64,000 nucleotides of DNA, taken from assembly GCF_000012885.1 (NCBI RefSeq), contig NC_007498.2, forward strand, positions 3,070,001 through 3,134,000. The letters are read 5' to 3'. Source of the DNA: Syntrophotalea carbinolica DSM 2380 (lineage in GTDB: Bacteria; Desulfobacterota; Desulfuromonadia; Desulfuromonadales; Syntrophotaleaceae). The notes below the pieces were generated by a model that was given only the letters and a program-made list of their open reading frames with translations, was not told the DNA's origin and ran no database searches. The translations under genes were made by a program, and so were the position numbers. This document shows, in pieces, positions 1 through 64,000 of this stretch (positions are counted from its first letter, which is position 1; each line of letters begins with the position of its first letter).

Positions 1-586
1 CCGCGGCCGCCGTACCCAGGGCGGTAAAGTTGAGCTGCCCGGTATATGCATACAGCAGCGCGACCGCGGCGAGAAGCAGCAGCGTGCCGACCAGGTTGAG
101 GGCGAAATATTTGAAAGTGGCGTCCAGATGGCGCAGGGTCCCGCCCTGCGCGAGCAAACCGAGGGAGCAGATCAGCGCCAACTCGAACCACACGTAGAGA
201 TTGAACAGATCGGCGGTAAGAAAGGCGCCGCAGGCACCGGCAACCAGTCCGTGAAGCAGCGGATGCAGCGCGGGCGACTCCGGTGCGATATCGACATCGC
301 TTCGCTGCCAGACCACAACGACCGTCACCATCACCGCCGCCACCAGTACGAGGGAGATGCCCAACCGATCCGCGGTAAATTCAATGCCGAAGGGCAACGG
401 CCAGTTGCCCGCGACCATTGTGAGGGGACCGCTCCCTACGATACGCCGCAACAATACCCCCGCGCAAAATAATTGCCCCAGTGCCCCGCCAAGACTGACA
501 TTCCTCTGCCGATGCGGATCGGACCGGGTGAGGACGCACAGCAGGGCGGTCAGAAGCGGTAACAACAGGGGCGTAATAACCGGCAT
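1..586 (-). CDS. mnhD: Mrp/Mnh Na+/H+ antiporter subunit D (partial, runs off the left edge)
   Basis: This is the N-terminal part, about 195 residues, of a NuoN/NuoM-like membrane subunit of the multi-subunit cation/proton antiporter. The translation begins MPVITPLLLPLL and shows several hydrophobic helices plus the segment GAFLTADLFNLYVWFEL, typical of MrpD and related complex I antiporter-like subunits. The ATG overlaps the stop of mnhC by one base (TAATG), which indicates translational coupling. The rest of the protein, and presumably mnhE, mnhF and mnhG, lie outside the window. Family knowledge gives the role: secondary Na+/H+ exchange for pH and sodium homeostasis in the inner membrane. 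The assignment to D rather than to another NuoL/M/N-like subunit rests on position after C. Confidence 0.9.
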   Translation of the reverse strand, partial: MPVITPLLLPLLTALLCVLTRSDPHRQRNVSLGGALGQLFCAGVLLRRIVGSGPLTMVAGNWPLPFGIEFTADRLGISLVLVAAVMVTVVVVWQRSDVDIAPESPALHPLLHGLVAGACGAFLTADLFNLYVWFELALICSLGLLAQGGTLRHLDATFKYFALNLVGTLLLLAAVALLYAYTGQLNFTALGTAAA

Positions 587-972
587 TACGGTGTCTCCTC
601 CAGGGGCGGTTTAACGGGATCAGAGGCTGGGGGTTCCGCCGCGCGCAACCGGGACACGTCGTCGCTTCCCGCCTGTTCGATAAGCCGCACCGCCAAAACC
701 AGCGAAAAACACAACAGGGCGAAGCTTATGACAATGGCGGTAAGGACCAGGGCCTGCGGCAAGGGGTTAGCCGTCATCCCTGCCATATGGCCTTCAGGAT
801 CGATAATCGGCGGAGCACTGCCGATAAAACGGCCGCTGCTGAAAAGCAGCAGATTGATACCGTTGCCGAGCAGTGCCAGGCCGACGAGACAACGAAGCAA
901 ATCCCGTGAAAAGGCGAGATAGGTCCCCGCAGCAACAACGGCACCCAAGGCCAGCGCGATCGCCCAGATCAT
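586..972 (-). CDS. mnhC: Mrp/Mnh antiporter subunit C (NuoK-like)
   Basis: A 128-residue protein with three predicted membrane helices. It starts MIWAIALALGAVVAAGTYL and contains RCLVGLALLGNGINLLLF, the conserved NuoK/MrpC helix, followed by the PLPQALVLTAIVISFA segment that is diagnostic for MrpC. About 25 polar residues at the C-terminus extend it slightly beyond the usual 113-118 residues. The start is the ATG that overlaps the mnhB stop (ATGA), and the stop overlaps the mnhD start, so B, C and D form one tightly coupled transcript. By homology it forms part of the membrane core of the antiporter. Confidence 0.93.
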   Translation of the reverse strand: MIWAIALALGAVVAAGTYLAFSRDLLRCLVGLALLGNGINLLLFSSGRFIGSAPPIIDPEGHMAGMTANPLPQALVLTAIVISFALLCFSLVLAVRLIEQAGSDDVSRLRAAEPPASDPVKPPLEETP

Positions 973-1400
973 GCTTCCTCCCCGATGATTCCTACCAGCC
1001 CCAGGCAATAGCCGCCGAGCGCCCCCCAGACACACAGATAAACGCCGAGATCGAATAACATCGTGGTTGATAGCGGCAAATCCACCGCACCGAACGACAC
1101 GGTTATCCATTGATGCGTCAGAAACGGTTCCCCCTGCAACAGAGCCGGCAACCCGCTCACCAACGCCATAAATACGCCCGCCCCGCCAAGACGTGCCGGC
1201 GCCAGCGGAAGGCGCCGAAGAGCCGGCCCGGCGCCGAATACCAGGGCATAGCCGGAACTTGCCGCCACCGCGACCAGTCCGGCGATAAAACCGCCGCCGG
1301 GGGCATTGTGTCCGCGAAACAGAATCCACAACGAGGCTATCAGCAACAGCGGATAAAGCCGGCGCATGAAAACTTCCGCGATCAGCGCCCTGCGCGTCAT
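969..1400 (-). CDS. mnhB: Mrp/Mnh antiporter subunit B
   Basis: A 143-residue membrane protein of the MnhB family. The motif RGHNAPGGGFIAGLVAVAA is the family signature. It is followed by a hydrophobic helix, a loop with FLTHQWI, and the C-terminal LFDLGVYLCVWGALGGYCLGL helix. The start overlaps the last four bases of mnhA (ATGA), and its own end overlaps mnhC by four bases. In this operon B is a separate gene rather than fused to A. Its function is inferred from the family: a structural subunit of the Na+/H+ antiporter complex. Confidence 0.93.
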   Translation of the reverse strand: MTRRALIAEVFMRRLYPLLLIASLWILFRGHNAPGGGFIAGLVAVAASSGYALVFGAGPALRRLPLAPARLGGAGVFMALVSGLPALLQGEPFLTHQWITVSFGAVDLPLSTTMLFDLGVYLCVWGALGGYCLGLVGIIGEEA

Positions 1401-3673
1401 GACCTTTTCCCCCTGACGACACCGAGCAAGGGCAGCGCCGCCAGCAGCGCAAATGCCAGCACCGCGATTTCGCCCAGCGTATCGAGGGCGCGAAAATCGA
1501 CAATGATTACGTTGACGATATTGCGACCGTGCGCCGCGGGAAGACTCTGCGAGGCGAAAAATCCCGACAAACGATCATCGAAAGGAAGACCGGAGACCAG
1601 CAGCAGCAAAAGCGTCACGATGGTTCCGAAGGCCAGCGCTATACCCCGCGCCAGATACCGTTGTGAGCGTGCTTCGGCCGAAATCGCGGAGGAGATGGTT
1701 TTCAGGCGTCTCAAGCGGAGCAATACGCAGGCGACAACCACCACGAACACGGTCTCGATCGCAAATTGGGTGAACGCCAGGTCCGGCGCTCCGGTAAACA
1801 GAAACAGCACCGCACTGCCGTATCCGACCACCCCGCTGACCAACAGCAAAATCAGATGATCACGCACGAACAAAACGGTCAAAGCTCCCGCGGCAATTAG
1901 CAGAGAGGCACCGAGCACCGGGATCGTCAACGTCTGTAAAACCGGCCAGGTCGCAACGGGGCGCGCCCATAACATCAACAGCGCAATGAACAAAGTCACC
2001 ACCCCGACCAAAGTCATCAGGTAGCGGGACAACAGACCGTGCTGCAAAAAGCGGGTCTGCCGGGCCACCAGATGCGGTAAAAAAGCCAGCAGATGTCGAT
2101 ACCAGGATTCCGGGCCATAATTGCCGAGAAAACGAAGGCGACTAAGCAAACGATGCAAACGATCCCATTGCAGATAGACGATCCCGCCGAAAAAGAAGGT
2201 AAGCAGGGTGGCTTCAATCACCGAAAAGATATCGTAAGAAGCCATAACCCGTGCAGCTTTGAACCCGGGAGCGATGGAGCGGGCGGCAGCCCCCAACACC
2301 GGGTCGACCAGGGTCGGAGCGAAACCGAACAGCAAACCGAGCAGCACCAGGATCAGGGGCGGAAACAGCATGCTGGCCTTTGCTTCGTGGGGTTGCGCCT
2401 TGCGGGGCACGGTATCGGCTCCCCAGAAAATGCGGATCGCGGCAATGGCCGCAACGGCCACGGACATGCCGTTGACAAACACCGTCGCGTAACTGACGGG
2501 GCTCAAAACAACGGCCTCGGTCTTGGCCAGGGTAATCGCATCCTTGGCAACGAAACCGAATGTCAACGGCACCCCCGCCATGGAGAGCGCCGCCAGCAAC
2601 GCCGCGGCGGCCGTCCAAGGCATATAGCGGCGCATGCCGGTCAAGCGATCGATTTCACGGGTACCGGCGCCATGATCGAGATTCCCCGCGATAAAAAACA
2701 GCGGCGCTTTGTAAAGCGCGTGGGCGAAAAAAAGAGCCGCAACCGCCAGGGCCGCACCTTTGCCGGGAAAACCGACCAGCATTGTCAGGGTTCCCAGGGT
2801 AGCCACCGTCGACCACGCAAGAATGCGCTTCAAATCACGCTCGCACATGGTCTGAATGGCGGCAAAAACTGCCGTAAAGGTTCCTGCGGCGATAAGTGTA
2901 TACTCCCAGAACACAACATCGCTGAAGGCGGCATCCAGACGCGCCAGCAGATAGATGCCCAGCTTGACCATGGTTGCCGAATGCAGATAGGCGCTGACCG
3001 GTGTGGGAGCGGCCATGGCATTCGGTAGCCAGAAGTGAAACGGGAACTGAGCGGACTTGGTAAAAGCCCCCAGGAAGATCAGCATCAGGGCCGGGGGCAG
3101 ATGCGGGTCTGCCATAAAAGAAGGGGCCGCGGCAATAAGGGATTGCATGGAATAGGTCCCGGCAAGCCGGCCGAGGATGATGATCCCGGCAAGCAGGCAA
3201 AGTCCCCCTGCGCCGGTTATCAGCAGAGCTTGCTGCGCCGACTTCCGGGCGGTCTCCTGCTCATGATCGAACCCGATCAGCAAAAACGACAGGACACTTG
3301 TCAATTCCCAAAAGATGAAAAGCACAAGCAGGTGATCACTGATCACCGCACCGATCATGGCGATCATGAAAAGCTGCAACAAAACAAGGACCCGCCGCCT
3401 TTTCGGATGCTCGGCCAGATACCCGGACGCATAGACAAAAACCAACGTGCCGATCCCCGTGATCAACAGCAGAAACTGCGCTGCCAGGCCATCGACATAC
3501 AGCGAAAAATCGACATTCAAAGAAGGGATCCATGGCGCGGAATAGCTCCGGGGCAATGGCATGGTGAACAAGCCGTACAGCAACAGGGCAAACAGGGTCG
3601 CAGGCAGCAGGGCCGGCCACAGTCTGCCGATCGGTGTTGCCGTCCCGTTTTTCGGGTGTGTGCTTTCTTTCAC
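1397..3673 (-). CDS. mnhA: Mrp/Mnh antiporter subunit A (NuoL-like with C-terminal MrpA extension)
   Basis: A 758-residue polytopic membrane protein and the largest antiporter subunit. The N-terminal two thirds resemble NuoL, with VFIFWELTSVLSFLLIGF and the proton-channel signature AYLHSATMVKLGIYLLARL. The C-terminal third has the extra helices of MrpA, including GAPDLAFTQFAIETVFVVVV, and ends with an MbhE-like segment (VDFRALDTLGEIAVLA). I chose a GTG start because GGGAGG lies 4 nt upstream and the next residues (KESTHPKNG) precede the first helix. The open frame continues upstream to 3808 but without a ribosome site. It is the first gene of the operon, and the 182-bp gap to the divergent stress gene should hold the promoter. 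Confidence 0.93.
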   Translation of the reverse strand: MKESTHPKNGTATPIGRLWPALLPATLFALLLYGLFTMPLPRSYSAPWIPSLNVDFSLYVDGLAAQFLLLITGIGTLVFVYASGYLAEHPKRRRVLVLLQLFMIAMIGAVISDHLLVLFIFWELTSVLSFLLIGFDHEQETARKSAQQALLITGAGGLCLLAGIIILGRLAGTYSMQSLIAAAPSFMADPHLPPALMLIFLGAFTKSAQFPFHFWLPNAMAAPTPVSAYLHSATMVKLGIYLLARLDAAFSDVVFWEYTLIAAGTFTAVFAAIQTMCERDLKRILAWSTVATLGTLTMLVGFPGKGAALAVAALFFAHALYKAPLFFIAGNLDHGAGTREIDRLTGMRRYMPWTAAAALLAALSMAGVPLTFGFVAKDAITLAKTEAVVLSPVSYATVFVNGMSVAVAAIAAIRIFWGADTVPRKAQPHEAKASMLFPPLILVLLGLLFGFAPTLVDPVLGAAARSIAPGFKAARVMASYDIFSVIEATLLTFFFGGIVYLQWDRLHRLLSRLRFLGNYGPESWYRHLLAFLPHLVARQTRFLQHGLLSRYLMTLVGVVTLFIALLMLWARPVATWPVLQTLTIPVLGASLLIAAGALTVLFVRDHLILLLVSGVVGYGSAVLFLFTGAPDLAFTQFAIETVFVVVVACVLLRLRRLKTISSAISAEARSQRYLARGIALAFGTIVTLLLLLVSGLPFDDRLSGFFASQSLPAAHGRNIVNVIIVDFRALDTLGEIAVLAFALLAALPLLGVVRGKRS

Positions 3674-3855
3674 GGTCCCTCCCGAACTACTGCTCTTTTT
3701 TAGAAAACTTATAAAATAATAACATACTTCCGTCGACGTAACTTTCAACGTTGCCATGCCTACCGTTGCATCACGGGGATGCGGTCCCTTCCGCAAAACA
3801 GTCGGCATGGTATACTGGGCGAAAAGTAAACGGGCACATTTTGGGAGGATTTAAA

Positions 3856-4782
3856 ATGGAGCGATTTAAAAACATTCTGTTTGCTTCATATGGGAGCAAG
3901 GAGGATGCGACAGCACTCGATCGGGCCAATCGCCTTGCCGGCAAAAACAAGGCACAGATAACCCTTACCCGGACCCTGGCACCGATCCCTTCGGTTGCCG
4001 GTTATTTTTTGCCGAAAAATCACCTGGAAGATATGCAAAGCGCCGTACACGCCATGGCGGAAAAAGATCTGGCAACTCTTGCCAAAAAAATCTCCCCGGG
4101 GATTAAGGTCGAAACGAAAATCCTGACCGGAAAACCGTTTATCGAATTGATCCGGTCGGTGCTTACCGGCCCCCATGACTTGATCATCAAACCCAAACAA
4201 CCCGCGCCGGGCGGCAAAACCCTCGCTGGAACCGACCTGCATCTGCTCCGCAAATGCCCCTGTCCCGTCTGGATTATCAACCCCACACAACGCAAACCGT
4301 TCGGCAAAATCATTATCGCCGTCGACCCCGACCCCTCCGATCCGGAGAAAGTCGCCCTGAATACGGACCTGATCAAAATCGGCACGTCCCTGGCGCAGAG
4401 CGAACAGGGGAAGATCGAAGTGGTGCACGCCTGGACGCTCGATGGCGAAACGACTCTGCGCGGGCCGCGCTTTACCATGAGCGACGCCGAGATCGACGTG
4501 CTGGCCGACAATGTCCGGAAAACCCGCCTTCAATGGCTGCAGGATTTGCTTGCACCCTACGGCGACGGCGCCATAAAGATCACGTTGGAAAAGGGGGAAC
4601 CGGGCTCTACACTGGTGTCGATCATCGAAAGGAAAAAACCGGATATCGTGGTCATGGGAACCGTTGCCAGAACCGGCCTACCCGGCCTTCTGATCGGCAA
4701 CACGGCCGAATACGTCCTGGGCAGAATCAGTTGTTCCGTCCTGGCCATCAAGCCCCGGGGATTTAAAACGCCCGTTTCCTGA
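3856..4782 (+). CDS. Tandem universal stress protein (UspE-like)
   Basis: A 308-residue cytoplasmic protein made of two UspA-type domains, roughly residues 1-150 and 155-308. The second repeat begins KIIIAVDPDPSDPEKV and carries the ATP-loop-like stretch VVMGTVARTGLPGLLIGNT, ending NTAEYVLGRISCSVLAIKP. The first repeat begins FKNILFASYGS and ends with LLRKCPCPVWII, but lacks an obvious glycine-rich ATP loop, as in UspE. The start codon follows GGGAGG by 9 nt; an in-frame extension upstream to 3751 has no ribosome site. It is divergent from the antiporter operon. The exact stress role is not shown by the sequence. Confidence 0.88.
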   Translation: MERFKNILFASYGSKEDATALDRANRLAGKNKAQITLTRTLAPIPSVAGYFLPKNHLEDMQSAVHAMAEKDLATLAKKISPGIKVETKILTGKPFIELIRSVLTGPHDLIIKPKQPAPGGKTLAGTDLHLLRKCPCPVWIINPTQRKPFGKIIIAVDPDPSDPEKVALNTDLIKIGTSLAQSEQGKIEVVHAWTLDGETTLRGPRFTMSDAEIDVLADNVRKTRLQWLQDLLAPYGDGAIKITLEKGEPGSTLVSIIERKKPDIVVMGTVARTGLPGLLIGNTAEYVLGRISCSVLAIKPRGFKTPVS

Positions 4783-4923
4783 ATGCGCAGGGAGCGGACC
4801 GCCACCTTGGCGCAAACAGGGTAACTGCGGATCCCGGAAGATTTTTCCCCGACCGGACAAGGGGGCCTGGGCCCGCACATGACCGTTTCAGTCACAAAAC
4901 GTCCGGCACGCCCCGTCCCGGAA

Positions 4924-4961
4924 AATAAAAGAGGCAGGCCGCTTATCGAAACGACCTGCCC
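4924..4961 (-). terminator. Intrinsic terminator of gap
   Basis: On the minus strand, GGCAGG pairs with CCTGCC across a loop of about 16 bases and is followed by TCTTTTATTTT. It lies 33 bases beyond the gap stop codon, the expected place for a Rho-independent terminator. Confidence 0.75.
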
Positions 4962-4993
4962 CACGCATATTTCCCCAAAATCCCGGCGGGAAT

Positions 4994-6118
<1,125 letters not shown>

Positions 6119-6215
6119 CTGCCGGAACTCCATACAGACAACGCATGGCTTAACATAACAGCTGAGGAGAAAAACACAAGAATCCTCATCAATATCTGCT
6201 AAGCCATGACATCCA

Positions 6216-7427
6216 TCAATCCTGCACACGAACCGGATATCGCTCCCGCCACAGCAATCCGACGCTGCCCAGGGCACATACCGGCATGCCGATCGCCATA
6301 ACGGCAACCGTTCCGTCGTAGCCCCAGCTCACCAGGGCCGCGGCCAGGGCACCGGCCATCATTTGTACCGCTCCCAACAATGCCGATGCGCTGCCGGCCT
6401 GTTCCCTGCCGAACGGCTCCATGATCAAAGCCGTAACATCCGGCAGCAGAAAACCGAGGCAAAACAGGTACAAAGCGGCAAAAACCAGGACCATCCACAA
6501 GGGAACCGGCACCAGAATCGCCCCCAGAACGAATAGAGCGCTGACCGCCAACAATAGCAGGTTACTACGCCACAACACGCCCCCCAGGGAAAAACGTTTC
6601 AGCAAGCGGGCATTGACCTGGCTGCCGATAACCAGCGCCAGGGCATTGCCCCCCATGGTCCAACCATAATGGGGTCCCGACATGCCGAACATATCCATAA
6701 AAATCAAGGGCGAGGCGGTGAGATAAATAAACAGCCCGGCAATGTAAAAACTGCCGGTCACCATACGCAGGGTAAATCCGGGGACGGCCAACACCGCCAG
6801 ATAGTCACGCAGCGCGCTGCGCGGATGCAGGGCTTCGCGCCTGCCGTGTCCGGGTATGGCAGGCAGAATCCACCATACCCCGGCCAGCATCACCACCGCC
6901 GAGCCACCCATCAGAAAAAAAATATAGCGCCAGCCCAGGCTGGCGACGATGAGTCCGCCGAGGGTCGGCGCGACGATCGGGGCCAGTCCCATCACCAGCA
7001 TCAGCGATGAAAAAACCCGCGCGGTTTCATGCAGCGGGAAAAGATCCCGTACCACCGCCCGTGCGGCGACCATGCCGGCGCAGCCACCAAGGGCCAGAAC
7101 CAGGCGCAACCCGATGAGCCATTCCACGTTGTAACTCAGAGCGCACCCCAGAGAGGCCAGGATATACAACACCAGGCCGTAGACCAGCGGTCCCTTGCGC
7201 CCGAAAACATCCAGCAGGGGTCCGTAAATGAGCTGACCGACAGCGATGCCGATAAAATAACTGCTCATGGACAAACTCACCGTTGCCACATCGGTATGCA
7301 GATCCGCGGCAATGGCGGTAAATGCCGGCAGGTAGGTATCGATGGTCAACGGCCCGATGGCCGTCAATACGCCAAGCAGGATAACGACCAGGCGCATATT
7401 CGTTCTGATTTCAGTGTGTGCCGACAT
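6216..7427 (-). CDS. Bcr/CflA-type MFS drug exporter
   Basis: A 403-residue major facilitator superfamily protein with twelve predicted helices. Family marks are the helix-1 motif IGPLTIDTYLPAFTAIAADL, the motif-A loop YGPLLDVFGRKGPLVYGLVLY, and ARAVVRDLF in helix 4/5, all characteristic of the Bcr/CflA (bicyclomycin/chloramphenicol) drug:H+ antiporters. I placed the start at the ATG giving MSAHTEIRTN, just before the first helix. An open reading frame continues upstream for 69 codons but is not membrane-like and has no ribosome site. It appears to be a single gene. The substrate cannot be told from sequence; efflux of small toxic compounds is the family expectation. Confidence 0.88.
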   Translation of the reverse strand: MSAHTEIRTNMRLVVILLGVLTAIGPLTIDTYLPAFTAIAADLHTDVATVSLSMSSYFIGIAVGQLIYGPLLDVFGRKGPLVYGLVLYILASLGCALSYNVEWLIGLRLVLALGGCAGMVAARAVVRDLFPLHETARVFSSLMLVMGLAPIVAPTLGGLIVASLGWRYIFFLMGGSAVVMLAGVWWILPAIPGHGRREALHPRSALRDYLAVLAVPGFTLRMVTGSFYIAGLFIYLTASPLIFMDMFGMSGPHYGWTMGGNALALVIGSQVNARLLKRFSLGGVLWRSNLLLLAVSALFVLGAILVPVPLWMVLVFAALYLFCLGFLLPDVTALIMEPFGREQAGSASALLGAVQMMAGALAAALVSWGYDGTVAVMAIGMPVCALGSVGLLWRERYPVRVQD

Positions 7428-7655
7428 GAAAAGGATCCGATGAAAAAAGATGCGAGGATATGGGAAAACAGAGAAAACGACTGGAATGCCGCAGTATACA
7501 CCTTTGCCGATCGTTTGTCTGCCCATGGATCGTCCGACCGCTCCCAAAGCAACGCAAACAGCGATACCCGGCGTCTCCACCGCCCTTGACCAATATCGGC
7601 GGTGATTTAAACTATTTACATACAATCCCGACAACTTGAGGAGATCGATATATCC

Positions 7656-8429
7656 ATGACCGAAAAGCTGGACATCGCCAGAAACTGGCTACCCCGCTAC
7701 ACAGGAATGGCCCTGGACGAGATCGGGGACTACATCCTTCTGACCAATTTTCGTTCCTATCTCAACCGGTTCGCCAGCCGCTTCGATTGCGAGATCCACG
7801 GTGCGGACAGACCGATGCCTGCCGCCACCAACAGCCACGGCCTGACCATGATCCACATCGGCATGGGCTCGGCCAACGCCGCCACCATCATGGATTTACT
7901 CAGCGCCCGCAGTCCCAGGGGGGGTCTGCTGCTGGGCAAGTGCGGCGGTCTCAAGCAGTCTTCGGAAATCGGGCATTTCATTCTACCTATTGCGGCCATC
8001 CGCAGCGAGGGCACCAGCAACGATTATTTCCCTCCCGAAGTCCCCGCCCTGCCCTCCTTCAAACTGCATAAGTTCGTGTCCGAAAAGATCGTTGCCCATG
8101 GCCATGAATACCGCACCGGGGTGGTCTATACCACCAACCGTCGGCTCTGGGAACACGACCGGGACTTTCTGGAGCGTCTGCAGGCGATGACCTGCATCGC
8201 CATCGATATGGAAACCGCCACCCTGTTCATTGTCGGCCACTACAACGCTATCGCGCGGGGAGCCCTGCTGCTGACCTCGGACCTGCCCCTGACGCCGGAA
8301 GGCATCAAAACCGAAGAGATGGACCGGATGGTATCCCGCAAATGGACCGACATCCATCTGCAGATCGGCATCGAGGCCATGACCGAAATCGAGGAGAAAG
8401 GCGAAAGGATCAAACACTTCCGCTACTGA
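7656..8429 (+). CDS. amn: AMP nucleosidase
   Basis: A 257-residue enzyme of the purine phosphorylase/nucleosidase fold, expected to hydrolyse AMP to adenine and ribose-5-phosphate. Visible landmarks are MIHIGMGSANAATIMDLL, GGLLLGKCGGLK (the phosphorylase-like glycine motif), IRSEGTSNDYFP, and the substrate-binding segment AIDMETATLFIVGHYN, followed by the acidic LLLTSDLPL. At 257 residues it matches the short AMN forms that lack the N-terminal regulatory domain of E. coli Amn. The ribosome site GAGGAG precedes the ATG by 13 nt, rather far. No operon partner is evident. Confidence 0.9.
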   Translation: MTEKLDIARNWLPRYTGMALDEIGDYILLTNFRSYLNRFASRFDCEIHGADRPMPAATNSHGLTMIHIGMGSANAATIMDLLSARSPRGGLLLGKCGGLKQSSEIGHFILPIAAIRSEGTSNDYFPPEVPALPSFKLHKFVSEKIVAHGHEYRTGVVYTTNRRLWEHDRDFLERLQAMTCIAIDMETATLFIVGHYNAIARGALLLTSDLPLTPEGIKTEEMDRMVSRKWTDIHLQIGIEAMTEIEEKGERIKHFRY

Positions 8430-8548
8430 CAGAATCCTTCGCCAGGATATCCGGTCCGGCCGGTCCTTGCGAAAGAGCCCCGTACTGCGTTCATTCTGAA
8501 AATTCTCTGCTAGAATGATAATTGATGGTCCCAAACCGGGAGGATATT

Positions 8549-8968
8549 ATGAGAGTTCGCTTCGGCTCGCTCCTGTGGCTGTTGACAGCCCTTTTCATCG
8601 CGGCACCGACGATAACCGGATGCATCGCCAATCCCGATTATGGCCGGGTCACGGTGCAAGGGCGGGATGTCCGTGCCGATATCGTCTTTTCCGACCGCGA
8701 TCGCAGCGCCATCTATAATTATTATCGTCGGCATCTGCCGCCGGGCCTGGCCAGAAAGCACCGGCTTCCGCCGGGCCTGCGCAAGCACCTGGCACGGCAC
8801 GGCGAATTGCCCCCCGGTCTGGCAGGTTACCGACTCCCTTACGACCTCGACCGACGCCTGAGACGACTGCCGGCCGGTTATCTGCGGTTGCGAGTCGGCA
8901 CCGACATCATCCTGTTACACCAACGGACCCATCTTATCCTGGATGTCGTGCAGAGCATCTATCCCTGA
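8549..8968 (+). CDS. RcnB/CigR-like periplasmic protein with lipoprotein-type signal
   Basis: A 139-residue exported protein. The N-terminus has basic residues, a hydrophobic stretch and a cysteine near residue 24 (PTITGCIANP), compatible with a lipoprotein signal peptide although the box is not ideal. The mature part carries three LPPGL repeats in an arginine/histidine-rich stretch and ends with LPAGYLRLRVGTDIILL and a hydrophobic tail, as in the RcnB and CigR families. RcnB acts in nickel/cobalt homeostasis and CigR is an anti-virulence membrane protein, so no precise role can be assigned. The ATG follows GGGAGG at 8 nt, which favours it over a frame that opens 27 bases earlier. Confidence 0.7.
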   Translation: MRVRFGSLLWLLTALFIAAPTITGCIANPDYGRVTVQGRDVRADIVFSDRDRSAIYNYYRRHLPPGLARKHRLPPGLRKHLARHGELPPGLAGYRLPYDLDRRLRRLPAGYLRLRVGTDIILLHQRTHLILDVVQSIYP

Positions 8969-9084
8969 CGCGGAACAAACCACGCCACACCATGGAAACG
9001 GTACCCTGTTCCGGCCAGGCCACTGCACCCGGCAGCAGCAACGACGTAAAACAAGCAATATAATCCCACAGAGGAGGTAACGCC

Positions 9085-9273
9085 ATGCGTCACGATGAAT
9101 TTGAAAACATCTGTCACACCATCGGTCCCGAAACTGACAAACGTGTCAAGCATATCGTCCTCCATCAGGTCGGCAAGATCATCGCCTGTCTTCCGGATGA
9201 CTTCTTCGAAGTCGAACTGGATAGCGGCGAGCACAAGACCTGGTCCAAAAACAATGTAAAGCTGGTGCATTGA
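9085..9273 (+). CDS. Small hypothetical protein (62 aa)
   Basis: A 62-residue acidic/histidine-containing cytoplasmic protein, preceded by a very good ribosome site (GAGGAGGT, 6 nt from the ATG), which is the main reason to accept it as a gene. The sequence reads like a single small beta-rich domain: VKHIVLHQVGKIIACLPDDFFEVEL, then SGEHKTWSKNNVKLVH. I do not recognise the family. It sits alone between the RcnB/CigR-like gene and the FMN glutamate synthase-family gene, about 150 nt before the latter, and could share a transcript with it. Confidence 0.65.
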   Translation: MRHDEFENICHTIGPETDKRVKHIVLHQVGKIIACLPDDFFEVELDSGEHKTWSKNNVKLVH

Positions 9274-9421
9274 ACGACCCGCAAGGGCGCATAACATCAT
9301 TCGGTAACCGGATTCTTTGCAGGACCTGCTCGGAAAGACAGCGGACGCCATCCGAAAGGGATGGCTGTGCCTGTTTTTCGACAAGACGCGGGGCAAGCCC
9401 CTGCCAGGGAGGATCAGCCCC

Positions 9422-11014
9422 ATGAACCTGCAGCGACCGAATGCCAATGAGGCCACCCGAAGTGCCAACCGTTCCCGCAACGTGGTACCCATGAGCGGGC
9501 TGTGCAGCCGCTGCCTCGACGGCTGCCGGGGCAATTGCGAAATCTTCAAGGCCACCTTCCGCGGCCGCGAAATGATCTATCCCGGCCCCTTCGGGGAGAT
9601 CACCGCCGGAGGCGACAAGGATTATCCCGTCGATTACTCGCATCTCAACATCCAGGGTTACGCCTTCGGCGCCAAGGGGTTACCTGCCGGTGTAACCGGC
9701 GATTCCGACACCGCGATCTTCCCCGCCGTCGACACCGAAACGGCCTACGGTCGGGAACAGAAGGTCAAGATGAAGCTGCCGATTTTCACCGGCGCCCTCG
9801 GTTCCACGGAAATCGCCCGCAAAAACTGGGAACATTTCGCCATCGGCGCCGCCATCAGCGGCATTACCCTGGTCTGCGGCGAAAACGTCTGCGGCACCGA
9901 TCCCGAACTCGAACTCAATGACGCCCGGAAAGTCGTCAGGGCGCCCGATCTGGATCGGCGCATCGAAATTTACCGCCGCTATCATCATGGCTATGGCGAA
10001 ATCCTGGTCCAGTTGAACGTGGAGGATACCCGCCTGGGCGTGGCCGAATACGTGTTGGACAGACATGGGCTGGAAACCATCGAACTGAAATGGGGCCAGG
10101 GTGCTAAATGCATCGGCGGCGAAACCAAGGTCAAAACCCTCGAGCAGGCCCTCGAACTGCAGCACCGCGGCTACATTCTCACCCCCGACCCTTCCGACCT
10201 CGTCGCCCAGGCCGCCTTTAGGGACGGTTCGCTGGCGGAATTCGAACGTCACAGCCGCCTCGGTTTTATCGACGAAGGGGAATTCTATGCCGAAGTCGAA
10301 CGCCTGCGTAACCTCGGTTTCAAACGCATCACCCTCAAAACCGGCGCCTACGGCCTGCGGGAACTGGCCATGGCCCTCAAGTGGGGGGCCCGGGCCGGGA
10401 TCGATCTGCTGACCATCGACGGCGCGCCCGGCGGCACCGGCATGAGTCCCTGGCGCATGATGGAGGAATGGGGAATGCCGAGCCTCTATCTGCACGCAGC
10501 AGCCCACGAGTTCTGTCAAAAACTCGCCGGCAGAGGTGAGACGGTGCCCGACCTGGCCTTTGCCGGCGGGTTCAGCACCGAAGACCATATTTTCAAAGCC
10601 CTGGCGCTTGGTGCCCCCTACGTCAAGGCGATCTGCATGGGGCGCGCCCTGATGATCCCCGGCATGGTCGGCAAAAACATCGACCGGTGGCTGGCAGAGC
10701 ATGATTTACCGCCGACCGTCAAGCAATATGGCAACACGAAAGAACAGATCTTCGTATGCTACCAGGAAGTCGCCGATCTGATCGGCACGCAAGGCATGGA
10801 AAAACTGCCGCTAGGCGCCCTGGGCATCTACAGCTATTGCCAGAAGATCAAGGTCGGTCTGCAGCAATTCATGGCCGGCGCCCGCTGCTTCAACATCCCA
10901 GCCATAGCACGCGGGGACCTCATGTCCCTGACGCGGGAGTGCGCCGAAGTCACCGGCATCCCCTATCTGATGGAGGCCAACCGGGAGGAAGCACTACGCA
11001 TTCTGGAAAGCTGA
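9422..11014 (+). CDS. FMN-binding glutamate synthase-family protein
   Basis: A 530-residue protein containing the FMN-binding central domain of glutamate synthase as a stand-alone polypeptide. An N-terminal cysteine group, GLCSRCLDGCRGNCE (Cys28, 31, 35, 39), precedes the barrel and might hold an iron-sulphur or metal centre. In the barrel the sequences KWGQGAKCIGGETKV, LLTIDGAPGGTGMSPWRMMEEWG and LAFAGGFSTEDHIFKALALGAPYVK match the GltS FMN/2-oxoglutarate region. No glutaminase domain or small subunit is encoded nearby, so classical GOGAT activity from this gene alone is doubtful. The start is the ATG after GGGAGG (8 nt); upstream in-frame codons lack a ribosome site. Confidence 0.85.
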   Translation: MNLQRPNANEATRSANRSRNVVPMSGLCSRCLDGCRGNCEIFKATFRGREMIYPGPFGEITAGGDKDYPVDYSHLNIQGYAFGAKGLPAGVTGDSDTAIFPAVDTETAYGREQKVKMKLPIFTGALGSTEIARKNWEHFAIGAAISGITLVCGENVCGTDPELELNDARKVVRAPDLDRRIEIYRRYHHGYGEILVQLNVEDTRLGVAEYVLDRHGLETIELKWGQGAKCIGGETKVKTLEQALELQHRGYILTPDPSDLVAQAAFRDGSLAEFERHSRLGFIDEGEFYAEVERLRNLGFKRITLKTGAYGLRELAMALKWGARAGIDLLTIDGAPGGTGMSPWRMMEEWGMPSLYLHAAAHEFCQKLAGRGETVPDLAFAGGFSTEDHIFKALALGAPYVKAICMGRALMIPGMVGKNIDRWLAEHDLPPTVKQYGNTKEQIFVCYQEVADLIGTQGMEKLPLGALGIYSYCQKIKVGLQQFMAGARCFNIPAIARGDLMSLTRECAEVTGIPYLMEANREEALRILES

Positions 11015-11032
11015 AAAACCGCGGGAAGCCGC

Positions 11033-11749
11033 TCAGCGATCGATGCTGCCGGCAACATAGCGATAACCGATCCCGTGCACCGTCATGATGACTTGCGGCG
11101 CAGCCGGATCGGGTTCGATTTTTTTGCGTAATTGGGCGATGTGCTGATCGAGGGTACGGGTGGTGCCCTGGTAATCGATGCCCCAGGCCAGGTTAAGCAG
11201 GGTATTGCGCGGCAAGGCTTCGTCCGGGTGGCGGTAAAACGCCTCCAGCAGTTTCATCTCGCGGGCCGTAAGGCGGAAGTTTCGTGTGCCGAGGCAGCCC
11301 CGGTAGGTCTTGCGGTCGATGGTGGCCGGTCCGATAGCCAGGGTGGAGGGTAATTCCCCTGCGGCGCCGGGCGCGGTTCGACGGCTGCGCCGCAGTACGG
11401 CAGCGATCCGGGCCCGCAGCTCGTGAACCCCGAAGGGCTTGGTGATGTAATCGTCCGCCCCCAGCTCCAGGCCGATGACCTTGTCGATCTCCTCCCCTTT
11501 GGCAGTCAGCATAATAATGGCCAGGGCCGGATCGCGACGACGCAGCTCCCGGCACACATCGTAACCGTTGCAGCCCGGCATCATGATATCGAGCAGCGCC
11601 AGATCAAAGGAAGATTCTTCACTGATCCGCAAAGCTTCATTGCCGTCCTGAGCGGCCAGCACTCCGTAGCCTTCCCCTTCGAGAATATCGACGAGCCCTT
11701 CGCGAATATGCGGATCGTCTTCCGCCACCAGAATACGACTGGCGTCCAT
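11033..11749 (-). CDS. OmpR/PhoB-family response regulator
   Basis: A 238-residue transcriptional regulator. The receiver domain (1-120) has the acidic pair at residues 11-12, the phospho-acceptor Asp54 in LALLDIMMPGCNG, the switch threonine in IIMLTAKG and the conserved lysine in ITKPFG. The C-terminal winged-helix (about 135-235) shows LTAREMKLLEAFYRHP and the effector-domain ending TVHGIGYRYV. It lies 21 bases downstream of the sensor kinase and 114 bases more from the VWA protein in the same orientation, so the three genes are probably one system. Its targets are unknown. It is convergent with the FMN glutamate synthase-family gene. Confidence 0.93.
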   Translation of the reverse strand: MDASRILVAEDDPHIREGLVDILEGEGYGVLAAQDGNEALRISEESSFDLALLDIMMPGCNGYDVCRELRRRDPALAIIMLTAKGEEIDKVIGLELGADDYITKPFGVHELRARIAAVLRRSRRTAPGAAGELPSTLAIGPATIDRKTYRGCLGTRNFRLTAREMKLLEAFYRHPDEALPRNTLLNLAWGIDYQGTTRTLDQHIAQLRKKIEPDPAAPQVIMTVHGIGYRYVAGSIDR

Positions 11750-11770
11750 AAATCGATTCCTTTCCCCGGT

Positions 11771-13438
11771 TTATCGGTGGTCTTCCCCGGCCACCGGCAG
11801 CGCCATGACAAAGCAGGCACCGCCACCGTCCCTCGGGCAATAGCGTAGCGAACCCTGCATGTCCTGAAGCAGGCGCCGGGCGATGCTGAGACCGAGTCCG
11901 CACCCCGACTGCTGACTGCTCAGCTCGGTGTCGACCTGATGAAACTGATTGAAAATACGCTGCCGGTGGGCGGCCGGAACCCCCGGCCCGCGATCCTTGA
12001 TAAGGATCTCGGCAGTCTTTGCCGTGTAGCGCAGTTCGACCACCAGCTCTCCACCCTGAACCGCATACTTGATAGCATTGTCGATGAGGTTGAGCAGCAC
12101 CTGCTCGACGGCATCGCGATCGGCTTGCACCGGCGGACCGCTGTCCGGCATGCGGCGAACCAGTTCAAGCCCGGCCTGTTGCAATCGAAGGTTTTGCCCG
12201 TCGAGCACCTGCTGAAGGATTTCGGTAAGGGGCAGTGCGGTCAGATGATACTGTTTGCGTTTCTGTTCCAGACGGCTGAAATCGAGGACGTTGTTGACCA
12301 GCCGGGTCAGGCGCTGGCTCTCGGAAACAATAACCTGCAGATAGCGTTGGCGCTTGCCCTCCTCCCGGATCCGTCCTTCGCCGAGCAGTTCGGCGTACAT
12401 GCGAATGGTGGTCAGGGGCGTTTTCAATTCGTGAGATACATTGGAGACAAAAGAGGTCTTGCGCCGGGCATCGCGCATGTGGCGCCAAGCCTGCCACAAC
12501 AGCAGCGAGCCGCCGAACAGCACCGCCGCCACGAAACAGCCGACCAGCAGCGTCGAGAGCAGCAGCAGACCACCGTCGGCATGGCCAGCAGCCATGCCGC
12601 CCGGCACATAGATGGTCAGCTGCCAGTGGGGCAGATCCGGACCGACGGGCAAGCTGGCGAGTTGGGGGGTATCCGCCGTCAACTCGCCGGTGCCGGTGCG
12701 ATGAAAAATGCGGCCCTGGCCATCGACAAGAGCATAAATTTCCCCGCTCGGGGGCTCGGGCAGACTGGTCACGAGCCGGGCCAGAAGAGCCATCATTTCC
12801 ACTTCGAGACCATAGCGTTGCCCGCTGGCCGGATCTTCCAGCCAGCCGAGCAGATACAGACCGTCCTCCCAGAACCAGGACAGCCAGCCGCTTTCCGGCA
12901 GCATCTGCGGAGCGCTACCGAGCTGCTGAGCCAACAGCCGCAGTTCCTTGCGCGAGGATAAGGCCGTCTTGCCCGGAGCAGTTGCGTAGGAATCTTGGGA
13001 GCCGGTAACGCGCCTTGGATGGTCGGGTTGCGGCGGCCGCCAGGAGCTGCGGCCGTTGAACAGGGTCAGGTAGCGGGCCACGAAAGCGCCCGCTTCGGAA
13101 TCGGCGGGAGTGGCTGGATCCGGCAGCTGCAATCCGTCGGGAGACCAGATAAATACGTTGCGTACCAGGGGATTGCCGAGCCGCCAGTCTTCCAGATGTT
13201 GCTCAAGATCGTCGGCCGGCAGCTGGCGAAGGCTGGTCAACAGGCCATCCTTGACTTCAGCCACGGTCAGATCAAGACTCTCGGCAATGCTGGCGCAGCG
13301 CTGCCGGGCGGCGCTGACGGTGTTTTCAGCCAGCCGGCCTTGTTCATTGCGCAACAACCGCAAAGCCAGCGCCCCGATCAGCAGAGTCGGGATGAGCAAC
13401 AGCAGCCAGGCGCCGACAATCCAATAACTTCGTTTCAT
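11771..13438 (-). CDS. Membrane sensor histidine kinase
   Basis: A 555-residue kinase. Helix 1 spans about residues 7-28, a large periplasmic region about 30-285, and helix 2 about 288-316. Next come the H-box VSHELKTPLTTIRMY (His336), the N-box LIDNAIKY, the G1 box KDRGPGVP and the G2 box GCGLGLSIARRLL. The periplasmic region has no recognisable PAS or Cache motif that I can name. There is no obvious HAMP between helix 2 and the H-box; the linker is short. The partner response regulator follows at 21 bases, and the secreted VWA protein precedes it. Confidence 0.92.
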   Translation of the reverse strand: MKRSYWIVGAWLLLLIPTLLIGALALRLLRNEQGRLAENTVSAARQRCASIAESLDLTVAEVKDGLLTSLRQLPADDLEQHLEDWRLGNPLVRNVFIWSPDGLQLPDPATPADSEAGAFVARYLTLFNGRSSWRPPQPDHPRRVTGSQDSYATAPGKTALSSRKELRLLAQQLGSAPQMLPESGWLSWFWEDGLYLLGWLEDPASGQRYGLEVEMMALLARLVTSLPEPPSGEIYALVDGQGRIFHRTGTGELTADTPQLASLPVGPDLPHWQLTIYVPGGMAAGHADGGLLLLSTLLVGCFVAAVLFGGSLLLWQAWRHMRDARRKTSFVSNVSHELKTPLTTIRMYAELLGEGRIREEGKRQRYLQVIVSESQRLTRLVNNVLDFSRLEQKRKQYHLTALPLTEILQQVLDGQNLRLQQAGLELVRRMPDSGPPVQADRDAVEQVLLNLIDNAIKYAVQGGELVVELRYTAKTAEILIKDRGPGVPAAHRQRIFNQFHQVDTELSSQQSGCGLGLSIARRLLQDMQGSLRYCPRDGGGACFVMALPVAGEDHR

Positions 13439-13551
13439 GGCGTTGGTTCCTTGATCGAGCGCCCCGCCCCCGGATGCAATCCGAAGGCAGGGACGGTTTC
13501 GAGCAATGTAGCAGACCAGGCTGCGATTTGCCAGACTGCGGCGTTTCCGGC

Positions 13552-14880
13552 TTAATAGGCCTTCTGCTGTTTCCGAACCTTAAAACTTTCCGACCGCAGT
13601 TCCTTTTTGCGGGTTTTATCGAGCTGTTCCGATTCGAATTCAACGGCTTCATCCTGCAACTGACCGGCTTCCTGGGCCAGGTCGTCGAAACCCAGGATGG
13701 CATTCTGCTCCTGCAGTGACTGGCTTTTCTGACGCAACACTCGTGCGGCTTCAGGCTTGCGCCCGGCATTGTAAAGATTCAGGGCACGATCACGCGCTAC
13801 AGCCATTTCGTTTTCCACCACGGCTTTCTGCACATCCTTGCTGGCCGCTTTGCGTACCTCTTCCGAGCGCTTGCTGAATCGCGTTTGCACCATGGCCGTC
13901 GACGATTCCCCGGTATCGGTCAAAGCGTTACGGTAACGACAATCGACCCGCGCCAGGTCGAGTTTCTGATTTGCGCGGGAGGCAGGCACTTCGACTTCGA
14001 CCAGGGCATATTTCTCCTGACCGCCATACAACTGGTTCATGCGCACCTCGACCCGTTGGCCCTTGATGCTGCCTTCGCGGCCAATGACGCGCAGCGGTTT
14101 CACCCCTTGGGGGCATTCGATGCTGATCACCACTTTACGCGCCACCACACTCAGGACATCACCCAGTTCCGCGGCAAAGATGCGGGGCAGGTCACGGCTC
14201 GATTCGACAAAATAGTGGTTGCCGTCGCTGCGCTCGGCGAGCTGCGTCATGAGGTCCTCGTTGAAATCGGTCCCCACACCCACCGTGGTTACCGAAATGC
14301 CCTCCTTGAGCAGAGCCGCGCCAAGACGCGCCAGATCGGCGGGACGGCTCGGGCCGACATTGGCCAACCCGTCGGACAGCAGAACCACCCGGTTGACATA
14401 AGGAGCGTCGCTGTGCTTTCTCACTTCAGCCGCCCCCTGGCTGACCGCGCCGAACAGGGCTGTAGAGCCACCGGGCCGGATGCGGCGAATGCGCGCCTCG
14501 ATATCCCCGATGTCGGAAACGGGCTGCGCCGGCACCAGCGTCTCGACCGAATCGTCGTAAACGACCAGCGAAAACAGATCCCCGTCAGAGAGGCGACGCA
14601 CGGCTTCGATGGCTGCCTCGCGCGCCTTGGCTATCTTGTTTCCGCTCATGGAACCGGAACGATCCAGCACCAGCGCCAGATTAACCGGCGGCCGTTGAGC
14701 GGTGCGTGGTGCGCGCGGCGCATCGAGGGCGATTTTGATGACCGTTTTCTGAGCGGGGCCGGCCAGCAGTACGCCCCGGTCCAGTTCGACCTGGCAGTTC
14801 ACCAGCGGGGCGGCCTGAACCAGGCCGGATACGCCCAGCGACAGGATAGCGGACAACAGGATAAACGACTTACGCAACAT
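13552..14880 (-). CDS. Secreted von Willebrand factor A-domain protein
   Basis: A 442-residue exported protein. Residues 1-23 form a signal peptide ending VQAAP. A VWA domain starts near residue 67 with the intact MIDAS motif DRSGS (Asp73, Ser75, Ser77), the conserved threonine in PGGSTALFGA and the aspartate in VLLSDGLANVG. The second half has a beta-rich segment, then a C-terminal helical, charged region (about 335-442) rich in Lys, Glu and Gln that could form coiled coil. It is the first gene of a probable VWA-kinase-regulator operon. By family it binds a divalent cation and a protein ligand in the periplasm; a role as an input to the kinase is my inference. Confidence 0.88.
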   Translation of the reverse strand: MLRKSFILLSAILSLGVSGLVQAAPLVNCQVELDRGVLLAGPAQKTVIKIALDAPRAPRTAQRPPVNLALVLDRSGSMSGNKIAKAREAAIEAVRRLSDGDLFSLVVYDDSVETLVPAQPVSDIGDIEARIRRIRPGGSTALFGAVSQGAAEVRKHSDAPYVNRVVLLSDGLANVGPSRPADLARLGAALLKEGISVTTVGVGTDFNEDLMTQLAERSDGNHYFVESSRDLPRIFAAELGDVLSVVARKVVISIECPQGVKPLRVIGREGSIKGQRVEVRMNQLYGGQEKYALVEVEVPASRANQKLDLARVDCRYRNALTDTGESSTAMVQTRFSKRSEEVRKAASKDVQKAVVENEMAVARDRALNLYNAGRKPEAARVLRQKSQSLQEQNAILGFDDLAQEAGQLQDEAVEFESEQLDKTRKKELRSESFKVRKQQKAY

Positions 14881-15028
14881 GACATGCTCCTTTCGATGCA
14901 GGGGAGAGATAATTCGAGTAGATCATGTCAGCGCCTTCGAGTGGTCATCAGGAGGTAAAAAGTTTGTAAAGAAAATGTCATGTCACTTACCGCTACGATG
15001 GTTGATTGTTCCCGACATGGGGCGGGCT

Positions 15029-15475
15029 TTAGACATGCCTGGTCAAAAATTGATCCAGCCGGTTGGCAAAGGCCTGCCGATCGCTCTGATTCAGTGCCGC
15101 AGGACCGCCCGTGTCGATACCGCTGGCGCGTAGCGAATCCATAAAATCCCGCATCGACAGGCGTTCCCTGATATTGTCGACGGTGTACAATTCACCGCGC
15201 GGATTAAGGGCATGGCCGCCTTTTTCGATCACCTGAGCCGCCAGGGGAATATCTGCCGTGATTACCAGATCTCCCGCATCGAGCTTTTTCACGATTTCGT
15301 TATCCGCCGCGTCCAACCCCGCTGCAACCAGCATAAAATGAATATGGGGTGATGGCGGTATGCGCATAAGATGGTTGGCAACAAGCGTCATCGAAACCCC
15401 GGTGCGCCTGGCCGCCTTGAATAGAATCTCCTTGATCACGGCGGGACATGCATCCGCGTCTACCCATATTTTCAT
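15029..15475 (-). CDS. DUF188 (YaiI/YqxD) family protein
   Basis: A 148-residue cytoplasmic protein. The start [17 protein letters not shown] is the family signature, with the acidic pair of a PIN-like/NYN nuclease-type fold. Later come [39 protein letters not shown] and the C-terminal [15 protein letters not shown], all typical of YaiI. The biochemical function of the family is not established, although the fold suggests RNA or nucleotide binding. The start is the ATG at the conserved family N-terminus. It follows the upstream methyltransferase by 35 bases in the same direction and may be cotranscribed. Confidence 0.93.
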
Positions 15476-15510
15476 AGCAATCCGTTCCTGTTGAGGGGGG
15501 CAATAGGCGT

Positions 15511-16167
15511 TTATGCCGGTTCGGCAAGCAGCAGACGGTTTTTGGGCGTAATCTCCGCCGGGATGGTTTGCGTATAGACGCGGTATCCACCGGCGCGCAG
15601 ACGAGCCACGCGGGTGGCGTCCACCGCCAGGGGGCCGTCCATCCAGCCTTCCAGACCGCCGGTATCCGCCGTGTTCAGATCGTGACAGCAAGGCAGCACC
15701 GCCACCCTGGCCCCGGCGGACATGGCCTTGTCGAGAACCAGGTCGGTCAAGCTTCCGCAGGCATGAGCGGACACCACCAGATCGTCCGCTGACAGCGTAA
15801 TGCCCTCTATGCTTTGCTCCACGAAACACAGTCGTTCTTCCAACCAAGGCCAGTCGACCTGCAACGCCTTGGCCAGGCTGGCCGCGCTGTCGGGGATACG
15901 CAGATCGACCGCCAGCGCCTCCGGGGAACGCTTGTCGAGCAACAGCAGAATCTGCGCCAGCAGCCCGTGACCGCAAGCCAGATCGACCACCCGCCCGCCG
16001 CGAAACCGGCGCCGCACCCGCCGCGCTACCTCCCAGGCTTCGTAAAGCTCCTTGCGCGGCAGGCAACCGGCCCGGCACACCGCCCGGGCGATGCGGTCGA
16101 ACAGAGTTTCGCCATCAAACAAATGCAGGTGGCGGTGATTCAGGCGATTGCGGGATGATCGGTCCAT
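15511..16167 (-). CDS. Class I SAM-dependent methyltransferase-like protein
   Basis: A 218-residue protein with a Rossmann-type SAM site: [21 protein letters not shown] is motif [10 protein letters not shown] motif II, and [17 protein letters not shown] motif IV. The C-terminal half includes [10 protein letters not shown], resembling methyltransferases of the METTL25/RRNAD-like group, whose substrate is usually unknown. I chose the ATG giving [10 protein letters not shown]; a GTG eight codons earlier is open but has no ribosome site. It precedes the DUF188 gene by 35 bases. The substrate is not predictable. Confidence 0.8.
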
Positions 16168-16208
16168 AGTGGTTTCCGGGGGGTTAGACACAATTTCTAC
16201 AGGTATTT

Positions 16209-16349
16209 ACCGCAGAGTACGCAGAGAACGCAGAGATGGGCGAATATAGCCGTAGCCGGTTTCTTTGCTTATGGATGGAAGATATAATCGAACACGAATC
16301 ACAGATTGCCTTACCGAATTTTCTCCGCGCGCTCTGCGTGCTCTGCGGT
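16209..16349. repeat. Inverted pair of CGCAGAG-type intergenic repeats
   Basis: ACCGCAGAGTACGCAGAG (16209-16226), extended by another CGCAGAG unit to 16235, is matched in inverted orientation at 16332-16349 with one mismatch in 18. The repeating unit CGCAGAG(N)A resembles dispersed REP-like intergenic repeats seen in several bacteria. The intervening 105 bases are AT-richer and hold no open reading frame of note. Confidence 0.6.
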
Positions 16350-16512
16350 TAAATTTATGTTTTTTACAAGAGGGGGCAACCCGGCAAACAGGGTACCCGC
16401 AAATGCCCTGACATGACAGTTAAATCTTGATGCGGGTTGACTTTTTGGCCCGGATTAAAATGAAAACCGGTTGCCGCCGACAGGCGTTCGATGGTATAAA
16501 TGACATTCACGT

Positions 16513-16550
16513 GAACCACGGGGATCACCCCTGTGGTTCTTTTGTTTTTT
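16513..16550 (+). terminator. Terminator-like leader hairpin upstream of the ABC-F gene
   Basis: GAACCAC+GGGG pairs with CCCC+GTGGTTC, with a four-base loop ATCA and one bulged T, and is followed by TTTTGTTTTTT. The hairpin ends 23 bases before the ABC-F start codon. No plus-strand gene lies upstream whose end it could mark, so a leader attenuator is plausible. A very short open frame, ATG ACA TTC ACG TGA (16500-16514), runs into the 5' arm. Confidence 0.6.
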
Positions 16551-16572
16551 CAGATAAGGAAATAGTGCATTC

Positions 16573-18207
16573 ATGATCAGCGCCAACAACGTGGCCCTCG
16601 CCTACGGCAAGAGGGTCATTTTTAAAGACGTCAATATCAAATTCATCCCCGGCAACTGCTACGGTCTCATCGGCGCCAACGGAGCCGGCAAATCGACCTT
16701 CCTTAAAATCCTCGCCGGGGAGATCGACTCCGACAAAGGCACCGTCTCGGTCGGTTCCGGCGAACGCATCGCCATGCTGCGTCAGGATCATTTCGCTTTC
16801 GACGAAGAGACGGTTTTCAATACCGTCATGATGGGTCACCAGCGCCTCTACGAGGTCATGGCCGAGCGCGAAGCGATTTACTCCAAAGAGGAATTCACCG
16901 AAGAAGACGGCATCCGTTCCGGAGAGCTGGAAGCCGAATTCGCCGAAATGAACGGCTACGAGGCCGAGTCGGAAGCGGCGGTGCTGCTTAACGGTCTCGG
17001 CATCCCCGAAGAGCTGCGCCACAAAAAGATGAAGGAACTCGAGGGCGGCGAAAAGGTCCGCGTGCTGCTGGCCCAGGCCCTGTTCGGCAACCCCGACATC
17101 CTGCTGCTTGACGAACCGACCAACCATCTGGATCTCAAATCGATCGCCTGGCTGGAGGAATTCCTCTCCCGCTTCCAGAACACGGTCATCGTCGTCTCCC
17201 ATGACCGCCACTTTCTCAATCAGGTCTGCACCCACGTGGCCGATATCGACTTCGGCAAGATTACGGTCTATGTCGGCAATTACGACTTCTGGTACGAAGC
17301 CAGCCAGCTGATGCTCAAGCAGAAGCAGGAAGAAAACCGCAAGATCACCGAAAAAGCCAACGACCTCAAGGAATTTATCCAACGCTTCAGCTCCAACGCC
17401 TCCAAGGCCAAGCAGGCGACCTCGCGCAAGAAGCTGCTCGAAAAACTCACCGTCGAGGATCTGCCCGTCTCCTCGCGCAAATACCCCTTTGTGGTCTTCA
17501 AACCGGAACGGCCCTGCGGCGACATCATCCTCGAAATCAAGGATCTGTCCAAAACCGTGGATGGCGTCAAGGTGCTGGACAACTTCAGCCTGACCGTCAA
17601 CAAAGGGGACAAGATCGCCTTTGTCGGCGGCGACAGCATAACCAAAACCACCCTGTTCCAGATTCTGGCCGGCGAACTCGAACCCGACAGCGGCAGCTTC
17701 CGTTACGGGGTCACCATCACCCCGGCCTACTTCCCCAAGGAGAACCGGCGTTTTTTCGAAAACGATCTTAACCTGGTGGAGTGGCTGCTCCAGTACGCCC
17801 CCAACGAGGGGGAGAGCTTTGCCCGCGGCTTTCTCGGGCGCATGCTGTTTTCCGGAGAAGAAGCGACCAAACAATCCTCCGTGCTGTCCGGAGGCGAGAA
17901 GGTCCGCTGCATGCTCGCCAAGATGATGCTTACCGGCGCCAATGTGCTGGTGTTCGACGAACCGACCAACCACCTGGACCTCGAGTCGATCACCGCCCTC
18001 AACGAAGGGTTGATCTCCTACTCGGAAGTGATCCTGTTCGCCAGCCACGACCACAAGTTCCTGTCGACGGTCGCCAACCGCATTGTGGAATTCACTCCCG
18101 CCGGATTCATCGAACGGACCATGTCGTTTGACGAATACCTGGAGAGCGCCGAAGTGGCCAAAGTCAGAGAAAAGCACTTTCAGGGTGAAGCCTGCCTGAC
18201 TCTGTAA
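16573..18207 (+). CDS. ABC-F family ATPase (YbiT-like)
   Basis: A 544-residue soluble protein with two ABC domains and no membrane helices, the ABC-F arrangement of translation factors acting on the ribosome. Domain 1 has Walker A GANGAGKST, the signature LEGGEKVRVLLAQALF and Walker B ILLLDEPTNHLD. The inter-domain linker (about 240-315) is charged and helical. Domain 2 has signature LSGGEKVRCMLAKMML and Walker B VLVFDEPTNHLD, but its Walker A is the atypical GGDSITKTT instead of GxxGxGKT. Length fits YbiT-like members (about 530). The gene follows a terminator-like leader hairpin, a layout used for drug-inducible ABC-F genes. Whether it acts in housekeeping or antibiotic protection cannot be told. 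Confidence 0.9.
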   Translation: MISANNVALAYGKRVIFKDVNIKFIPGNCYGLIGANGAGKSTFLKILAGEIDSDKGTVSVGSGERIAMLRQDHFAFDEETVFNTVMMGHQRLYEVMAEREAIYSKEEFTEEDGIRSGELEAEFAEMNGYEAESEAAVLLNGLGIPEELRHKKMKELEGGEKVRVLLAQALFGNPDILLLDEPTNHLDLKSIAWLEEFLSRFQNTVIVVSHDRHFLNQVCTHVADIDFGKITVYVGNYDFWYEASQLMLKQKQEENRKITEKANDLKEFIQRFSSNASKAKQATSRKKLLEKLTVEDLPVSSRKYPFVVFKPERPCGDIILEIKDLSKTVDGVKVLDNFSLTVNKGDKIAFVGGDSITKTTLFQILAGELEPDSGSFRYGVTITPAYFPKENRRFFENDLNLVEWLLQYAPNEGESFARGFLGRMLFSGEEATKQSSVLSGGEKVRCMLAKMMLTGANVLVFDEPTNHLDLESITALNEGLISYSEVILFASHDHKFLSTVANRIVEFTPAGFIERTMSFDEYLESAEVAKVREKHFQGEACLTL

Positions 18208-18266
18208 AGAATCCCTGCACTGTCTGAACTGACGGGGCAATGCCCCATAGAATACAAGGAAACGCC

Positions 18267-18935
18267 ATGGCCCTGCCCTGGAAAACCATCGACCGATTCG
18301 CCACCGAAGACGAGGGGGACCTCGAACTGCGCCAGCGCGGCAAAGGTGATTTTCTGATTACCGTCGGCCCCCAGATACTGATGAACAGCAAAGCGCAACG
18401 CTCCGAAATAGCCCTCGGCGAACTCGGTTGTCAGCACCTGAAAAACCACCCGAACCCGCAGGTGCTGGTCGGCGGACTGGGGATGGCGATCACCCTGCGC
18501 GCGGTACTCGATACCTTGCCCGCAAGCGCCGAAGTTGTGGTGGCCGAGCTGAATCACAAAATCCTCGAATGGTGCAAAGGACCGCTGGCCGAGCTGACCG
18601 ACGGGGCCGCAAACGACCCGCGCGTAACGGTGGAAATTGCCGATGTCGCCGCGCTGATCCGCAAAGCGCCCGCCGAGTCTTTCGACGCTATCGTTCTCGA
18701 CCTCTACCGCGGCCCCCACCCCAAAACCGATCGCGTCGGCGATCCGATCTACGGCAGCCGCGCCATACAACGGGCACGTGCCGCCCTCAAACCGGGGGGC
18801 GTGTTTGCTGTCTGGGGAGAAAACCCCGATGCCGGATTCGAAGGACGCCTGGCCGCAGCCGGATTCAAGGTCCGCTGCGAACGCCCCGGCAAGGGAGGCT
18901 ACCGGCATGCCGTCTGGGTGGCTCAAAAGTCGTAA
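18267..18935 (+). CDS. Spermidine synthase-like methyltransferase-fold protein
   Basis: A 222-residue protein of the SpeE/spermidine synthase-like superfamily without the N-terminal beta domain of true spermidine synthases. It shows VLVGGLGMAITLRAVLD (motif I), VVVAELNHKILEWCKGPLAEL, FDAIVLDLYRGPHPKTD and ARAALKPGGVFAVWGENPDAGF. The conserved acidic residues needed for putrescine binding are not clearly conserved, so aminopropyl transfer is uncertain; family members are often annotated only as spermidine synthase-like. The start ATG (MALPWKTIDRF) follows AAGGA by 6 nt. The gene is 59 bases downstream of the ABC-F gene and 48 bases upstream of the S4 gene, possibly one transcript. Confidence 0.8.
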   Translation: MALPWKTIDRFATEDEGDLELRQRGKGDFLITVGPQILMNSKAQRSEIALGELGCQHLKNHPNPQVLVGGLGMAITLRAVLDTLPASAEVVVAELNHKILEWCKGPLAELTDGAANDPRVTVEIADVAALIRKAPAESFDAIVLDLYRGPHPKTDRVGDPIYGSRAIQRARAALKPGGVFAVWGENPDAGFEGRLAAAGFKVRCERPGKGGYRHAVWVAQKS

Positions 18936-18983
18936 CCGGGCACTTGGAAATCAAACGGCATAAACGCAAGGAAGGAACTGACG

Positions 18984-19193
18984 ATGGAAGAATTCGACCT
19001 GCAAGGACGCGAGTTCGTCGAGCTGAACAACCTGTTGAAACTGACCGGCTGGTGCTCCAGCGGCGGGGTCGCTAAAATGATAATCGCCGAGGGGTGCGTC
19101 ACCGTGGACGGCCAGGTGGAACTGCGCAAACGATGCAAAATCCGCCAGGGCCAGATTGTCGAATTCGAAGGGCAGCAGGTCACGGTTGTCTAA
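18984..19193 (+). CDS. S4-domain RNA-binding protein (YbcJ-like)
   Basis: A 69-residue protein consisting almost entirely of one S4 RNA-binding fold: FVELNNLLKLTGWCSSGGVAKMIIAEGCVTVDG, then QVELRKRCKIRQGQIVEFEGQQVTVV. Length and pattern match YbcJ/YaaA-type small S4 proteins, which bind structured RNA; the target is unknown. The ATG follows GGAAGGAA at 9 nt. It is the last gene of the plus-strand run that begins with the ABC-F gene. Confidence 0.88.
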   Translation: MEEFDLQGREFVELNNLLKLTGWCSSGGVAKMIIAEGCVTVDGQVELRKRCKIRQGQIVEFEGQQVTVV

Positions 19194-19374
19194 GACCCGT
19201 CCCCGCGCCGCTGTCCATTTTCATTATCAGAAAAAAATCCGGGCGACATTGCTTTTCGTACCCCATAGCAGTAGAATTTAAGTGTAGGTTTCGAATGTGT
19301 CGCATTGCCGGAGAAAAAAACGGCCTGACGATACAAAAAAGGTCGAGAGAGAAAACCCTCAAAACCTGTGAAAC

Positions 19375-19541
19375 CTATGCACCCCCGCTCCCACATCGAC
19401 GAAGCAACAAAGAATCGATGTGCATAGCTTGAGGAAAAAGTAAAAATACTTTTCCGAAAGCCCCGGGGGAAAGAGCCTGATGCACGCAGAGAACCTCCTT
19501 AAAAAAGAGGCAGACTCGGCGCCAACATCAGGCTCTTTTGC
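19375..19541 (+). ncRNA. Candidate structured small RNA with terminator
   Basis: Three nested or consecutive stems lie in this 395-base gap. CTATGCAC plus ATCGA (19375-19382, 19395-19399) pairs with TCGATGTGCATAG (19415-19427). GGAAAAaGTA pairs with TACTTTTCC (19433-19455). A perfect 12-bp stem AAGAGCCTGATG (19471-19482) / CATCAGGCTCTT (19526-19537) ends in a T run and encloses a small CCTC/GAGG hairpin. No protein-coding frame is convincing, and I do not recognise a known RNA family. The last stem could instead serve as a bidirectional terminator for the convergent neighbours. The strand is assigned from the T run. Confidence 0.45.
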
Positions 19542-19588
19542 GTCGGGGGGCGCCCCTCCGTATGGGATTCCGTCTCTCGCCTCCGAAT

Positions 19589-20425
19589 TCAGAAGGGGCG
19601 GCAGGCATATATCGGATAATAATCATACCAATATTTTCCCTGGCAGTTCAGTCGCTCAAACCTGAAACCGGCCCCACTCAACAACCCTTCCCACACCCTT
19701 TCGGTAGGTAGGGTATTCAAACCGCTAAAAAGGTAACGCCGGATGATGTGATATTCGGAAACAGAAATCAGGCCGGATTCACGATCCTTATCGACGGCCG
19801 AAAAAAGTTTTGCGTTATCAAGCACAAAGTTGCTTCTGTCGTAAGCAATATCGACATACCCCTGCAAGCGCATGCTCAAACCGAATCCGGCTTCGTCGAT
19901 CAGGTTCCGGCGAAATTTTTCGAGCAGTTCGAGACGGTGATCCGGATTGTCCAGAACCGCCCCGGGCATCAGGCAATGACGCGTAACAAAACAACCGTTG
20001 CGTGACAAGGTCGATCTTATCGAGCAAAGCAGATCCGAATAGCCGTCGAGGGGAACGACATTGCCGAAAATACCGTCCCCGAGAATGAAATCCGGCGGTT
20101 CCTGCAATACGCTCCCCAGGGTATTCCAATCCCCGTGAACCACTTGCTCCTTGTGCCTCAACGCGGGTGCCAGCCAATCTTCGTAGGTGGCAATGGCCGC
20201 CTCGCTGTGATCGACGGAAATCAACTTTTTGCAGTGCCTTGCCGCCATATTTCGCAACTCCGGCGTCATGCCCAGAACAACGCCGAGCGTGCTGTCGCCG
20301 GGCAAACAGCCGGCATACGCATCGACCTCCCGGGGGTCGGGAGAGCCCGCGGCATAGCGTTGTTTATCAGACCGGTTCATAATTCGCGCATTGACGACAT
20401 CGGTGTTCCAATCGCTTTTTACCAT
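19589..20425 (-). CDS. SAM-dependent methyltransferase-like protein
   Basis: A 278-residue protein. LGVVLGMTPELRNMAARHCKKLISVDHSEAAI looks like a class I methyltransferase SAM site in which the usual GxGxG is replaced by VLGMTPE, as in a group of poorly characterised methyltransferases. VVHGDWNTL and PPDFILGDGIFGNV supply the later motifs. The C-terminal half includes HIIRRYLFSGLNTLP and ends DYYPIYACRPF. The substrate is unknown. It is alone, minus strand, with a weak ribosome site, and its 3' end faces the candidate small RNA. Codon use and GC content appear a little lower than in the core genes, so acquisition is possible. Confidence 0.65.
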   Translation of the reverse strand: MVKSDWNTDVVNARIMNRSDKQRYAAGSPDPREVDAYAGCLPGDSTLGVVLGMTPELRNMAARHCKKLISVDHSEAAIATYEDWLAPALRHKEQVVHGDWNTLGSVLQEPPDFILGDGIFGNVVPLDGYSDLLCSIRSTLSRNGCFVTRHCLMPGAVLDNPDHRLELLEKFRRNLIDEAGFGLSMRLQGYVDIAYDRSNFVLDNAKLFSAVDKDRESGLISVSEYHIIRRYLFSGLNTLPTERVWEGLLSGAGFRFERLNCQGKYWYDYYPIYACRPF

Positions 20426-20551
20426 GGCAATCTCACAGAAATGTTTTATGTCGTGTGACGACCTTATCGGCCCGGCTCAACATCGCTGGTCCACCGGCAT
20501 CATAAAGAACGACCGTCCCTTGAACAAGGGGACACTTTAAAAAGGCAGAAT

Positions 20552-20815
20552 TCAAGACTTCTTTCCCCAGCGGAAATCGATCTTTTCCCCTTTTTTGAAG
20601 CAGATGAAAATCAACGCGCCAGAGAGCAGAAAAATGTAAAGGATAAAGGGAATCAGCAATATGGGGTTTTTGGACAGGACCAAAAGCACGGTGCCGACAA
20701 TGACAAGCGCAAGGTAGCTTCCCAAAACGAGCCAACCTTGCCACGTAATGGGGAAGCCCCAGCCAACCCCGTACTTTTTGGCAGGAAACCAAATATCTTT
20801 GCTTCTGTCATTCAT
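20552..20815 (-). CDS. Small two-helix inner-membrane protein
   Basis: An 87-residue protein. A conserved-looking soluble start, WFPAKKYGVGWGFPITWQGW, precedes two hydrophobic helices (about residues 28-45 and 50-70) and a basic C-terminus. Proteins with this WFPAKKYGxGWG(x)PxTWQGW beginning occur widely in bacteria without known function. The ribosome site GGGAGG lies 5 nt before the ATG. No partner is evident in the neighbourhood. Confidence 0.75.
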   Translation of the reverse strand: MNDRSKDIWFPAKKYGVGWGFPITWQGWLVLGSYLALVIVGTVLLVLSKNPILLIPFILYIFLLSGALIFICFKKGEKIDFRWGKKS

Positions 20816-20854
20816 GGCGAATCCTCCCGGTTTAACGGTGCTGACAAGTGAACA

Positions 20855-21040
20855 AAAGAAGCAAAGAAGAAAGAAGGGGTCAGGTCTTTCCGTGCAACAT
20901 TATCTCTTACCCCTTTTGGACCAGGCGGCTAACCGTCGAATGGAACCTTAAGTATCAGGTCTACACCCACGATCATATCAAGAGTGTAAACCTGACACAT
21001 CCATATTCTTCCAATCAGCAAAGGTCGAGCCATGTTTTAC
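20855..21040. repeat. Remnant of a RAYT/REP element
   Basis: TCAGGTCTTTCC at 20880 and the inverted pair TCAGGTCTACAC (20955-20966) / GTGTAAACCTGA (20984-20995) share the core TCAGGTYT. On the minus strand a strong ribosome site (AAAGGAGGT) precedes ATG at 21033 and a 34-codon frame starting MARPLLIGR, which resembles the usual start of REP-associated transposases (MARPLRIE) and then breaks off at 20929. I read this as the fused ends of an internally deleted element. The rest of the gap to the LysR gene holds its control region. Confidence 0.45.
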
Positions 21041-21187
21041 CTCCTTTAATTTCCAAGAACTTAACACTAACCTATGGCATTGCAAGACTTGGCACAGAAA
21101 CCCCATCGAAACCCCACGACAGTATAGATTTTTTAGTAGTAACGCGACAGGGTATGCCTATACATCTCCCCCTGGATATGGGTAAAA

Positions 21188-21226
21188 TGTCTTTTTAAAT
21201 CTCACTTATTGCCAAAGGCTATGAAT
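21188..21226 (+). promoter_or_regulatory. LysR autoregulatory operator (copy 1)
   Basis: TGTCTTTTT-NN-ATCTCA is followed by the imperfect dyad ACTTATTG-CCAAAGG-CTATGAAT (21204-21226). It overlaps the ribosome site and abuts the chosen start of the LysR gene. A near-identical copy stands at 24722-24760 in front of the monooxygenase gene. The T-N11-A-type half sites suit a LysR binding site. Confidence 0.55.
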
Positions 21227-22114
21227 ATGAACCTAAGCCAGCTGCGCTATGTCAAAGCGGTCGCAGAAACCGAATCCTTCACCCAGGCTGCAGAGCAGTG
21301 TTTTGTGACGCAACCCACCCTGTCTAACGGCATTGCCCAGCTTGAGGAAGAATTTGAAGAACGGCTATTTACCCGGACAACGCGAACTGTATCACTGACT
21401 CCTTTTGGAGAACATCTGCTGCCATTTGTCGTTAATGTTCTGACCGCCCAGTCAAAGCTGTTGCATGAAGCAAGAAACTTTGTTCATCCGGCTCAGAAAA
21501 CTGTGCGTATCGGCATCTCCCCATTGCTGCGCAGTGGATGGCTAGCACCAATGTTAGAAATATTCCATAAGGCTCACCCTGAAATCGAGGTGGTCCTCCA
21601 TGAACAGAATATGGCCGATCTCTATCACGTGCTTGATGAAGAACTGCTGGATTTTGTCTTCGGTGTCGCCGACACACGCAAAACCTCATGGAACGGCACA
21701 TTTCTCTATCGTGAGCCGCTCTATTACATCCCACGTGGGAGTCAAATCATCGAAGGGAAGTCGACGGTCAAGCTGGAAGATATCGCCGACGAAACCTTCG
21801 TCATGGTACCAAACGTCTGCGGCCTGGCAAAGGCAACCCGCGCCTTGTTCCGCAGCAATAGACGGAAGCTGAAAGAGTATTCCGGTGAGGCCTTAAGCTA
21901 TCTGGTTCTCGAAGAATGGGCTTCATTAGGCCTTGGATCAGCCATTCTGCCCAAATCAAAACTCCAATCCTCAGAAAGTAAAGCCATTTTGCTCACCGAC
22001 AAGACAGGCAGGGAACTGACTCTTGAATTCGAGGCGATCTGGCTGAATACCCGACAACAGCCTGCTTGCCTGCAACAGTTTGCTGAATTCCTTCAGGATT
22101 ACAACCAAAGGTGA
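21227..22114 (+). CDS. LysR-family transcriptional regulator
   Basis: A 295-residue regulator. The N-terminal winged helix has the LTTR pattern MNLSQLRYVKAVAETESFTQAAEQCFVTQPTLSNGIAQLEEE (shown here only as landmarks: SFTQAAE and TQPTLSNGI). The C-terminal effector domain begins near residue 90 (VRIGISPLLRSGWLAPMLEIF). I prefer the second ATG (MNLSQLRYV) because AAAGG stands 8 nt before it; an ATG two codons earlier is too close. The effector is unknown. An operator shared with the monooxygenase gene 3.4 kb away suggests that gene is a target. Confidence 0.9.
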   Translation: MNLSQLRYVKAVAETESFTQAAEQCFVTQPTLSNGIAQLEEEFEERLFTRTTRTVSLTPFGEHLLPFVVNVLTAQSKLLHEARNFVHPAQKTVRIGISPLLRSGWLAPMLEIFHKAHPEIEVVLHEQNMADLYHVLDEELLDFVFGVADTRKTSWNGTFLYREPLYYIPRGSQIIEGKSTVKLEDIADETFVMVPNVCGLAKATRALFRSNRRKLKEYSGEALSYLVLEEWASLGLGSAILPKSKLQSSESKAILLTDKTGRELTLEFEAIWLNTRQQPACLQQFAEFLQDYNQR

Positions 22115-22608
22115 TGGAGGCATAGCCTCCCTCAATCGACGTATAGAAAAGCCCAATATGTCTTTGTAATTGCAGCTTTATTTCTTATTTTCGAAATATT
22201 CAAGCCCCTGCATGGGATAGCTTCCGATAATCAGGGATGGATCAGCCAGACGATCATTCGGATAAGAAAAAGAACAGTGGTGAAAAGGCGTAGAATAAAT
22301 AGACCAACAGTGTGCCGAAAGCTTGACCAAGCTATCCCGCACCACTGACGGGTATAGTCAAACTCCCCGTCAGAGCATTGAGAGCTTAGCTGTATCCTAT
22401 ACCATCATTGAACTACCCGTATGGGAGTATTCCGGCAGCACCATTACCACGGTATAGATCCCTTGCAACAAAGGATTCTAGAACCAGCTGAGTACGTTCT
22501 GATTTTTTTAAAACAGGGTAATAATTGCCACCTGGAACAAACTCATCGGCAAAAAGGAATAAGCTTAAGGCTTTTTATTTGGACTTGAAGGTTGGGCCGC
22601 ACGGACTG
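22115..22608. other. Non-coding gap, no recognised feature
   Basis: These 494 AT-rich bases between LysR and the radical SAM gene contain no frame with coding character. A small hairpin (CTGACGGG / CCCCGTCAG around 22344-22374) is present, but nothing I can name. It may be decayed coding DNA. Confidence 0.4.
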
Positions 22609-23499
22609 TTACAGGGATCGCATCTCTTTTCTGTTGATCGCTTTTTCGAGTTGATCTTCTGAGTAAGAATTGAGTATTCGTTTGATTTCCTCGATTGTTT
22701 CGTATCTGGCTTTTTCATAACCAGTCTGAAAACGGAAATGTAGCGGATTCAGATAATGGATTCCTTCAAAAAAAATGTCGGCTGTCAGATTTTCAAAGAA
22801 AACCAGCATCTCTTCAATCTTCTCTCTTTCCGAAGATTCGACAAATTCGCCACGTGCGACAATCTCCTGCAGGCGTGATCCGGGAAAGACGGTCAGACCT
22901 GTTGACATGACCCGTTCTGCGTGGACCGAATTTATGAATTTTGCCGTTGCCAAACCACTTCTTACTCCCATCCCCTTCCCTGCCATACCGATGATGTACT
23001 GGCAGGTGTACTTTATGCCGGCAGCATCCAAACGCCGGAGTTGCTCACGGGATTTTTGCACACCGTGTCCTTTGTTCATTTTTCGCAAAGCTTCTTCGTT
23101 GCCGTTTTCCGTACCGACATAGAGATGGCCAAACCCTGCACACTGTAACAGTTTCAGTTCTTTGTCCGACTTTCTTTCAATATCATCGACTCGGGAATGC
23201 ATACTGATCCTGGTGAAACGAGGATAGTGTTTCTGTATCAATCCGGCATACTCAAGGAGGATTGCTTGCGGCAAGGACAATGGATTGCAACCGATAATAA
23301 AAATATTTGATGCGGAACCGTGACTATGCTTCTGTGCCAGCAGTTCACTTTCCATATGCTCCGGGGAGGCCTTCATAAAATCATAGCCTTGAGCCATATA
23401 GCAGAAATTGCACTTGTTATAGGTGCAGCCTTGGGTACCCCGAACCAGGACCGAGTTAACTTCCATGGGCGGACGAAATAAAGGTTCCGTAAATTGCAT
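22609..23499 (-). CDS. Radical SAM protein (Elp3/MiaB-like fold)
   Basis: A 296-residue enzyme with the cluster motif GCTYNKCNFCYMA near residue 24, a C-x4-C-x2-C spacing seen in several radical SAM subfamilies instead of C-x3-C-x2-C. Downstream are IFIIGCNPLSLP, ISMHSRVDDIERKS, HLYVGTENGNEEALRKMNKGH and YIIGMAGKGMG, the Elp3-like barrel elements. It would bind a 4Fe-4S cluster and cleave SAM to a 5'-deoxyadenosyl radical; the substrate is unknown. There is no accessory domain. The ATG has GGAG 7 nt upstream. Its neighbours are mobile DNA and a pseudogene, so context gives no pathway. Confidence 0.85.
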   Translation of the reverse strand: MQFTEPLFRPPMEVNSVLVRGTQGCTYNKCNFCYMAQGYDFMKASPEHMESELLAQKHSHGSASNIFIIGCNPLSLPQAILLEYAGLIQKHYPRFTRISMHSRVDDIERKSDKELKLLQCAGFGHLYVGTENGNEEALRKMNKGHGVQKSREQLRRLDAAGIKYTCQYIIGMAGKGMGVRSGLATAKFINSVHAERVMSTGLTVFPGSRLQEIVARGEFVESSEREKIEEMLVFFENLTADIFFEGIHYLNPLHFRFQTGYEKARYETIEEIKRILNSYSEDQLEKAINRKEMRSL

Positions 23500-23547
23500 C
23501 GAAAAGCTCCGTTACTCGTTTCATCTGCATGAATGGAAAGCAGGTAT

Positions 23548-23566
23548 CCCCCGGCAAAATCGGGGG
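23548..23566. other. Short GC hairpin in the radical SAM leader
   Basis: CCCCCG and CGGGGG form a perfect 6-bp stem around the loop GCAAAAT, 50 bases upstream of the radical SAM start. Seen on the plus strand it is followed by TCCTTTT. It might be a terminator for decayed plus-strand DNA or part of the minus-strand leader; I cannot decide. Confidence 0.3.
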
Positions 23567-23654
23567 TCCTTTTGCACTAAATAAGAAAGGAACGCTTCTG
23601 GCGTTAATGCAAGAGAGTTTCCGAATCCTTTGTCGAATATTTGCACAACGCCCC

Positions 23655-24150
23655 TTCAGCATCCATAGGATACCGATCGCCTGATTCAGATCGGCAACGA
23701 TATTCTCGCCATGTTCAAAAGCAACAGAGATGCGCACCAGTCCCGCCGTAACACCGACATCCTCGAGCTACTCGAAAAGCCTTCGCCTGTAGGGAATCGA
23801 CACCGAATGGATGGCCTGTTTTTGGCAACGCCGATGGCGCCAGATGGCTGGCAAGGACCTAATAGTTGGCGGAAATTACCGTCGAATGCTGTTCGAAAAA
23901 ACCGATCATGCTTAGGGCATTTTCACCTTGAGGTGGCTTGCACAGATGCAAATCCCCTAGCCGCCTACCCCGGCGTCTTGACCAGCTCGCCGACACCGTC
24001 GGCGAAAGTAGAGAAACCTTTTTCCGGTACCTCAGTTGCCGGATTCATCATCATGGCATAGATGTTACCCGAAACCTACAGGGCAAGACATCGGCTGTAT
24101 GCTAAGTCGAGTTGGTGATATATGAGGAGGCCTGACAGATCGCTATCCGC
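23655..24150 (-). pseudogene. Collapsed O-acetylhomoserine sulfhydrylase (MetY-type) pseudogene
   Basis: Reading the minus strand, fragments of a Cys/Met-metabolism PLP enzyme appear in the right order but different frames. Around 24100 is QASSYITNS with a following stop, cf. YQTTSYVFDS. At 23990-24060 is NIYAMMMNPATEVPEK, cf. IYTRIMNPTTDVLEKR. At 23830-23930 is ENALSMIGFFEQH, then NY and VLASHL broken by a stop, cf. the ENAL-FLEQHP-VNYPGL segment. At 23670-23790 is VTAGLVRISVAFEHGENIVADLNQAI, cf. the C-terminal LIRLSVGIEHIDDIIADL. The PLP-lysine core is deleted, and there are several stops and frameshifts. The match is from memory of the family, not a database search. Confidence 0.6.
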
Positions 24151-24310
24151 GTGAGTTGGTTCCGGGGTACTTACCTATCCGGCATAAAGGGTGAGAATCG
24201 CTTCCTTGGGATAAGCCTTTTAGGCCAAAATTCACCTGCGCAAACGAATGATTGGCCCCACCAACAGAACGCCCAACTGGAAATCCCTGCAACGATCACT
24301 CCTATTGAAA

Positions 24311-24343
24311 CTAAGGCGGGCAGTTTTCACATGCCCGCCTTAG
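24311..24343 (-). terminator. Hairpin terminator of the monooxygenase gene
   Basis: CTAAGGCGGGCA and TGCCCGCCTTAG form a perfect 12-bp stem with a nine-base loop, 13 bases beyond the stop of the monooxygenase gene. The flanking T-tract is weak on the minus strand. Confidence 0.65.
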
Positions 24344-24355
24344 CCGTGCTTTTAC

Positions 24356-24637
24356 TTAGGCAACATTGTAAATACGAATTTCCGGTTCTGCAGCGAGCAG
24401 GGGGGCCAAACCGACAACAACATCCTGGTTGAAAAGGTCGCTCTTAAGGTAAGCATTGGCATCGTCGACACTAGCAAAACCATGGAGGACCTGAACATCC
24501 TCATCACGGATCAACAGGTCTTTCGTCTGTGCACCTTTGATCTGCTTGAGAAACGGCTCCTTATATTTAGTGTAGATTTCAGCTGCTGCCGAGCGGTTTT
24601 CATTCAAGACTTTCAGGGTGACCTCGAGATAAGCCAT
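24356..24637 (-). CDS. ABM-family (putative quinol monooxygenase-like) protein
   Basis: A 93-residue protein of the dimeric alpha+beta barrel, antibiotic biosynthesis monooxygenase type. MAYLEVTLKVLNENRSAAAEIYTKY, VQVLHGFASVDDANAYLKSDLF and the closing PEIRIYNVA follow the usual beta-alpha pattern. Such proteins act as quinol monooxygenases or heme/aldehyde-handling enzymes, or have no known activity; catalytic residues cannot be assigned here. The start has an ideal AAGGAG site 8 nt upstream, which overrides an in-frame extension to 24739. A LysR-type operator lies about 85-120 bases upstream, matching the one at the LysR gene. Confidence 0.8.
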   Translation of the reverse strand: MAYLEVTLKVLNENRSAAAEIYTKYKEPFLKQIKGAQTKDLLIRDEDVQVLHGFASVDDANAYLKSDLFNQDVVVGLAPLLAAEPEIRIYNVA

Positions 24638-24721
24638 TGTGTTTCTCCTTTGAAATGTGTTTTTGGTAAAAATTACCGCGGCTGGAGAAACTATACTCAT
24701 AAAGACTTTATGGAGAGAAAT

Positions 24722-24760
24722 TGTCTTTTTGCATCTCATTTATAGACAATGGCTATAAAT
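24722..24760 (-). promoter_or_regulatory. LysR-type operator (copy 2) upstream of the monooxygenase gene
   Basis: The perfect dyad ATTTATAG-ACAATGG-CTATAAAT (24738-24760) is preceded on the plus strand by TGTCTTTTT-NN-ATCTCA, as at 21188-21226; the first 24 bases of the two copies differ at only four positions. This is likely the LysR binding site that controls the monooxygenase gene. The rest of the gap up to 24972 holds no gene. Confidence 0.55.
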
Positions 24761-24972
24761 AGAGGCAAAGAAGCAAAGGCGGGGTCACCCATTAAAAGGC
24801 TCGTGTCAATAGCACAAAAATATCCCTGAGCATTTATCTATGCTTTTTTCTTTCAAAATGCACGGCTAAGTCACCAGTTTCTTCACATGTGCTGAGATTT
24901 CTTATTTTTTGCGTCAGCCAGTTGCTGCGCCAGTCACCCATCAGGATCAAGGCCGCCCTCGTCCACAACAAT

Positions 24973-26104
24973 GGGGACGCCCATGAAATTATGCGTTTAC
25001 CCATTCCGCCAGACGCCACCCCTTTTCTCTGGCCAATTTTTGTCCACGTTGAACCGATCTACTGACTGCCGATTGAGTTATTCCCAAAAGCCCGGCAATC
25101 TCCATCGTTGAACAACCCAACTCCTTTACAGCCCAAAAGCAAAGTATGCTTCGTGCCGCAACCCGTTTTGGTCGCTTATCTCCCGACCGAATATCCTCGG
25201 AACCGACCTCAAGCTTATCAGCAACTATTTGCACAAGCTCTTTCAGGTCGATATCCCAGCGTCGGCATCTTTCCAATTTCTCATCCGCGTTTCGCAATAC
25301 AGACTCAACGAACTCGCTGTCTCCGAGGATGCGTTCATCGCTTTTCAGTTGCGGTTCCTCTTTTCGCAGGGATGCCAATTTTTGCCAACCGCCCGCACTG
25401 CGAACCAGGTCGCCACCGATAAGATCGAAGCGACGTCCTTGCTCAATACCCGCAGCAATAAAACTCAGATATTGTTTTCGGGCAACAGTCACTCGCTTGC
25501 CAAAACGCTCCAGAACCTGGTCGACGGCCTGCCAGCTGCTGGCACGACGCCCCAGTAAGCAGCCGTGTCCGCAAAAGGGGAACTCGGCCAATTCTTCCAA
25601 AGTTGACACCAAGCCGGCACGCAATGGGTTAAGATGAAGATAACGAACCAACTCCAGAAGGTAAGGTTCTTCCTGACACAATATGGACTTGTAACGATTC
25701 TGGAATAGGTGCCCATGTCGATGATGGCGACGATTAAATTTAACACTGTAACCCGTCAATAATCGGCGCATGACATGAGCAATCGGCGCTTTCCCCGTTT
25801 GCAACAACAGGTGAAAATGGTTAGGGATCAGCGCCCAGGCAAAACATGGGGTGGATGTTTCTAAAAGGATTGTCGACAAACGTGATACAAAGTCACCCCG
25901 GTCAACATCATCGCGAAAGATCGCTTGGCGCTCCATGCCGCGACAAATGATATGATGGAGCGCACCTGGTGCATCTATGCGAGCTTGACGTGGCATGATT
26001 AGAGTTATGCCATTTTTCTGCCAGGTAAAGCAACACACAATACATATTACTAATCTTGCTGAGATACAACATCATAAGAAACGCATAATTTCATGGGCGT
26101 CCCC
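24973..26104. mobile_element. RAYT element bounded by perfect 26-bp inverted repeats
   Basis: The 26 bases at 24973-24998 (GGGGACGCCCATGAAATTATGCGTTT as 20+6) are repeated exactly in inverted orientation at 26079-26104. Between them lies one REP-associated transposase gene; the left repeat covers its stop codon. This is the layout of a REPtron, i.e. a RAYT gene flanked by its cognate REP sequences. Confidence 0.7.
24989..25996 (-). CDS. REP-associated tyrosine transposase (RAYT, Y1_Tnp) with C-terminal HTH
   Basis: A 335-residue protein. The N-terminal Y1 transposase domain starts MPRQARIDAPGALHHIICRGME and carries the metal-binding HUH motif in WALIPNHFHLLLQTG; the helix with the catalytic tyrosine is in the LLTGYSVKFNRRHHRHGHLFQNRYKSI region. 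LVRYLHLNPLRAGLV is typical for the family. A C-terminal extension (about 260-335) ends with a helix-turn-helix-like STMEIAGLLGITQSAVSRSVQRG. The protein appears intact. It is flanked by perfect inverted repeats that it presumably recognises. The start is at the family N-terminus; a 14-codon open extension upstream is unlikely. Confidence 0.9.
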   Translation of the reverse strand: MPRQARIDAPGALHHIICRGMERQAIFRDDVDRGDFVSRLSTILLETSTPCFAWALIPNHFHLLLQTGKAPIAHVMRRLLTGYSVKFNRRHHRHGHLFQNRYKSILCQEEPYLLELVRYLHLNPLRAGLVSTLEELAEFPFCGHGCLLGRRASSWQAVDQVLERFGKRVTVARKQYLSFIAAGIEQGRRFDLIGGDLVRSAGGWQKLASLRKEEPQLKSDERILGDSEFVESVLRNADEKLERCRRWDIDLKELVQIVADKLEVGSEDIRSGDKRPKRVAARSILCFWAVKELGCSTMEIAGLLGITQSAVSRSVQRGQKLAREKGWRLAEWVNA

Positions 26105-26147
26105 CTAGGTGCTAGGTGTCCCTAGACCCGGATTTCCCGCTTTTACC

Positions 26148-27699
26148 CTACAAAGTCCATCCATACCGATGAATCTTGCCGATATTGTGGAGCATCGTCA
26201 TCAATTTCCATTGCCCATCGACTTTGGTGCGACCACGCAGGGAAAACCGTCGCAGCCCAAGCGTTTCGCGCAGATTGCCAAAGACAGGTTCGACGATGCC
26301 CAGGCGTTGCCCGTAAATGTGGCGACCGAACACGGAATCGATCTTCTGTTTCATCCGCTCGATAATCCCGATCTTGGGACTCGATAGCGTCTCCAGCAGC
26401 ACGTTGACCTGGCGGGCTCCTTTTTGGCGGATGTCTCGCAAGCATTGGCTCCGTTTTGCACAGCGATCACAATCAGCCTGATAGCCCATGAATTGCATGA
26501 ATAAACGCTCGCCGATCTTGGCTTTGGCGCACTTGAGCCACAAAGGGTTACCGGCCGGACAGACGCAGGTCTTGTTGGCAAGATCGACCTGAAAGTCGCT
26601 GACGCTGAAGCGTTTTTTTGGGGTGGATCTTTGACGCACCGGAGTCTTGGGGCTTGTGACGTGACGCGGTCTTGAAACGGGGATCGCGGGAGCGAAAACC
26701 AGGATCGGCGATATAGCCGTCTATGCCTTCTGCTTCCAGATGCTCCAGAGTCTGTCCGCTATGAAAACCACTATCGGCCAGGATTTTGGCTTCGCTAAGA
26801 ATCTCGTCACCACAGTTATGATAGTTACCGTTGAAGGCCTTGCGGATGCCCTCAAGCATCGGTTCGAGCAACCCATGCTCCTGTCCCGTACCGAAGGCTT
26901 CGGCATGCACCACCACCTGATGCTCGGCATCGACCGCGGCGACGCCAGTGTAGCCCTGAAGCACGCCGTGGCTGGTCTTCATCTTGGCGCTGTCGTTATC
27001 GGTGATGTTGCTTTTCACTTCCTTGCCGCGACGACCCTGGCGTTTTTTGTTTTCGGTCAGGAACTTCTTGATCTTACGACTGGCCTTGGTCAGAGTCTCT
27101 TTCTGCTTTTCCTCCCGCTGCCGCATGGTCGGATCGGGCGGCCCCTTTTTATCTTCTTCGCGGTGCTTGTTGAGCAGAAAGCGTACGGCCCGGTCGATCT
27201 TCTTGGCTTTCTTTTTCAAATCGTCGTGGGTGCCGCTCCACTCCTTGCAGGCGTTCGATGGCATCTTGCAACCATCAACGGCGAACATCTCATGACCAAT
27301 CAGCCCCAGGGCATCGCAGACCATCAGCACCTGATGAAACAGGTCGGCAATCTGTTCGGCAGATCCGGAGATGAAGTCGGCAATGGTGGTGAAATGCGGA
27401 CGGCTGTCGGCGGACAGGGCCATAAAGATCACGTTTTCACGGCACAGCGCTTCGATTTTGCGACTGCTGGTAACCCCGCGCGAATAGGCCAGCAGCACAA
27501 TCTTCAGCAGAATGGCCGGATCGTAGGCGGGACGGCCGGCTTCGTCGTTGTTGAATTTACTGTTGAAAATACTCAGGTCGAGTTCGTTGTCGACCAGGTA
27601 GTGCAGGGAATACTCGAAGGTGCCGGGCAGGATTTGCTGTTCGAAATCCACCGGCAACATAACGGTTTGCTTGTAGTCGTAGGGTTTGAAACGAGGCAT
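26148..27699 (-). pseudogene. IS1182-type transposase with a frameshift
   Basis: Two overlapping minus-strand frames (26548-27699 and 26148-26639) form one IS1182-like transposase of about 515 residues. The N-terminal part has the DUF772-type segment PAYDPAILLKIVLLAYSRGVTSSRKIE, then AVDGCKMPSNA (a DDE aspartate) and ILADSGFHSGQTLEHLE. The C-terminal part has the cysteine group CDRCAKRSQC and the DDE-domain end VEPVFGNLRETLGLRRFSLRG. The switch falls near 26655-26665, where AAG CCC C AAG ACT shows one extra C in a run of four; removing it joins the parts in frame. I could not find convincing terminal inverted repeats. Confidence 0.8.
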
Positions 27700-27765
27700 G
27701 AGAAAAACCCCTTTAGCATTTCATGAATTTTTTCGCATTCTAACACGTTTTTGGGTTTTCCTACA

Positions 27766-27873
27766 GCCTTAACGTTTTGGACACCCGGCGGCGACGCGAA
27801 CTTACGTGTACCACCGAAGTATTCGAAAATCTGCACACCTATTTTCTGACCGGTTGATGCGATGGTTAGCTAA
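27766..27873 (-). repeat. attC-like recombination site (cassette 2)
   Basis: This starts nine bases after the stop of the zinc-ribbon cassette gene. It is bounded on the minus strand by AGCTAACC (R''-like) and GTTAAGGC (R'-like), about 105 bases apart, with partly pairing inner arms. R' departs from consensus GTTRRRY at the last position. The position relative to the gene is right for an integron cassette. Confidence 0.45.
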
Positions 27874-27881
27874 TGCCAAAA

Positions 27882-28172
27882 TTACTTAGCTACGACTTTA
27901 ACTGTTTTAACTTGATTTCTAAATAGATAGGCAGCATGAATAGCCCCTAAGACGAAAGCGCATAGGATAATTGGTAGAGCTATTTTATCTTGTATTGTAA
28001 GCCAGTGATCATTCACGTATCTCAGTGCATAAAAAATAACAGTACCATATATGATGCCAAAGAGCCATTTAAGGCCGCCAGCTCCATATTTAACAGTTCC
28101 ATGGCAACCTCTACATATTTTGACTCCTCGTTCAAACTCATAGCCACATAGTCCACACTTTATCATTTCCAT
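27882..28172 (-). CDS. Zinc-ribbon small membrane protein (integron cassette gene)
   Basis: A 96-residue protein. An N-terminal zinc ribbon, CGLCGYEFERGVKICRGCHG, is followed by two predicted membrane helices (about 33-50 and 63-84) and a basic end VKTVKVVAK. I do not recognise a specific family. The AT-rich composition differs from the core genes. It is one of two genes that lie in the same orientation between attC-like sites next to an integron integrase gene, so it is probably a captured cassette. A cassette usually lacks its own promoter, and none is evident here. Confidence 0.65.
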   Translation of the reverse strand: MEMIKCGLCGYEFERGVKICRGCHGTVKYGAGGLKWLFGIIYGTVIFYALRYVNDHWLTIQDKIALPIILCAFVLGAIHAAYLFRNQVKTVKVVAK

Positions 28173-28187
28173 ATTCCCTTTAGTATT

Positions 28188-28282
28188 TAGCTAACGACAT
28201 GAGGAACCGGTTTGTGAATACGCGCAACGTATTCACAAATCCGCGTTCACTCACTTCTTGGGTTGCCTTCTATCGTTACCTG
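28188..28282 (-). repeat. attC-like recombination site (cassette 1)
   Basis: On the minus strand the ends AGGTAACGA (R''-like) and TCGTTAGCT (R'-like) are inverted repeats with one mismatch. The interior contains the strong hairpin TTTGTGAATACG-TTGCG-CGTATTCACAAA. The 95-base size and fold suit an attC site at the end of the first cassette. Confidence 0.55.
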
Positions 28283-28327
28283 ATCTGTTAAAAATACGTA
28301 GCTCGCAAGCAGCGATTCAAATGCAGG

Positions 28328-28825
28328 CTAAGATTCTTCGAATGCCGCCTCCGTTCTACTGGATAGGATAATGAAGTTGATGGTCTTTGTTTCTTTAACG
28401 TAGCCTGCAGCTTCATAGTTGCCCCAAGAATCGCCGTGGAAGAAGAAAATATGCGCAGTGCGCTTGCCATCAGATGTTTGAATCTCCTTTATGAACCTCG
28501 CCTTGTAGTTTGGACTCCCGTTTTCATGGAATCGGTCGACGTTGAATTGGACAAGTGATGGAATGTCCTGAATGACCTCATCCTTTGTTGCAGCCCGCGC
28601 ATAGGCGATAGCGGTTGCGTCACGCCATGCGTGCCCCGCCTTATAGAAGACCGCATGGAGCCCCTGACCCACGCCGCTCTCGTTGTCCAGAACCCAGCCG
28701 GGAGGAGCTTGAAAGGAGAACGCGTGGTCTCGCCCGTAAAAGATACCACCCCCCTCCTCCGATATTGAGGAGAAGGCTGTGGGCGGAAGCATTATTAGGA
28801 GCGCCAGAAGCAGTATTCTTTTCAT
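28328..28825 (-). CDS. Secreted hypothetical protein (integron cassette gene, truncated by a late stop)
   Basis: A 165-residue exported protein of unknown function. Residues 1-19 are a signal peptide (MKRILLLALLIMLPPTAFS). The mature part includes FSFQAPPGWVLDNESG and IFFFHGDSWGNYEAAGYVKE, a beta-rich domain like those of many cassette or stress-induced secreted proteins. After ...AAFEES the frame hits TAG, but the following codons continue sensibly (PAFESLLASYVFLTDQ) until TGA inside the attC-like site, so a late nonsense mutation has probably removed about 20-30 residues. The cassette boundary GTTGGGT lies 10 bases before the start codon. Confidence 0.6.
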   Translation of the reverse strand: MKRILLLALLIMLPPTAFSSISEEGGGIFYGRDHAFSFQAPPGWVLDNESGVGQGLHAVFYKAGHAWRDATAIAYARAATKDEVIQDIPSLVQFNVDRFHENGSPNYKARFIKEIQTSDGKRTAHIFFFHGDSWGNYEAAGYVKETKTINFIILSSRTEAAFEES

Positions 28826-28834
28826 TCTTCTTCA

Positions 28835-29004
28835 ACCCAACTATAAATAGACAGTCTGGATAAAACCGTAAACACTGACACCAACCTGTCTGTATAAGAC
28901 AACTTATAAATCAACAACGAGCCTTTGCTTTATCCCTATTTTCAAGCATTTACACAATCCCAACCTTTACTCTGTCAATTTATATACAGACTGGATATAC
29001 CCAT
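28835..29004 (-). other. Putative attI region of the integron
   Basis: This 170-base AT-rich segment lies between the 3' end of intI and the first cassette gene. A core site GTTGGGT (minus strand, 28841-28835) fits GTTRRRY. Nearby are repeats of a CAGACTG/ CAGTCTGTAT type (around 28851 and 28985) and TACAGACAGG. attI sites are poorly conserved, so identification is by position and core site only. Confidence 0.35.
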
Positions 29005-29990
29005 TCAAAGAGCATCCACCGGGCTACGGACTCTGCGTCCTCCCTTATTGAGGACATGGGTGTAGATCATCGTCGTACAGATATCCTTGTGGCCAAGCAA
29101 CTCCTGAATCGTCCGAATATCGCACCCATCTTCCAAAAGATGAGTGGCAAAGAAATGACGGAAGGTATGACACCCGATCCGTTTGACAATGTTTGCCTTG
29201 AAGACAGCTTCTTTGATGGCACGCTGAAGAAGGGTTTCGTGAAGGGGATGTCGACCTTCCTCTCCTGTCTTCATGTTTTTCCACCGGTTTTCCTGCGGGA
29301 AAACCCATTGCCAGCGCCATTCCCTGGAGGCATTAGGATATTTATCCTCTAACGCATCAGGCAACGAAACCCGGCCCCACCCTTCCGCAATGTCTTTCTC
29401 ATGCAGCAGTTTCACATTGTTCAAATGGGCCTTTACCGGGGTACTCAACGACTCAGGGAACATGGTGCGCCGATCCTTACCACCTTTTCCATCTCGAACC
29501 AGAATTTCGCCTTGCCCGAAACCTAAGTCATGTACACGTAAACGCAAGCATTCCATCAAGCTCAAACCAGCGCCGTAAAGCAGGCCGGCCATTAACTTTT
29601 TACTGCTGGTAAGATGGCTTAAAACCTCTCTCACCTCATCGCGCGTCATCACGATCGGCAACCGCTTGGGCTTCCTAGCTCTGATAACCTCGCCCAGATT
29701 GCCAATCTCCCGACCAAGAACATGCCTGTATAGAAACAACCGTGCCGACAATGCCTGGCTTTGAGTAGATGCGCTGACCTTGTGTTTTACCGCCAGATGA
29801 GTGAGAAAGGCATTGATCTCCGGTTCGGCCATTTCCTTCGGGTGACGAACATCATGAAAAAAATATACCGCTTTACCCATTGACAATAGGTTGATTCAGT
29901 TCGGCGGCTGTAATGACGGGTACCTAGCGCCTCTCGCAACTGATCCAGAAGTTTTGGTGCTCCCTCCCGGTTACCGAGCTGGCGCTTCAC
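29005..29990 (-). pseudogene. intI: Integron integrase, frameshifted and lacking a catalytic arginine
   Basis: A tyrosine recombinase of the IntI class, recognised by its unique insertion LPDALEDKYPNASREWRWQWVFP, plus KVSASTQSQALSARLFLYRHVLG and the box HTFRHFFATHLLEDG...LLGHKD...MIYTHVL with His, Arg, His and Tyr. A T7 run at 29857-29863 shifts the frame: the N-terminal part (GTG at 29990, LREALGTRHYSRRTESTYCQWVKRYIFF) reads into HDVRHPKEMAEPEINAFLTHL only if one T is added. The first catalytic arginine (GLR in relatives) is Ser in GLSLMECLRLR. About 327 residues would be normal length. It is oriented the same way as the cassettes, which follow its 3' end. Confidence 0.8.
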
Positions 29991-30079
29991 ATAACTGGAC
30001 CATTCAATAGCCTCTTTTTTATAACCGTTTAACCTTTTAAGGTCAATGTATTTTAATGGGAGCGCCTTACTACAACTAA

Positions 30080-31516
<1,437 letters not shown>

Positions 31517-31545
31517 GCCGTTACTTCAATCTGTCGAACACCCAG

Positions 31546-31574
31546 GGGGCCGCTGATGCGGCCCCTTGTTCTTT
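31546..31574 (+). terminator. Intrinsic terminator of purB
   Basis: GGGGCCGC-TGAT-GCGGCCCC is a perfect 8-bp stem followed by TTGTTCTTT, 30 bases after the purB stop. Confidence 0.85.
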
Positions 31575-31678
31575 GCAGTGCCGGACTTGCTTTTATCCGC
31601 GCTTGTGGGCATCCTTTACGTAAACACGGGCAGAACCTTCGCCCGGTGCAGAGTAAAATCTTCTGAGGAGATTCAATC

Positions 31679-32503
31679 ATGTTGGAAATCGGCCGGGTTC
31701 AATCCTTGACCATCGACCATATCGATCAACGCGGTGCCTGGCTGCAAGCTGACGAAACGCTGGTACTGCTGCCGGCCCGCCAAGTCCCGGAAGAGTCCCG
31801 ACAGGGATCCCAGGTCGAGGTGTTTTTATACCTCCACGCCGGCGAGCCCATGGCAACCATCCGCCAGCCCTTTGCACAGGTCGGGGAGTTCGCCCTGTTG
31901 AGGGTCAACCAGGCCGACCAGAGCGGGACTTTCCTTGAATGGGGTATGGAGAAGGAACTGCTGGTGCCTTTCAGCGAGCAGCCCAAACGCATGCGCGAGG
32001 GACAATACCATATGGTGCGCGTCTGCCTCGACGACCAGGGGCGATGCTTTGCCAGCGGCCGCATCGACCGCTGGCTGGAACAGGACCATATCGTCTTACG
32101 GGAAGGTCAACAGGTCGAAATGGTGCTCTGGCAATTCACCGATCTCGGCGCCAAGGTGATCGTCAACCATCGCTATGGGGCGCTGCTGTACAGAGATGAA
32201 ATTCGCCCCGACATGCAACCCGGCGACCGGATTACGGGCTTTGTCAAAACCATCCGCCGGGACGGCAAGATCGATGTCACCCTGCAACGCGGCGGCAAAG
32301 CGGCTACCGACAAGGCGGTGGAAACATTGCTGGATGCTTTGTCGAAAACCGGCTTTTTACCCTTGCACGACCATAGCCCGGCCGATGTCATCCGCAAACA
32401 ACTGGGCATGAGTAAAAAAACCTTCAAGAAAGCCGTCGGCGGACTCTACAAAGCAGGCCGCATTGAGCTTATGCCCAATGGCATCAAACTGAAAAAAAGC
32501 TGA
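31679..32503 (+). CDS. cvfB: CvfB-like S1 RNA-binding protein
   Basis: A 274-residue cytoplasmic protein of the CvfB/YitL family: three S1-like beta-barrel segments (about 1-60, 65-130, 140-210) and a C-terminal winged helix. Marks are FALLRVNQADQSGTFLEWGMEKELLVPFSEQ, DRITGFVKTIRRDGKIDVTLQ and the ending IRKQLGMSKKTFKKAVGGLYKAGRIEL. In Staphylococcus the homologue influences virulence gene expression through RNA binding; here only a general RNA-binding role is safe. The start has GAGGAG 9 nt upstream. It is convergent with the pigment cluster. Confidence 0.9.
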   Translation: MLEIGRVQSLTIDHIDQRGAWLQADETLVLLPARQVPEESRQGSQVEVFLYLHAGEPMATIRQPFAQVGEFALLRVNQADQSGTFLEWGMEKELLVPFSEQPKRMREGQYHMVRVCLDDQGRCFASGRIDRWLEQDHIVLREGQQVEMVLWQFTDLGAKVIVNHRYGALLYRDEIRPDMQPGDRITGFVKTIRRDGKIDVTLQRGGKAATDKAVETLLDALSKTGFLPLHDHSPADVIRKQLGMSKKTFKKAVGGLYKAGRIELMPNGIKLKKS

Positions 32504-32567
32504 CGGGAATTTGTTATTACACAACAGGCGGGAGCGGATTGTCGATCGATGAAGAGGGCTGGCCGGG

Positions 32568-33779
32568 TTACCAGTCGGCCAGCTTGCCCATCCCCTGGGT
32601 CGGGAGTTGGGTGCCGAAGGTGAAGCTGCGGGGCTGCTCCACGCTTTTGAGCCGCTGCCTGCACCAGTCGATCAAAGCGCTGCGCAAGGTGGCATCTGCC
32701 TGGCGAGGATCGACAGGCACCACAAAAGCCTTGAGACGATCGCCTTCCTCGGGACGCATCAACCGCACGACGCAGTCCTCAACCGCGGGGTGCTGTTTGA
32801 GGCAGGACACGACGTATTGGGGATAGACATTGATGCCGGCCACCTGCACCGCCTGATCACGGCGGCGCAAAGGACGAAACGTGCGTTCGTCCAGCCACTG
32901 CACCTCATCGGGGAGCATCACCGGCTCGGCCATAAGTCCATTGAGCTGATGGCGGATGAGGGCATCGGGACTCGTCTGTTGCAGAGCGACCGGCTGCCAG
33001 AAGCGGAACAGACTGTAGGCATCGGACTGATCCCAACGATAGCCGACGCCGCTGGTCTCCGACGATCCGTAAACCTCCATCATCGCGTCAAGCCCCTGCT
33101 GCCGCAATTGCTCAATGATCTGCGGCGGACACGGACCGGTGGAGGTCACCCCCCGCACCCCGGTCGGAAACCGCAGGCCCAACGATGCAAGGCCTTTCCA
33201 GAATGCGGGAAAGGCGATCAGCAAATCCCCCTCGCGCAGAAACTCGGATAATCCGGCACCGGGAAAAGGCGGCAGCAACTCGGTCGGAACCCCCAATTGG
33301 GCAGGCAACAGCACCGAGAACAGAAATCCGTAAATATGGTGCTGGGGTACGACACTGACCAGTCGCCGCCGGTCTTGCGTCAGCCTTCCCAGCTCGCCCA
33401 CCTCCTGCCACAACACCGATAGCGGTTGCGGGCAGGCGGTCGGTTCTCCGGTCGAGCCGGAACTGTGGAAAGTGACATCGGCCACCCCCAGCGCGCCACC
33501 GGCCACCAGACACTCCAGCCACTCTTCACAACTCATCTGCGGCGTCAACGCACCGGCAAGACCGGCACAGCCGAACATCCCGGCAAAACGGACCGCAATC
33601 TCGACCAGCTCCTGATCCGTACCTGCCGGGAGAATCTGCGCCAGCGGCGCACGGGTATCTTCGGCCAGTCGCTTTTCGGCGGCCCAATCGTTTTTATTCC
33701 ACACCAGAGAGCGCAGTATGCTGTGCAGCACGCGGCGCAAGACCAGCTTATCGAGGTTCATGTCATGCGCCGCCATCAT
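32568..33779 (-). CDS. AMP-dependent acyl-activating enzyme of the polyene cluster
   Basis: A 403-residue short member of the ANL (acyl-CoA synthetase) superfamily. The phosphate-binding loop is TFHSSGSTGEPTACP, later STGPCPP, MEVYGSSETSGVGYRW and the hinge-region LRRRDQAVQVAGINVYPQYV; the C-terminal subdomain (DPRQADATLRSALIDWCRQRL) is reduced but present. In aryl-polyene clusters this enzyme activates the aromatic acid starter for loading on an ACP. The final C-terminal lysine region ends QGMGKLADW, a typical terminus with the catalytic lysine. The start overlaps the previous stop by 4 bases. The stop lies in a GCTGGCC/GGCCAGC hairpin. It is the last gene of the cluster. Confidence 0.85.
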   Translation of the reverse strand: MMAAHDMNLDKLVLRRVLHSILRSLVWNKNDWAAEKRLAEDTRAPLAQILPAGTDQELVEIAVRFAGMFGCAGLAGALTPQMSCEEWLECLVAGGALGVADVTFHSSGSTGEPTACPQPLSVLWQEVGELGRLTQDRRRLVSVVPQHHIYGFLFSVLLPAQLGVPTELLPPFPGAGLSEFLREGDLLIAFPAFWKGLASLGLRFPTGVRGVTSTGPCPPQIIEQLRQQGLDAMMEVYGSSETSGVGYRWDQSDAYSLFRFWQPVALQQTSPDALIRHQLNGLMAEPVMLPDEVQWLDERTFRPLRRRDQAVQVAGINVYPQYVVSCLKQHPAVEDCVVRLMRPEEGDRLKAFVVPVDPRQADATLRSALIDWCRQRLKSVEQPRSFTFGTQLPTQGMGKLADW

Positions 33780-34585
33780 AGCGATGGTCCCAGGGTTATG
33801 GCACTCCATGCGCCGTCGGGCTCTTCGGCTACCAGCGGCTGAGCAAAGGTACCGTTCAGCAGTGCCACGGCAAGGGCAAAGGCCTGGCCGGCGGGCAGTT
33901 CGAACGGCAGAGGGGGCTGCGCTGCCGGAGCGGCCAGGTTGCCCATGGCCACGTCTGTAATCAGGCCGTAACGGCCCGACTCTGCCGCGGACAGGGCCAG
34001 GAACACGGCACCTTCGCCGGTAGTCAACGGACAATCCGCCTGGCGAGCCGCTTCGGCCAGCAGCGGATGGTATTCATCAACCGCGCCAACCAGCACCCGA
34101 TCCACGCGGGATTCGGCCAGCCAGCACCAGGCCGTCAGCAGGGCCGAGGCCCAGGACATGGCAAACTCGTTGACGGTCAGACAGGGGCCGGTGTACCCGG
34201 ACATAATGGAAATAGTCGAGGCCGCCACATTGTGAATGGAGGTGGAAAAAGCCGTCGGGGAAGCCAGCTTGGCGCCGAATTCATGCATGGAATCGAGAAA
34301 ATCGAAGGTCGTGGCGACCGGGCCGTGACCCGTCGCCAGAATCAGCCCCACGCGTTCCTTGGAGACGCCGCTCAAACCGCCATCCTCCACGGCCAGGGTC
34401 GCCCCCAATAACGCCAAACGGCAAAAATGGGAAACCCGCCGCAGCTCACGCTTGCTGAAAAACCGCGCCAGCTCGGTCACATCGGCCTGCTCCGGCAGGG
34501 CCGCTACGGTCTGCGCCGCCTGCAGGGCCTCGCTTCCAAGTCCGAAAGGCCCGACCAGTCCCAAACCATCGATGGCAAGCCTCAT
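33776..34585 (-). CDS. Short ketosynthase-like protein (no catalytic cysteine)
   Basis: A 269-residue protein resembling the N-terminal thiolase-fold half of a ketosynthase. MRLAIDGLGLVGPFGLGSEAL, VGLILATGHGPVATTFDFLD and AFSTSIHNVAASTISI align with KS enzymes, but the position expected for the nucleophilic Cys lies in CLTVNEFAMSWASALL without cysteine at the nucleophile elbow, and the C-terminal His/His half is missing. Such proteins accompany true KS enzymes in aryl-polyene clusters and may act like a chain-length factor. It overlaps the KS upstream and the acyl-activating enzyme downstream by 4 bases each. Confidence 0.75.
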   Translation of the reverse strand: MRLAIDGLGLVGPFGLGSEALQAAQTVAALPEQADVTELARFFSKRELRRVSHFCRLALLGATLAVEDGGLSGVSKERVGLILATGHGPVATTFDFLDSMHEFGAKLASPTAFSTSIHNVAASTISIMSGYTGPCLTVNEFAMSWASALLTAWCWLAESRVDRVLVGAVDEYHPLLAEAARQADCPLTTGEGAVFLALSAAESGRYGLITDVAMGNLAAPAAQPPLPFELPAGQAFALAVALLNGTFAQPLVAEEPDGAWSAITLGPSL

Positions 34586-35769
34586 GCCTGTTCTCCTCGT
34601 CCGAATACCAGTACCGCATTATTGCCGCCAAACCCGAGGGACTGCGTTAATCCGTAGTTGGCCGCCACCGGAGTCTGGACCTGCACCGGGGTCACCTGCA
34701 GGGCCGGATCCGGCTGTTCGCAGCCGATGCTGGCAGGGAGCTTGCCATCGCGCAAAGCCGCCACGGTGAACACCGCTTCGATGGCCCCGGCAGCGCCGAG
34801 AGTATGGCCGGTAAAACCTTTGGTCGCCACCACCGGCGTATGCGGAAAGAGTTGCGACAGAACCTTCGACTCGGCCTGATCGTTATTGGGGGTCGCCGTG
34901 CCGTGGGCATTGATAAAACCGACCTGCCCCGCATCGATGCCGGCCTGCGCCAGAGCTTGCTCCGTGGCGCGTCGCAGACTGCTGCCCTCAGGGTGCGGCG
35001 CGGTCAGGTGATGCGCATCGGCGGCATTGCCGAAGCCCGCCGCCACCGCCAACACCGCGGCACCGCGCTGATCGGCGTGACTGCGCCGTTCCAGCACCAG
35101 CATGCCGGCACCTTCGCCGAGATTCAGCCCTTTGCGGCGTGCGTCGAAAGGTCGGCACGGCTGACTGTCATAGATCATCAGGCGAATAAAACCGTTATAC
35201 GGGACCATGCTCAGCTCGTCGGTGCCACCGGCCAGCACCACATCGCACAAACCCTGCTGCAGCCACGACATGGCGATCCCCACTGCGTCGCTGCCGGAGG
35301 AACAGGCGTTGACCACAGTCTGCACCGGTCCGTTCAAGTCCAGAATACGTGCCAGCCCCAGCCCCGGATTGCTGTGTCGCCACAAGCTTACTTCAGCAGA
35401 ATCGCCGCTCTGGCCGGCTTTGTGGCGGGCATAATAGTCGAGCAGGTTGAGGGATGCACCGGTCGAGGTGCCAAGACAGACTCCGACACGCTTACCGGCC
35501 AGCAGATCCGGCGTAAGGCCCGCCTGCTGAAGGGCTTCACGGGCCGCCACCACGGCCATGGCCAGCGAACGATTGGTCCGGGCGTCAACCGACAGATCGA
35601 TAGATGCCGGCAGCTCAAACACCGGATAGACCACGTCATGATCGCAGCGCATTCTGGTCGGGGCACCGGGCACACGTCGGCCGGCATACATGCTCTGCAT
35701 GATTTCCGGCAGGGTGCCGCCGGCGCCGCACAGGCAACCGAGCCCGGTTATACAAACAGTGCCCGTCAT
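34582..35769 (-). CDS. Beta-ketoacyl-ACP synthase (FabF-like) of the polyene cluster
   Basis: A 395-residue condensing enzyme. The active-site cysteine is in TVVNACSSGSDAVGIAMSW, the two histidines in NAHGTATPNNDQAE and TKGFTGHTLGAAGAIEAV, and the C-terminus SLGFGGNNAVLVFG is typical of FabB/F. It should elongate an ACP-bound chain by decarboxylative condensation with malonyl-ACP. The start ATG lies one base after the stop of the ACP gene region, and the gene overlaps the KS-like gene by 4 bases, so KS and KS-like protein are probably made in equal amounts and may pair. Confidence 0.92.
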   Translation of the reverse strand: MTGTVCITGLGCLCGAGGTLPEIMQSMYAGRRVPGAPTRMRCDHDVVYPVFELPASIDLSVDARTNRSLAMAVVAAREALQQAGLTPDLLAGKRVGVCLGTSTGASLNLLDYYARHKAGQSGDSAEVSLWRHSNPGLGLARILDLNGPVQTVVNACSSGSDAVGIAMSWLQQGLCDVVLAGGTDELSMVPYNGFIRLMIYDSQPCRPFDARRKGLNLGEGAGMLVLERRSHADQRGAAVLAVAAGFGNAADAHHLTAPHPEGSSLRRATEQALAQAGIDAGQVGFINAHGTATPNNDQAESKVLSQLFPHTPVVATKGFTGHTLGAAGAIEAVFTVAALRDGKLPASIGCEQPDPALQVTPVQVQTPVAANYGLTQSLGFGGNNAVLVFGRGEQA

Positions 35770-35770
35770 A

Positions 35771-36022
35771 TCAACCCCGGCGTTGCTCTATGAAGGCCGC
35801 CAGCGCATCGATGGAGACAAACGCCTCCCGGCCCTCTTCCATATCCTTGACCTCGACGCCAAAATGCTTTTGCAGCAACACGACAAGCTCCACCGCATCG
35901 AGGGAATCAAGTCCCAGGCCTTCACCGAACAAGGGCTCATCGTCCTCGATCTCCTCGGGAGTCATATCCTCCAGATTCAGATCGGCAACAATGGCCTGCT
36001 TAAGCTCTTCCTTAAGCGACAT
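35771..36022 (-). CDS. Acyl carrier protein (polyene cluster, second ACP)
   Basis: An 83-residue acidic four-helix protein. The phosphopantetheine attachment serine is in GLGLDSLDAVELVVLLQKHFG (landmark DSLD). Acidic residues dominate helix II, as in ACPs that interact with KS enzymes. It carries growing polyene intermediates as thioesters in the cytoplasm. The ATG of MSLKEELKQ has GGAGTAAAG upstream; the open frame continues further but overlaps the acyltransferase. It sits between the acyltransferase gene (2-base gap) and the KS gene (1-base gap). Confidence 0.93.
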   Translation of the reverse strand: MSLKEELKQAIVADLNLEDMTPEEIEDDEPLFGEGLGLDSLDAVELVVLLQKHFGVEVKDMEEGREAFVSIDALAAFIEQRRG

Positions 36023-36024
36023 CT

Positions 36025-36936
36025 TTACTCCTTTACCCACATATCGAAAAAGTTGAAAAACTGATAAGGCTTCTGCCAGGCCATGCGCTCGAGGGCGCCG
36101 GCATAACGCTGCACCCAGGGGCGCAGGGCCGCGGGGCTTTTGCCCAAATCGGGCGGCAACTCGAAACAATCGGCAAAATGAACCTTGGCCAGGCCCGGTC
36201 CCTGCCGTTCGATCAAGGTTACGGCAACCGGAGCCCCGGCCGCCGAAGCGATGGAAAAAATCGAAAAGGGCATCTTCACCTTGCCGCCCATAAAATCGAC
36301 CGCCACGCTATTCGCATCGCCATCCACCACCCGGTCGCCCATAATGCAGACGATTTCGTTGCGCTTCAGCGCTGCCAGCATGTCAAGGGTCCCACCGAAA
36401 GGCCCGCTGGGATCAATGAGATGGACGGCGGCGCCACCGGAGCGGTGTTCGAAATAGTGTTTATCCACATCGCCGGCGCCTTTTTGCAGTACGATATTCA
36501 CCGGTCGGTCGATGGCTTCCAGTCCGGCCATGCCGGTCTGCCAACAGCCGAAGTGGGCGTTGAGCATCACCACCCCCCGGCCGCGGTCCAGCATTTTGCG
36601 CAGGTTGTCCATATCCTCAGCCGCTACCGTCACCTCGCCGCGGCCCAGCACCCCGAGCATGGCGCGATCCAGCAGCACTTTACCGAAGGACAAGGTCAAC
36701 TGGAAGCTCTGCCAGAAGCGCACCGGCCATATCTTCCGGCCAAATCGGCGGGTCAGAAAATATCCAGCATTGCGCCGCATCGACGGTCGCAGATTGTACC
36801 AGAACACCACCAGATGCAGTAGCCCGTAAGCCGGCCAGGGCCCGGCCAGACGCAGCAGAGCATAAAAAATCTGGTGCTGAAAGCGATTGCCGAGGCTTTT
36901 GCTCGACCAGGCTGATTTTGCCGCAGGACTACTCAT
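36025..36936 (-). CDS. LpxL/HtrB-like acyltransferase of the polyene cluster
   Basis: A 303-residue lysophospholipid-type acyltransferase related to lipid A acyltransferases. The catalytic histidine is in VVMLNAHFGCWQTG (HxxxW-type arrangement near the Asp/Glu-rich loop), followed by GGTLDMLAALKRNEIVCIMGDR with the conserved GDR, and VAVDFMGGKVKMPFS. It is probably membrane-associated through the N-terminal hydrophobic region. In aryl-polyene clusters such enzymes attach the polyene to a lipid-like anchor; the acceptor is unknown here. The end of the glycosyltransferase gene overlaps its start by 8 bases. Confidence 0.87.
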   Translation of the reverse strand: MSSPAAKSAWSSKSLGNRFQHQIFYALLRLAGPWPAYGLLHLVVFWYNLRPSMRRNAGYFLTRRFGRKIWPVRFWQSFQLTLSFGKVLLDRAMLGVLGRGEVTVAAEDMDNLRKMLDRGRGVVMLNAHFGCWQTGMAGLEAIDRPVNIVLQKGAGDVDKHYFEHRSGGAAVHLIDPSGPFGGTLDMLAALKRNEIVCIMGDRVVDGDANSVAVDFMGGKVKMPFSIFSIASAAGAPVAVTLIERQGPGLAKVHFADCFELPPDLGKSPAALRPWVQRYAGALERMAWQKPYQFFNFFDMWVKE

Positions 36937-38098
36937 GCCCCACTCCAGATTTGAGGCTGCGCCGCACCAGGCAGGCCAGGCCGTACAACGGGCCGGCCAC
37001 CAGCAATGCCAGCACCGGCGCCATCACCACCGAACCGAGAATATAATCCCCCAACCGCTGCAGCACCTGATGGCCGAGGGTCTCCATGGAGATTTCGGTC
37101 AAAAACCGTCCATGCCGCATAAAGTAGCCGGCCTCGATACACAGTGCCGGCACCAGCGGCGGCATGCACAGCTGGCTCACGGCCAGGGCGCAGATCCGGT
37201 TAAGGCGCAGGTAACCGGCGGAGAACAAAATGCTGATGGAGTGCAGGCCGATAAGCGGCAGGGTACCCAGCGCCATACCCAACATGCCCGACAGGGCCAG
37301 CTCGCGAGGCGTGGCATTGTCCGCCAGCAACAGCCGCAAGGAACGTAACGGATGGATCACACTCACCCTGCCCTCGCCGTCGACGGCAAATTTACGATGC
37401 GGTACCGGCAACATGGAGCGGGTGGTAAGCCGCGTATTGAGCAAACTGATGCGGACGTTGTCCCGCAGCTTGTCAAAATGCGACACGCGCTTATCCGGCT
37501 CCGGGTAGTAAACCGAAATATCGATATCGCGCAGCGGAAATCCGGCCCAGGCGGCCTTCACCAGCACTTCAACCTCGAAGGCGTAGCCTGCTTCGCCCAA
37601 CGTCAGCTGTTGCAGCACCTGCACCGGGTAGGCGCGAAAACCGCTCTGCACATCGCTGACATCGCAGCCGGTCTGCACCCGCAACCAAAAGCGGGAAAAC
37701 TTGCGCCCGAAGCGGGAGCTGCCCGGAATATTGGGGCCGCTGAAATCCCTGGCGCCGACCACGATCGCCGTCGGCTCCGCATGGATCTGCGGGAGAAACC
37801 GGGGGATGTCGGCGGGATCGTGCTGCCCATCGGCATCCAGGGTAATGATGTGCGTCATGCCCTGCTCGCGGGCAAAAGCCGCGGCGCTGAGAATGGCCGC
37901 ACCCTTACCGCGATTGGCACTGTGGCGAACGATCTCGCACGCCAGCCCGGCCAGATTATCGGCGCCGCCATCGGTACTGCCGTCATCCACCACCAGCACA
38001 TGGGGATGGACCTCGAGAGCCTGAGCGACCACCTGGCGCAGGGTAGCGCCGTGATTGAAAACCGGCACCACGACCAGCGGCTTGCACACGGCGGTCAT
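36929..38098 (-). CDS. Family 2 glycosyltransferase with C-terminal DUF2062 membrane domain
   Basis: A 389-residue bifunctional-looking protein. Residues 1-240 form a GT-A glycosyltransferase: VVVPVFNHGATL, VLVVDDGSTDGG, GKGAAILSAA and the metal-binding ITLDADGQHDP. Residues about 255-385 carry a DUF2062 domain with helices such as LALSGMLGMALGTLPLIGLHSISILF. This GT2-DUF2062 pairing is seen in aryl-polyene clusters and might add a sugar or a phosphoglycosyl group to the lipid anchor at the inner membrane. It starts about 80 bases after the thioesterase gene, the only sizeable gap in this half of the cluster. Confidence 0.88.
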   Translation of the reverse strand: MTAVCKPLVVVPVFNHGATLRQVVAQALEVHPHVLVVDDGSTDGGADNLAGLACEIVRHSANRGKGAAILSAAAFAREQGMTHIITLDADGQHDPADIPRFLPQIHAEPTAIVVGARDFSGPNIPGSSRFGRKFSRFWLRVQTGCDVSDVQSGFRAYPVQVLQQLTLGEAGYAFEVEVLVKAAWAGFPLRDIDISVYYPEPDKRVSHFDKLRDNVRISLLNTRLTTRSMLPVPHRKFAVDGEGRVSVIHPLRSLRLLLADNATPRELALSGMLGMALGTLPLIGLHSISILFSAGYLRLNRICALAVSQLCMPPLVPALCIEAGYFMRHGRFLTEISMETLGHQVLQRLGDYILGSVVMAPVLALLVAGPLYGLACLVRRSLKSGVGHE

Positions 38099-38181
38099 AG
38101 CGACAACTCCCAGACTTGTCCAGGGGCGCCCTGGGACCGATACGAACCGGCCATTCTGCTTGGTATCTGCGGCAAAATCAT

Positions 38182-38631
38182 TTATTTACTCCGCCAGCTT
38201 TCCAGAAACGCCACGTAAAAATCGGGCGGGAAGACCAGCAATTCACGATGCTCATCAACCATCAGCTGCACCGAATAACCGCGTGTCAGCACATCTCCTG
38301 CAGCATCGGTGATACAAAATTCATAATTGAGCCGCGCCGCCTCCGTCCAGTGCAGACGCGCCTCGATGGCATAGGTTTCGCCATAGATCAGCGGCTGGGC
38401 GTAATCGACATGAAACTGTTTGATCGGGGTGGTGATGCCGTACTTGTAAAAATCCAGATAACCGATCCCGAAATGGTCGCCATGGGCGACACGGGCATCC
38501 TCGAAATAGCTCGCGTAACGTCCGTGCCAGACAATGCCGAGGGGATCGACCTCCTCAAAACGCACCCGGCGTTCAACGCTATGACACAATGGAGACGGTC
38601 CGTTTTTTTGCGGAAAATAAGGCTTCCTCAT
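38182..38631 (-). CDS. 4-hydroxybenzoyl-CoA thioesterase-type hot-dog protein
   Basis: A 149-residue thioesterase of the YbgC/4HBT fold. RRVRFEEVDPLGIVWHGRYASYFEDAR holds the catalytic Asp (EVDPLGIVWHGRY), the family signature. YAIEARLHWTEAARLNYEF and DVLTRGYSVQLMV follow as strands. It should cleave an acyl-ACP/CoA thioester, releasing or editing the polyene or its starter. The ATG (MRKPYFPQKNG) overlaps the dehydratase stop by 4 bases, which fixes the start against a longer open frame. Confidence 0.88.
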   Translation of the reverse strand: MRKPYFPQKNGPSPLCHSVERRVRFEEVDPLGIVWHGRYASYFEDARVAHGDHFGIGYLDFYKYGITTPIKQFHVDYAQPLIYGETYAIEARLHWTEAARLNYEFCITDAAGDVLTRGYSVQLMVDEHRELLVFPPDFYVAFLESWRSK

Positions 38632-39026
38632 TCTTCGCCCCCTCCCTGTCGCACGGCCTCGGATGGTGACAGAACAAGCCGGAACTGCGAAGCCACACCC
38701 GATGCGGAACTTATGGCAATCCTGCAGCGCAGACCATCGTCTTGCTCCTGCATGCAACAAACCTCGATCGTTTCAAGAGGCCGCAACGGTTGCAGAAACT
38801 TGGCTTTGAGCACCTGCACAATCGTCAGGGCCTTGCCTGCGGCAGTCTCGGCCAGCTGTAACCCCATCAGGATCTGGACCACCGCCGGCACCACCGGGTT
38901 ATCGGGAAAGTGCCCCTCGAAACCGGCAAACGACACCGGTAGCAGATAGCTCTGATGCCAGCCATCGGCATGTTTAACGGCTGGCGCAACGATATTCGAA
39001 GCAAGTTCAGTGCGTAATTGGCTCAT
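38628..39026 (-). CDS. 3-hydroxyacyl-ACP dehydratase-like hot-dog protein (FabZ/FabA type)
   Basis: A 132-residue single hot-dog domain. FEGHFPDNPVVPAVVQILMGLQLAE has the FabZ/FabA catalytic histidine and the PxxP-V turn (GHFPxxPVVPAV). It should dehydrate 3-hydroxyacyl-ACP to the trans-2-enoyl form, one of the two double-bond-forming steps in polyene building, possibly as a heterodimer with the second hot-dog protein of the cluster (42646-43092). It overlaps the DUF3261 gene by 20 bases and the thioesterase gene by 4. Confidence 0.85.
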   Translation of the reverse strand: MSQLRTELASNIVAPAVKHADGWHQSYLLPVSFAGFEGHFPDNPVVPAVVQILMGLQLAETAAGKALTIVQVLKAKFLQPLRPLETIEVCCMQEQDDGLRCRIAISSASGVASQFRLVLSPSEAVRQGGGEE

Positions 39027-39687
39027 GGTTGACCATTTTTCTTTGCGGGTTCCATTCCATCGTCAGTCTATCCCTCCGGCAGATGTCAGCATACTCGAGG
39101 CGCCCGGGCACCTGATAGCCTCCCGTCTGCCGATAATCGGCGAAAGTGGCACGCCACAGAGGTTGGCGGGCGCGGTATTCTTTGCCAAGCAACACCCCGG
39201 TATCCGGATCAAATCCGCTGCGCAGGCAAACATCATGGCTGCAGCGACTCAACAGGGTCTGCGCATCGAGCGTCACGCCGTCATGCACCCCGGGGAGATA
39301 ACCGAGCAACATTCGGCGTACGGCGGAAGCGACCCGCTCGCGCATACGCGATATCCCGAAATGCGGCAGCGATGTATGCACCGACGTCTGCTCCGGGGTC
39401 AGACTGATATCGAACAACCGCGCCCCCAGATCGGACAGGGCCACAAGCCGGGCCTGCCTCTGCCGGGTGTCGATCATCAGCACCCCCTGAAAGGTAACCA
39501 GCTGGCCGTCCCACTCCAGCACCGCGCTGTAGCGCCCCTGGAACAGATGGCCACTGTTCCCCCAGAAGCTTCCCGCCAACGCTTCGGAGCGGGGTGTTGC
39601 CGCGGCGACACCGGGAGGATCGAGGGACGGCGCGGTACATCCGCACAACAATACCAGCAGTGCTGTGAGCAGCAATGCATATTTCAT
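39007..39687 (-). CDS. DUF3261 lipoprotein
   Basis: A 226-residue exported lipoprotein: signal MKYALLLTALLVLLCGC with a lipobox LLCGC (modified Cys17). The mature part is beta-rich: GRYSAVLEWDGQLVTFQGVLMID, ARLVALSDLGARLFDISL and PGRLEYADICRRDRLTMEW. DUF3261 proteins are found almost only in aryl-polyene clusters and probably help with placement of the product in the outer membrane, by analogy with LolB-like lipoproteins. The start overlaps the MMPL stop by 4 bases. Confidence 0.88.
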   Translation of the reverse strand: MKYALLLTALLVLLCGCTAPSLDPPGVAAATPRSEALAGSFWGNSGHLFQGRYSAVLEWDGQLVTFQGVLMIDTRQRQARLVALSDLGARLFDISLTPEQTSVHTSLPHFGISRMRERVASAVRRMLLGYLPGVHDGVTLDAQTLLSRCSHDVCLRSGFDPDTGVLLGKEYRARQPLWRATFADYRQTGGYQVPGRLEYADICRRDRLTMEWNPQRKMVNHEPITH

Positions 39688-42032
39688 GTGGTCCGCCTGT
39701 ACAGGGCCGGTAGCAGCAACAAGGCCACCGGGATAGCCATCCCGACCCCGACCAACACGGTGCAGCCCAGGGTGTGCAACCCGGGATGGCGTGCCAAGAC
39801 CAGCGCGCCGAATCCGGCCACGGTGGTAAGCCCCGACACCAGTACCGCTCGTGAGGTACCGAGGTCTGCGCCGGAGCGCAACTTACACACCATGAAAATA
39901 CCGTAGTCGGCGCCGAGTCCGATAACCAGCGGCAGAGCCACGACGTTGAACAGGTTGAAGGAACCACCGCTCAACCGCATCAGCACCAACACCGCCACGA
40001 TACCGCTCAGCAGAGGCACCATCGCCAGCAGGGTGAATTCCATCCGACGAAAAAACAACAGCAACAACAGAAACATGCAGCTGCAGGCCACGCAAATAAA
40101 GAGGATAAAATCCTTGCTGATGCCCCGCCCCAGCATGCGCCCAAGAGCCTGATTGGAGACCAGGATCACCCCTTGGGGCAAGGCCCCGGAGGCTGCCATC
40201 CGTTGCACTTCCGGGGTGTCGGGCAGCAAAGTCAGGACGTACTGCCTGGCATCGTGGGCCACATGCAACAATCCGTTCAGCCCTGCCACGCCGGCCCGAT
40301 CAAAAATATCCGCATCCAGCAACGCTGGCGACTCGCTCAAAAACCGTAAAAAGGGCGCAAAGGCCTGCGCTGAAAATCCGTACCCGGCAGCGGCAACGGG
40401 CAACTCCGAAGCAATGGCGCTGCCATGTTTGGCAATAAATCTGGCCCAGCGCTCCCGGTTGACACGCTGCACCTCAGGCGGCGGCCACAAAGGATCGAGA
40501 GACACCACCCCGCTGTGCGGCAGCTGTTTGGCCAGCACTTCGGCCAGCTGGTGGTTGCGCTCCAGAGCCTGATCAAGGGTCGCGCCTTCCGCGAACAGCA
40601 CCGCCGAATCCCTGGCCCCGCCCCAGTTCCGGCGGATGCGCTGTTCGGCCTGTTGCAATTCTTCGGGAAACATACCGACAGAGCGTAACTGACGATCGAT
40701 CCCCACTCCGGAGCCCGCCCAGATGCCGAGCCCGAGTACCGCTATCACCAACGCTGCCAACGGCAAGTTCCAGCGACAGGCACCGGCTTGCAACGGCGCG
40801 CTGCTGCGCACAACAGCAGGGCGCACCAGATGCGGCAAGACCAGCAAGGCCAGCGCCAGACCGCTAATCAGTCCCACCAGCGCAAACACCGCCAACTGCC
40901 GGATGCCACTGATATCCGAGGTCAGCAGCGCGGCAAAAGCGCCCATGGAGGTTGCGGCGCCATAGAGCACAGGCCGAGCCACGCGGGCCACCGCCTGCCC
41001 GGGAGAGCCATCGGCATGACGCAGGGCAAACCAGACGTGCAACGCGAAATCGACGGTGATGCCGAGCAACACCGCACCGAATCCGAGGGTAATGCCGGAT
41101 ACCGCATCGTAACACCCGGCCAGTACCGCACCGGCGATCACCAGCACGGCGCCCGGCAACAAGGCCATCCACAGCACATCGCGCGAGCGGATAAAAACCA
41201 TGAAGATCAGCAGCAATCCCAAGCCGGAGGCGGCAAACACCCGCCTAAGATCGCTCTTTATGGTACCCGCGTTGGCCAACGCATAGCGATGGCCACTGAG
41301 AACCGTAGCGTCCATCCCCACCGGCAGACTCTGCAATGCGGCATCGACCTCTTTCATCAAGGTCTCGGATTGACCGGCATCGGTCACCGACACGTCGGTT
41401 TTCAGCATCATCAACAGGCTGCGGCCATCGGGCTTGAGCAGAAAACCGTCCCGCACCTGTGCTCCGCCAAAAACCTGCAAACGGTTCCATTTGGCCAGCA
41501 GTATTTCCAAAAATCCCAGCGGGTCGGCCTGAATGAAGCGTTTGGCAAGCATGCCATTCATGCCCAGCAAGGTTGTATAATTGCCGGCCATGCGCTGCGC
41601 CATCGCCTCGGGCGTAACCCGTGCTTTCAAAGCAGCCATATCATCGGCATCGACCAGCGCCGGCAGCAGGCGCATCAGCTTGCCAGGAGCGGGAATGGTC
41701 TGACTGTCCGGCAGCACCGGCGAAAAATGCGGAGGTTGCAGTCTGGCGGCCACCGTCTTTGCCACCGCAAGTAACGCCTCGCCCCCACCAGCATCGCTGC
41801 TGGCCTGCAGCTCAATAAACACCGTGCGGGCAAACGGCGTCATGTCCATCAGGGCCAGGCTGCGCTGCAAGCTCCCCGAGTCGGGCAACATGATGCCGAC
41901 ATCGTCACGAACCTGCAACTTGAACATGATCGCACCGCACAGCACCAGCAACGCCAGACACAGCAGGTACATCCTCTTACGATGCCGTGCCAGCCAGGCG
42001 TAGCATGTCTGGATTCCCCGAACCGGAGTCAT
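39684..42032 (-). CDS. MMPL/RND-family exporter
   Basis: A 782-residue membrane protein with about twelve helices in two halves, each with a periplasmic loop domain. Half 1: VLCGAIMFKLQVRDDVGIMLP, then helices LGLLLIFMVFIRSRDVLWMALLPGAVLVIAG and GFGAVLLGITVDFALHVWFALRH (the MMPL TM4 motif with GITVDFALH). Half 2: FNLFNVVALPLVIGLGADYGIFMVCKL, the matching motif. In aryl-polyene clusters this exporter is thought to move the lipidated pigment out of the inner membrane, handing it to the LolA-like protein encoded just upstream. It overlaps both neighbours by 4 bases. Confidence 0.92.
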   Translation of the reverse strand: MTPVRGIQTCYAWLARHRKRMYLLCLALLVLCGAIMFKLQVRDDVGIMLPDSGSLQRSLALMDMTPFARTVFIELQASSDAGGGEALLAVAKTVAARLQPPHFSPVLPDSQTIPAPGKLMRLLPALVDADDMAALKARVTPEAMAQRMAGNYTTLLGMNGMLAKRFIQADPLGFLEILLAKWNRLQVFGGAQVRDGFLLKPDGRSLLMMLKTDVSVTDAGQSETLMKEVDAALQSLPVGMDATVLSGHRYALANAGTIKSDLRRVFAASGLGLLLIFMVFIRSRDVLWMALLPGAVLVIAGAVLAGCYDAVSGITLGFGAVLLGITVDFALHVWFALRHADGSPGQAVARVARPVLYGAATSMGAFAALLTSDISGIRQLAVFALVGLISGLALALLVLPHLVRPAVVRSSAPLQAGACRWNLPLAALVIAVLGLGIWAGSGVGIDRQLRSVGMFPEELQQAEQRIRRNWGGARDSAVLFAEGATLDQALERNHQLAEVLAKQLPHSGVVSLDPLWPPPEVQRVNRERWARFIAKHGSAIASELPVAAAGYGFSAQAFAPFLRFLSESPALLDADIFDRAGVAGLNGLLHVAHDARQYVLTLLPDTPEVQRMAASGALPQGVILVSNQALGRMLGRGISKDFILFICVACSCMFLLLLLFFRRMEFTLLAMVPLLSGIVAVLVLMRLSGGSFNLFNVVALPLVIGLGADYGIFMVCKLRSGADLGTSRAVLVSGLTTVAGFGALVLARHPGLHTLGCTVLVGVGMAIPVALLLLPALYRRTT

Positions 42033-42649
42033 GGCAGAAACAACGCCTCATCCAGCGCACGATCGATCTTGCTGTCGGAAAACCGCAAAAGGGTCTTATC
42101 GCCGCCGGTTTCGAAAATGGCGACTTCGGTTACGGTCCGTGCCGAAGCAGAGAAGGTCACCTTCAGATGGTCCACAAACTGCCGGGCTCCCATCCCGCGG
42201 GGGGTCAGCAATAAAGAAACCGGCTGCACTGCGGCAATCTCGATATCATAGGCGCGCTGCAGTTTGTCCAGATCCAGTTCGGTCCAGACCAGCAACTGTT
42301 CGGCTGCGATACGCAATTCAAGGTTGTCTTCGAGCTGAAAATGCTGGTCCTGCTTCACCAGACTGTTCCAGCGACGCCCCTTATCGCCGTCGATAACAAA
42401 CCCCATGCGTACCGGCGTCTCGTATTCCCAGCGCAACTTCCCGGGGCGCTGAAAGGAAAAAGTCCCGTGCGATTCAAGCGCCTCGGAAAACATGCTCAGG
42501 TGTTTTTCCTGTACGAAGGAACTCTGAATGGTTTGCACGGAGCCGGCAGTGGTTTTCAGGCGCTGCAGTACCGTATCCAGCTCCGTGGCGTTGGCAAAGC
42601 CGGCCGACAGGCACAGCAACAGAAGCATGAGGCTCGCCCCCAGTTTCAT
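42029..42649 (-). CDS. LolA-like outer-membrane lipoprotein carrier
   Basis: A 206-residue periplasmic protein: signal peptide 1-20 (LMLLLLCLSAGFANA), then a LolA/LolB-type half-barrel. TIQSSFVQEKHLSMFSEALESHGTFSFQRPGKLRWEYETP is the family signature (landmarks FVQEKHL and GKLRWEY). The aryl-polyene version has diverged from housekeeping LolA and presumably carries the pigment-lipid. It lies between the dehydratase and MMPL genes with 4-base overlaps. Confidence 0.9.
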   Translation of the reverse strand: MKLGASLMLLLLCLSAGFANATELDTVLQRLKTTAGSVQTIQSSFVQEKHLSMFSEALESHGTFSFQRPGKLRWEYETPVRMGFVIDGDKGRRWNSLVKQDQHFQLEDNLELRIAAEQLLVWTELDLDKLQRAYDIEIAAVQPVSLLLTPRGMGARQFVDHLKVTFSASARTVTEVAIFETGGDKTLLRFSDSKIDRALDEALFLP

Positions 42650-43092
42650 GTCAGGTCTCCTTCGGGGATATAAACCTTGAGCTTGGCCCTGGCGAGAACG
42701 TTCTCACCGTGGCTTACGTCACCGGCAATGACCGCAAATCCATCCAGAACCCCGACGGTGCGAACCGTTACGATAAGGGTATCGCCGGCCTTGGCCCGCC
42801 CCAGCACGTCGAGCTGGCGAATCGCGACCAGGTAGCCTGCGCGCGGCTGCAAACCGAGGGCTTTCAGTTCATAACCCCGATAAGCCGCGTAGGCCTGCGC
42901 CACCAGTTCGGCGTAAATCACGTTTTCCAGTCCACCGTCCGCAGCTGCCACCAGCAGGCCGTCAGCCGGCAGGCAGGCGCTGACGACCGCGCTTTCTTCG
43001 TCCAGGGACAGCAGTTGATCGACCATGCGCATGCGGCCTTCATGGGGCACCAGTCCGGCCGTATCGACAGGCAAGGCAAGCGGTTCGGTCAT
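42646..43092 (-). CDS. Hot-dog 3-hydroxyacyl-ACP dehydratase (ApeI/ApeP-like)
   Basis: A 148-residue hot-dog protein of the kind found in aryl-polyene clusters. LVPHEGRMRMVDQLLSLDEESAVV carries the conserved PHxGxM(x)xxD segment with the likely catalytic His; IYAELVAQAYAAYRGYE is the central helix and YLVAIRQLDVLGRAKAGDTLIVTV the following strands. It is expected to pair with the second hot-dog protein (38628-39026). The AGGAGG site is 9 nt before the ATG. The 94-base gap to the radical SAM gene upstream includes a hairpin. Confidence 0.85.
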   Translation of the reverse strand: MTEPLALPVDTAGLVPHEGRMRMVDQLLSLDEESAVVSACLPADGLLVAAADGGLENVIYAELVAQAYAAYRGYELKALGLQPRAGYLVAIRQLDVLGRAKAGDTLIVTVRTVGVLDGFAVIAGDVSHGENVLARAKLKVYIPEGDLT

Positions 43093-43158
43093 CGATTCTG
43101 CTCCTCCTGGTTAGTTTTCATCCGGAAACAGCCCTTTTTCCCATATGAAAACGTCACT

Positions 43159-43187
43159 GTGTCCATCCAACACTTCCGAATGGACAC
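43159..43187 (-). other. Hairpin between the radical SAM and dehydratase genes
   Basis: GTGTCCAT (43159-43166) and ATGGACAC (43180-43187) form a perfect 8-bp stem overlapping the radical SAM stop codon. There is no T-run immediately after it on the minus strand; an RNA-processing or partial termination element within the cluster is possible. Confidence 0.4.
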
Positions 43188-44221
43188 TAGTTAGTACAAC
43201 GCCAGCACAACGGATCTTGCGCCAGATAGTCGCCGGTCGCCTGAAAGGCCATGCCCCGGCAACCGTAGCAATCGGCAGCCAGATCGCAGTCGCGGCAGGC
43301 GCCCTTGATGTGTTCACCGGCATGGCGCAACAGCTGCATGTCCCGGCTGGTCGCAAGGATCTCGGCCAGCGGCTGTCTGCGGATATTACCGACCGGCAGA
43401 TTGATACCGGGACAGGGCAGGATATCCCCCGTCACCGTTACGGTACAGGAATAGGCGTGGCGATTGCAGCTGAGTCCCGCCACCGGAGGGTGCGGTTCCC
43501 AATGAATCCCGTACTGCGTTTTATCGATGGCGGCCAGCGTCTCGAACAGTCCCTGCATCTCCGCCACCGAAACCTCCAACTCCGGATGCCGACGGGCGCG
43601 CCCCTGCCAGGTCATCAATTCGACATACGGAATGATGTGGCGATCACGCAGCCAGCGCCACATGTCCGGCAATTCGTCGATATTCTGCCGGCAGACAACG
43701 GTCTGCGCCCCGAGCGGCAAGCCTTCTGCCGGATACCCGGCCTGCATCAACAGCTCCAGGCCGCGGCGGATGTCGGCGTAGGCACCCTGGCGGCCGGCCA
43801 GGAAATCCTGCACCTGCTGCCGCCTGCTGTTCATCTTGACCACCGGCGCCACCCCGAGCCGGACGAACTCCTGCGCCAGTTCGGCAGTGATCTGGGTACC
43901 GTTGGTAAACAGATCGATACCGATACCATGCTGCGCCAGATACTGCATGATCTCGACGACGTGGGGATACATCAGCGGTTCACCGCCGCCCAGCACCACC
44001 ACCCGCCGGATACCGAGCGCCATGGCCTGCTCCAGCACCGCGTAGATTTCGGACAGGGCCAGTTCGTCCGCCAGCGCCGTGCCGGAATCGGCATAGCAGT
44101 AAAGGCAGCGCAAATCGCACTGACGGCTAAGCTCCAGTTCCAGGGACAACAACTGTCCCCGGTCGCGGGCCCGGGCAATATCGGCGGGGGCGAAGTTCGC
44201 CCCCCAGTAGCGATCTTTCAT
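43187..44221 (-). CDS. Radical SAM/SPASM protein in the polyene cluster
   Basis: A 344-residue enzyme. The N-terminal radical SAM domain has ELSRQCDLRCLYCYADSG (canonical C-x3-C-x2-C), then RRVVVLGGGEPLMYP (GGEP motif) and LFTNGTQIT. The C-terminal SPASM-type part has cysteines in PCPGINLPVGNIRRQPLAEI and in HIKGACRDCDLAADCYGCRGMAF, enough for auxiliary 4Fe-4S clusters. Similar proteins mature peptides or modify small molecules; no precursor peptide is visible nearby. Its place in the cluster suggests a role in pigment or head-group formation. The start is 2 bases after the lipoprotein stop, with AGGAG-less spacing, so coupling is likely. Confidence 0.85.
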   Translation of the reverse strand: MKDRYWGANFAPADIARARDRGQLLSLELELSRQCDLRCLYCYADSGTALADELALSEIYAVLEQAMALGIRRVVVLGGGEPLMYPHVVEIMQYLAQHGIGIDLFTNGTQITAELAQEFVRLGVAPVVKMNSRRQQVQDFLAGRQGAYADIRRGLELLMQAGYPAEGLPLGAQTVVCRQNIDELPDMWRWLRDRHIIPYVELMTWQGRARRHPELEVSVAEMQGLFETLAAIDKTQYGIHWEPHPPVAGLSCNRHAYSCTVTVTGDILPCPGINLPVGNIRRQPLAEILATSRDMQLLRHAGEHIKGACRDCDLAADCYGCRGMAFQATGDYLAQDPLCWRCTN

Positions 44222-44223
44222 GC

Positions 44224-44664
44224 TTATCGACCAACGGTTCCCGGCTGGTTGGCGGAAGCGTTGAAATAGAGCGGAACATTGCTCTGAATGTCGTTGCGCA
44301 GATAGGTCACCCAGGTGTTGTAGCGTCCATGAATGGTGTTATTGGAAGCATTGTAGTTGAGGTTTTCACTGCTGCGGTATTTGATGGAAAACTTCTTCCG
44401 GTCGAAATGAATGTCGACCGACGCCACATGATGACGGATCCGCAGAAGGCCTACAATATGGCCGGGAGACACGGTTTCCATCACCCAATGCCGGCGAGCC
44501 CCCACTTCCTTGATCACTCTGTCGATGGTCGCCAGGGAAGGCCCGGTCTTACCCGACAGGGAATAATACTGATCGGTGAAGTTGACCAGATACTTGCTGG
44601 TGCAACCGATCAGGCCGGCACTCAGAAAACACACAGCGACTAACAACAAAAGCCCTTTTTTCAT
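44224..44664 (-). CDS. Small lipoprotein of the polyene cluster
   Basis: A 146-residue lipoprotein of unknown function: signal MKKGLLLLVAVCFLSAGLIGC with lipobox LIGC (Cys21). The mature part includes IDRVIKEVGARRHWVMETVSPGHIVGLLRIRHHVASVDIHFDRKKFSIKY, an alpha/beta arrangement like small periplasmic DUF proteins. The start has GGGAGG 6 nt upstream. It precedes the radical SAM gene by 2 bases, and a 102-base gap separates it from the PlsC-like gene upstream, so a secondary promoter could lie there. Confidence 0.75.
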   Translation of the reverse strand: MKKGLLLLVAVCFLSAGLIGCTSKYLVNFTDQYYSLSGKTGPSLATIDRVIKEVGARRHWVMETVSPGHIVGLLRIRHHVASVDIHFDRKKFSIKYRSSENLNYNASNNTIHGRYNTWVTYLRNDIQSNVPLYFNASANQPGTVGR

Positions 44665-44766
44665 TTCATGTTCCTCCCTTGGATTATAAAAAGCTCTTTG
44701 CCTGTCAAAACCACCGCACAGATGCGCGGCATCCCTTCATAACAACCAACCCTAAAACGATTTCCC

Positions 44767-45498
44767 CTACGACTCCAAGGCCTCGACCATCAGCGCCTTG
44801 ACATGTTTGCGCATGGCCACGTGCGGCAGGGGATGCGAGATAAAATCGGCCGGATGGACAACTCCGAGGCCATGCATCTCCATGCTGGCCGGTTTCAGCA
44901 ACCAGGATCCGGCCGGCAACAATCGATCCGTACCACGCATGGCCAGCGGTACCACCGGAACATTATTGTCCACCGCGATCTTGAAGGCACCGGAATAAAA
45001 ACGGCCCAGCCGTCCGTTGCGGCTGCGATGCCCTTCGGGAAAACACAGAATGCTGCCGCCCTGTTCGAGGATGCGGCTGCACTGCCGGGCCAGCTTTTCA
45101 GGATCCGCCTGTTCGCTGTTGATATAGTCGGCCAGATGCATGAAGGGGGCGTAAAACAGAATCTTGAACGGCCAGCTGCGTACCACGATGGAAAAATTGG
45201 ATACCGGCAGCGCCCCCATGCAGTAGACATCGAAAAAGGACAAATGATTCGCCACAAAGATGCAAGGCACCGGCACATCTTTACGATGCAGGCCGGTTAC
45301 CCGCAGTCTGGCGATCGGTCGCACCAGAAAAATCCAGCCCCGTCCGTATAACCATATAAACAGACGCGTAACACGACTCATGGGCCAACCGCTGAAAAGT
45401 TTCCAGAGCAGCAAAAGGGGCCAGGCTGACACCGTGAACAGCAGGGTCCAGACCAGCATCACCAGGTAGCCGTACAGATTTACCAGCAATAGTTTCAT
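44767..45498 (-). CDS. 1-acyl-sn-glycerol-3-phosphate acyltransferase (PlsC) family protein
   Basis: A 243-residue membrane-associated acyltransferase. One N-terminal helix (about 5-30) precedes the catalytic NHLSFFD (the HX4D motif), then FAPFMHLADYINSEQ and the FPEGHRSRNGRLGRFYSGAF box (FPEG plus RS). The family moves acyl groups to glycerol-phosphate-type acceptors; in this cluster it probably builds the lipid part of the product together with the LpxL-like enzyme. The ATG of MKLLLVNLYG has GGATTGAG just upstream; a TTG seven codons earlier is less likely. It is 41 bases after the ACP gene. Confidence 0.87.
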   Translation of the reverse strand: MKLLLVNLYGYLVMLVWTLLFTVSAWPLLLLWKLFSGWPMSRVTRLFIWLYGRGWIFLVRPIARLRVTGLHRKDVPVPCIFVANHLSFFDVYCMGALPVSNFSIVVRSWPFKILFYAPFMHLADYINSEQADPEKLARQCSRILEQGGSILCFPEGHRSRNGRLGRFYSGAFKIAVDNNVPVVPLAMRGTDRLLPAGSWLLKPASMEMHGLGVVHPADFISHPLPHVAMRKHVKALMVEALES

Positions 45499-45539
45499 CT
45501 CAATCCGCCCGGGCAACAACGGGAAAACGGCCTGCGCTT

Positions 45540-45800
45540 TCAGGCCCCGGCCAGTTCGGCTTTTTTGGCAATCAAAAACCGGTACAGATCATCAAGCGTG
45601 CGAATCTCCCGGATCGCCTCGCTGTCGCGCAATTTGATACCGAAGGTCTGCTCCAGCACAATAACCATATCGACCGCGTCCAGGCTGTCGAGATCGAGGT
45701 CGTCATCGAAACGGGCTTCAGGTACCATCTCGGACAGTTCCAGCTCGAACTCTTCGGCCAGCGCGGCATTGGCGGCTGCTATAATTTCCTGATCGGTCAT
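45540..45800 (-). CDS. Acyl carrier protein (polyene cluster, first ACP)
   Basis: An 86-residue acidic carrier protein with the phosphopantetheine serine in DLDLDSLDAVDMVIVLEQTFG (landmark DSLD). It is one of two ACPs in the cluster; a pair is usual in aryl-polyene systems, where one is thought to carry the starter or finished polyene and the other the extension units. The start overlaps the stop of the KS gene by 4 bases. Confidence 0.93.
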   Translation of the reverse strand: MTDQEIIAAANAALAEEFELELSEMVPEARFDDDLDLDSLDAVDMVIVLEQTFGIKLRDSEAIREIRTLDDLYRFLIAKKAELAGA

Positions 45801-47026
45801 ACGTAGCTCCTTATGACAAGCACGGAATTCACTCCGCCCAGGGCGAAGCTGTTTTTGATAATCGTTTTAATGCCGTGAGGTTGCACGACATCGGGCAGAT
45901 TGATTTTGCCGCACGCCGTATCCGGCGCGTGCAGATTCAACGTCGGCAGCACCTGCCCTTCGCGCATCATGCACATGGAAGCGATGAGTTCCAGAGCGCC
46001 GCTGGCCGCCATGGTATGCCCCATGTGCCCTTTTAAGCTGCTGACCGGCGGACGGTCGCCGAACAGTGCTTCGATGGCCCGCCCTTCAGCAATATCGCCC
46101 AGCAGCGTCCCGGTGGCGTGGGCATTGACGTAATCGATATCCTCGGCACCAACCCCGGCGTCCGCCATGGCCAGCCGCATGCAGGCCTGAATACTGTCAC
46201 TATCCGGATTGACGATATTGGTCGGAGACACGTTGCTGGCAAAGCCGATAATTTCCGCCAGGATCGGCGCGCCGCGCTGCTGGGCATGCTCCAGCGACTC
46301 CAGTACGATCAAGCCCGCCCCCTCGGCACAGACGATCCCGTCCCGCTCCGTATCGAAGGGCCGGCTGGCCGCTTCGGGACGGTGGTTGGCGCCGTTGGAG
46401 GCCGCATTCATAATGTCAAAGGTGGCTGAGGTCAAGGCGCTGAATTCGTCCGCGCCGCCGCAAAGCATGACATCCTGCCGACCCCAGGCTACGTTTTCCC
46501 ACCCCAGCCCCACAGCCTGGGTGCCGGTGGAACAGGCGGCCGCAGGGGCCAGCACCCGGCCGGTAACGCCGAGGGCCTGAGCCAGGTTGGCGGCGATCGA
46601 GTGCCCCATGACTTTGAAAAAAGTCGTGGAACGCACCTGCTCAAGGCTTCGCTCGCGCAGAAATTCTTCGAAAAACTCTTCAATGGCATCGACACTGCCG
46701 ACGGTGGAGCCCACCGATATGCCGAACCGTCCTCCGGTCAGCAGATCATCACCGACAGCCGCCTGCGTCAGGGCTTCATGCGCGGCAAGCCAGGCGAACT
46801 GGGACATGCGCGACATGGAGCGTCGGTCCTTGCGCGGAATCCGGCGCATGTTCAGCGGCGGAACGACGCCGGCCACTTTGGTGGTCAAGCCGATGATATC
46901 CTCGGCGCCCTGCAACGGACCGACCGCAGAGCAACCTGAGGTCAACCCCTGCCAGAGGGACTCGGTACCGGCTCCATAGGGAGAGACGGCACCTACGCCG
47001 GTTATGACAACGCGTTTTGACTGCAC
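45797..47026 (-). CDS. Beta-ketoacyl-ACP synthase (FabF-like), polyene cluster
   Basis: A 409-residue condensing enzyme. The active-site Cys is in APAAACSTGTQAVGLGW, the histidines in NAHATGTLLGDIAEGRA and SSLKGHMGHTMAASGALE, and the C-terminus is NSFALGGVNSVLVI. The start is a GTG (VQSKRVVITGVG) preceded by GGAAGGAG at 8 nt; the open frame continues for 68 codons within the flavoprotein gene but out of character. It overlaps the flavoprotein gene by 25 bases and the ACP gene by 4. Confidence 0.92.
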   Translation of the reverse strand: MQSKRVVITGVGAVSPYGAGTESLWQGLTSGCSAVGPLQGAEDIIGLTTKVAGVVPPLNMRRIPRKDRRSMSRMSQFAWLAAHEALTQAAVGDDLLTGGRFGISVGSTVGSVDAIEEFFEEFLRERSLEQVRSTTFFKVMGHSIAANLAQALGVTGRVLAPAAACSTGTQAVGLGWENVAWGRQDVMLCGGADEFSALTSATFDIMNAASNGANHRPEAASRPFDTERDGIVCAEGAGLIVLESLEHAQQRGAPILAEIIGFASNVSPTNIVNPDSDSIQACMRLAMADAGVGAEDIDYVNAHATGTLLGDIAEGRAIEALFGDRPPVSSLKGHMGHTMAASGALELIASMCMMREGQVLPTLNLHAPDTACGKINLPDVVQPHGIKTIIKNSFALGGVNSVLVIRSYV

Positions 47027-48489
47027 TGACGCAACTCCTTCCGCAGAGGCTCCAATCCCACCACCAGACTGCAAGCCACCATCGCCGATACCACAGCCCC
47101 CAGCACCCCCGGCAGCAATATCGACTGCCCGGCCAGCAGCAACCCACGGATCTTGGTCATCGGCAACAGGGGAAACTGTTCCACCGTATGACGCATTCCA
47201 TACAGGCTGCCTTGCGGACTGGCGGCCCAATCACGCATGGTCAAAGGCGTAGCCGCTTCGACGACCTGCAGCGATGCGCCCAGTTCCGGACAGGCCGTGC
47301 GGATGCGATCCAGCATGACCTCGGCCATCCGCTGCTTATATTCGCCATAGGCTTTGGGGCGACTGCCGGTCACCGACTGGCACCATGGTTCATAATCGGA
47401 AAACGGTGCCATGCCAAGCGCGGTGATTGCCTGGCGACCATCGGGCAAACGTTCACCGCCTGCCAGATAAATGGTTTCGCTGCCTTCCGCGAGCAACCCT
47501 GCCGGACTTGTTGCCGGGGTCAGAAACACATTGCGCCGATCGAACAGCGATACGGACTCCGGCACCACCCCGAACAGCATAAAGGCAGAGGGTGTTTCAG
47601 GGTATTCGCTCAGACGTTTGTAAAAACTGGGCCGCAACGATCCCGGCGCCAGCACATCTTTCAGATGAGAAGGATGACCGGTAAACAGGCATTGCGAGGT
47701 TGGGAATTGCCGTCCATCGGACAATACCACCCCCGTAACCGCACGATCATGCGTGGTTATGGAAGTCACCGGGCTGCCGCACAACACATCGACGCCGGCG
47801 CCGGCAAGTTCACGTTCGAACGCCGCCACCAGAGCTCCGCCACCGCCTTTAAGCCCGTGCACGGAGGAAAAATAGGAACCGGCGACCAGGGCGTGGTTGG
47901 CAAACGACGACTCGCGAGGAGCGACACCATACAGCAGACAAGGCAGAGCCAGTGCCGTCTGCAATAGCTCGTCATCGGTGATCTCCGCCAACCGGCGCGC
48001 CAAAGTCGGCCCGTCGGTAAAGGACAGCATCTCCTCAGGGGTCACGGACTGCTGCAGATTGAGAAATGCGGAACTGGAAAAGATCCTTTGGACCTCCGCC
48101 AGATAACTGCCCACATGGGCTTCCTGTCCCGGAAAAGCCTGGCCCAGCCGGCCTTCAAACAGTTCCGGTCCGTAGGGCATGGCCACATCCCGGCCCAAAG
48201 TTTCGAAACGGCACAGATCAAACCCCTCGGGACGGAACGCAACGGGGCTCAGATGACGTGCCAGCCCCATAAAACGGAAAAAGGTATCCAGGATTTCTCC
48301 GTTTCCGAGTCCGCCGACGTAGTGAAACCCGGTATCAAAGTGCACGCCATTACGTTGAAAACCACGCAGTACCGGACCCAGGCGGCGATCCCCTTCCACC
48401 AGCAGAACTTTGCGGCCGAAGCGTGCCAGGGTTATGGCAGCACTCATACCGGCGCATCCCCCACCGGCTACCACAACATCGTATTTCAT
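47002..48489 (-). CDS. Phytoene desaturase/retinol saturase-like flavoprotein
   Basis: A 495-residue FAD-dependent oxidoreductase. The dinucleotide-binding start is YDVVVAGGGCAGMSAAITLARFGRKVLLVE, followed by the FxRxGVHFDTGFHYVGG segment typical of CrtI/RetSat-like enzymes, and the C-terminal FAD motif GLLLAGQSILLPGVLGAVVSAMVA. The family desaturates, saturates or isomerises polyenes such as carotenoids. No carotenoid genes occur in the window, so the substrate is probably the aryl-polyene chain. The ATG overlaps the KS stop by 4 bases, which sets the start. Confidence 0.87.
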   Translation of the reverse strand: MKYDVVVAGGGCAGMSAAITLARFGRKVLLVEGDRRLGPVLRGFQRNGVHFDTGFHYVGGLGNGEILDTFFRFMGLARHLSPVAFRPEGFDLCRFETLGRDVAMPYGPELFEGRLGQAFPGQEAHVGSYLAEVQRIFSSSAFLNLQQSVTPEEMLSFTDGPTLARRLAEITDDELLQTALALPCLLYGVAPRESSFANHALVAGSYFSSVHGLKGGGGALVAAFERELAGAGVDVLCGSPVTSITTHDRAVTGVVLSDGRQFPTSQCLFTGHPSHLKDVLAPGSLRPSFYKRLSEYPETPSAFMLFGVVPESVSLFDRRNVFLTPATSPAGLLAEGSETIYLAGGERLPDGRQAITALGMAPFSDYEPWCQSVTGSRPKAYGEYKQRMAEVMLDRIRTACPELGASLQVVEAATPLTMRDWAASPQGSLYGMRHTVEQFPLLPMTKIRGLLLAGQSILLPGVLGAVVSAMVACSLVVGLEPLRKELRQCSQNALS

Positions 48490-49709
48490 GCCCCGAATCC
48501 CAGCACCAATGACGCATTGCTGCCGCCAAACCCGGCCGAATTGCACAACACGCGCTTCGGTGATTGCTCGCGCACCGTCTTGAGAATATTCAGCTTTTCG
48601 GTTTGGCTGTCGGGAGCCTCGAAATTTATGGTCGGCGCCATGAATCCATGGGCAGCCATCAGCGTTGAGTAGACCACCTGGGAAGCTCCGGACATCCAGA
48701 ACTCGTGTCCGGTCATCGCTTTGATGGCACCGACAGGAGGCGTCTGCTCACCGAAAACGCGCAGAATATTGGCCGCTTCCGCCGCATCCCCGAGTGGGGT
48801 GGACGTAGCATGGGCATTGAGGTAATCGATCTCACCCGGCTGCACTCCGGCATGGTCAAGCGCCATGCTCATGGCACGGGAAAGGCCCTCTGAACTGGGC
48901 ACCGAGATATTCTCCCCATCGGATGAAAACCCGTAGCCTAAAATTTCACCCAGAATAGTTGCCCCTCTTTTTTGGGCAGCTTCATAGGATTCCAGCACCA
49001 GAGCTGCAGCGCCCCCGCTCGGCACCAACCCGTCGCGACCGGCGTCGAAGGGACGACTGGCCTTATGCGGATCGCCGGCGGTTGAAAAAGCCCCCAGGGC
49101 ATCGAAACTGCAGATCGACTGCCAATTGATCTCCTGGGCGCCGCCGCAGATGATGCGCTCCTGTCGCCCCAGGGCGATAAGATCGCTGGCCAGGCCGACG
49201 GCGTGACCGCCGCTGGAACAAGCTGAACTGATGGTCAGACTGACCCCTTTGGTTTTCAGAAGGGTGTTGAGGTTCATCGTGATGGTCGAGGTCAGGCCGC
49301 GAAAGATATGTCCGCTACCGATGAGACAGGTTTCGCCCCTGTCACGCAGCAAATCGACCTGTTCGACCGCAGATAGCGCGCTGGAATCGCAACCGAAAAC
49401 CAAACCGTTGCGATCATTACGCACCTCGGAGGCATCCAATCCGGCATGCTGCAGGGCATCCATGGCCGCCGCGCAGGCCTGCATGGCGAAATCCGGCATG
49501 GTCTTGCGCTGTTTGCGATTGAACCGAGCCTTGGCATCGAAATCAACTTTGCCCGTCAAGCCGCTGGCGAAGCCAAGTGCCAGCCGCTCCTCGTCCAGCA
49601 CCACACCGGAACGGCCCTCATACAGGGCTTTGGCTACGGTATCGGGATCATTTCCCAGGCAGGAAATAATTCCGATGCCGGTTATGACAACTCTCTGCAT
49701 AGAACCCAT
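48486..49709 (-). CDS. Beta-ketoacyl-ACP synthase (FabF-like), first KS of the polyene cluster
   Basis: A 407-residue condensing enzyme: MQRVVITGIGIISCLGNDPDTV, active Cys in LTISSACSSGGHAVGLASD, His in NAHATSTPLGDAAEAAN and AIKAMTGHEFWMSGASQVVY, C-terminus NSAGFGGSNASLVLG. It pairs in position with the FabG gene, as the ApeR/ApeQ pair does in characterised clusters. I keep the first ATG (MGSMQRVV) because GGGGTG stands 4 nt upstream; the ATG three codons later is possible. A 100-base gap separates it from fabG. Confidence 0.92.
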   Translation of the reverse strand: MGSMQRVVITGIGIISCLGNDPDTVAKALYEGRSGVVLDEERLALGFASGLTGKVDFDAKARFNRKQRKTMPDFAMQACAAAMDALQHAGLDASEVRNDRNGLVFGCDSSALSAVEQVDLLRDRGETCLIGSGHIFRGLTSTITMNLNTLLKTKGVSLTISSACSSGGHAVGLASDLIALGRQERIICGGAQEINWQSICSFDALGAFSTAGDPHKASRPFDAGRDGLVPSGGAAALVLESYEAAQKRGATILGEILGYGFSSDGENISVPSSEGLSRAMSMALDHAGVQPGEIDYLNAHATSTPLGDAAEAANILRVFGEQTPPVGAIKAMTGHEFWMSGASQVVYSTLMAAHGFMAPTINFEAPDSQTEKLNILKTVREQSPKRVLCNSAGFGGSNASLVLGFGA

Positions 49710-49809
49710 TGATCACCCCAAACGAATAAATACGCTGGGGGCAAACCCTCCACAGCAAATACAAAAAAATGCGTCCAACGATACAAACAAACCTTTTGTT
49801 ACATGCACC

Positions 49810-50553
49810 CTACATATAAACGCCGCCATTTACGGAGAAAACCTGCCCGGTAATGTAACTGGCTTCTTCCGAACACAGAAACCTGACCATGGATGCGACT
49901 TCCGCCGCCTTCCCCATGCGTCCCAGGGGGATAAGGGACTTAAGATCCTTGATGGGAATATCCTGTGTCATTTCCGTATCGATGAAACCGGGAGCCACCG
50001 CGTTGACCAGAATATTACGCCGCGCCACTTCCTTGGCCAGCGAACGGGTCGCTCCGATCAATCCGGCCTTGGCCGCTGAATAGTTGGTCTGCCCCGGAAC
50101 ACCGGTCTGACCGGATGTGGAAGCGACGTTCACAATATACCCTTGGCGCTGACGAAGCATAAGCGGCATCACGCACTTGGTGACGTGGAAAAAACCGCCC
50201 AGATGCACCGACAGCACGTCAGACCAATCGGCTTCGGACATCCACATCATAAGCCCGTCGCGAGCGAACCCGGCATTATTGACCAGCGCCAGGGGGATCG
50301 TTTTCTCCAACAGAGGATCCAGGGCTGCCGTGACCGCTTCGGAACAGGACACGTCGAAAGGCAGCAGCAGGCAATCGGCACCTGCGCTTCTGACAGCATC
50401 CGCGGTCTTTTCGGCGGCCGCATGATCGCTACGATAATTTATCCATAAATCGTAACCGGCCTCTGCAAGAGCCACGGCAATAGCGGCGCCGATCCCTTTG
50501 CCAGCTCCGGTCACCAGGGCTACGGGACGCGTGGAGTCCGAAGTTACGGTCAT
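49810..50553 (-). CDS. 3-oxoacyl-ACP reductase (FabG-like) of the polyene cluster
   Basis: A 247-residue short-chain dehydrogenase. The cofactor site is ALVTGAGKGIGAAIAVAL, the structural NAG is in LVNNAGFARDG, the catalytic Ser in VNVASTSGQTG and the YxxxK in TNYSAAKAGLIG, and the C-terminus is GQVFSVNGGVYM. It reduces the 3-keto group in each elongation cycle with NADPH. It is the first gene of the cluster. The ATG has AGGAGAATG-type spacing (GGAG 4 nt upstream), and the cluster promoter should lie in the 378-base gap before it. Confidence 0.93.
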   Translation of the reverse strand: MTVTSDSTRPVALVTGAGKGIGAAIAVALAEAGYDLWINYRSDHAAAEKTADAVRSAGADCLLLPFDVSCSEAVTAALDPLLEKTIPLALVNNAGFARDGLMMWMSEADWSDVLSVHLGGFFHVTKCVMPLMLRQRQGYIVNVASTSGQTGVPGQTNYSAAKAGLIGATRSLAKEVARRNILVNAVAPGFIDTEMTQDIPIKDLKSLIPLGRMGKAAEVASMVRFLCSEEASYITGQVFSVNGGVYM

Positions 50554-50931
50554 GTCATTCTCCTAAAATTCCGGGGTAAAGGCAGGCATAGCTTTCGACA
50601 ATTCAACGCACATATTTTTTGGCAAAGACAATTGTCGTCCATGCTAAGCCGCTGAGTATAACGAAACAATTCTTTTGATGCCAGAATTTATTGTTATAAA
50701 ACATTCATCTTACGTATTTATAAACGACTTCCATTCCCTCCGAAACAGGCCACAGCAGCCCGCAGCAGGTTGGAGGCCACGAAGCCAGGCATAATCTTCT
50801 CCTATCGTCTGACCGACATCATAAGTTCACATCTTTTTCCCTTTTGAACCAGAAACTTATCGGAAGCTGACCCGGATTCTGTTAATATCACCGAAACCTC
50901 CCATTTGTCGCCAGGAAAGAACGAGCAAACC
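50554..50931. other. Divergent control region between fabG cluster and DUF1653 gene
   Basis: An AT-rich 378-base gap. It should contain the minus-strand promoter of the polyene cluster and the plus-strand promoter of the DUF1653 gene, but I cannot point to convincing -35/-10 pairs. TAAGCCGCTG at 50645-50654 also occurs at 52035-52044 just before the MarR gene. Confidence 0.4.
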
Positions 50932-51162
50932 ATGGATCTCAAAAAAGGCATCTATCGGCATTTCAAAGGCCAGCTTTACGAAGTGCTGGAAACCGCCCGG
51001 CACTGCGATACCGAGGAATGGTTCGTGGTCTATCGGGCTCTTTACGGCGAGATGGGGGTATGGCTGCGTCCGCTGGAGAATTTCTGCGAAACCGTGGAGC
51101 GCGAGGGCAAAAGCCTGCCCCGTTTCGTCTACGTTGGCACGCCATCGACGGTTTCCACCTGA
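50932..51162 (+). CDS. DUF1653 family protein
   Basis: A 76-residue single-domain protein matching the DUF1653 pattern: KKGIYRHFKGQLYEVLETARHCDTEEWFVVYRALYGEMGVWLRPLENF (landmarks GIYRHFKG, VVYRALYG, WLRP). The function is unknown. The ATG MDLKKGIYRHF is the family N-terminus; it is preceded by AAGAACGAG with modest ribosome-site quality. It stands 132 bases upstream of the FKBP gene and could be cotranscribed with it. Confidence 0.9.
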   Translation: MDLKKGIYRHFKGQLYEVLETARHCDTEEWFVVYRALYGEMGVWLRPLENFCETVEREGKSLPRFVYVGTPSTVST

Positions 51163-51294
51163 CAAGGGGCATGCACAAATCCATGCCCCTGTTTCCGACA
51201 GCACCTGCTGCCAACGACAGCATTTGGCTCTTCGGCTGCAAGGCCGCAGGGAAAGACTCGAACACCAACACCCCGTAGAGGGAAGGATTAATTC

Positions 51295-51759
51295 ATGGCA
51301 CAAGCAAAAAAGGGCGATCGCGTCAAAATCAGATTTACCGGAAAACTTGAAGACGGTACCGTCTTCGATTCCACCGCCAGCGACAACCAATGCGGTTGTG
51401 ACGATTGCGACTGCGAAGAAAAGCCCTTGGAACTGGTTATCGGCGACGCGGAATTCTTTATTCCGGTCGAAGAGGCCCTGGTCTCCATGGCGCCCGGCGA
51501 TAAAAAAACCGTCAACGTCCCTTCCGACGACGCCTTTGGCGATTACGACGGTGAATACGTTTTCACCATCGAGCGCACCCAGCTGCCCAAGGACTTGCAG
51601 CCTGAAGTCGGCATGGAACTGGAGTTGACCGACGAAGACGATCAAAGCGTGGTGGTCACCGTCGTCGAGGTCACCGACAAGACTTTGACCTTCGACGCCA
51701 ACCACCCTTTGGCCGGTGAAAATCTGATTTTCGACATCGAACTGGTCGAAATCGTTTAA
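51295..51759 (+). CDS. FKBP-type peptidyl-prolyl isomerase (SlyD-like) with a Cys-rich insert
   Basis: A 154-residue SlyD-like protein: FKBP domain (KKGDRVKIRFTGKLEDGTVFDST) with a flap domain (about 70-125: VNVPSDDAFGDYDGEYVFTIERTQLP, VVTVVEVTDKTLTFDANHPLAGENLIFDIELVEI). The HPLAG box is conserved. Between the first strands an insert NQCGCDDCDCEE (about residues 32-43) brings four cysteines in a CGCDDCDC pattern, unlike ordinary SlyD, which has a His/Cys-rich C-terminal tail, absent here. It may bind a metal. The expected role is prolyl isomerisation and chaperoning in the cytoplasm. AAGGA stands 9 nt before the start, and a strong terminator follows. Confidence 0.9.
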   Translation: MAQAKKGDRVKIRFTGKLEDGTVFDSTASDNQCGCDDCDCEEKPLELVIGDAEFFIPVEEALVSMAPGDKKTVNVPSDDAFGDYDGEYVFTIERTQLPKDLQPEVGMELELTDEDDQSVVVTVVEVTDKTLTFDANHPLAGENLIFDIELVEIV

Positions 51760-51820
51760 AGGCACAATAATCCCGACGGGTGCTGGCACGGGAATCACTT
51801 CACGTGTTGGCCGGTCTACA

Positions 51821-51862
51821 AAAACAAGAACCTCCCTTGTTCTCAGGGGAGGTTTTTGTTTT
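51821..51862 (+). terminator. Intrinsic terminator after the FKBP gene
   Basis: AAAACAAGAACCTCCC pairs with GGGAGGTTTTTGTTTT around a short loop and ends in TTTTTGTTTT, 61 bases after the stop codon. The A-rich left arm makes it effective in both directions. The 297-base gap to the MarR gene holds nothing else that I recognise. Confidence 0.85.
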
Positions 51863-52056
51863 ATGGTTTGCTTAGTTTTATCGCAGCCTGATCAGGGCTC
51901 TGTCCGACAGACTCCAGATATGACTGACCAACCTTAAATACTCTGCTCATCAATCCGGGAGGAAACAAAGACGGCCCAACCGATGGGAAACCAAGGGAGG
52001 ATTCGCGCGCAAAATTTGGCCTTGCCATAATAGTTAAGCCGCTGTACTATTTTGCC

Positions 52057-52524
52057 ATGAATCAGAAGGAAAAACAGATCATGGAAAGAATCCGGCAACT
52101 ACAGCAGCTCGCGCATAAATTGGCGCGTGTCGAGGATCTGCCCATCGAGGTCGATAAGGAGCTGGCAATCTCAACCCGGGAGGCACATACCATACAAGCA
52201 ATCGGAGAGCAGGCCGCCCTTTGCGTAAAAGATATTGCCACTCGGTTCGGGGTGACGAAAAGTGCTGCATCCCAGATGGTATCCAAGCTAGCCCGTAAAG
52301 GATTTATCGACAAGCAACTGTCGGCGCACAGCAATAAGGAATTACGAATCTCTCTCACGCCACTGGGATGGCAGGCTTTTAGAGCCCATGAGCAGGCGCA
52401 TGCCAAAGACCTGAGTCGTATTGTCGAGCGCATGCAAAGCTTTTCGGCGGGAGATATAGCGACCCTGGAAGAGCTATTGCACATATTCGATGATGTTGCG
52501 GACGAACGCCTGACCGAAGAGTGA
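52057..52524 (+). CDS. MarR-family transcriptional regulator
   Basis: A 155-residue winged-helix protein: LPIEVDKELAISTREAHTIQAIGEQAALCVKDIATRFGVTKSAASQMVSKLARKGFIDKQ is the DNA-binding core (landmarks LSTREAHTI-like, GVTKSAASQMVSKL), followed by the wing and the C-terminal dimerisation helices. A ribosome site is weak (AAGCCGC). A palindrome GGTTAAG-CCA-CTTAACC lies just after the gene, and GTTAAGCC recurs just before it, so autoregulation and control of the next gene are plausible. The ligand is unknown. Confidence 0.88.
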   Translation: MNQKEKQIMERIRQLQQLAHKLARVEDLPIEVDKELAISTREAHTIQAIGEQAALCVKDIATRFGVTKSAASQMVSKLARKGFIDKQLSAHSNKELRISLTPLGWQAFRAHEQAHAKDLSRIVERMQSFSAGDIATLEELLHIFDDVADERLTEE

Positions 52525-52538
52525 TTATTTAAACAAAA

Positions 52539-52555
52539 GGTTAAGCCACTTAACC
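52539..52555 (+). promoter_or_regulatory. Palindrome between marR and the methyltransferase gene
   Basis: GGTTAAG-CCA-CTTAACC is a perfect 7-bp dyad, 11 bases before the methyltransferase start. A half-site GTTAAGCC also lies at 52033-52040, before the marR start. A MarR operator is my inference. Confidence 0.45.
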
Positions 52556-52566
52556 ACGGAGCAATT

Positions 52567-53148
52567 ATGAGCCAAAGCAAATGCGACCATGGGCACAAGC
52601 ACCGAGGAAAATCATCGGAACATTTGGTAGAAAAAGAAAAGATCATCGCCAACCTTTCGATCCAGCCTGGACAAAAAGTTTTGGATGCGGGGTGCGGTAA
52701 CGGGTACATGGCTAAAGAATTTGCCAGGCAGGTAGGAAGTTCGGGCAGGGTGTATGCTCTGGACCCGGATGCATGTTCCATCCGCCGGTTGAAGGAGGAA
52801 ATTCAAGGAACCGTCATTGAGCCATTTGTCGACGATATTACGAAACAGACGAAATTGGCACCCGACTCCATCGATCTGATCTATCTATCGACCGTCCTCC
52901 ATGGGTTTACAGCTGCGCAAATGCAAGATTTTGTCGTGGAAGTTAAACGCCTGCTGAAACCAGGAGGAATCCTTGCCATCGTTGAGATAAAGAAGGGGGA
53001 AACCCCATTCGGACCACCGCAGAACAAAAGATTGTCACCGGAAGAACTGGCAAATACCCTGGGTATGCGTTCGATTGGCCTGGTTGAGGTTGGGCAGCAT
53101 TTCTATATGCAACGTTTCCGGATAAAAGATCTCCCTCCAACCTACTGA
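52567..53148 (+). CDS. Class I SAM-dependent methyltransferase
   Basis: A 193-residue methyltransferase of the Methyltransf_11/31 type: KVLDAGCGNGYMAKEFARQVG (motif I), VYALDPDACSI (motif II), IDLIYLSTVLHGFT and LKPGGILAIVEIKKGE. The N-terminus MSQSKCDHGHKHRGKS is unusually rich in Cys and His and might bind a metal. The substrate is not predictable; UbiE-like proteins next to MarR regulators sometimes handle toxic small molecules. It lies 42 bases downstream of marR. A CTCCCTCCA/TGGAGGGAG hairpin (53132-53161) covers its stop codon. Confidence 0.85.
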   Translation: MSQSKCDHGHKHRGKSSEHLVEKEKIIANLSIQPGQKVLDAGCGNGYMAKEFARQVGSSGRVYALDPDACSIRRLKEEIQGTVIEPFVDDITKQTKLAPDSIDLIYLSTVLHGFTAAQMQDFVVEVKRLLKPGGILAIVEIKKGETPFGPPQNKRLSPEELANTLGMRSIGLVEVGQHFYMQRFRIKDLPPTY

Positions 53149-53314
53149 GGACTGGAGGGAGACTAACCGGACAAATGGAAATTCGACAGGTTAAGTTGCC
53201 CCGGAAGATGCTTGCCGGGGCCGTTATCGGTGAAACGCGCAGGCGGTGCCGTTTATTCCTGTTCGGCGCGCAGGGTTTTCCCGTCCCGCGAGCCACGGCT
53301 CCGGTAATACCGGC

Positions 53315-54514
53315 CTATTTACGCTTCTTACCCTTCTTTTCGAATTTCCCCTTGAGCAGATCCGCAAAAGTTCCCATGGAACCGCTTGTATCTTTTTCGA
53401 CATACCGGGTCGGTGCGGCACTTTCGGCTCCGTCCGCGGCCGGCGCCAGAGAGATGCGGTGTTGCTCGCGATCGACCTGCTCGATGGTCACCAGCAATTG
53501 CTGGCCGACTTCCAGCACTTCGCGAGGATGGTTGATACGACGCCCGCCGCCCAGTTTGGAGATATGGATCAGTCCGTCCACACCTTCTTCCAGGGTCACG
53601 AAGGCACCGAAATTGGCCAGCCGTGCGACCGTTCCGGTATGGGTGGAGCCTTCCATATAAAGGGTCCCGACTTTGCTCCAGGGATCGGCCTGGGTATCGC
53701 GCAGGCTGAATGAAAAACGATCGGCCTGCCAGTCCAGCTTTTTGATAGCCAGCTCCAGCTCCTGGCCGACATGCAGCACATCTTCGATATTTTCCACGCG
53801 GCCATAGCTGATCTCGGAGATCGGCAGCAGTCCTTCGAGGCCACCGATATCGATAAATGCGCCGAAATCCCGCAGCGATGTAACGGTGCCCTTGACCACC
53901 ATGCCCTCTTGCAGGGTTTCACGCAACGTTTCGCGCTGACGGGCACGCTCCTCCTCGAGAATCGCCCGGTGCGAAACCACCACGTTGCGGCCCTGCTCTC
54001 CGAACTGAATCACCTTGAAAGAGCGATTTTCACCGATAGCCGTCTCGGAGCTGTCATCACGGCGCAATCCGAGCTGGGAAAACGGACAGAAGGCCCGCAC
54101 ACCGCCCGCCAGGCGCACTTCGAAACCTCCCTTGACCTCTTTTTCCAGGCGTCCATCCACCGGGATACCGCTGCGCCAGGCTTCTTCGATCTGGGCCGCA
54201 CCGGCCGAACCGCTGGCCAGACGCGTGGTAAAGCGAAGTTCACCACCGGCCCGGGAGAGGAAAAATACCTTGATGCGATCCCCCTGGGCGACGTTGAGTT
54301 GCCCCTCTTCGTCAGCCAGCTCGCGTCTATCGAGCACCCCCTCGCCCTTCTGACCTACATCCAGAAAAATCCACTGGTCGCCAATCTGCAGAACCGTCGC
54401 TTCCACCTGTTGCCCCGGCGCCAAAGGTTGGATACCGGCCAGACTCTGCTCCAGCATATCGGCAAAGTTTTCCTCTTCGTTGCTCTCTTCGAAATCGTGC
54501 TTGTCCTCAACCAT
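53315..54514 (-). CDS. Four-S1-domain RNA-binding protein (ribosomal protein S1-like)
   Basis: A 399-residue protein with four S1 repeats: about residues 34-105, 118-190, 203-273 and 285-360. The third and fourth are most typical (GTVTSLRDFGAFIDIGGLEGLLPISEIS and GTVARLANFGAFVTLEEGVDGLIHISKL). The C-terminus ends in a lysine cluster KGKFEKKGKKRK. Full-length Gram-negative S1 has six repeats, so this resembles the shorter Bs1-type proteins or a paralogue. A general role in mRNA binding or translation is likely. It follows the Nudix gene by 42 bases in the same direction. Confidence 0.88.
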   Translation of the reverse strand: MVEDKHDFEESNEEENFADMLEQSLAGIQPLAPGQQVEATVLQIGDQWIFLDVGQKGEGVLDRRELADEEGQLNVAQGDRIKVFFLSRAGGELRFTTRLASGSAGAAQIEEAWRSGIPVDGRLEKEVKGGFEVRLAGGVRAFCPFSQLGLRRDDSSETAIGENRSFKVIQFGEQGRNVVVSHRAILEEERARQRETLRETLQEGMVVKGTVTSLRDFGAFIDIGGLEGLLPISEISYGRVENIEDVLHVGQELELAIKKLDWQADRFSFSLRDTQADPWSKVGTLYMEGSTHTGTVARLANFGAFVTLEEGVDGLIHISKLGGGRRINHPREVLEVGQQLLVTIEQVDREQHRISLAPAADGAESAAPTRYVEKDTSGSMGTFADLLKGKFEKKGKKRK

Positions 54515-54556
54515 GGGAACCTCTATTGCTGTGATGAAATGTGAATGTCGACGGCC

Positions 54557-55057
54557 TCAGCCCGGCTTGCCGTGGGCGTCGTTAAAAAAGGCCATACCCG
54601 CCTCGGCATGCAACTGAAAGGCCATGCCGCTCAGTGCGCAGCGCACTGCCCTTTCGGTGGTTTCGTCCGTAGGTTCGAAATCGGGCAGATCCGCTGCACG
54701 GCGCGGTGCGGCCAGGCCGAATATCAACAAGGTGCCATCCGGCGCGCTGCGTACGCGAAATTCCCGAATTTCTGCCGGATCCACCGCGACATGGGTTTCC
54801 TCCAGCACTTCGCGGGCGCCAGCTTCCTGCCAGGTTTCACCGAGGTTGACATAGCCGCCGGGAAAAGCCCATTTGCCCAGCCCGGGTTCGATCCCGCGGC
54901 GAATCTGCAACAGACCATCATCCACGGGAAGCAGCATCACCACCACCGGCAGGGGATTGAGAAAACTGGTCTGCCCACAGTGACTGCAGGTACGGGGCCA
55001 GGGTTGCCGATCGGAGAAAGGGTGACCGCAAAAAGAACAATGGGAATTCTTCATCAT
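54557..55057 (-). CDS. Nudix hydrolase with N-terminal zinc ribbon
   Basis: A 166-residue protein. The N-terminal ribbon has CSFCGHPF...CSHCGQTSF. The Nudix box reads GGYVNLGETWQEAGAREVLEETHV, with the REVLEE core intact but His in place of the usual Gly near the end. The arrangement is like the NudC/YfcD-related zinc-ribbon Nudix proteins that act on NADH, FAD, ADP-ribose or related nucleotides; the substrate is uncertain. The first of two adjacent ATGs follows AGGAG at 6 nt. It lies 30 bases after the LOG-family gene. Confidence 0.88.
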   Translation of the reverse strand: MMKNSHCSFCGHPFSDRQPWPRTCSHCGQTSFLNPLPVVVMLLPVDDGLLQIRRGIEPGLGKWAFPGGYVNLGETWQEAGAREVLEETHVAVDPAEIREFRVRSAPDGTLLIFGLAAPRRAADLPDFEPTDETTERAVRCALSGMAFQLHAEAGMAFFNDAHGKPG

Positions 55058-55087
55058 GGGACGCTCCTTTCCTGACATGCCGGCGAC

Positions 55088-56116
55088 TCAAAAAGTATTC
55101 AGGCGCCGGATAAATGCCAACAACAATCCGTAACTGCGTCGATTGAATTCGAAGGTCAGACGCGGCAAAGGCAGCAAATCGGGCTGATCCTTTTCGGCGG
55201 GCAGCGGTCCGGCCAACTGCAGACGGCTTTCCGGCTCCTTGATTTCGGGAAACTCCGACTCCAGGATTTCGATCTGTTCACGCGAAAGAGGCTTGTTCAG
55301 CCGAATCACCAGGGTCTTGCCGACGAACCGCATGGAGTGGTAAACCCGGTAAAAGGCGTCGATGATGGCGACCGCCTCGGCAGGATCCCGGGTGATGGAA
55401 AACAAGCTGAAATCCTCACCGGAAATCAGATCCCGTTTAAGCAGAGGATCTTTCATAAAAGCGAGCACCCGTTCCCAATAATCACCCTGGTCGTCATCGA
55501 TGAGCACCAGGGGAATGGGTGGATTTTTCCCGGTTTGTATCAGGGTCAGGGTTTCCATGGCCTCGTCAAGCGTACCGAACCCGCCGGGAAACAAGGCTAC
55601 GGCCGCGGCTTCCTTGAGAAAAGCGACCTTGCGATTAAAGAAATATTTATAGGTGATGACATTGGGACTCTGGCTCATCACCGGATTGGTTTCCTGCTCG
55701 TGGGGCAGGCGGATATTAACGGCGAAGGAATTTTCCGCTCCGGCCCCCTCGTTTCCGGCTTGCATGATACCGCCACCGCCACCGGTAATCACCATGTAGC
55801 CCTTGTCGGCAAGCAAACGGGCAAACCGTACGCATTTTTCATAAATCGGGGAATCGCTGGTGGTGCGGGCAGAGCCGAATATGGTCACTTTTTTCCGACC
55901 CCGGTGCCCCCCGAAAAGGCGGCTGGTAAAACTCATTTCCTTCAGGGTGGTGCGCATCAGCTTGAGATCGGCCAGGTAGTCGATCTCCTGTCCTGCAGCA
56001 AGTGCGCTGAGAACCATTTCACGCGTTATGGCCGGATGATGAACGCCGGCAAGCCTGACCAGTTCCTCCACCAATTCGTCGACCCGACCGTTGTGTTGTT
56101 TAAAATGGATATCCAT
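55088..56116 (-). CDS. LOG-family (TIGR00730-type) Rossmann-fold protein
   Basis: A 342-residue protein with the lysine decarboxylase-like LOG fold: KKVTIFGSARTTSDSPIYE, YMVITGGGGGIMQAGNEGA and the signature ALFPGGFGTLDEAMETLTLIQTGK (PGGFGTLDE). Related enzymes hydrolyse nucleoside monophosphates to base and ribose-5-phosphate (cytokinin-activating LOG, PpnN). An N-terminal helical part (about 1-75) and a C-terminal extension (about 265-342) make it longer than plain LOG proteins, closer to the PpnN-like long form. It is followed by the Nudix gene. Confidence 0.87.
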   Translation of the reverse strand: MDIHFKQHNGRVDELVEELVRLAGVHHPAITREMVLSALAAGQEIDYLADLKLMRTTLKEMSFTSRLFGGHRGRKKVTIFGSARTTSDSPIYEKCVRFARLLADKGYMVITGGGGGIMQAGNEGAGAENSFAVNIRLPHEQETNPVMSQSPNVITYKYFFNRKVAFLKEAAAVALFPGGFGTLDEAMETLTLIQTGKNPPIPLVLIDDDQGDYWERVLAFMKDPLLKRDLISGEDFSLFSITRDPAEAVAIIDAFYRVYHSMRFVGKTLVIRLNKPLSREQIEILESEFPEIKEPESRLQLAGPLPAEKDQPDLLPLPRLTFEFNRRSYGLLLAFIRRLNTF

Positions 56117-56173
56117 GAAACCCTTTCTCCCTCATCCAGAAGGCATCAGCCTTCAAGCTGCGCACGGCGTGCG

Positions 56174-56713
56174 TTATAGCGGCGCATCCAGAAGGGCCTG
56201 CCCCTGAAGGCGCTCAGCGCGAATCAACAGACCGCGCAGGCTCGAGCCGGCAAACAACGCATCGAATGCCAGGTATTGCCGTCGCAGCGCATCCTCCAGC
56301 AGCCGCGCCTGCCGCTGCTGCGGCTCCGACAGATTATGCCAGATCTCCTCGCATAAGAAAATCACGCAGTTGAACGGCCGTCGCGCAACCGGCAAACGGC
56401 ATCCGGAAGGGCCCAGAAAGGGGCAGGGCCGGGAAAATTCGGGCAAAGGCGGCAATGTGCCTTCGATAAGATAGGCGAGCAGGTTGACCAAAGTGAAATG
56501 GTACGTACCGCATGCGCAGCAGGCCCCATTGCAGCGCGAACACGCGGCGGGGCCATCGGCGGCCAAAAACAGTGCATGCATACGCTGCTGGTCACGGGCA
56601 ATTGCCGTGACCGCCTCTGTAATCCAGGCCCGGCGGGGGGAATCGAGGCGTTCGAGTTCCGCCGCGACAGCGGTTACGGTGCGTTGCCATAGCTGTTGTC
56701 GTTGTTGAATCAT
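56174..56713 (-). CDS. YkgJ-like cysteine-cluster protein
   Basis: A 179-residue protein with cysteines arranged as CSRCNGACCACG (about residues 78-89), CPFLGPSGCRLPVARRPFNCVIFLC further on. This spacing, with the RPFxC motif, resembles the YkgJ/CxxCxxCC family of putative zinc- or iron-binding proteins of unknown function. The ATG giving MIQQRQQLWQR follows GGAG at 4 nt; a GTG eight codons upstream is a weaker choice. It is preceded by the rnpB terminator and followed by the LOG gene at 57 bases. Confidence 0.75.
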   Translation of the reverse strand: MIQQRQQLWQRTVTAVAAELERLDSPRRAWITEAVTAIARDQQRMHALFLAADGPAACSRCNGACCACGTYHFTLVNLLAYLIEGTLPPLPEFSRPCPFLGPSGCRLPVARRPFNCVIFLCEEIWHNLSEPQQRQARLLEDALRRQYLAFDALFAGSSLRGLLIRAERLQGQALLDAPL

Positions 56714-56728
56714 CCTGCTCCAAACAAT

Positions 56729-56760
56729 AAGCGGCACGGAGCCGCTGGCCCGTGCCGCTT
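56729..56760 (-). terminator. Intrinsic terminator after rnpB
   Basis: On the minus strand AAGCGGCACGG and CCGTGCCGCTT form a perfect 11-bp stem with a ten-base loop, followed by ATTGTTTG. It lies about 40 bases beyond the mature 3' end of RNase P RNA. Confidence 0.8.
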
Positions 56761-56799
56761 TCCGGCTGATGAATCATGAATGTAATCGAAAAATAAGAT

Positions 56800-57199
56800 G
56801 GCCGGAGAGAACCGTAAGCCGGGTCCTGTTCCCCCCGCCGGTTACCCGCACGGAGGGCGATGATCATTCCTCTAGGACCGCCGTTGCCGACGGCCTCAAG
56901 CAACCAACCCGGAAGTCTCGGACGGGCCGCCCTCAAACACTTCCCTATTTGGCCTTGCTCCGGATGGGGTTTACCTAGCTTCCGGCGTCGCCGTCGGAAC
57001 TGGTGAGCTCTTACCTCACCGTTTCACCCTTACCTGCCCAAGCCTCGACTTCGACAGGCGGTTTGCTTTCTGTGGCACTGTCCCTGGGGTCACCCCCGGT
57101 TCCCGTTAAGAACCATCCCGCCCTGCGGAGCCCGGACTTTCCTCCCGCCCGCTACCGCCGAAACGGAACGAGCCGACGATCATCTGGCGCTCTCCGACC
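56800..57199 (-). ncRNA. rnpB: RNase P RNA (bacterial class A)
   Basis: The minus strand holds the universally conserved elements of RNase P RNA: GAGGAAAGTCCGGGCTCC near the 5' side, CAGGGACAGTGCCACAGAAA, GGTAAGGGTGAAACGGTGAGGTAAGAGC, AAACCCCATCCGGAGCAAG, GATGATC and the 3' ACCCGGCTTACGG. The ends were set by the P1 helix: GGTCGGAGAG at the 5' end pairs with CTCTCCGGCC at the 3' end, giving 400 nt. It is the catalytic RNA that matures tRNA 5' ends. It lies in the rpoD-tRNA-Nif3-zinc ribbon neighbourhood and is followed by a strong terminator. Confidence 0.97.
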
Positions 57200-57295
57200 A
57201 TCCTGTATTTCCAAGCCTGTGCAAGCCTATCGAACCAATCATCCTGTCCGCTTCATGAAATGCGGCAAGATGACAGGAGTTAACCGCCCGGCGCT

Positions 57296-58024
57296 CTAAG
57301 CCTCCGTTCGCGTCACGAACAGCAGCCGGTTGCAATGAGGGCAACTCTGGATCTGCGGATTGAGGAACAGACTGTTGAACAACTGGGGGGGCAGATGCAT
57401 GTGACAACCGGTACAGTTGCCGTCACGCGCCTCGACCACGGCGATGCCGTCACGCCGTTCCATGAGCAGGGCATAACGCTTTTGCAACTGCTTGGGCAGA
57501 GGATCGATATGCGTACCGCGCTGACCGGTCTTGGCTTCGAGCGTTTCGTCGAACTCTTGCAGCGCCTCGGCGATTTCGGAGGTGCGAACTTCGGTGCGCT
57601 CTTTAAGTTCTTCAATCTGCTTGAGTTTTTCGTCCTTTTCGGCATTGAGTTCGGCGATTTGAGCCTGTTTTTCATCGAACTTCGCCTGCAGGTCTTTGTT
57701 GACCTTCTTGGCGCTATCGACTTCTTTGAGAACAGCCAGATACTCCTTCTGGGTTTTGATTTCCGGCAACCTCTCTTCAGAACGTTTGATATTGGCCTCT
57801 TCCTGCGCCAGCCCCTGCTGAAGTTCGGCCTGCTGACTCTGCAACGTGCCGATTTCTTCATCCAGACCATTCACCATGTCCTGGATCCGCACCATTTCAC
57901 CGCTTAACTCGGCCTGTTCCATTTCCAGTTTGCGGCGCTCCTGGCGAATGCTGTTGAGTTCATGGTCAAGTTCCTGCAAAGCCCTTAGACGTTCGATTTG
58001 TTCATGCACGTTGTTGCCTCCCAT
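57296..58024 (-). CDS. Coiled-coil zinc-ribbon protein (C4-type, DUF164-like)
   Basis: A 242-residue protein. Residues about 5-175 form a long, charged coiled coil (LRALQELDHELNSIRQERRKLEMEQAEL and onward). A C-terminal C4 zinc ribbon has NCTGCHMHLPPQLFN and SCPHCNRLLF. IKTQKEYLAVLKEVDSAKK is conserved in the family. Members are widespread and linked to Nif3-like genes, as here (53 bases downstream of Nif3); the function is unsettled, and nucleic acid binding has been suggested. The start ATG MGGNNVHEQ lies at the beginning of the family homology. Confidence 0.9.
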   Translation of the reverse strand: MGGNNVHEQIERLRALQELDHELNSIRQERRKLEMEQAELSGEMVRIQDMVNGLDEEIGTLQSQQAELQQGLAQEEANIKRSEERLPEIKTQKEYLAVLKEVDSAKKVNKDLQAKFDEKQAQIAELNAEKDEKLKQIEELKERTEVRTSEIAEALQEFDETLEAKTGQRGTHIDPLPKQLQKRYALLMERRDGIAVVEARDGNCTGCHMHLPPQLFNSLFLNPQIQSCPHCNRLLFVTRTEA

Positions 58025-58076
58025 CGGTTCTCCGGTGATACTATTTCTTGTGCTGTGTGAAATAAAAAAAGGGAAC

Positions 58077-59201
58077 TCAGACCATTAAAAATGGATCCTG
58101 TTCCCCTTTGAGTTCTTCGACTTGAATTCCCATCCGCTTCGCTGCAGCTGCCTGGCGCAACACTTCGGCCAGATGCTTCACCATAATATGCTCGGTGCCG
58201 AAATGACCGGCATCGATTAAACCTATATTGCGGTCACGGGCACTGAGAGCCTCATGATACTTGACATCGCCGGTCACCAGCACATCGGCCCCCATACGAT
58301 CCGTATCGCCCAACAAAGACGCACCACTACCGCCACAGACGGCAACCTTGCCCACCTTCCTGTCCAACTCACCGACGACCCGTACATGAGGGATATCCAG
58401 GGCCCGCTTGACCGTATCGGCAAACGCCCCCAAAGTGGTGGTTTGCGCCAGACGCCCGATGCGGCCGAGGCCGACGTCGCTGCGTCGATTGGCCAAAGGA
58501 ATCAGATCGTAAGCAACCTCCTCATAGGGATGCGCCTTGAGCATGCGCTGAACGGCACGCGCCTGCACTTCACGGGTCAGGATGGTCTCCATCCGGATTT
58601 CCCGGACACGCTCCAGTGCCCCACTCTGTCCGATAAATGGCCTGGTGTCATCGCCAGGCCGGAAAGTTCCGACACCGTCGGTACGGAATGAGCAGCTGTC
58701 GTAATCGCCAATGGTTCCCGCACCGGCCTCGAAAAGCGCCTTGGCCACCCGGTCTTCGTAACCGCTGGGGACAAACACCACCAACTTGTGCAAATCGGTT
58801 GCGCCGGTTTGCAAAGGCACCGGCTTTTCCAGGCCCAGGCTGGCCGCCAACCAGTCATTGAGTCCGTTCTTGGCACAATCGAGGTTTGTATGGGCGGAGA
58901 CAATGGCCACACCTTCACGCACCGCGCGAAACAGCAGGCGACCCGTCTCATTCATGGGGCTTAAGTGCTTGAGGGGCTGGAAGATCAGCGGATGATGGCT
59001 GACAATGGCCTCGGCGCCGATCCGCTGTGCTTCGTCCAATGCGTATTCGGAAACATCGAGGCACACCAGAACACGGCTTACCGAAGCGGACGGATCGCCT
59101 GCCTGCAGTCCGACATTATCCCAACTTTCCGCCAGTGCGGGCGGGTAAAGACGGTGCAGTAAACCGAGCAGATCCTGTAGGCGAAAGGTACGTTCCTTCA
59201 T
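58077..59201 (-). CDS. Nif3-like dinuclear metal-centre protein (YbgI/GCH type 2 family)
   Basis: A 374-residue member of the Nif3 family in its long form. The metal-binding halves are split by an inserted PII-like domain (about 125-225). Landmarks: YPPALAESWDNVGLQAGDPS, EAIVSHHPLIFQPLKHL (metal histidines), VSAHTNLDCAKNGLNDWLA, then VAVCGGSGASLLGDTDRMGADVLVTGDVKYHEAL and LIDAGHFGTEHIMVKHLAEVLR. The enzymatic role is debated (GTP cyclohydrolase-like fold, metal hydrolase). The ATG of MKERTFRLQDLL is preferred over a TTG two codons before. It precedes the zinc-ribbon gene, a very common pairing. Confidence 0.93.
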   Translation of the reverse strand: MKERTFRLQDLLGLLHRLYPPALAESWDNVGLQAGDPSASVSRVLVCLDVSEYALDEAQRIGAEAIVSHHPLIFQPLKHLSPMNETGRLLFRAVREGVAIVSAHTNLDCAKNGLNDWLAASLGLEKPVPLQTGATDLHKLVVFVPSGYEDRVAKALFEAGAGTIGDYDSCSFRTDGVGTFRPGDDTRPFIGQSGALERVREIRMETILTREVQARAVQRMLKAHPYEEVAYDLIPLANRRSDVGLGRIGRLAQTTTLGAFADTVKRALDIPHVRVVGELDRKVGKVAVCGGSGASLLGDTDRMGADVLVTGDVKYHEALSARDRNIGLIDAGHFGTEHIMVKHLAEVLRQAAAAKRMGIQVEELKGEQDPFLMV

Positions 59202-59214
59202 GAACAATCGCTTT

Positions 59215-59250
59215 GAAAAAAGAAGAGTGCAACTCTATCGTTGCACTCTT
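59215..59250 (-). terminator. Intrinsic terminator after the tRNA
   Basis: On the minus strand AAGAGTGCAA-CGATAGAG-TTGCACTCTT forms a perfect 10-bp stem followed by CTTTTTT. It ends the tRNA (and possibly the rpoD) transcript just before the Nif3-like gene. Confidence 0.9.
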
Positions 59251-59308
59251 CGGTAGCAGGGGTGTTTCTGTATGTGTATATGAGTTCTCGCCTCATCACC
59301 CATCCGAG

Positions 59309-59384
59309 TGGTGGGCCCACCAGGATTCGAACCTGGGACCAACCGGTTATGAGCCGGTGGCTCTACCAACTGAGCTATAGGCCC
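59309..59384 (-). tRNA. tRNA with CAU anticodon, probably tRNA-Ile2 (lysidine type)
   Basis: A 76-nt cloverleaf with encoded CCA. Acceptor GGGCCTA/TGGGCCC, D arm AGCTCAGTTGGTAGAGC, anticodon arm CCGG-CTCATAA-CCGG, variable TTGGT and T arm CCAGGTTCGAATCCTGG. The anticodon is CAU. Base pairs C4-G69 and C5-G68 are those used by TilS in E. coli to recognise tRNA-Ile2, which favours isoleucine over elongator methionine. It lies 38 bases beyond the rpoD stop codon and is followed by a terminator. Confidence 0.9.
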
Positions 59385-59422
59385 GGAATAGTTCACCAGT
59401 TTAGTTTTTCAGAACTTGCCTG

Positions 59423-61189
59423 TCAAGTGGTTTCAACAAAGCTTTTCAAACGTCTGGCGCGACTGGGATGCCGCAGTTTGCGCAGCGCCTTGGCCTCGAT
59501 CTGACGAATACGTTCCCGCGTGACCGCAAAATCCTGCCCGACTTCCTCAAGGGTATGATCGGATTTTTCGCCGATACCGAATCGCATGCGCAGCACCTTC
59601 TCCTCACGGGGAGTCAATGACGCAAGCACCCGCGACGTCTGATCGGAAAGATTGCCCTTGATAACCGCCTCGAGGGGCGAAACCACGCCTTTGTCCTCGA
59701 TGAAATCCCCCAAGGAGGAGTCCTCTTCTTCGCCGATCGGGGTTTCAAGGCTGATCGGCTCCTTGGCAATCTTGAGTACCCGCCGTACTTTTTCCAGCGG
59801 CAGTTCCATACGCTCGGCGATTTCTTCGGGCACCGGCTCCCGACCCATCTCCTGCACCAGCTGGCGGCTGGTACGGATCAGCTTGTTGATGGTTTCGATC
59901 ATATGCACCGGAATACGTATGGTGCGCGCCTGATCGGCAATGGCACGGGTAATGGCCTGCCGAATCCACCAGGTGGCATAGGTCGAGAATTTGTAACCGC
60001 GCTGATATTCGAACTTGTCGACGGCCTTCATCAGACCGATATTGCCCTCCTGGATAAGATCCAGGAACTGCAGCCCGCGATTGGTGTATTTTTTGGCGAT
60101 GGACACCACCAGCCGCAAGTTGGCCTCGACCAGTTCACTCTTGGCCGCCTTGGCCCGCCACTCGCCCTTCATGACTTCCTTCAGCGAGCCGAGCAATTCC
60201 TCCGGAGCGAACCCGGACTCATCCTCAACGCGATTGAATTTGCGCTGGGCGCTCTTCAGACGTTTTTCAACGGACAGCAGGGTATCGATGGGCACACCCA
60301 GATCCTGCGAAATACGATGCGCTTCTTCATCGCTTTTACGCATCCGCCGCAACAGGCGCTTGATTTCCTTGTGCGGCTGCTTAAGCTCTTCTTCGCAGGC
60401 CTGCACCTCGGACAAGCCCTTTTTGACTTGCTGCGCCATATCCTTGAGGCGATCGACGATCTTGTCCACTTGAAAATCCTTCAGGCGGATTTCCCGCATC
60501 AGCTCGCCGATGGATGCCTTCTTTTCCGCGATCTGGTCGCGCAGGCTGTTACGCTGCTGACGATCGCCGCAATCGGCCAACTCCTGGCACAGAACCATCA
60601 GCTCGTCATTCTGCTGCCGGATTTTTTCCACCAGATCAAGGATGCGCGTGCGCTGAACCTCCTCGACATCGGCGCCCTCTTCTTCTTCATACTCCTTGGT
60701 GATCTCCGCCACGCCAATCTGTTCCTTGGCAAGCTTTTCACCCAGGCGAATCACTTCGCGAAAAGCAATGGGGGTCTTCATGATAACCCGGGCCACCAGC
60801 GCCTCACCCTCTTCGATGCGCTTGGCGATCTCCACCTCCCCTTCACGAGTCAGCAGCGATACCTGTCCCATTTCCCGCAAATACATGCGCACGGGATCGC
60901 TTGTCCGTCCCAGGGTTCCGGCTTCGTATTCCGTCTCTTCCTCTTCTTCGCCGGAGTCGGAGCTGCTGTCGTCACTATCGCTCTGGGTCTTGGACACAGA
61001 CACCTTCTGCTCTGAATCGACGACTTCAATATCCATTTCGCCGAACAGACTCATGACATCATCCAACTGGTCGGAAGAGACCACGCTTTCCGGAAGATAA
61101 TCGTTCACTTCGTCATAGGTAAGGTAACCTTTTTCCTTACCCATATCGATAAGCTGCTGAACTTCTTCCATGCCGTGTTTCTTGGCCAT
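59423..61189 (-). CDS. rpoD: RNA polymerase primary sigma factor RpoD
   Basis: A 588-residue sigma-70. Region 1.1 (about 1-80) is followed by an acidic stretch [20 protein letters not shown], region 1.2 ([21 protein letters not shown]), a charged non-conserved region (about 150-340), region 2 ([28 protein letters not shown] and [20 protein letters not shown]), region 3 ([14 protein letters not shown]) and region 4 ([28 protein letters not shown]). All promoter-recognition residues look normal. It lies 69 bases after dnaG in the same direction, the classical primase-sigma order. Confidence 0.98.
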
Positions 61190-61258
61190 GCTCGATTCTC
61201 TCCTCTGGACTTCCCTTCACTGCGAAAGTCATCGGTTTATTAGTATCGACGTTGACAA

Positions 61259-63073
61259 TTACCCCTTGAGCTTGCGTGTAAGCTCCTGAAACTCACGCTG
61301 CCAGACTGTCATCTCGGTGAAATCCTGGCCCCTCTCGGCCTCTCGCATCAGCTCCTGCAGTTGTTGCAACCGCTGCTTCATGCGCTCCTTATTCACCATT
61401 TCATGACATTTCCGGAAAAGCTCATCGTAATTTTCCGCAAACAATCCTTCGTCTTCTAACAGAATACCCGAAAGCAGCCCCTTCTGGGACTCACTCAGGT
61501 CATCAATGCGCATATTTTCTGCCACCGGCCCCGATTCAGCGGACACCGAAAGGGCGCGTTCGGCCAAGATCCGCAAATCGCCCTCCTCGAAAAGCTCACC
61601 CAGGCCGAGGTTGCGCGCTGCATCGCATGCCGATTCGTAGCAAAGAATCAGCCGCAATAAAATCCGTTGCGCTTTTTCAGCCACCCCCCGCCGGGTCTTC
61701 TTTGCCGGTACGGCCTGACGGGCAGCAGGTTTCGGCCGAACCGCAGGCACCGATGACGGGGCAGGATCCGGCACGGCCTGCGGCAATGCCTTGCTGCGCA
61801 GCAACTGCTCATCCAAGCCGGTACGCGAAGCCAGGTCCTTCAAATACAGATCGCGCTCGATATCGCCGGGCAGAAGGCGTAACTTGGCGAGAATTTTTTC
61901 CACCGCCCGTGCGCGGCCCTCGATATCCTCGCCGTGCTGTTCCAGCGTCCGCTCGATAAAGACCTCGACCACCGGACGCGCCGACGCCAGGCGCGCCTGC
62001 ATCTTCTGCGCATCGTGGTTGCGCAGGAAGGAGTCGGGATCCTCACCGGCATCCAAGGTAACCACCAGGGCCTGCAACCCCTCGGGCAGCAATACGTCCA
62101 TGGCACGAAATGTTGCCTTACGGCCGGCTTCATCCTGGTCGAACAATAGCAGCACACGCTCGGCAAAACGTTTGAGCAAACGAACATGCTCGGGCGTCAG
62201 CGCCGTACCGCAGGTGGCTACGGTGTTTTGAAAACCGGCGCGATACAGTGCCAATTGATCGAAATAGCCTTCCACCACAATGGCTTCGCCCTTGTGGCGC
62301 ATGGCATCGCGCGCCTGGTACAGACCGTAAAGCACCCGCGCCTTGTGGTAGATGGGCGATTCGGGCGAGTTGATGTATTTGGGACCATCCCCTTCCAGAA
62401 TGCGGCCACCGAACGCCACGGGCCGACCACGCTCGTCCAGAATGGGAAACAACAGGCGACGCCTGAACAGGTCGTAATCGTTACGCCCTTCGTTGCCGGC
62501 ACGAACCAGCCCCAAACGATCCCGCGCCCACTTGGAGTCAAAACCCTTGTCCCGCAGATGATTTGCCAGAGCCTCCCACGCTGCGGGCGCCCACCCCAGG
62601 CGAAACTGCCGGGCGATATCGCCGTCAAAGCCGCGACGACGCAGATAACCGCGCGCCGGCTTACCGGAAGGGTCCTTCAGCAGCAGGTTATGATAGAAGT
62701 CACAGGCGACTTCCGTCACCCGCAGCAGGCGCTCGCGTTCTTCCCGGCGCTGCTCTTCTTCGGGGGATACGGCTTCTTCCTCAACCTCGATGCCGTAGCG
62801 TTCGCCGAGCCGACGAACCGCTTCGGGGAAGGCCAGCCCCTCTATATTCATCAGAAAGGCAAAGACATCGCCACCGACCTCACAGCCAAAACAGTGGTAG
62901 ATCTGCCGGTCGGCGTTAACATTGAAGGACGGTGTTTTTTCAGCATGGAACGGACACAGTCCGACATGGTTACGCCCGGAACGCTTGAGGGAAACGTAGC
63001 TCGAAATCACCTCGACAATGTCGGCCCGAGCCCGTATTTCCTCGACCTTTTCGTCCGCAATCCTTCCGCTCAT
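61259..63073 (-). CDS. dnaG: DNA primase
   Basis: A 604-residue primase that makes RNA primers for replication. The N-terminal zinc-binding domain has CPFHAEKTPSFNV and YHCFGCEVGGDVFAF. The TOPRIM catalytic core has AIVVEGYFDQLALYRAGF, ATCGTALTPEHV and LLFDQDEAGRKAT. The C-terminal helicase-interaction region is helical, preceded by a Pro/Ala/Lys linker (about 430-460). The start overlaps the mutS2 stop by 4 bases (ATGA), so the two are coupled. It is followed by rpoD. Confidence 0.97.
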   Translation of the reverse strand: MSGRIADEKVEEIRARADIVEVISSYVSLKRSGRNHVGLCPFHAEKTPSFNVNADRQIYHCFGCEVGGDVFAFLMNIEGLAFPEAVRRLGERYGIEVEEEAVSPEEEQRREERERLLRVTEVACDFYHNLLLKDPSGKPARGYLRRRGFDGDIARQFRLGWAPAAWEALANHLRDKGFDSKWARDRLGLVRAGNEGRNDYDLFRRRLLFPILDERGRPVAFGGRILEGDGPKYINSPESPIYHKARVLYGLYQARDAMRHKGEAIVVEGYFDQLALYRAGFQNTVATCGTALTPEHVRLLKRFAERVLLLFDQDEAGRKATFRAMDVLLPEGLQALVVTLDAGEDPDSFLRNHDAQKMQARLASARPVVEVFIERTLEQHGEDIEGRARAVEKILAKLRLLPGDIERDLYLKDLASRTGLDEQLLRSKALPQAVPDPAPSSVPAVRPKPAARQAVPAKKTRRGVAEKAQRILLRLILCYESACDAARNLGLGELFEEGDLRILAERALSVSAESGPVAENMRIDDLSESQKGLLSGILLEDEGLFAENYDELFRKCHEMVNKERMKQRLQQLQELMREAERGQDFTEMTVWQREFQELTRKLKG

Positions 63074-64000
63074 GACCTTCTCAATTGCACAAGGGTCACA
63101 TTATCGCCACCCTGACCGATGGCGGCGGCGTGAAAGCCCGCCACTTCACGGTGTGCGGCGAGGTACTCGCGCACCACTTTACGCAACACGCCTTCGCCGG
63201 CGCCGTGCACGACTTCCAGTTCCAGCATATTGTGCAGCAAAGCATCGTCGACGAAGCGTTCCAGCAATGGCAGGGCCTCATCGACCCGCTTACCGACCAG
63301 CATCAATCGGGGGCTGAAACTGTCCCGCTGAATCTTGCCACGCACCGCGCCACCGGCGGAACGCGAAGCAAAACGTCGCGGCCGGAACGCCTCCAGCACT
63401 GTCATGGCCAAGCGCAGCTTTTTACCCTGCACCGTCATTTCGACGGTATCGCCCTGCACCCGCACCACTTCACCCTCGGTGCGCAATGTCGGGATACGCA
63501 ACAACTCGCCGACTTTCACCGACTTCGGGGCCTTGCCCCGGCCCTTCACCGAGGCCGGTGCCTGGCGCAACTCTTCGCGCACCTGGCGTACCTCGGAGGT
63601 CAGCCGGGCCTGTTCTGGCACTTGCGTACCGGTCTGACGAGCCTCTTTGAGCAACCCCTTTATCTTGCGTTCGGCTTCGCGCACCAGCTGATCGGCACGT
63701 CGCCGGGCCTTGTCCTGCAACGCTTGCTTCTGCGCCTCGAAATCCTCCAGCAATTTCTTGCGTCGCGCCCGCTCCTGACGGGCCCGTTCGCGCAATTTGC
63801 GCGCTTCGGAGAGTTCCAGTTCAAGGGCATGCTGCTGGGCGTTGATCTTCTCCATCAACTCCAGGCCGGCTTTTTCGCCGTCGCCGAGGTAGTCTTCGGC
63901 ACGCTGCAACACCGTGGCCGGCAAGCCAAGACGGCGGGCAATGGCAAAAGCCTGACTGGCGCCGGGTATCCCGTAATGCAAGCGATAGGTCGGCTGCAAG
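63070..64000 (-). CDS. mutS2: Endonuclease MutS2 (C-terminal part; gene runs off the right edge)
   Basis: The last 310 or so residues of MutS2. The visible part starts in the end of the ATPase domain (PTYRLHYGIPGASQAFAIARRLGLP, typical of MutS family), continues with a long coiled coil (about 80 residues of KKLLEDFEAQKQALQDKARRRADQL type), a KOW-like beta segment (VGELLRIPTLRTEGEVVRVQGDTVEM) and the C-terminal Smr domain with DEALPLLERFVDDALLHN, LEVVHGAGEGVLRKVVREYLAAH. MutS2 acts on ribosome collisions and/or recombination intermediates, depending on the species. Its 5' part lies outside the window. Confidence 0.95.
   Translation of the reverse strand, partial: LQPTYRLHYGIPGASQAFAIARRLGLPATVLQRAEDYLGDGEKAGLELMEKINAQQHALELELSEARKLRERARQERARRKKLLEDFEAQKQALQDKARRRADQLVREAERKIKGLLKEARQTGTQVPEQARLTSEVRQVREELRQAPASVKGRGKAPKSVKVGELLRIPTLRTEGEVVRVQGDTVEMTVQGKKLRLAMTVLEAFRPRRFASRSAGGAVRGKIQRDSFSPRLMLVGKRVDEALPLLERFVDDALLHNMLELEVVHGAGEGVLRKVVREYLAAHREVAGFHAAAIGQGGDNVTLVQLRRS

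Follow-up and report, generated by a model that had tools for sequence, protein, structure and literature searches.

Integron arrays serve bacteria as a store and shuffling place for spare genes, resistance genes among them. The R′ box of the attC site has the consensus GTTRRRY, with GTT as its core.

Integrons of an inverted layout occur in Treponema, where transcription of intI runs toward attI and the cassettes (PMC3607928), and the "inverted integrase group" has become an established category (PMC10500605). Mobile elements that seek attC are known as well: the IS1111 elements of the IS110/IS1111 family do so (PMC11187229), using a DEDD transposase for which a seekRNA is the guide, and the group IIC-attC introns, which are RNA-based, home to attC on the bottom strand and lie opposite to the cassettes (PMC7923331). 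Within the IS1182 family, IS1272 and TnSha1 are described as elements that enter hairpins of no fixed sequence, which they replace or partly delete with no duplication (PMC5678879, PMC4923244).

The locus described here is what remains of a chromosomal integron with an inverted integrase, a kind already known, and we put at about 0.88 the probability that such a relic, together with an invading IS1182 element of an attC-inserting lineage, jointly explains the region. It shares with the Treponema integrons the direction of intI toward attI, and differs in being dead, reduced to two cassettes, and located next to purB in a member of the Desulfuromonadales. The invading element resembles the group IIC-attC introns in being an attC-homing mobile element that spares the cassette genes, but it is a DNA transposon in cassette orientation. 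Unlike the IS1111-attC elements, it has a DDE transposase (Pfam finds DDE_Tnp_1_6, DDE_Tnp_1 and DUF772 only, and nothing of the DEDD transposase of the IS110 type), terminal inverted repeats, and GTT at both ends. With IS1272 and TnSha1 it has the transposase family and a hairpin target in common; here, however, the hairpin is kept and not replaced, attC being retained up to its R′ core, insertion is fixed to one base and one orientation, and both ends carry GTT. We found no attC-seeking IS1182 element in the literature searched, the scope of which stopped short of subscription journals and ISfinder; co-mentions of "IS1182" and "attC" were incidental in the papers examined for them.

The window (the whole stretch of DNA analyzed, 64,000 nt) belongs to a single-contig genome of 3,665,893 bp from the order Desulfuromonadales. 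Along its minus strand, intI is followed by a gap of 180 bp, a 165-codon ORF, a hairpin, a 96-codon ORF, an attC-like stretch, and a transposase gene (Table 1). The initial annotation had drawn the integron from 27766 to 29990; the integron is real, and the lower boundary, 27766, turns out to be the edge of an IS1182-type element that runs from 27770 to 26122.

Table 1. Features of the relic integron and its borders, in positions of the window
Feature	Position	Strand	Basis
Gene for a REP-associated tyrosine transposase, at the right-hand edge of the locus	24989..26038	-	Y1_Tnp, 35 bits
IS1182-family element, 3′ end lost at 26122	26122..27770	-	NF033551; ends and lengths of the copies
attC2 of cassette 2, R′ core GTT at 27773-27771, the IS insertion point	27767..27871	-	R2 match
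Cassette 2	27773..28194	-	Lies between the R′ cores of attC1 and attC2
attC1, belonging to cassette 1, with R′ core GTTAGCT (28195-28189)	28189..28281	-	Fold and R2 match
Cassette 1	28195..28840	-	Bounded by the attI core and the attC1 R′ core
attI region, core GTTGGGT at 28841-28835	28835..28900	-	Conserved block 3′ of intI
intI pseudogene, inverted-integrase kind	29005..29990	-	TIGR02249 profile match
purB-type lyase gene, fixed neighbor of intI in the family	30128..31516	+	intI or a remnant adjoins divergently

The recombinase scores 410.3 bits with the integron-integrase model TIGR02249 (cut-off 265), where the XerC and XerD models give 133 and 121, and its best match by sequence among solved structures is the Vibrio IntI 2a3v (phmmer E=1.3e-73); the enzyme is accordingly assigned to the IntI type by profile, and the recognition of an IntI-class gene in the initial annotation was right. 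The gene is frameshifted, with its N-terminal part (29990-29787) in one frame and the remainder, an ORF at 29886-29005, in another, so that profile positions 1-33 and 30-315 are matched in two different frames. Moreover, the catalytic Arg of the GLRLMEC motif has become Ser (GLSLMEC), a position at which Arg is kept in all 37 other distinct loci with a readable motif, three duplicate rows having been excluded. Judged by these two lesions, the integrase retains neither an intact frame nor intact catalytic residues and is dead, and because both are lost, we class the integron as a nonworking remnant, in agreement with the decay proposed at the outset. Two further full-length integrases, about 51% identical to the window's intI, are encoded elsewhere in the genome and might serve its attC sites in trans.

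Just 3′ of intI lies a conserved block, ...TTTTATMCAG..ACTGTCTATTTATAGTT, which is clear in 8 of the 10 aligned loci of the clade. In the window it ends ...CTATTTATAGTT at 28841, the GTT of the first cassette closing it, and it is because the block ends in this GTT that we place attI there. The ORF of cassette 1 (28825-28328, minus strand) encodes 165 aa with an N terminus like a signal peptide, and that of cassette 2 (28172-27882, minus strand) encodes 96 aa with a CxxC...CxxC pattern and two hydrophobic stretches. As the initial annotation had anticipated, neither protein can be placed in a family: the first has no match in Pfam or NCBIfam, and the second reaches only a subthreshold Pfam match to UPF0547 (14.3 versus 29 bits). 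Its suggestion that the same cassettes be sought in related genomes came to nothing, as 20 relatives yielded no match to either protein and, for the first, none was found in 394 more genomes of the phylum sample, genome_contigs, plasmids, or viral contigs.

The attC sites were evaluated with two covariance models built from sites of the Desulfuromonadales. The first, R1, was built from 10 consensus-picked sites beside integrases, none of them adjoining an IS and two of them IS-free sites from the window's genome. With default filters it gave no attC match in the 64-kb window, and with filters off in 2.7 kb it found attC1 at an E value of 0.0076 and attC2 only at 3.1. Because R1 missed the window under default filters, its place was taken by R2, built from 29 R1 matches at 11 loci in family genomes without the IS (E<=1e-30). 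Searched with filters off over 27500-30200 (2.7 kb), R2 matches attC2 at 27871-27767 (minus strand, E=6.4e-5), ending on the very base predicted from the end of the IS, and attC1 at 28263-28189 (minus strand, E=0.0068); the next-best match in this stretch has an E value of 1.4. Folding of both intervals, as had been proposed, bore out the first and not the second: the attC1 stretch (28180-28290) folds far better than its shuffles (z of -6.4 on the minus strand and -5.0 on the plus strand), and the attC2 stretch (27755-27880) folds no better than them (+1.05 and +1.42, respectively). By eye, attC2 looks like the attC that adjoins a related element in another genome (L087), and its combination of a weak fold with a sequence match is as expected for a site that has decayed yet can still be recognized by sequence.

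A strict consensus scan (RYYYAAC...GTTRRRY) returned zero sites over 27600-30100, and a loose one returned so many chance matches, on both strands, that it was used for seed picking only. We also dropped a home-made attC score, based on R″/R′ complementarity and fold energy, which separated insertion sites only weakly from control GTT sites: 11.7% of 4,198 controls scored -10 kcal or below, and among 17 joined empty sites 12 passed and 4 scored nothing, with one at -10.5 or weaker counting only through the margin of the rule. This poor separation is the reason that a covariance model was used instead.

The attI, both cassettes, and both attC sites lie on the minus strand in the orientation of intI, and each cassette ends in an attC, as initially annotated. 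Both intervals are matched by a model built here from family genomes, and the recombinase, by its TIGR02249 score, is of neither the Xer nor the phage type.

The inverted layout is a property of a clade. Nine of its loci with attC nearby (the window, L040, L043, L050, L129, L131, L132, L133, and L135) have their attC sites 3′ of intI and on its strand, and 14 other loci have them 5′ of intI and on the opposite strand. By the one-strand arrangement with attI 3′ of intI, the window and eight related loci fall, in layout, within the inverted group, which confirms the same-orientation order initially annotated; this layout is known from Treponema (PMC3607928). One of them, L040 from a sister species, holds a full array. 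The integrase tree places eight inverted loci, together with two unlabeled rows, on the same side of a branch supported at 100/100. We read this tree as unrooted, given that its XerC and XerD rows are wrong reading frames, which voids the root and the "xer" line; the split between inverted and divergent loci is independent of those rows, and the void root therefore leaves it unaffected.

An intI or an intI fragment stands divergent from purB in 6 of 14 family genomes, the window genome included (the other loci being L041, L042, L054, L055, and L056), in a survey confined to the regions around integrase matches. One of them, L054 from another species, is a relic integron with two attC matches (E values of 0.00075 and 0.0034), beyond which lies a REP-associated transposase whose protein is 95% identical to that at the border of our locus, the 208 bp flanking it being 96% identical. 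The relic integron shows that several members of the family kept an intI beside purB, which was broken afterwards. This neighborhood was absent from the initial annotation, as were the IS in the R′ core of attC2 and the pattern of which that IS is part.

By its match to model NF033551 and its terminal inverted repeats (GAGGCTGTAGRAAAACC / GGTTTTTCTACAGGCTC), the element next to attC2 is a member of the IS1182 family. The genome holds six copies, of which five are complete, with a length of 1,801 bp, ends of GAGGCTGTAGGAAAACC and GGTTTTTCTACAGGCTC, and an open transposase frame of 523 codons. The window copy keeps 1,649 bp, and its transposase is frameshifted (27699-26548 plus 26639-26148, scoring 180 and 86 bits with NF033551); its 3′ end and all beyond it, up to the REP-transposase gene, would have been deleted later. 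The intact transposase of this genome scores 269.9 bits, barely below the cut-off of 270, and those of the relatives L076, L107, and L109 score 284, 303, and 285 bits. An attC precedes the 5′ end in all six copies, GTTA stands behind the 3′ end wherever that end is kept, and three of the copies are identical over 1,640 bp.

Relatives of the transposase were collected from 14 of the 136 genomes searched in the order (the window genome included), 18 of the 395 searched in the phylum, genome_contigs (5 loci), and plasmids (3 records at 43-50% identity, the remainder below 30%); a scan of viral contigs gave none. Once duplicate loci were removed, 35 insertions offered a recognizable 5′ end with 100 nt or more of flank, and these are partly nonindependent, six of them coming from one genome. 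GTT is present at the left junction in 29 of the 35. Within this set, which is selected by that very GTT, an R2 match ends on the predicted base in 24 insertions and one base off in 1 (the first copy of L068). The E value is 0.015 or lower in 20 of these 25 junction matches, and the remaining five (L108, 0.08; L112, 0.15; L102, 0.29; L106, 2.6; L117, 4.9) were counted solely because their end falls on the right base. No R2 match was found at the junction of the other four GTT insertions, of which L107 is attC-like by eye and L080, L083, and L090 are not clearly so. Likewise, none of the six non-GTT insertions (L075, L109, L111, L114, L115, and L119) has an R2 match at the junction, L114 being by eye an attC with an altered core, nor does any of five classical IS1182 elements from plasmids; at L104, L120, and L124, the left end is unrecognized and the right end lacks GTT.

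Orientation is uniform, in that all 63 attC matches (E<=5) in IS loci lie on the strand of the transposase (the filters-off R2 search having been applied to 23 of 45 IS loci). The attC hairpin stands on the 5′ side of the transposase, and the IS sits in the GTT of the R′ core. At the right end, all 31 junctions caught by a script that demanded GTT continue this GTT with A or G, and the right end of L108, outside the catch of the script, continues with C; unforced views of the junctions show no GTT in L075, L104, L109, L111, L119, L120, and L124. Relatives with the attC position reach down to about 42% identity and span three phyla, with members in the phylum of the window, in one MAG each of the Nitrospirota (L074) and the Gammaproteobacteria (L076), and in the Pseudoalteromonas records L102 and L103, the last showing the right end only. 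Position, orientation, the GTT at both ends, and the intact hairpin thus recur across this taxonomic spread.

Comparisons around single attC sequences locate the insertion point in the same way. Among close relatives of the L079 attC, all 8 aligned loci share a stretch that stops at one and the same GTT, after which other cassettes follow in seven loci and the IS follows in L079 and L170. One cassette is present at both 647.7 kb and 3,565 kb, 2.9 Mb apart and identical over 328-329 bp, and enters two different arrays exactly at GTT; at both places an IS follows, the two being of different sublineages (97.93% identical) but sharing the insertion base and the orientation. The best reading of this is that one attC sequence was entered twice, an outcome that exchange between IS copies could mimic, and the three copies identical over 1,640 bp indicate that copies may exchange sequence.

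A tree of 30 transposases sets the 25 relatives apart from five classical IS1182 proteins with a support of 100/100. Four that lack attC (L075, L109, L111, and L119) form one branch (99/100), and the remainder holds 21 transposases labeled GTT, which form a single clade in only 24% of bootstraps; some of these labels derive from one end only, and L080 and L083 carry the label without an attC match.

A history of the locus may be proposed as follows. The intI gene, transcribed toward attI and the array, would once have inserted cassettes at 28841, and the integron would have stopped working through the frameshift and the loss of the catalytic Arg, with the IS1182-family element invading the array after (or before) the integrase was lost. 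The DDE transposase would set the 5′ end of the element against the 3′ foot of the attC hairpin, inserting it in the R′ core GTT, which is the cutting point of IntI, such that GTT is duplicated and the hairpin is left whole. With GAG at the start of the element, the old attC retains GTTGAG(G/C), which is one letter from or equal to the consensus GTTRRRY, and it may for this reason still recombine, the element becoming the head of the next cassette. The sister lineage likewise starts with GAG, so this start need not be an adaptation. We infer that the transposase itself picks the site, sensing the folded attC or the R′ box, and that the cassette adjoining the IS stays mobile. In its fullest form, which we advance tentatively and at somewhat less than even odds, the proposal is that this IS1182 lineage recognizes the folded attC hairpin, probably as a single bottom strand and in the manner of IntI, and inserts at the IntI cut, with the attC still working and the next cassette carrying the IS.

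Among the alternatives, the element could target any hairpin, as IS1272 does, with attC sites merely the commonest hairpins in integron-bearing genomes. We consider this unlikely. Its IS1182 relatives IS1272 and TnSha1 enter unrelated hairpins (PMC5678879, PMC4923244), and L080, L083, and L090, which lack a recognizable attC, would fit such a habit; against it stand the single base, the single orientation, the GTT on both sides, and the retained hairpin, whereas IS1272 and TnSha1, as described there, remove part of the hairpin with no target duplication, and TnSha1 inserts in both orientations (PMC4923244). Nor was any insertion into an ordinary terminator noticed among the insertions viewed by eye, an inspection short of a genome-wide search.

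It is very improbable that the transposase unit is instead an ordinary gene cassette placed by IntI, which joins at the same G^TT. GTT at both junctions is what IntI recombination would give, and the gene lies in array orientation with its start about 75 bp behind the core, much as in a cassette, but the unit has terminal inverted repeats in place of a 3′ attC of its own: across 45 loci, no R2 match ends at the right junction of any element. Having no attC at its 3′ end, it could not have been placed by IntI as an ordinary cassette, and the sister lineage, with ends of the same kind, sits at sites other than attC.

Passive spread of one old insertion beside attC, carried by cassettes and by recombination between IS copies, we regard as having only a slim chance of being correct; the three identical copies in this genome would be in keeping with it, but the insertions vary in their attC sites and right flanks, their transposases diverge by as much as 58%, and a single cassette bears two IS sublineages at two places. 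That the locus was never an integron, being a tyrosine recombinase beside chance hairpins, is barely conceivable, for the silence of R1 under default filters and the poor fold of attC2 are outweighed by the 410 bits with TIGR02249, the conserved attI, the R2 matches to both sites, and the working arrays that relatives such as L040 have in this layout.

The relic integron with its invading attC-inserting element, which is the reading that we prefer, also supplies a practical handle, as the end pair GAG(G/C)CTGT(A/C)G ... CTACAGNCTC may serve as a marker for array boundaries in genomes. If the proposed recognition of attC is true, the lineage would be a third, independent attC-homing kind and the first to use a DDE transposase, and it could move both by transposition and as the passenger of a cassette. 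The IS1111-attC elements and the group IIC introns are two unrelated attC-homing kinds already known, and a third that uses another chemistry would amount to convergence on one landing site. The fixed attC base in at least three phyla raises the question of whether a DDE transposase can read the folded, single-stranded attC, as IntI does.

Two arrays of the S. carbinolica genome, at 646 kb (L068) and 3,565 kb (L070), have a 329-bp cassette in common, and directly behind each copy, at the same base position, lies an IS1182-family element, the two insertions belonging to different sublineages. In most members of this element lineage, about 130 to 240 bp of noncoding sequence separates the transposase stop codon from the right end.

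At 2.79 to 2.82 Mb of the sister-species genome G004 (loci L040 and L041), an intI fragment adjoins purB, and approximately 11 kb from the fragment there is a complete intI that falls in the same clade and has an array of its own, as if one integron had been set down beside the relic of another. The array of L040 holds a cassette in tandem (positions 7808 to 6403; two copies, each with an attC, as judged by eye), which, also by eye, looks like a toxin-antitoxin pair.

Other features of the window are listed in the table. The C-terminal extra part of the REP-associated transposase bears a weak likeness to the DNA-binding domain of DnaA, scoring 22.6 bits against a cut-off of 31.5.

Additional features of the window
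Feature	Position	Strand	Remark
REP-associated tyrosine transposase	24989-26038		additional C-terminal part present
RNase P RNA	56800-57195	minus	
tRNA-Met	59309-59384	minus	

A transposase relative on a Catenovulum plasmid (L104, 1733 to 4149), located near an annotated fragment of a group II intron maturase, lacks GTT at its right end. L109, L111, and L119 belong to a sister IS1182 lineage, with element ends GAGACTGTCGAAAAAGG...CAACAGTCAC; CTTGC directly precedes the 5' end in all three, and this lineage may therefore have a different fixed target.
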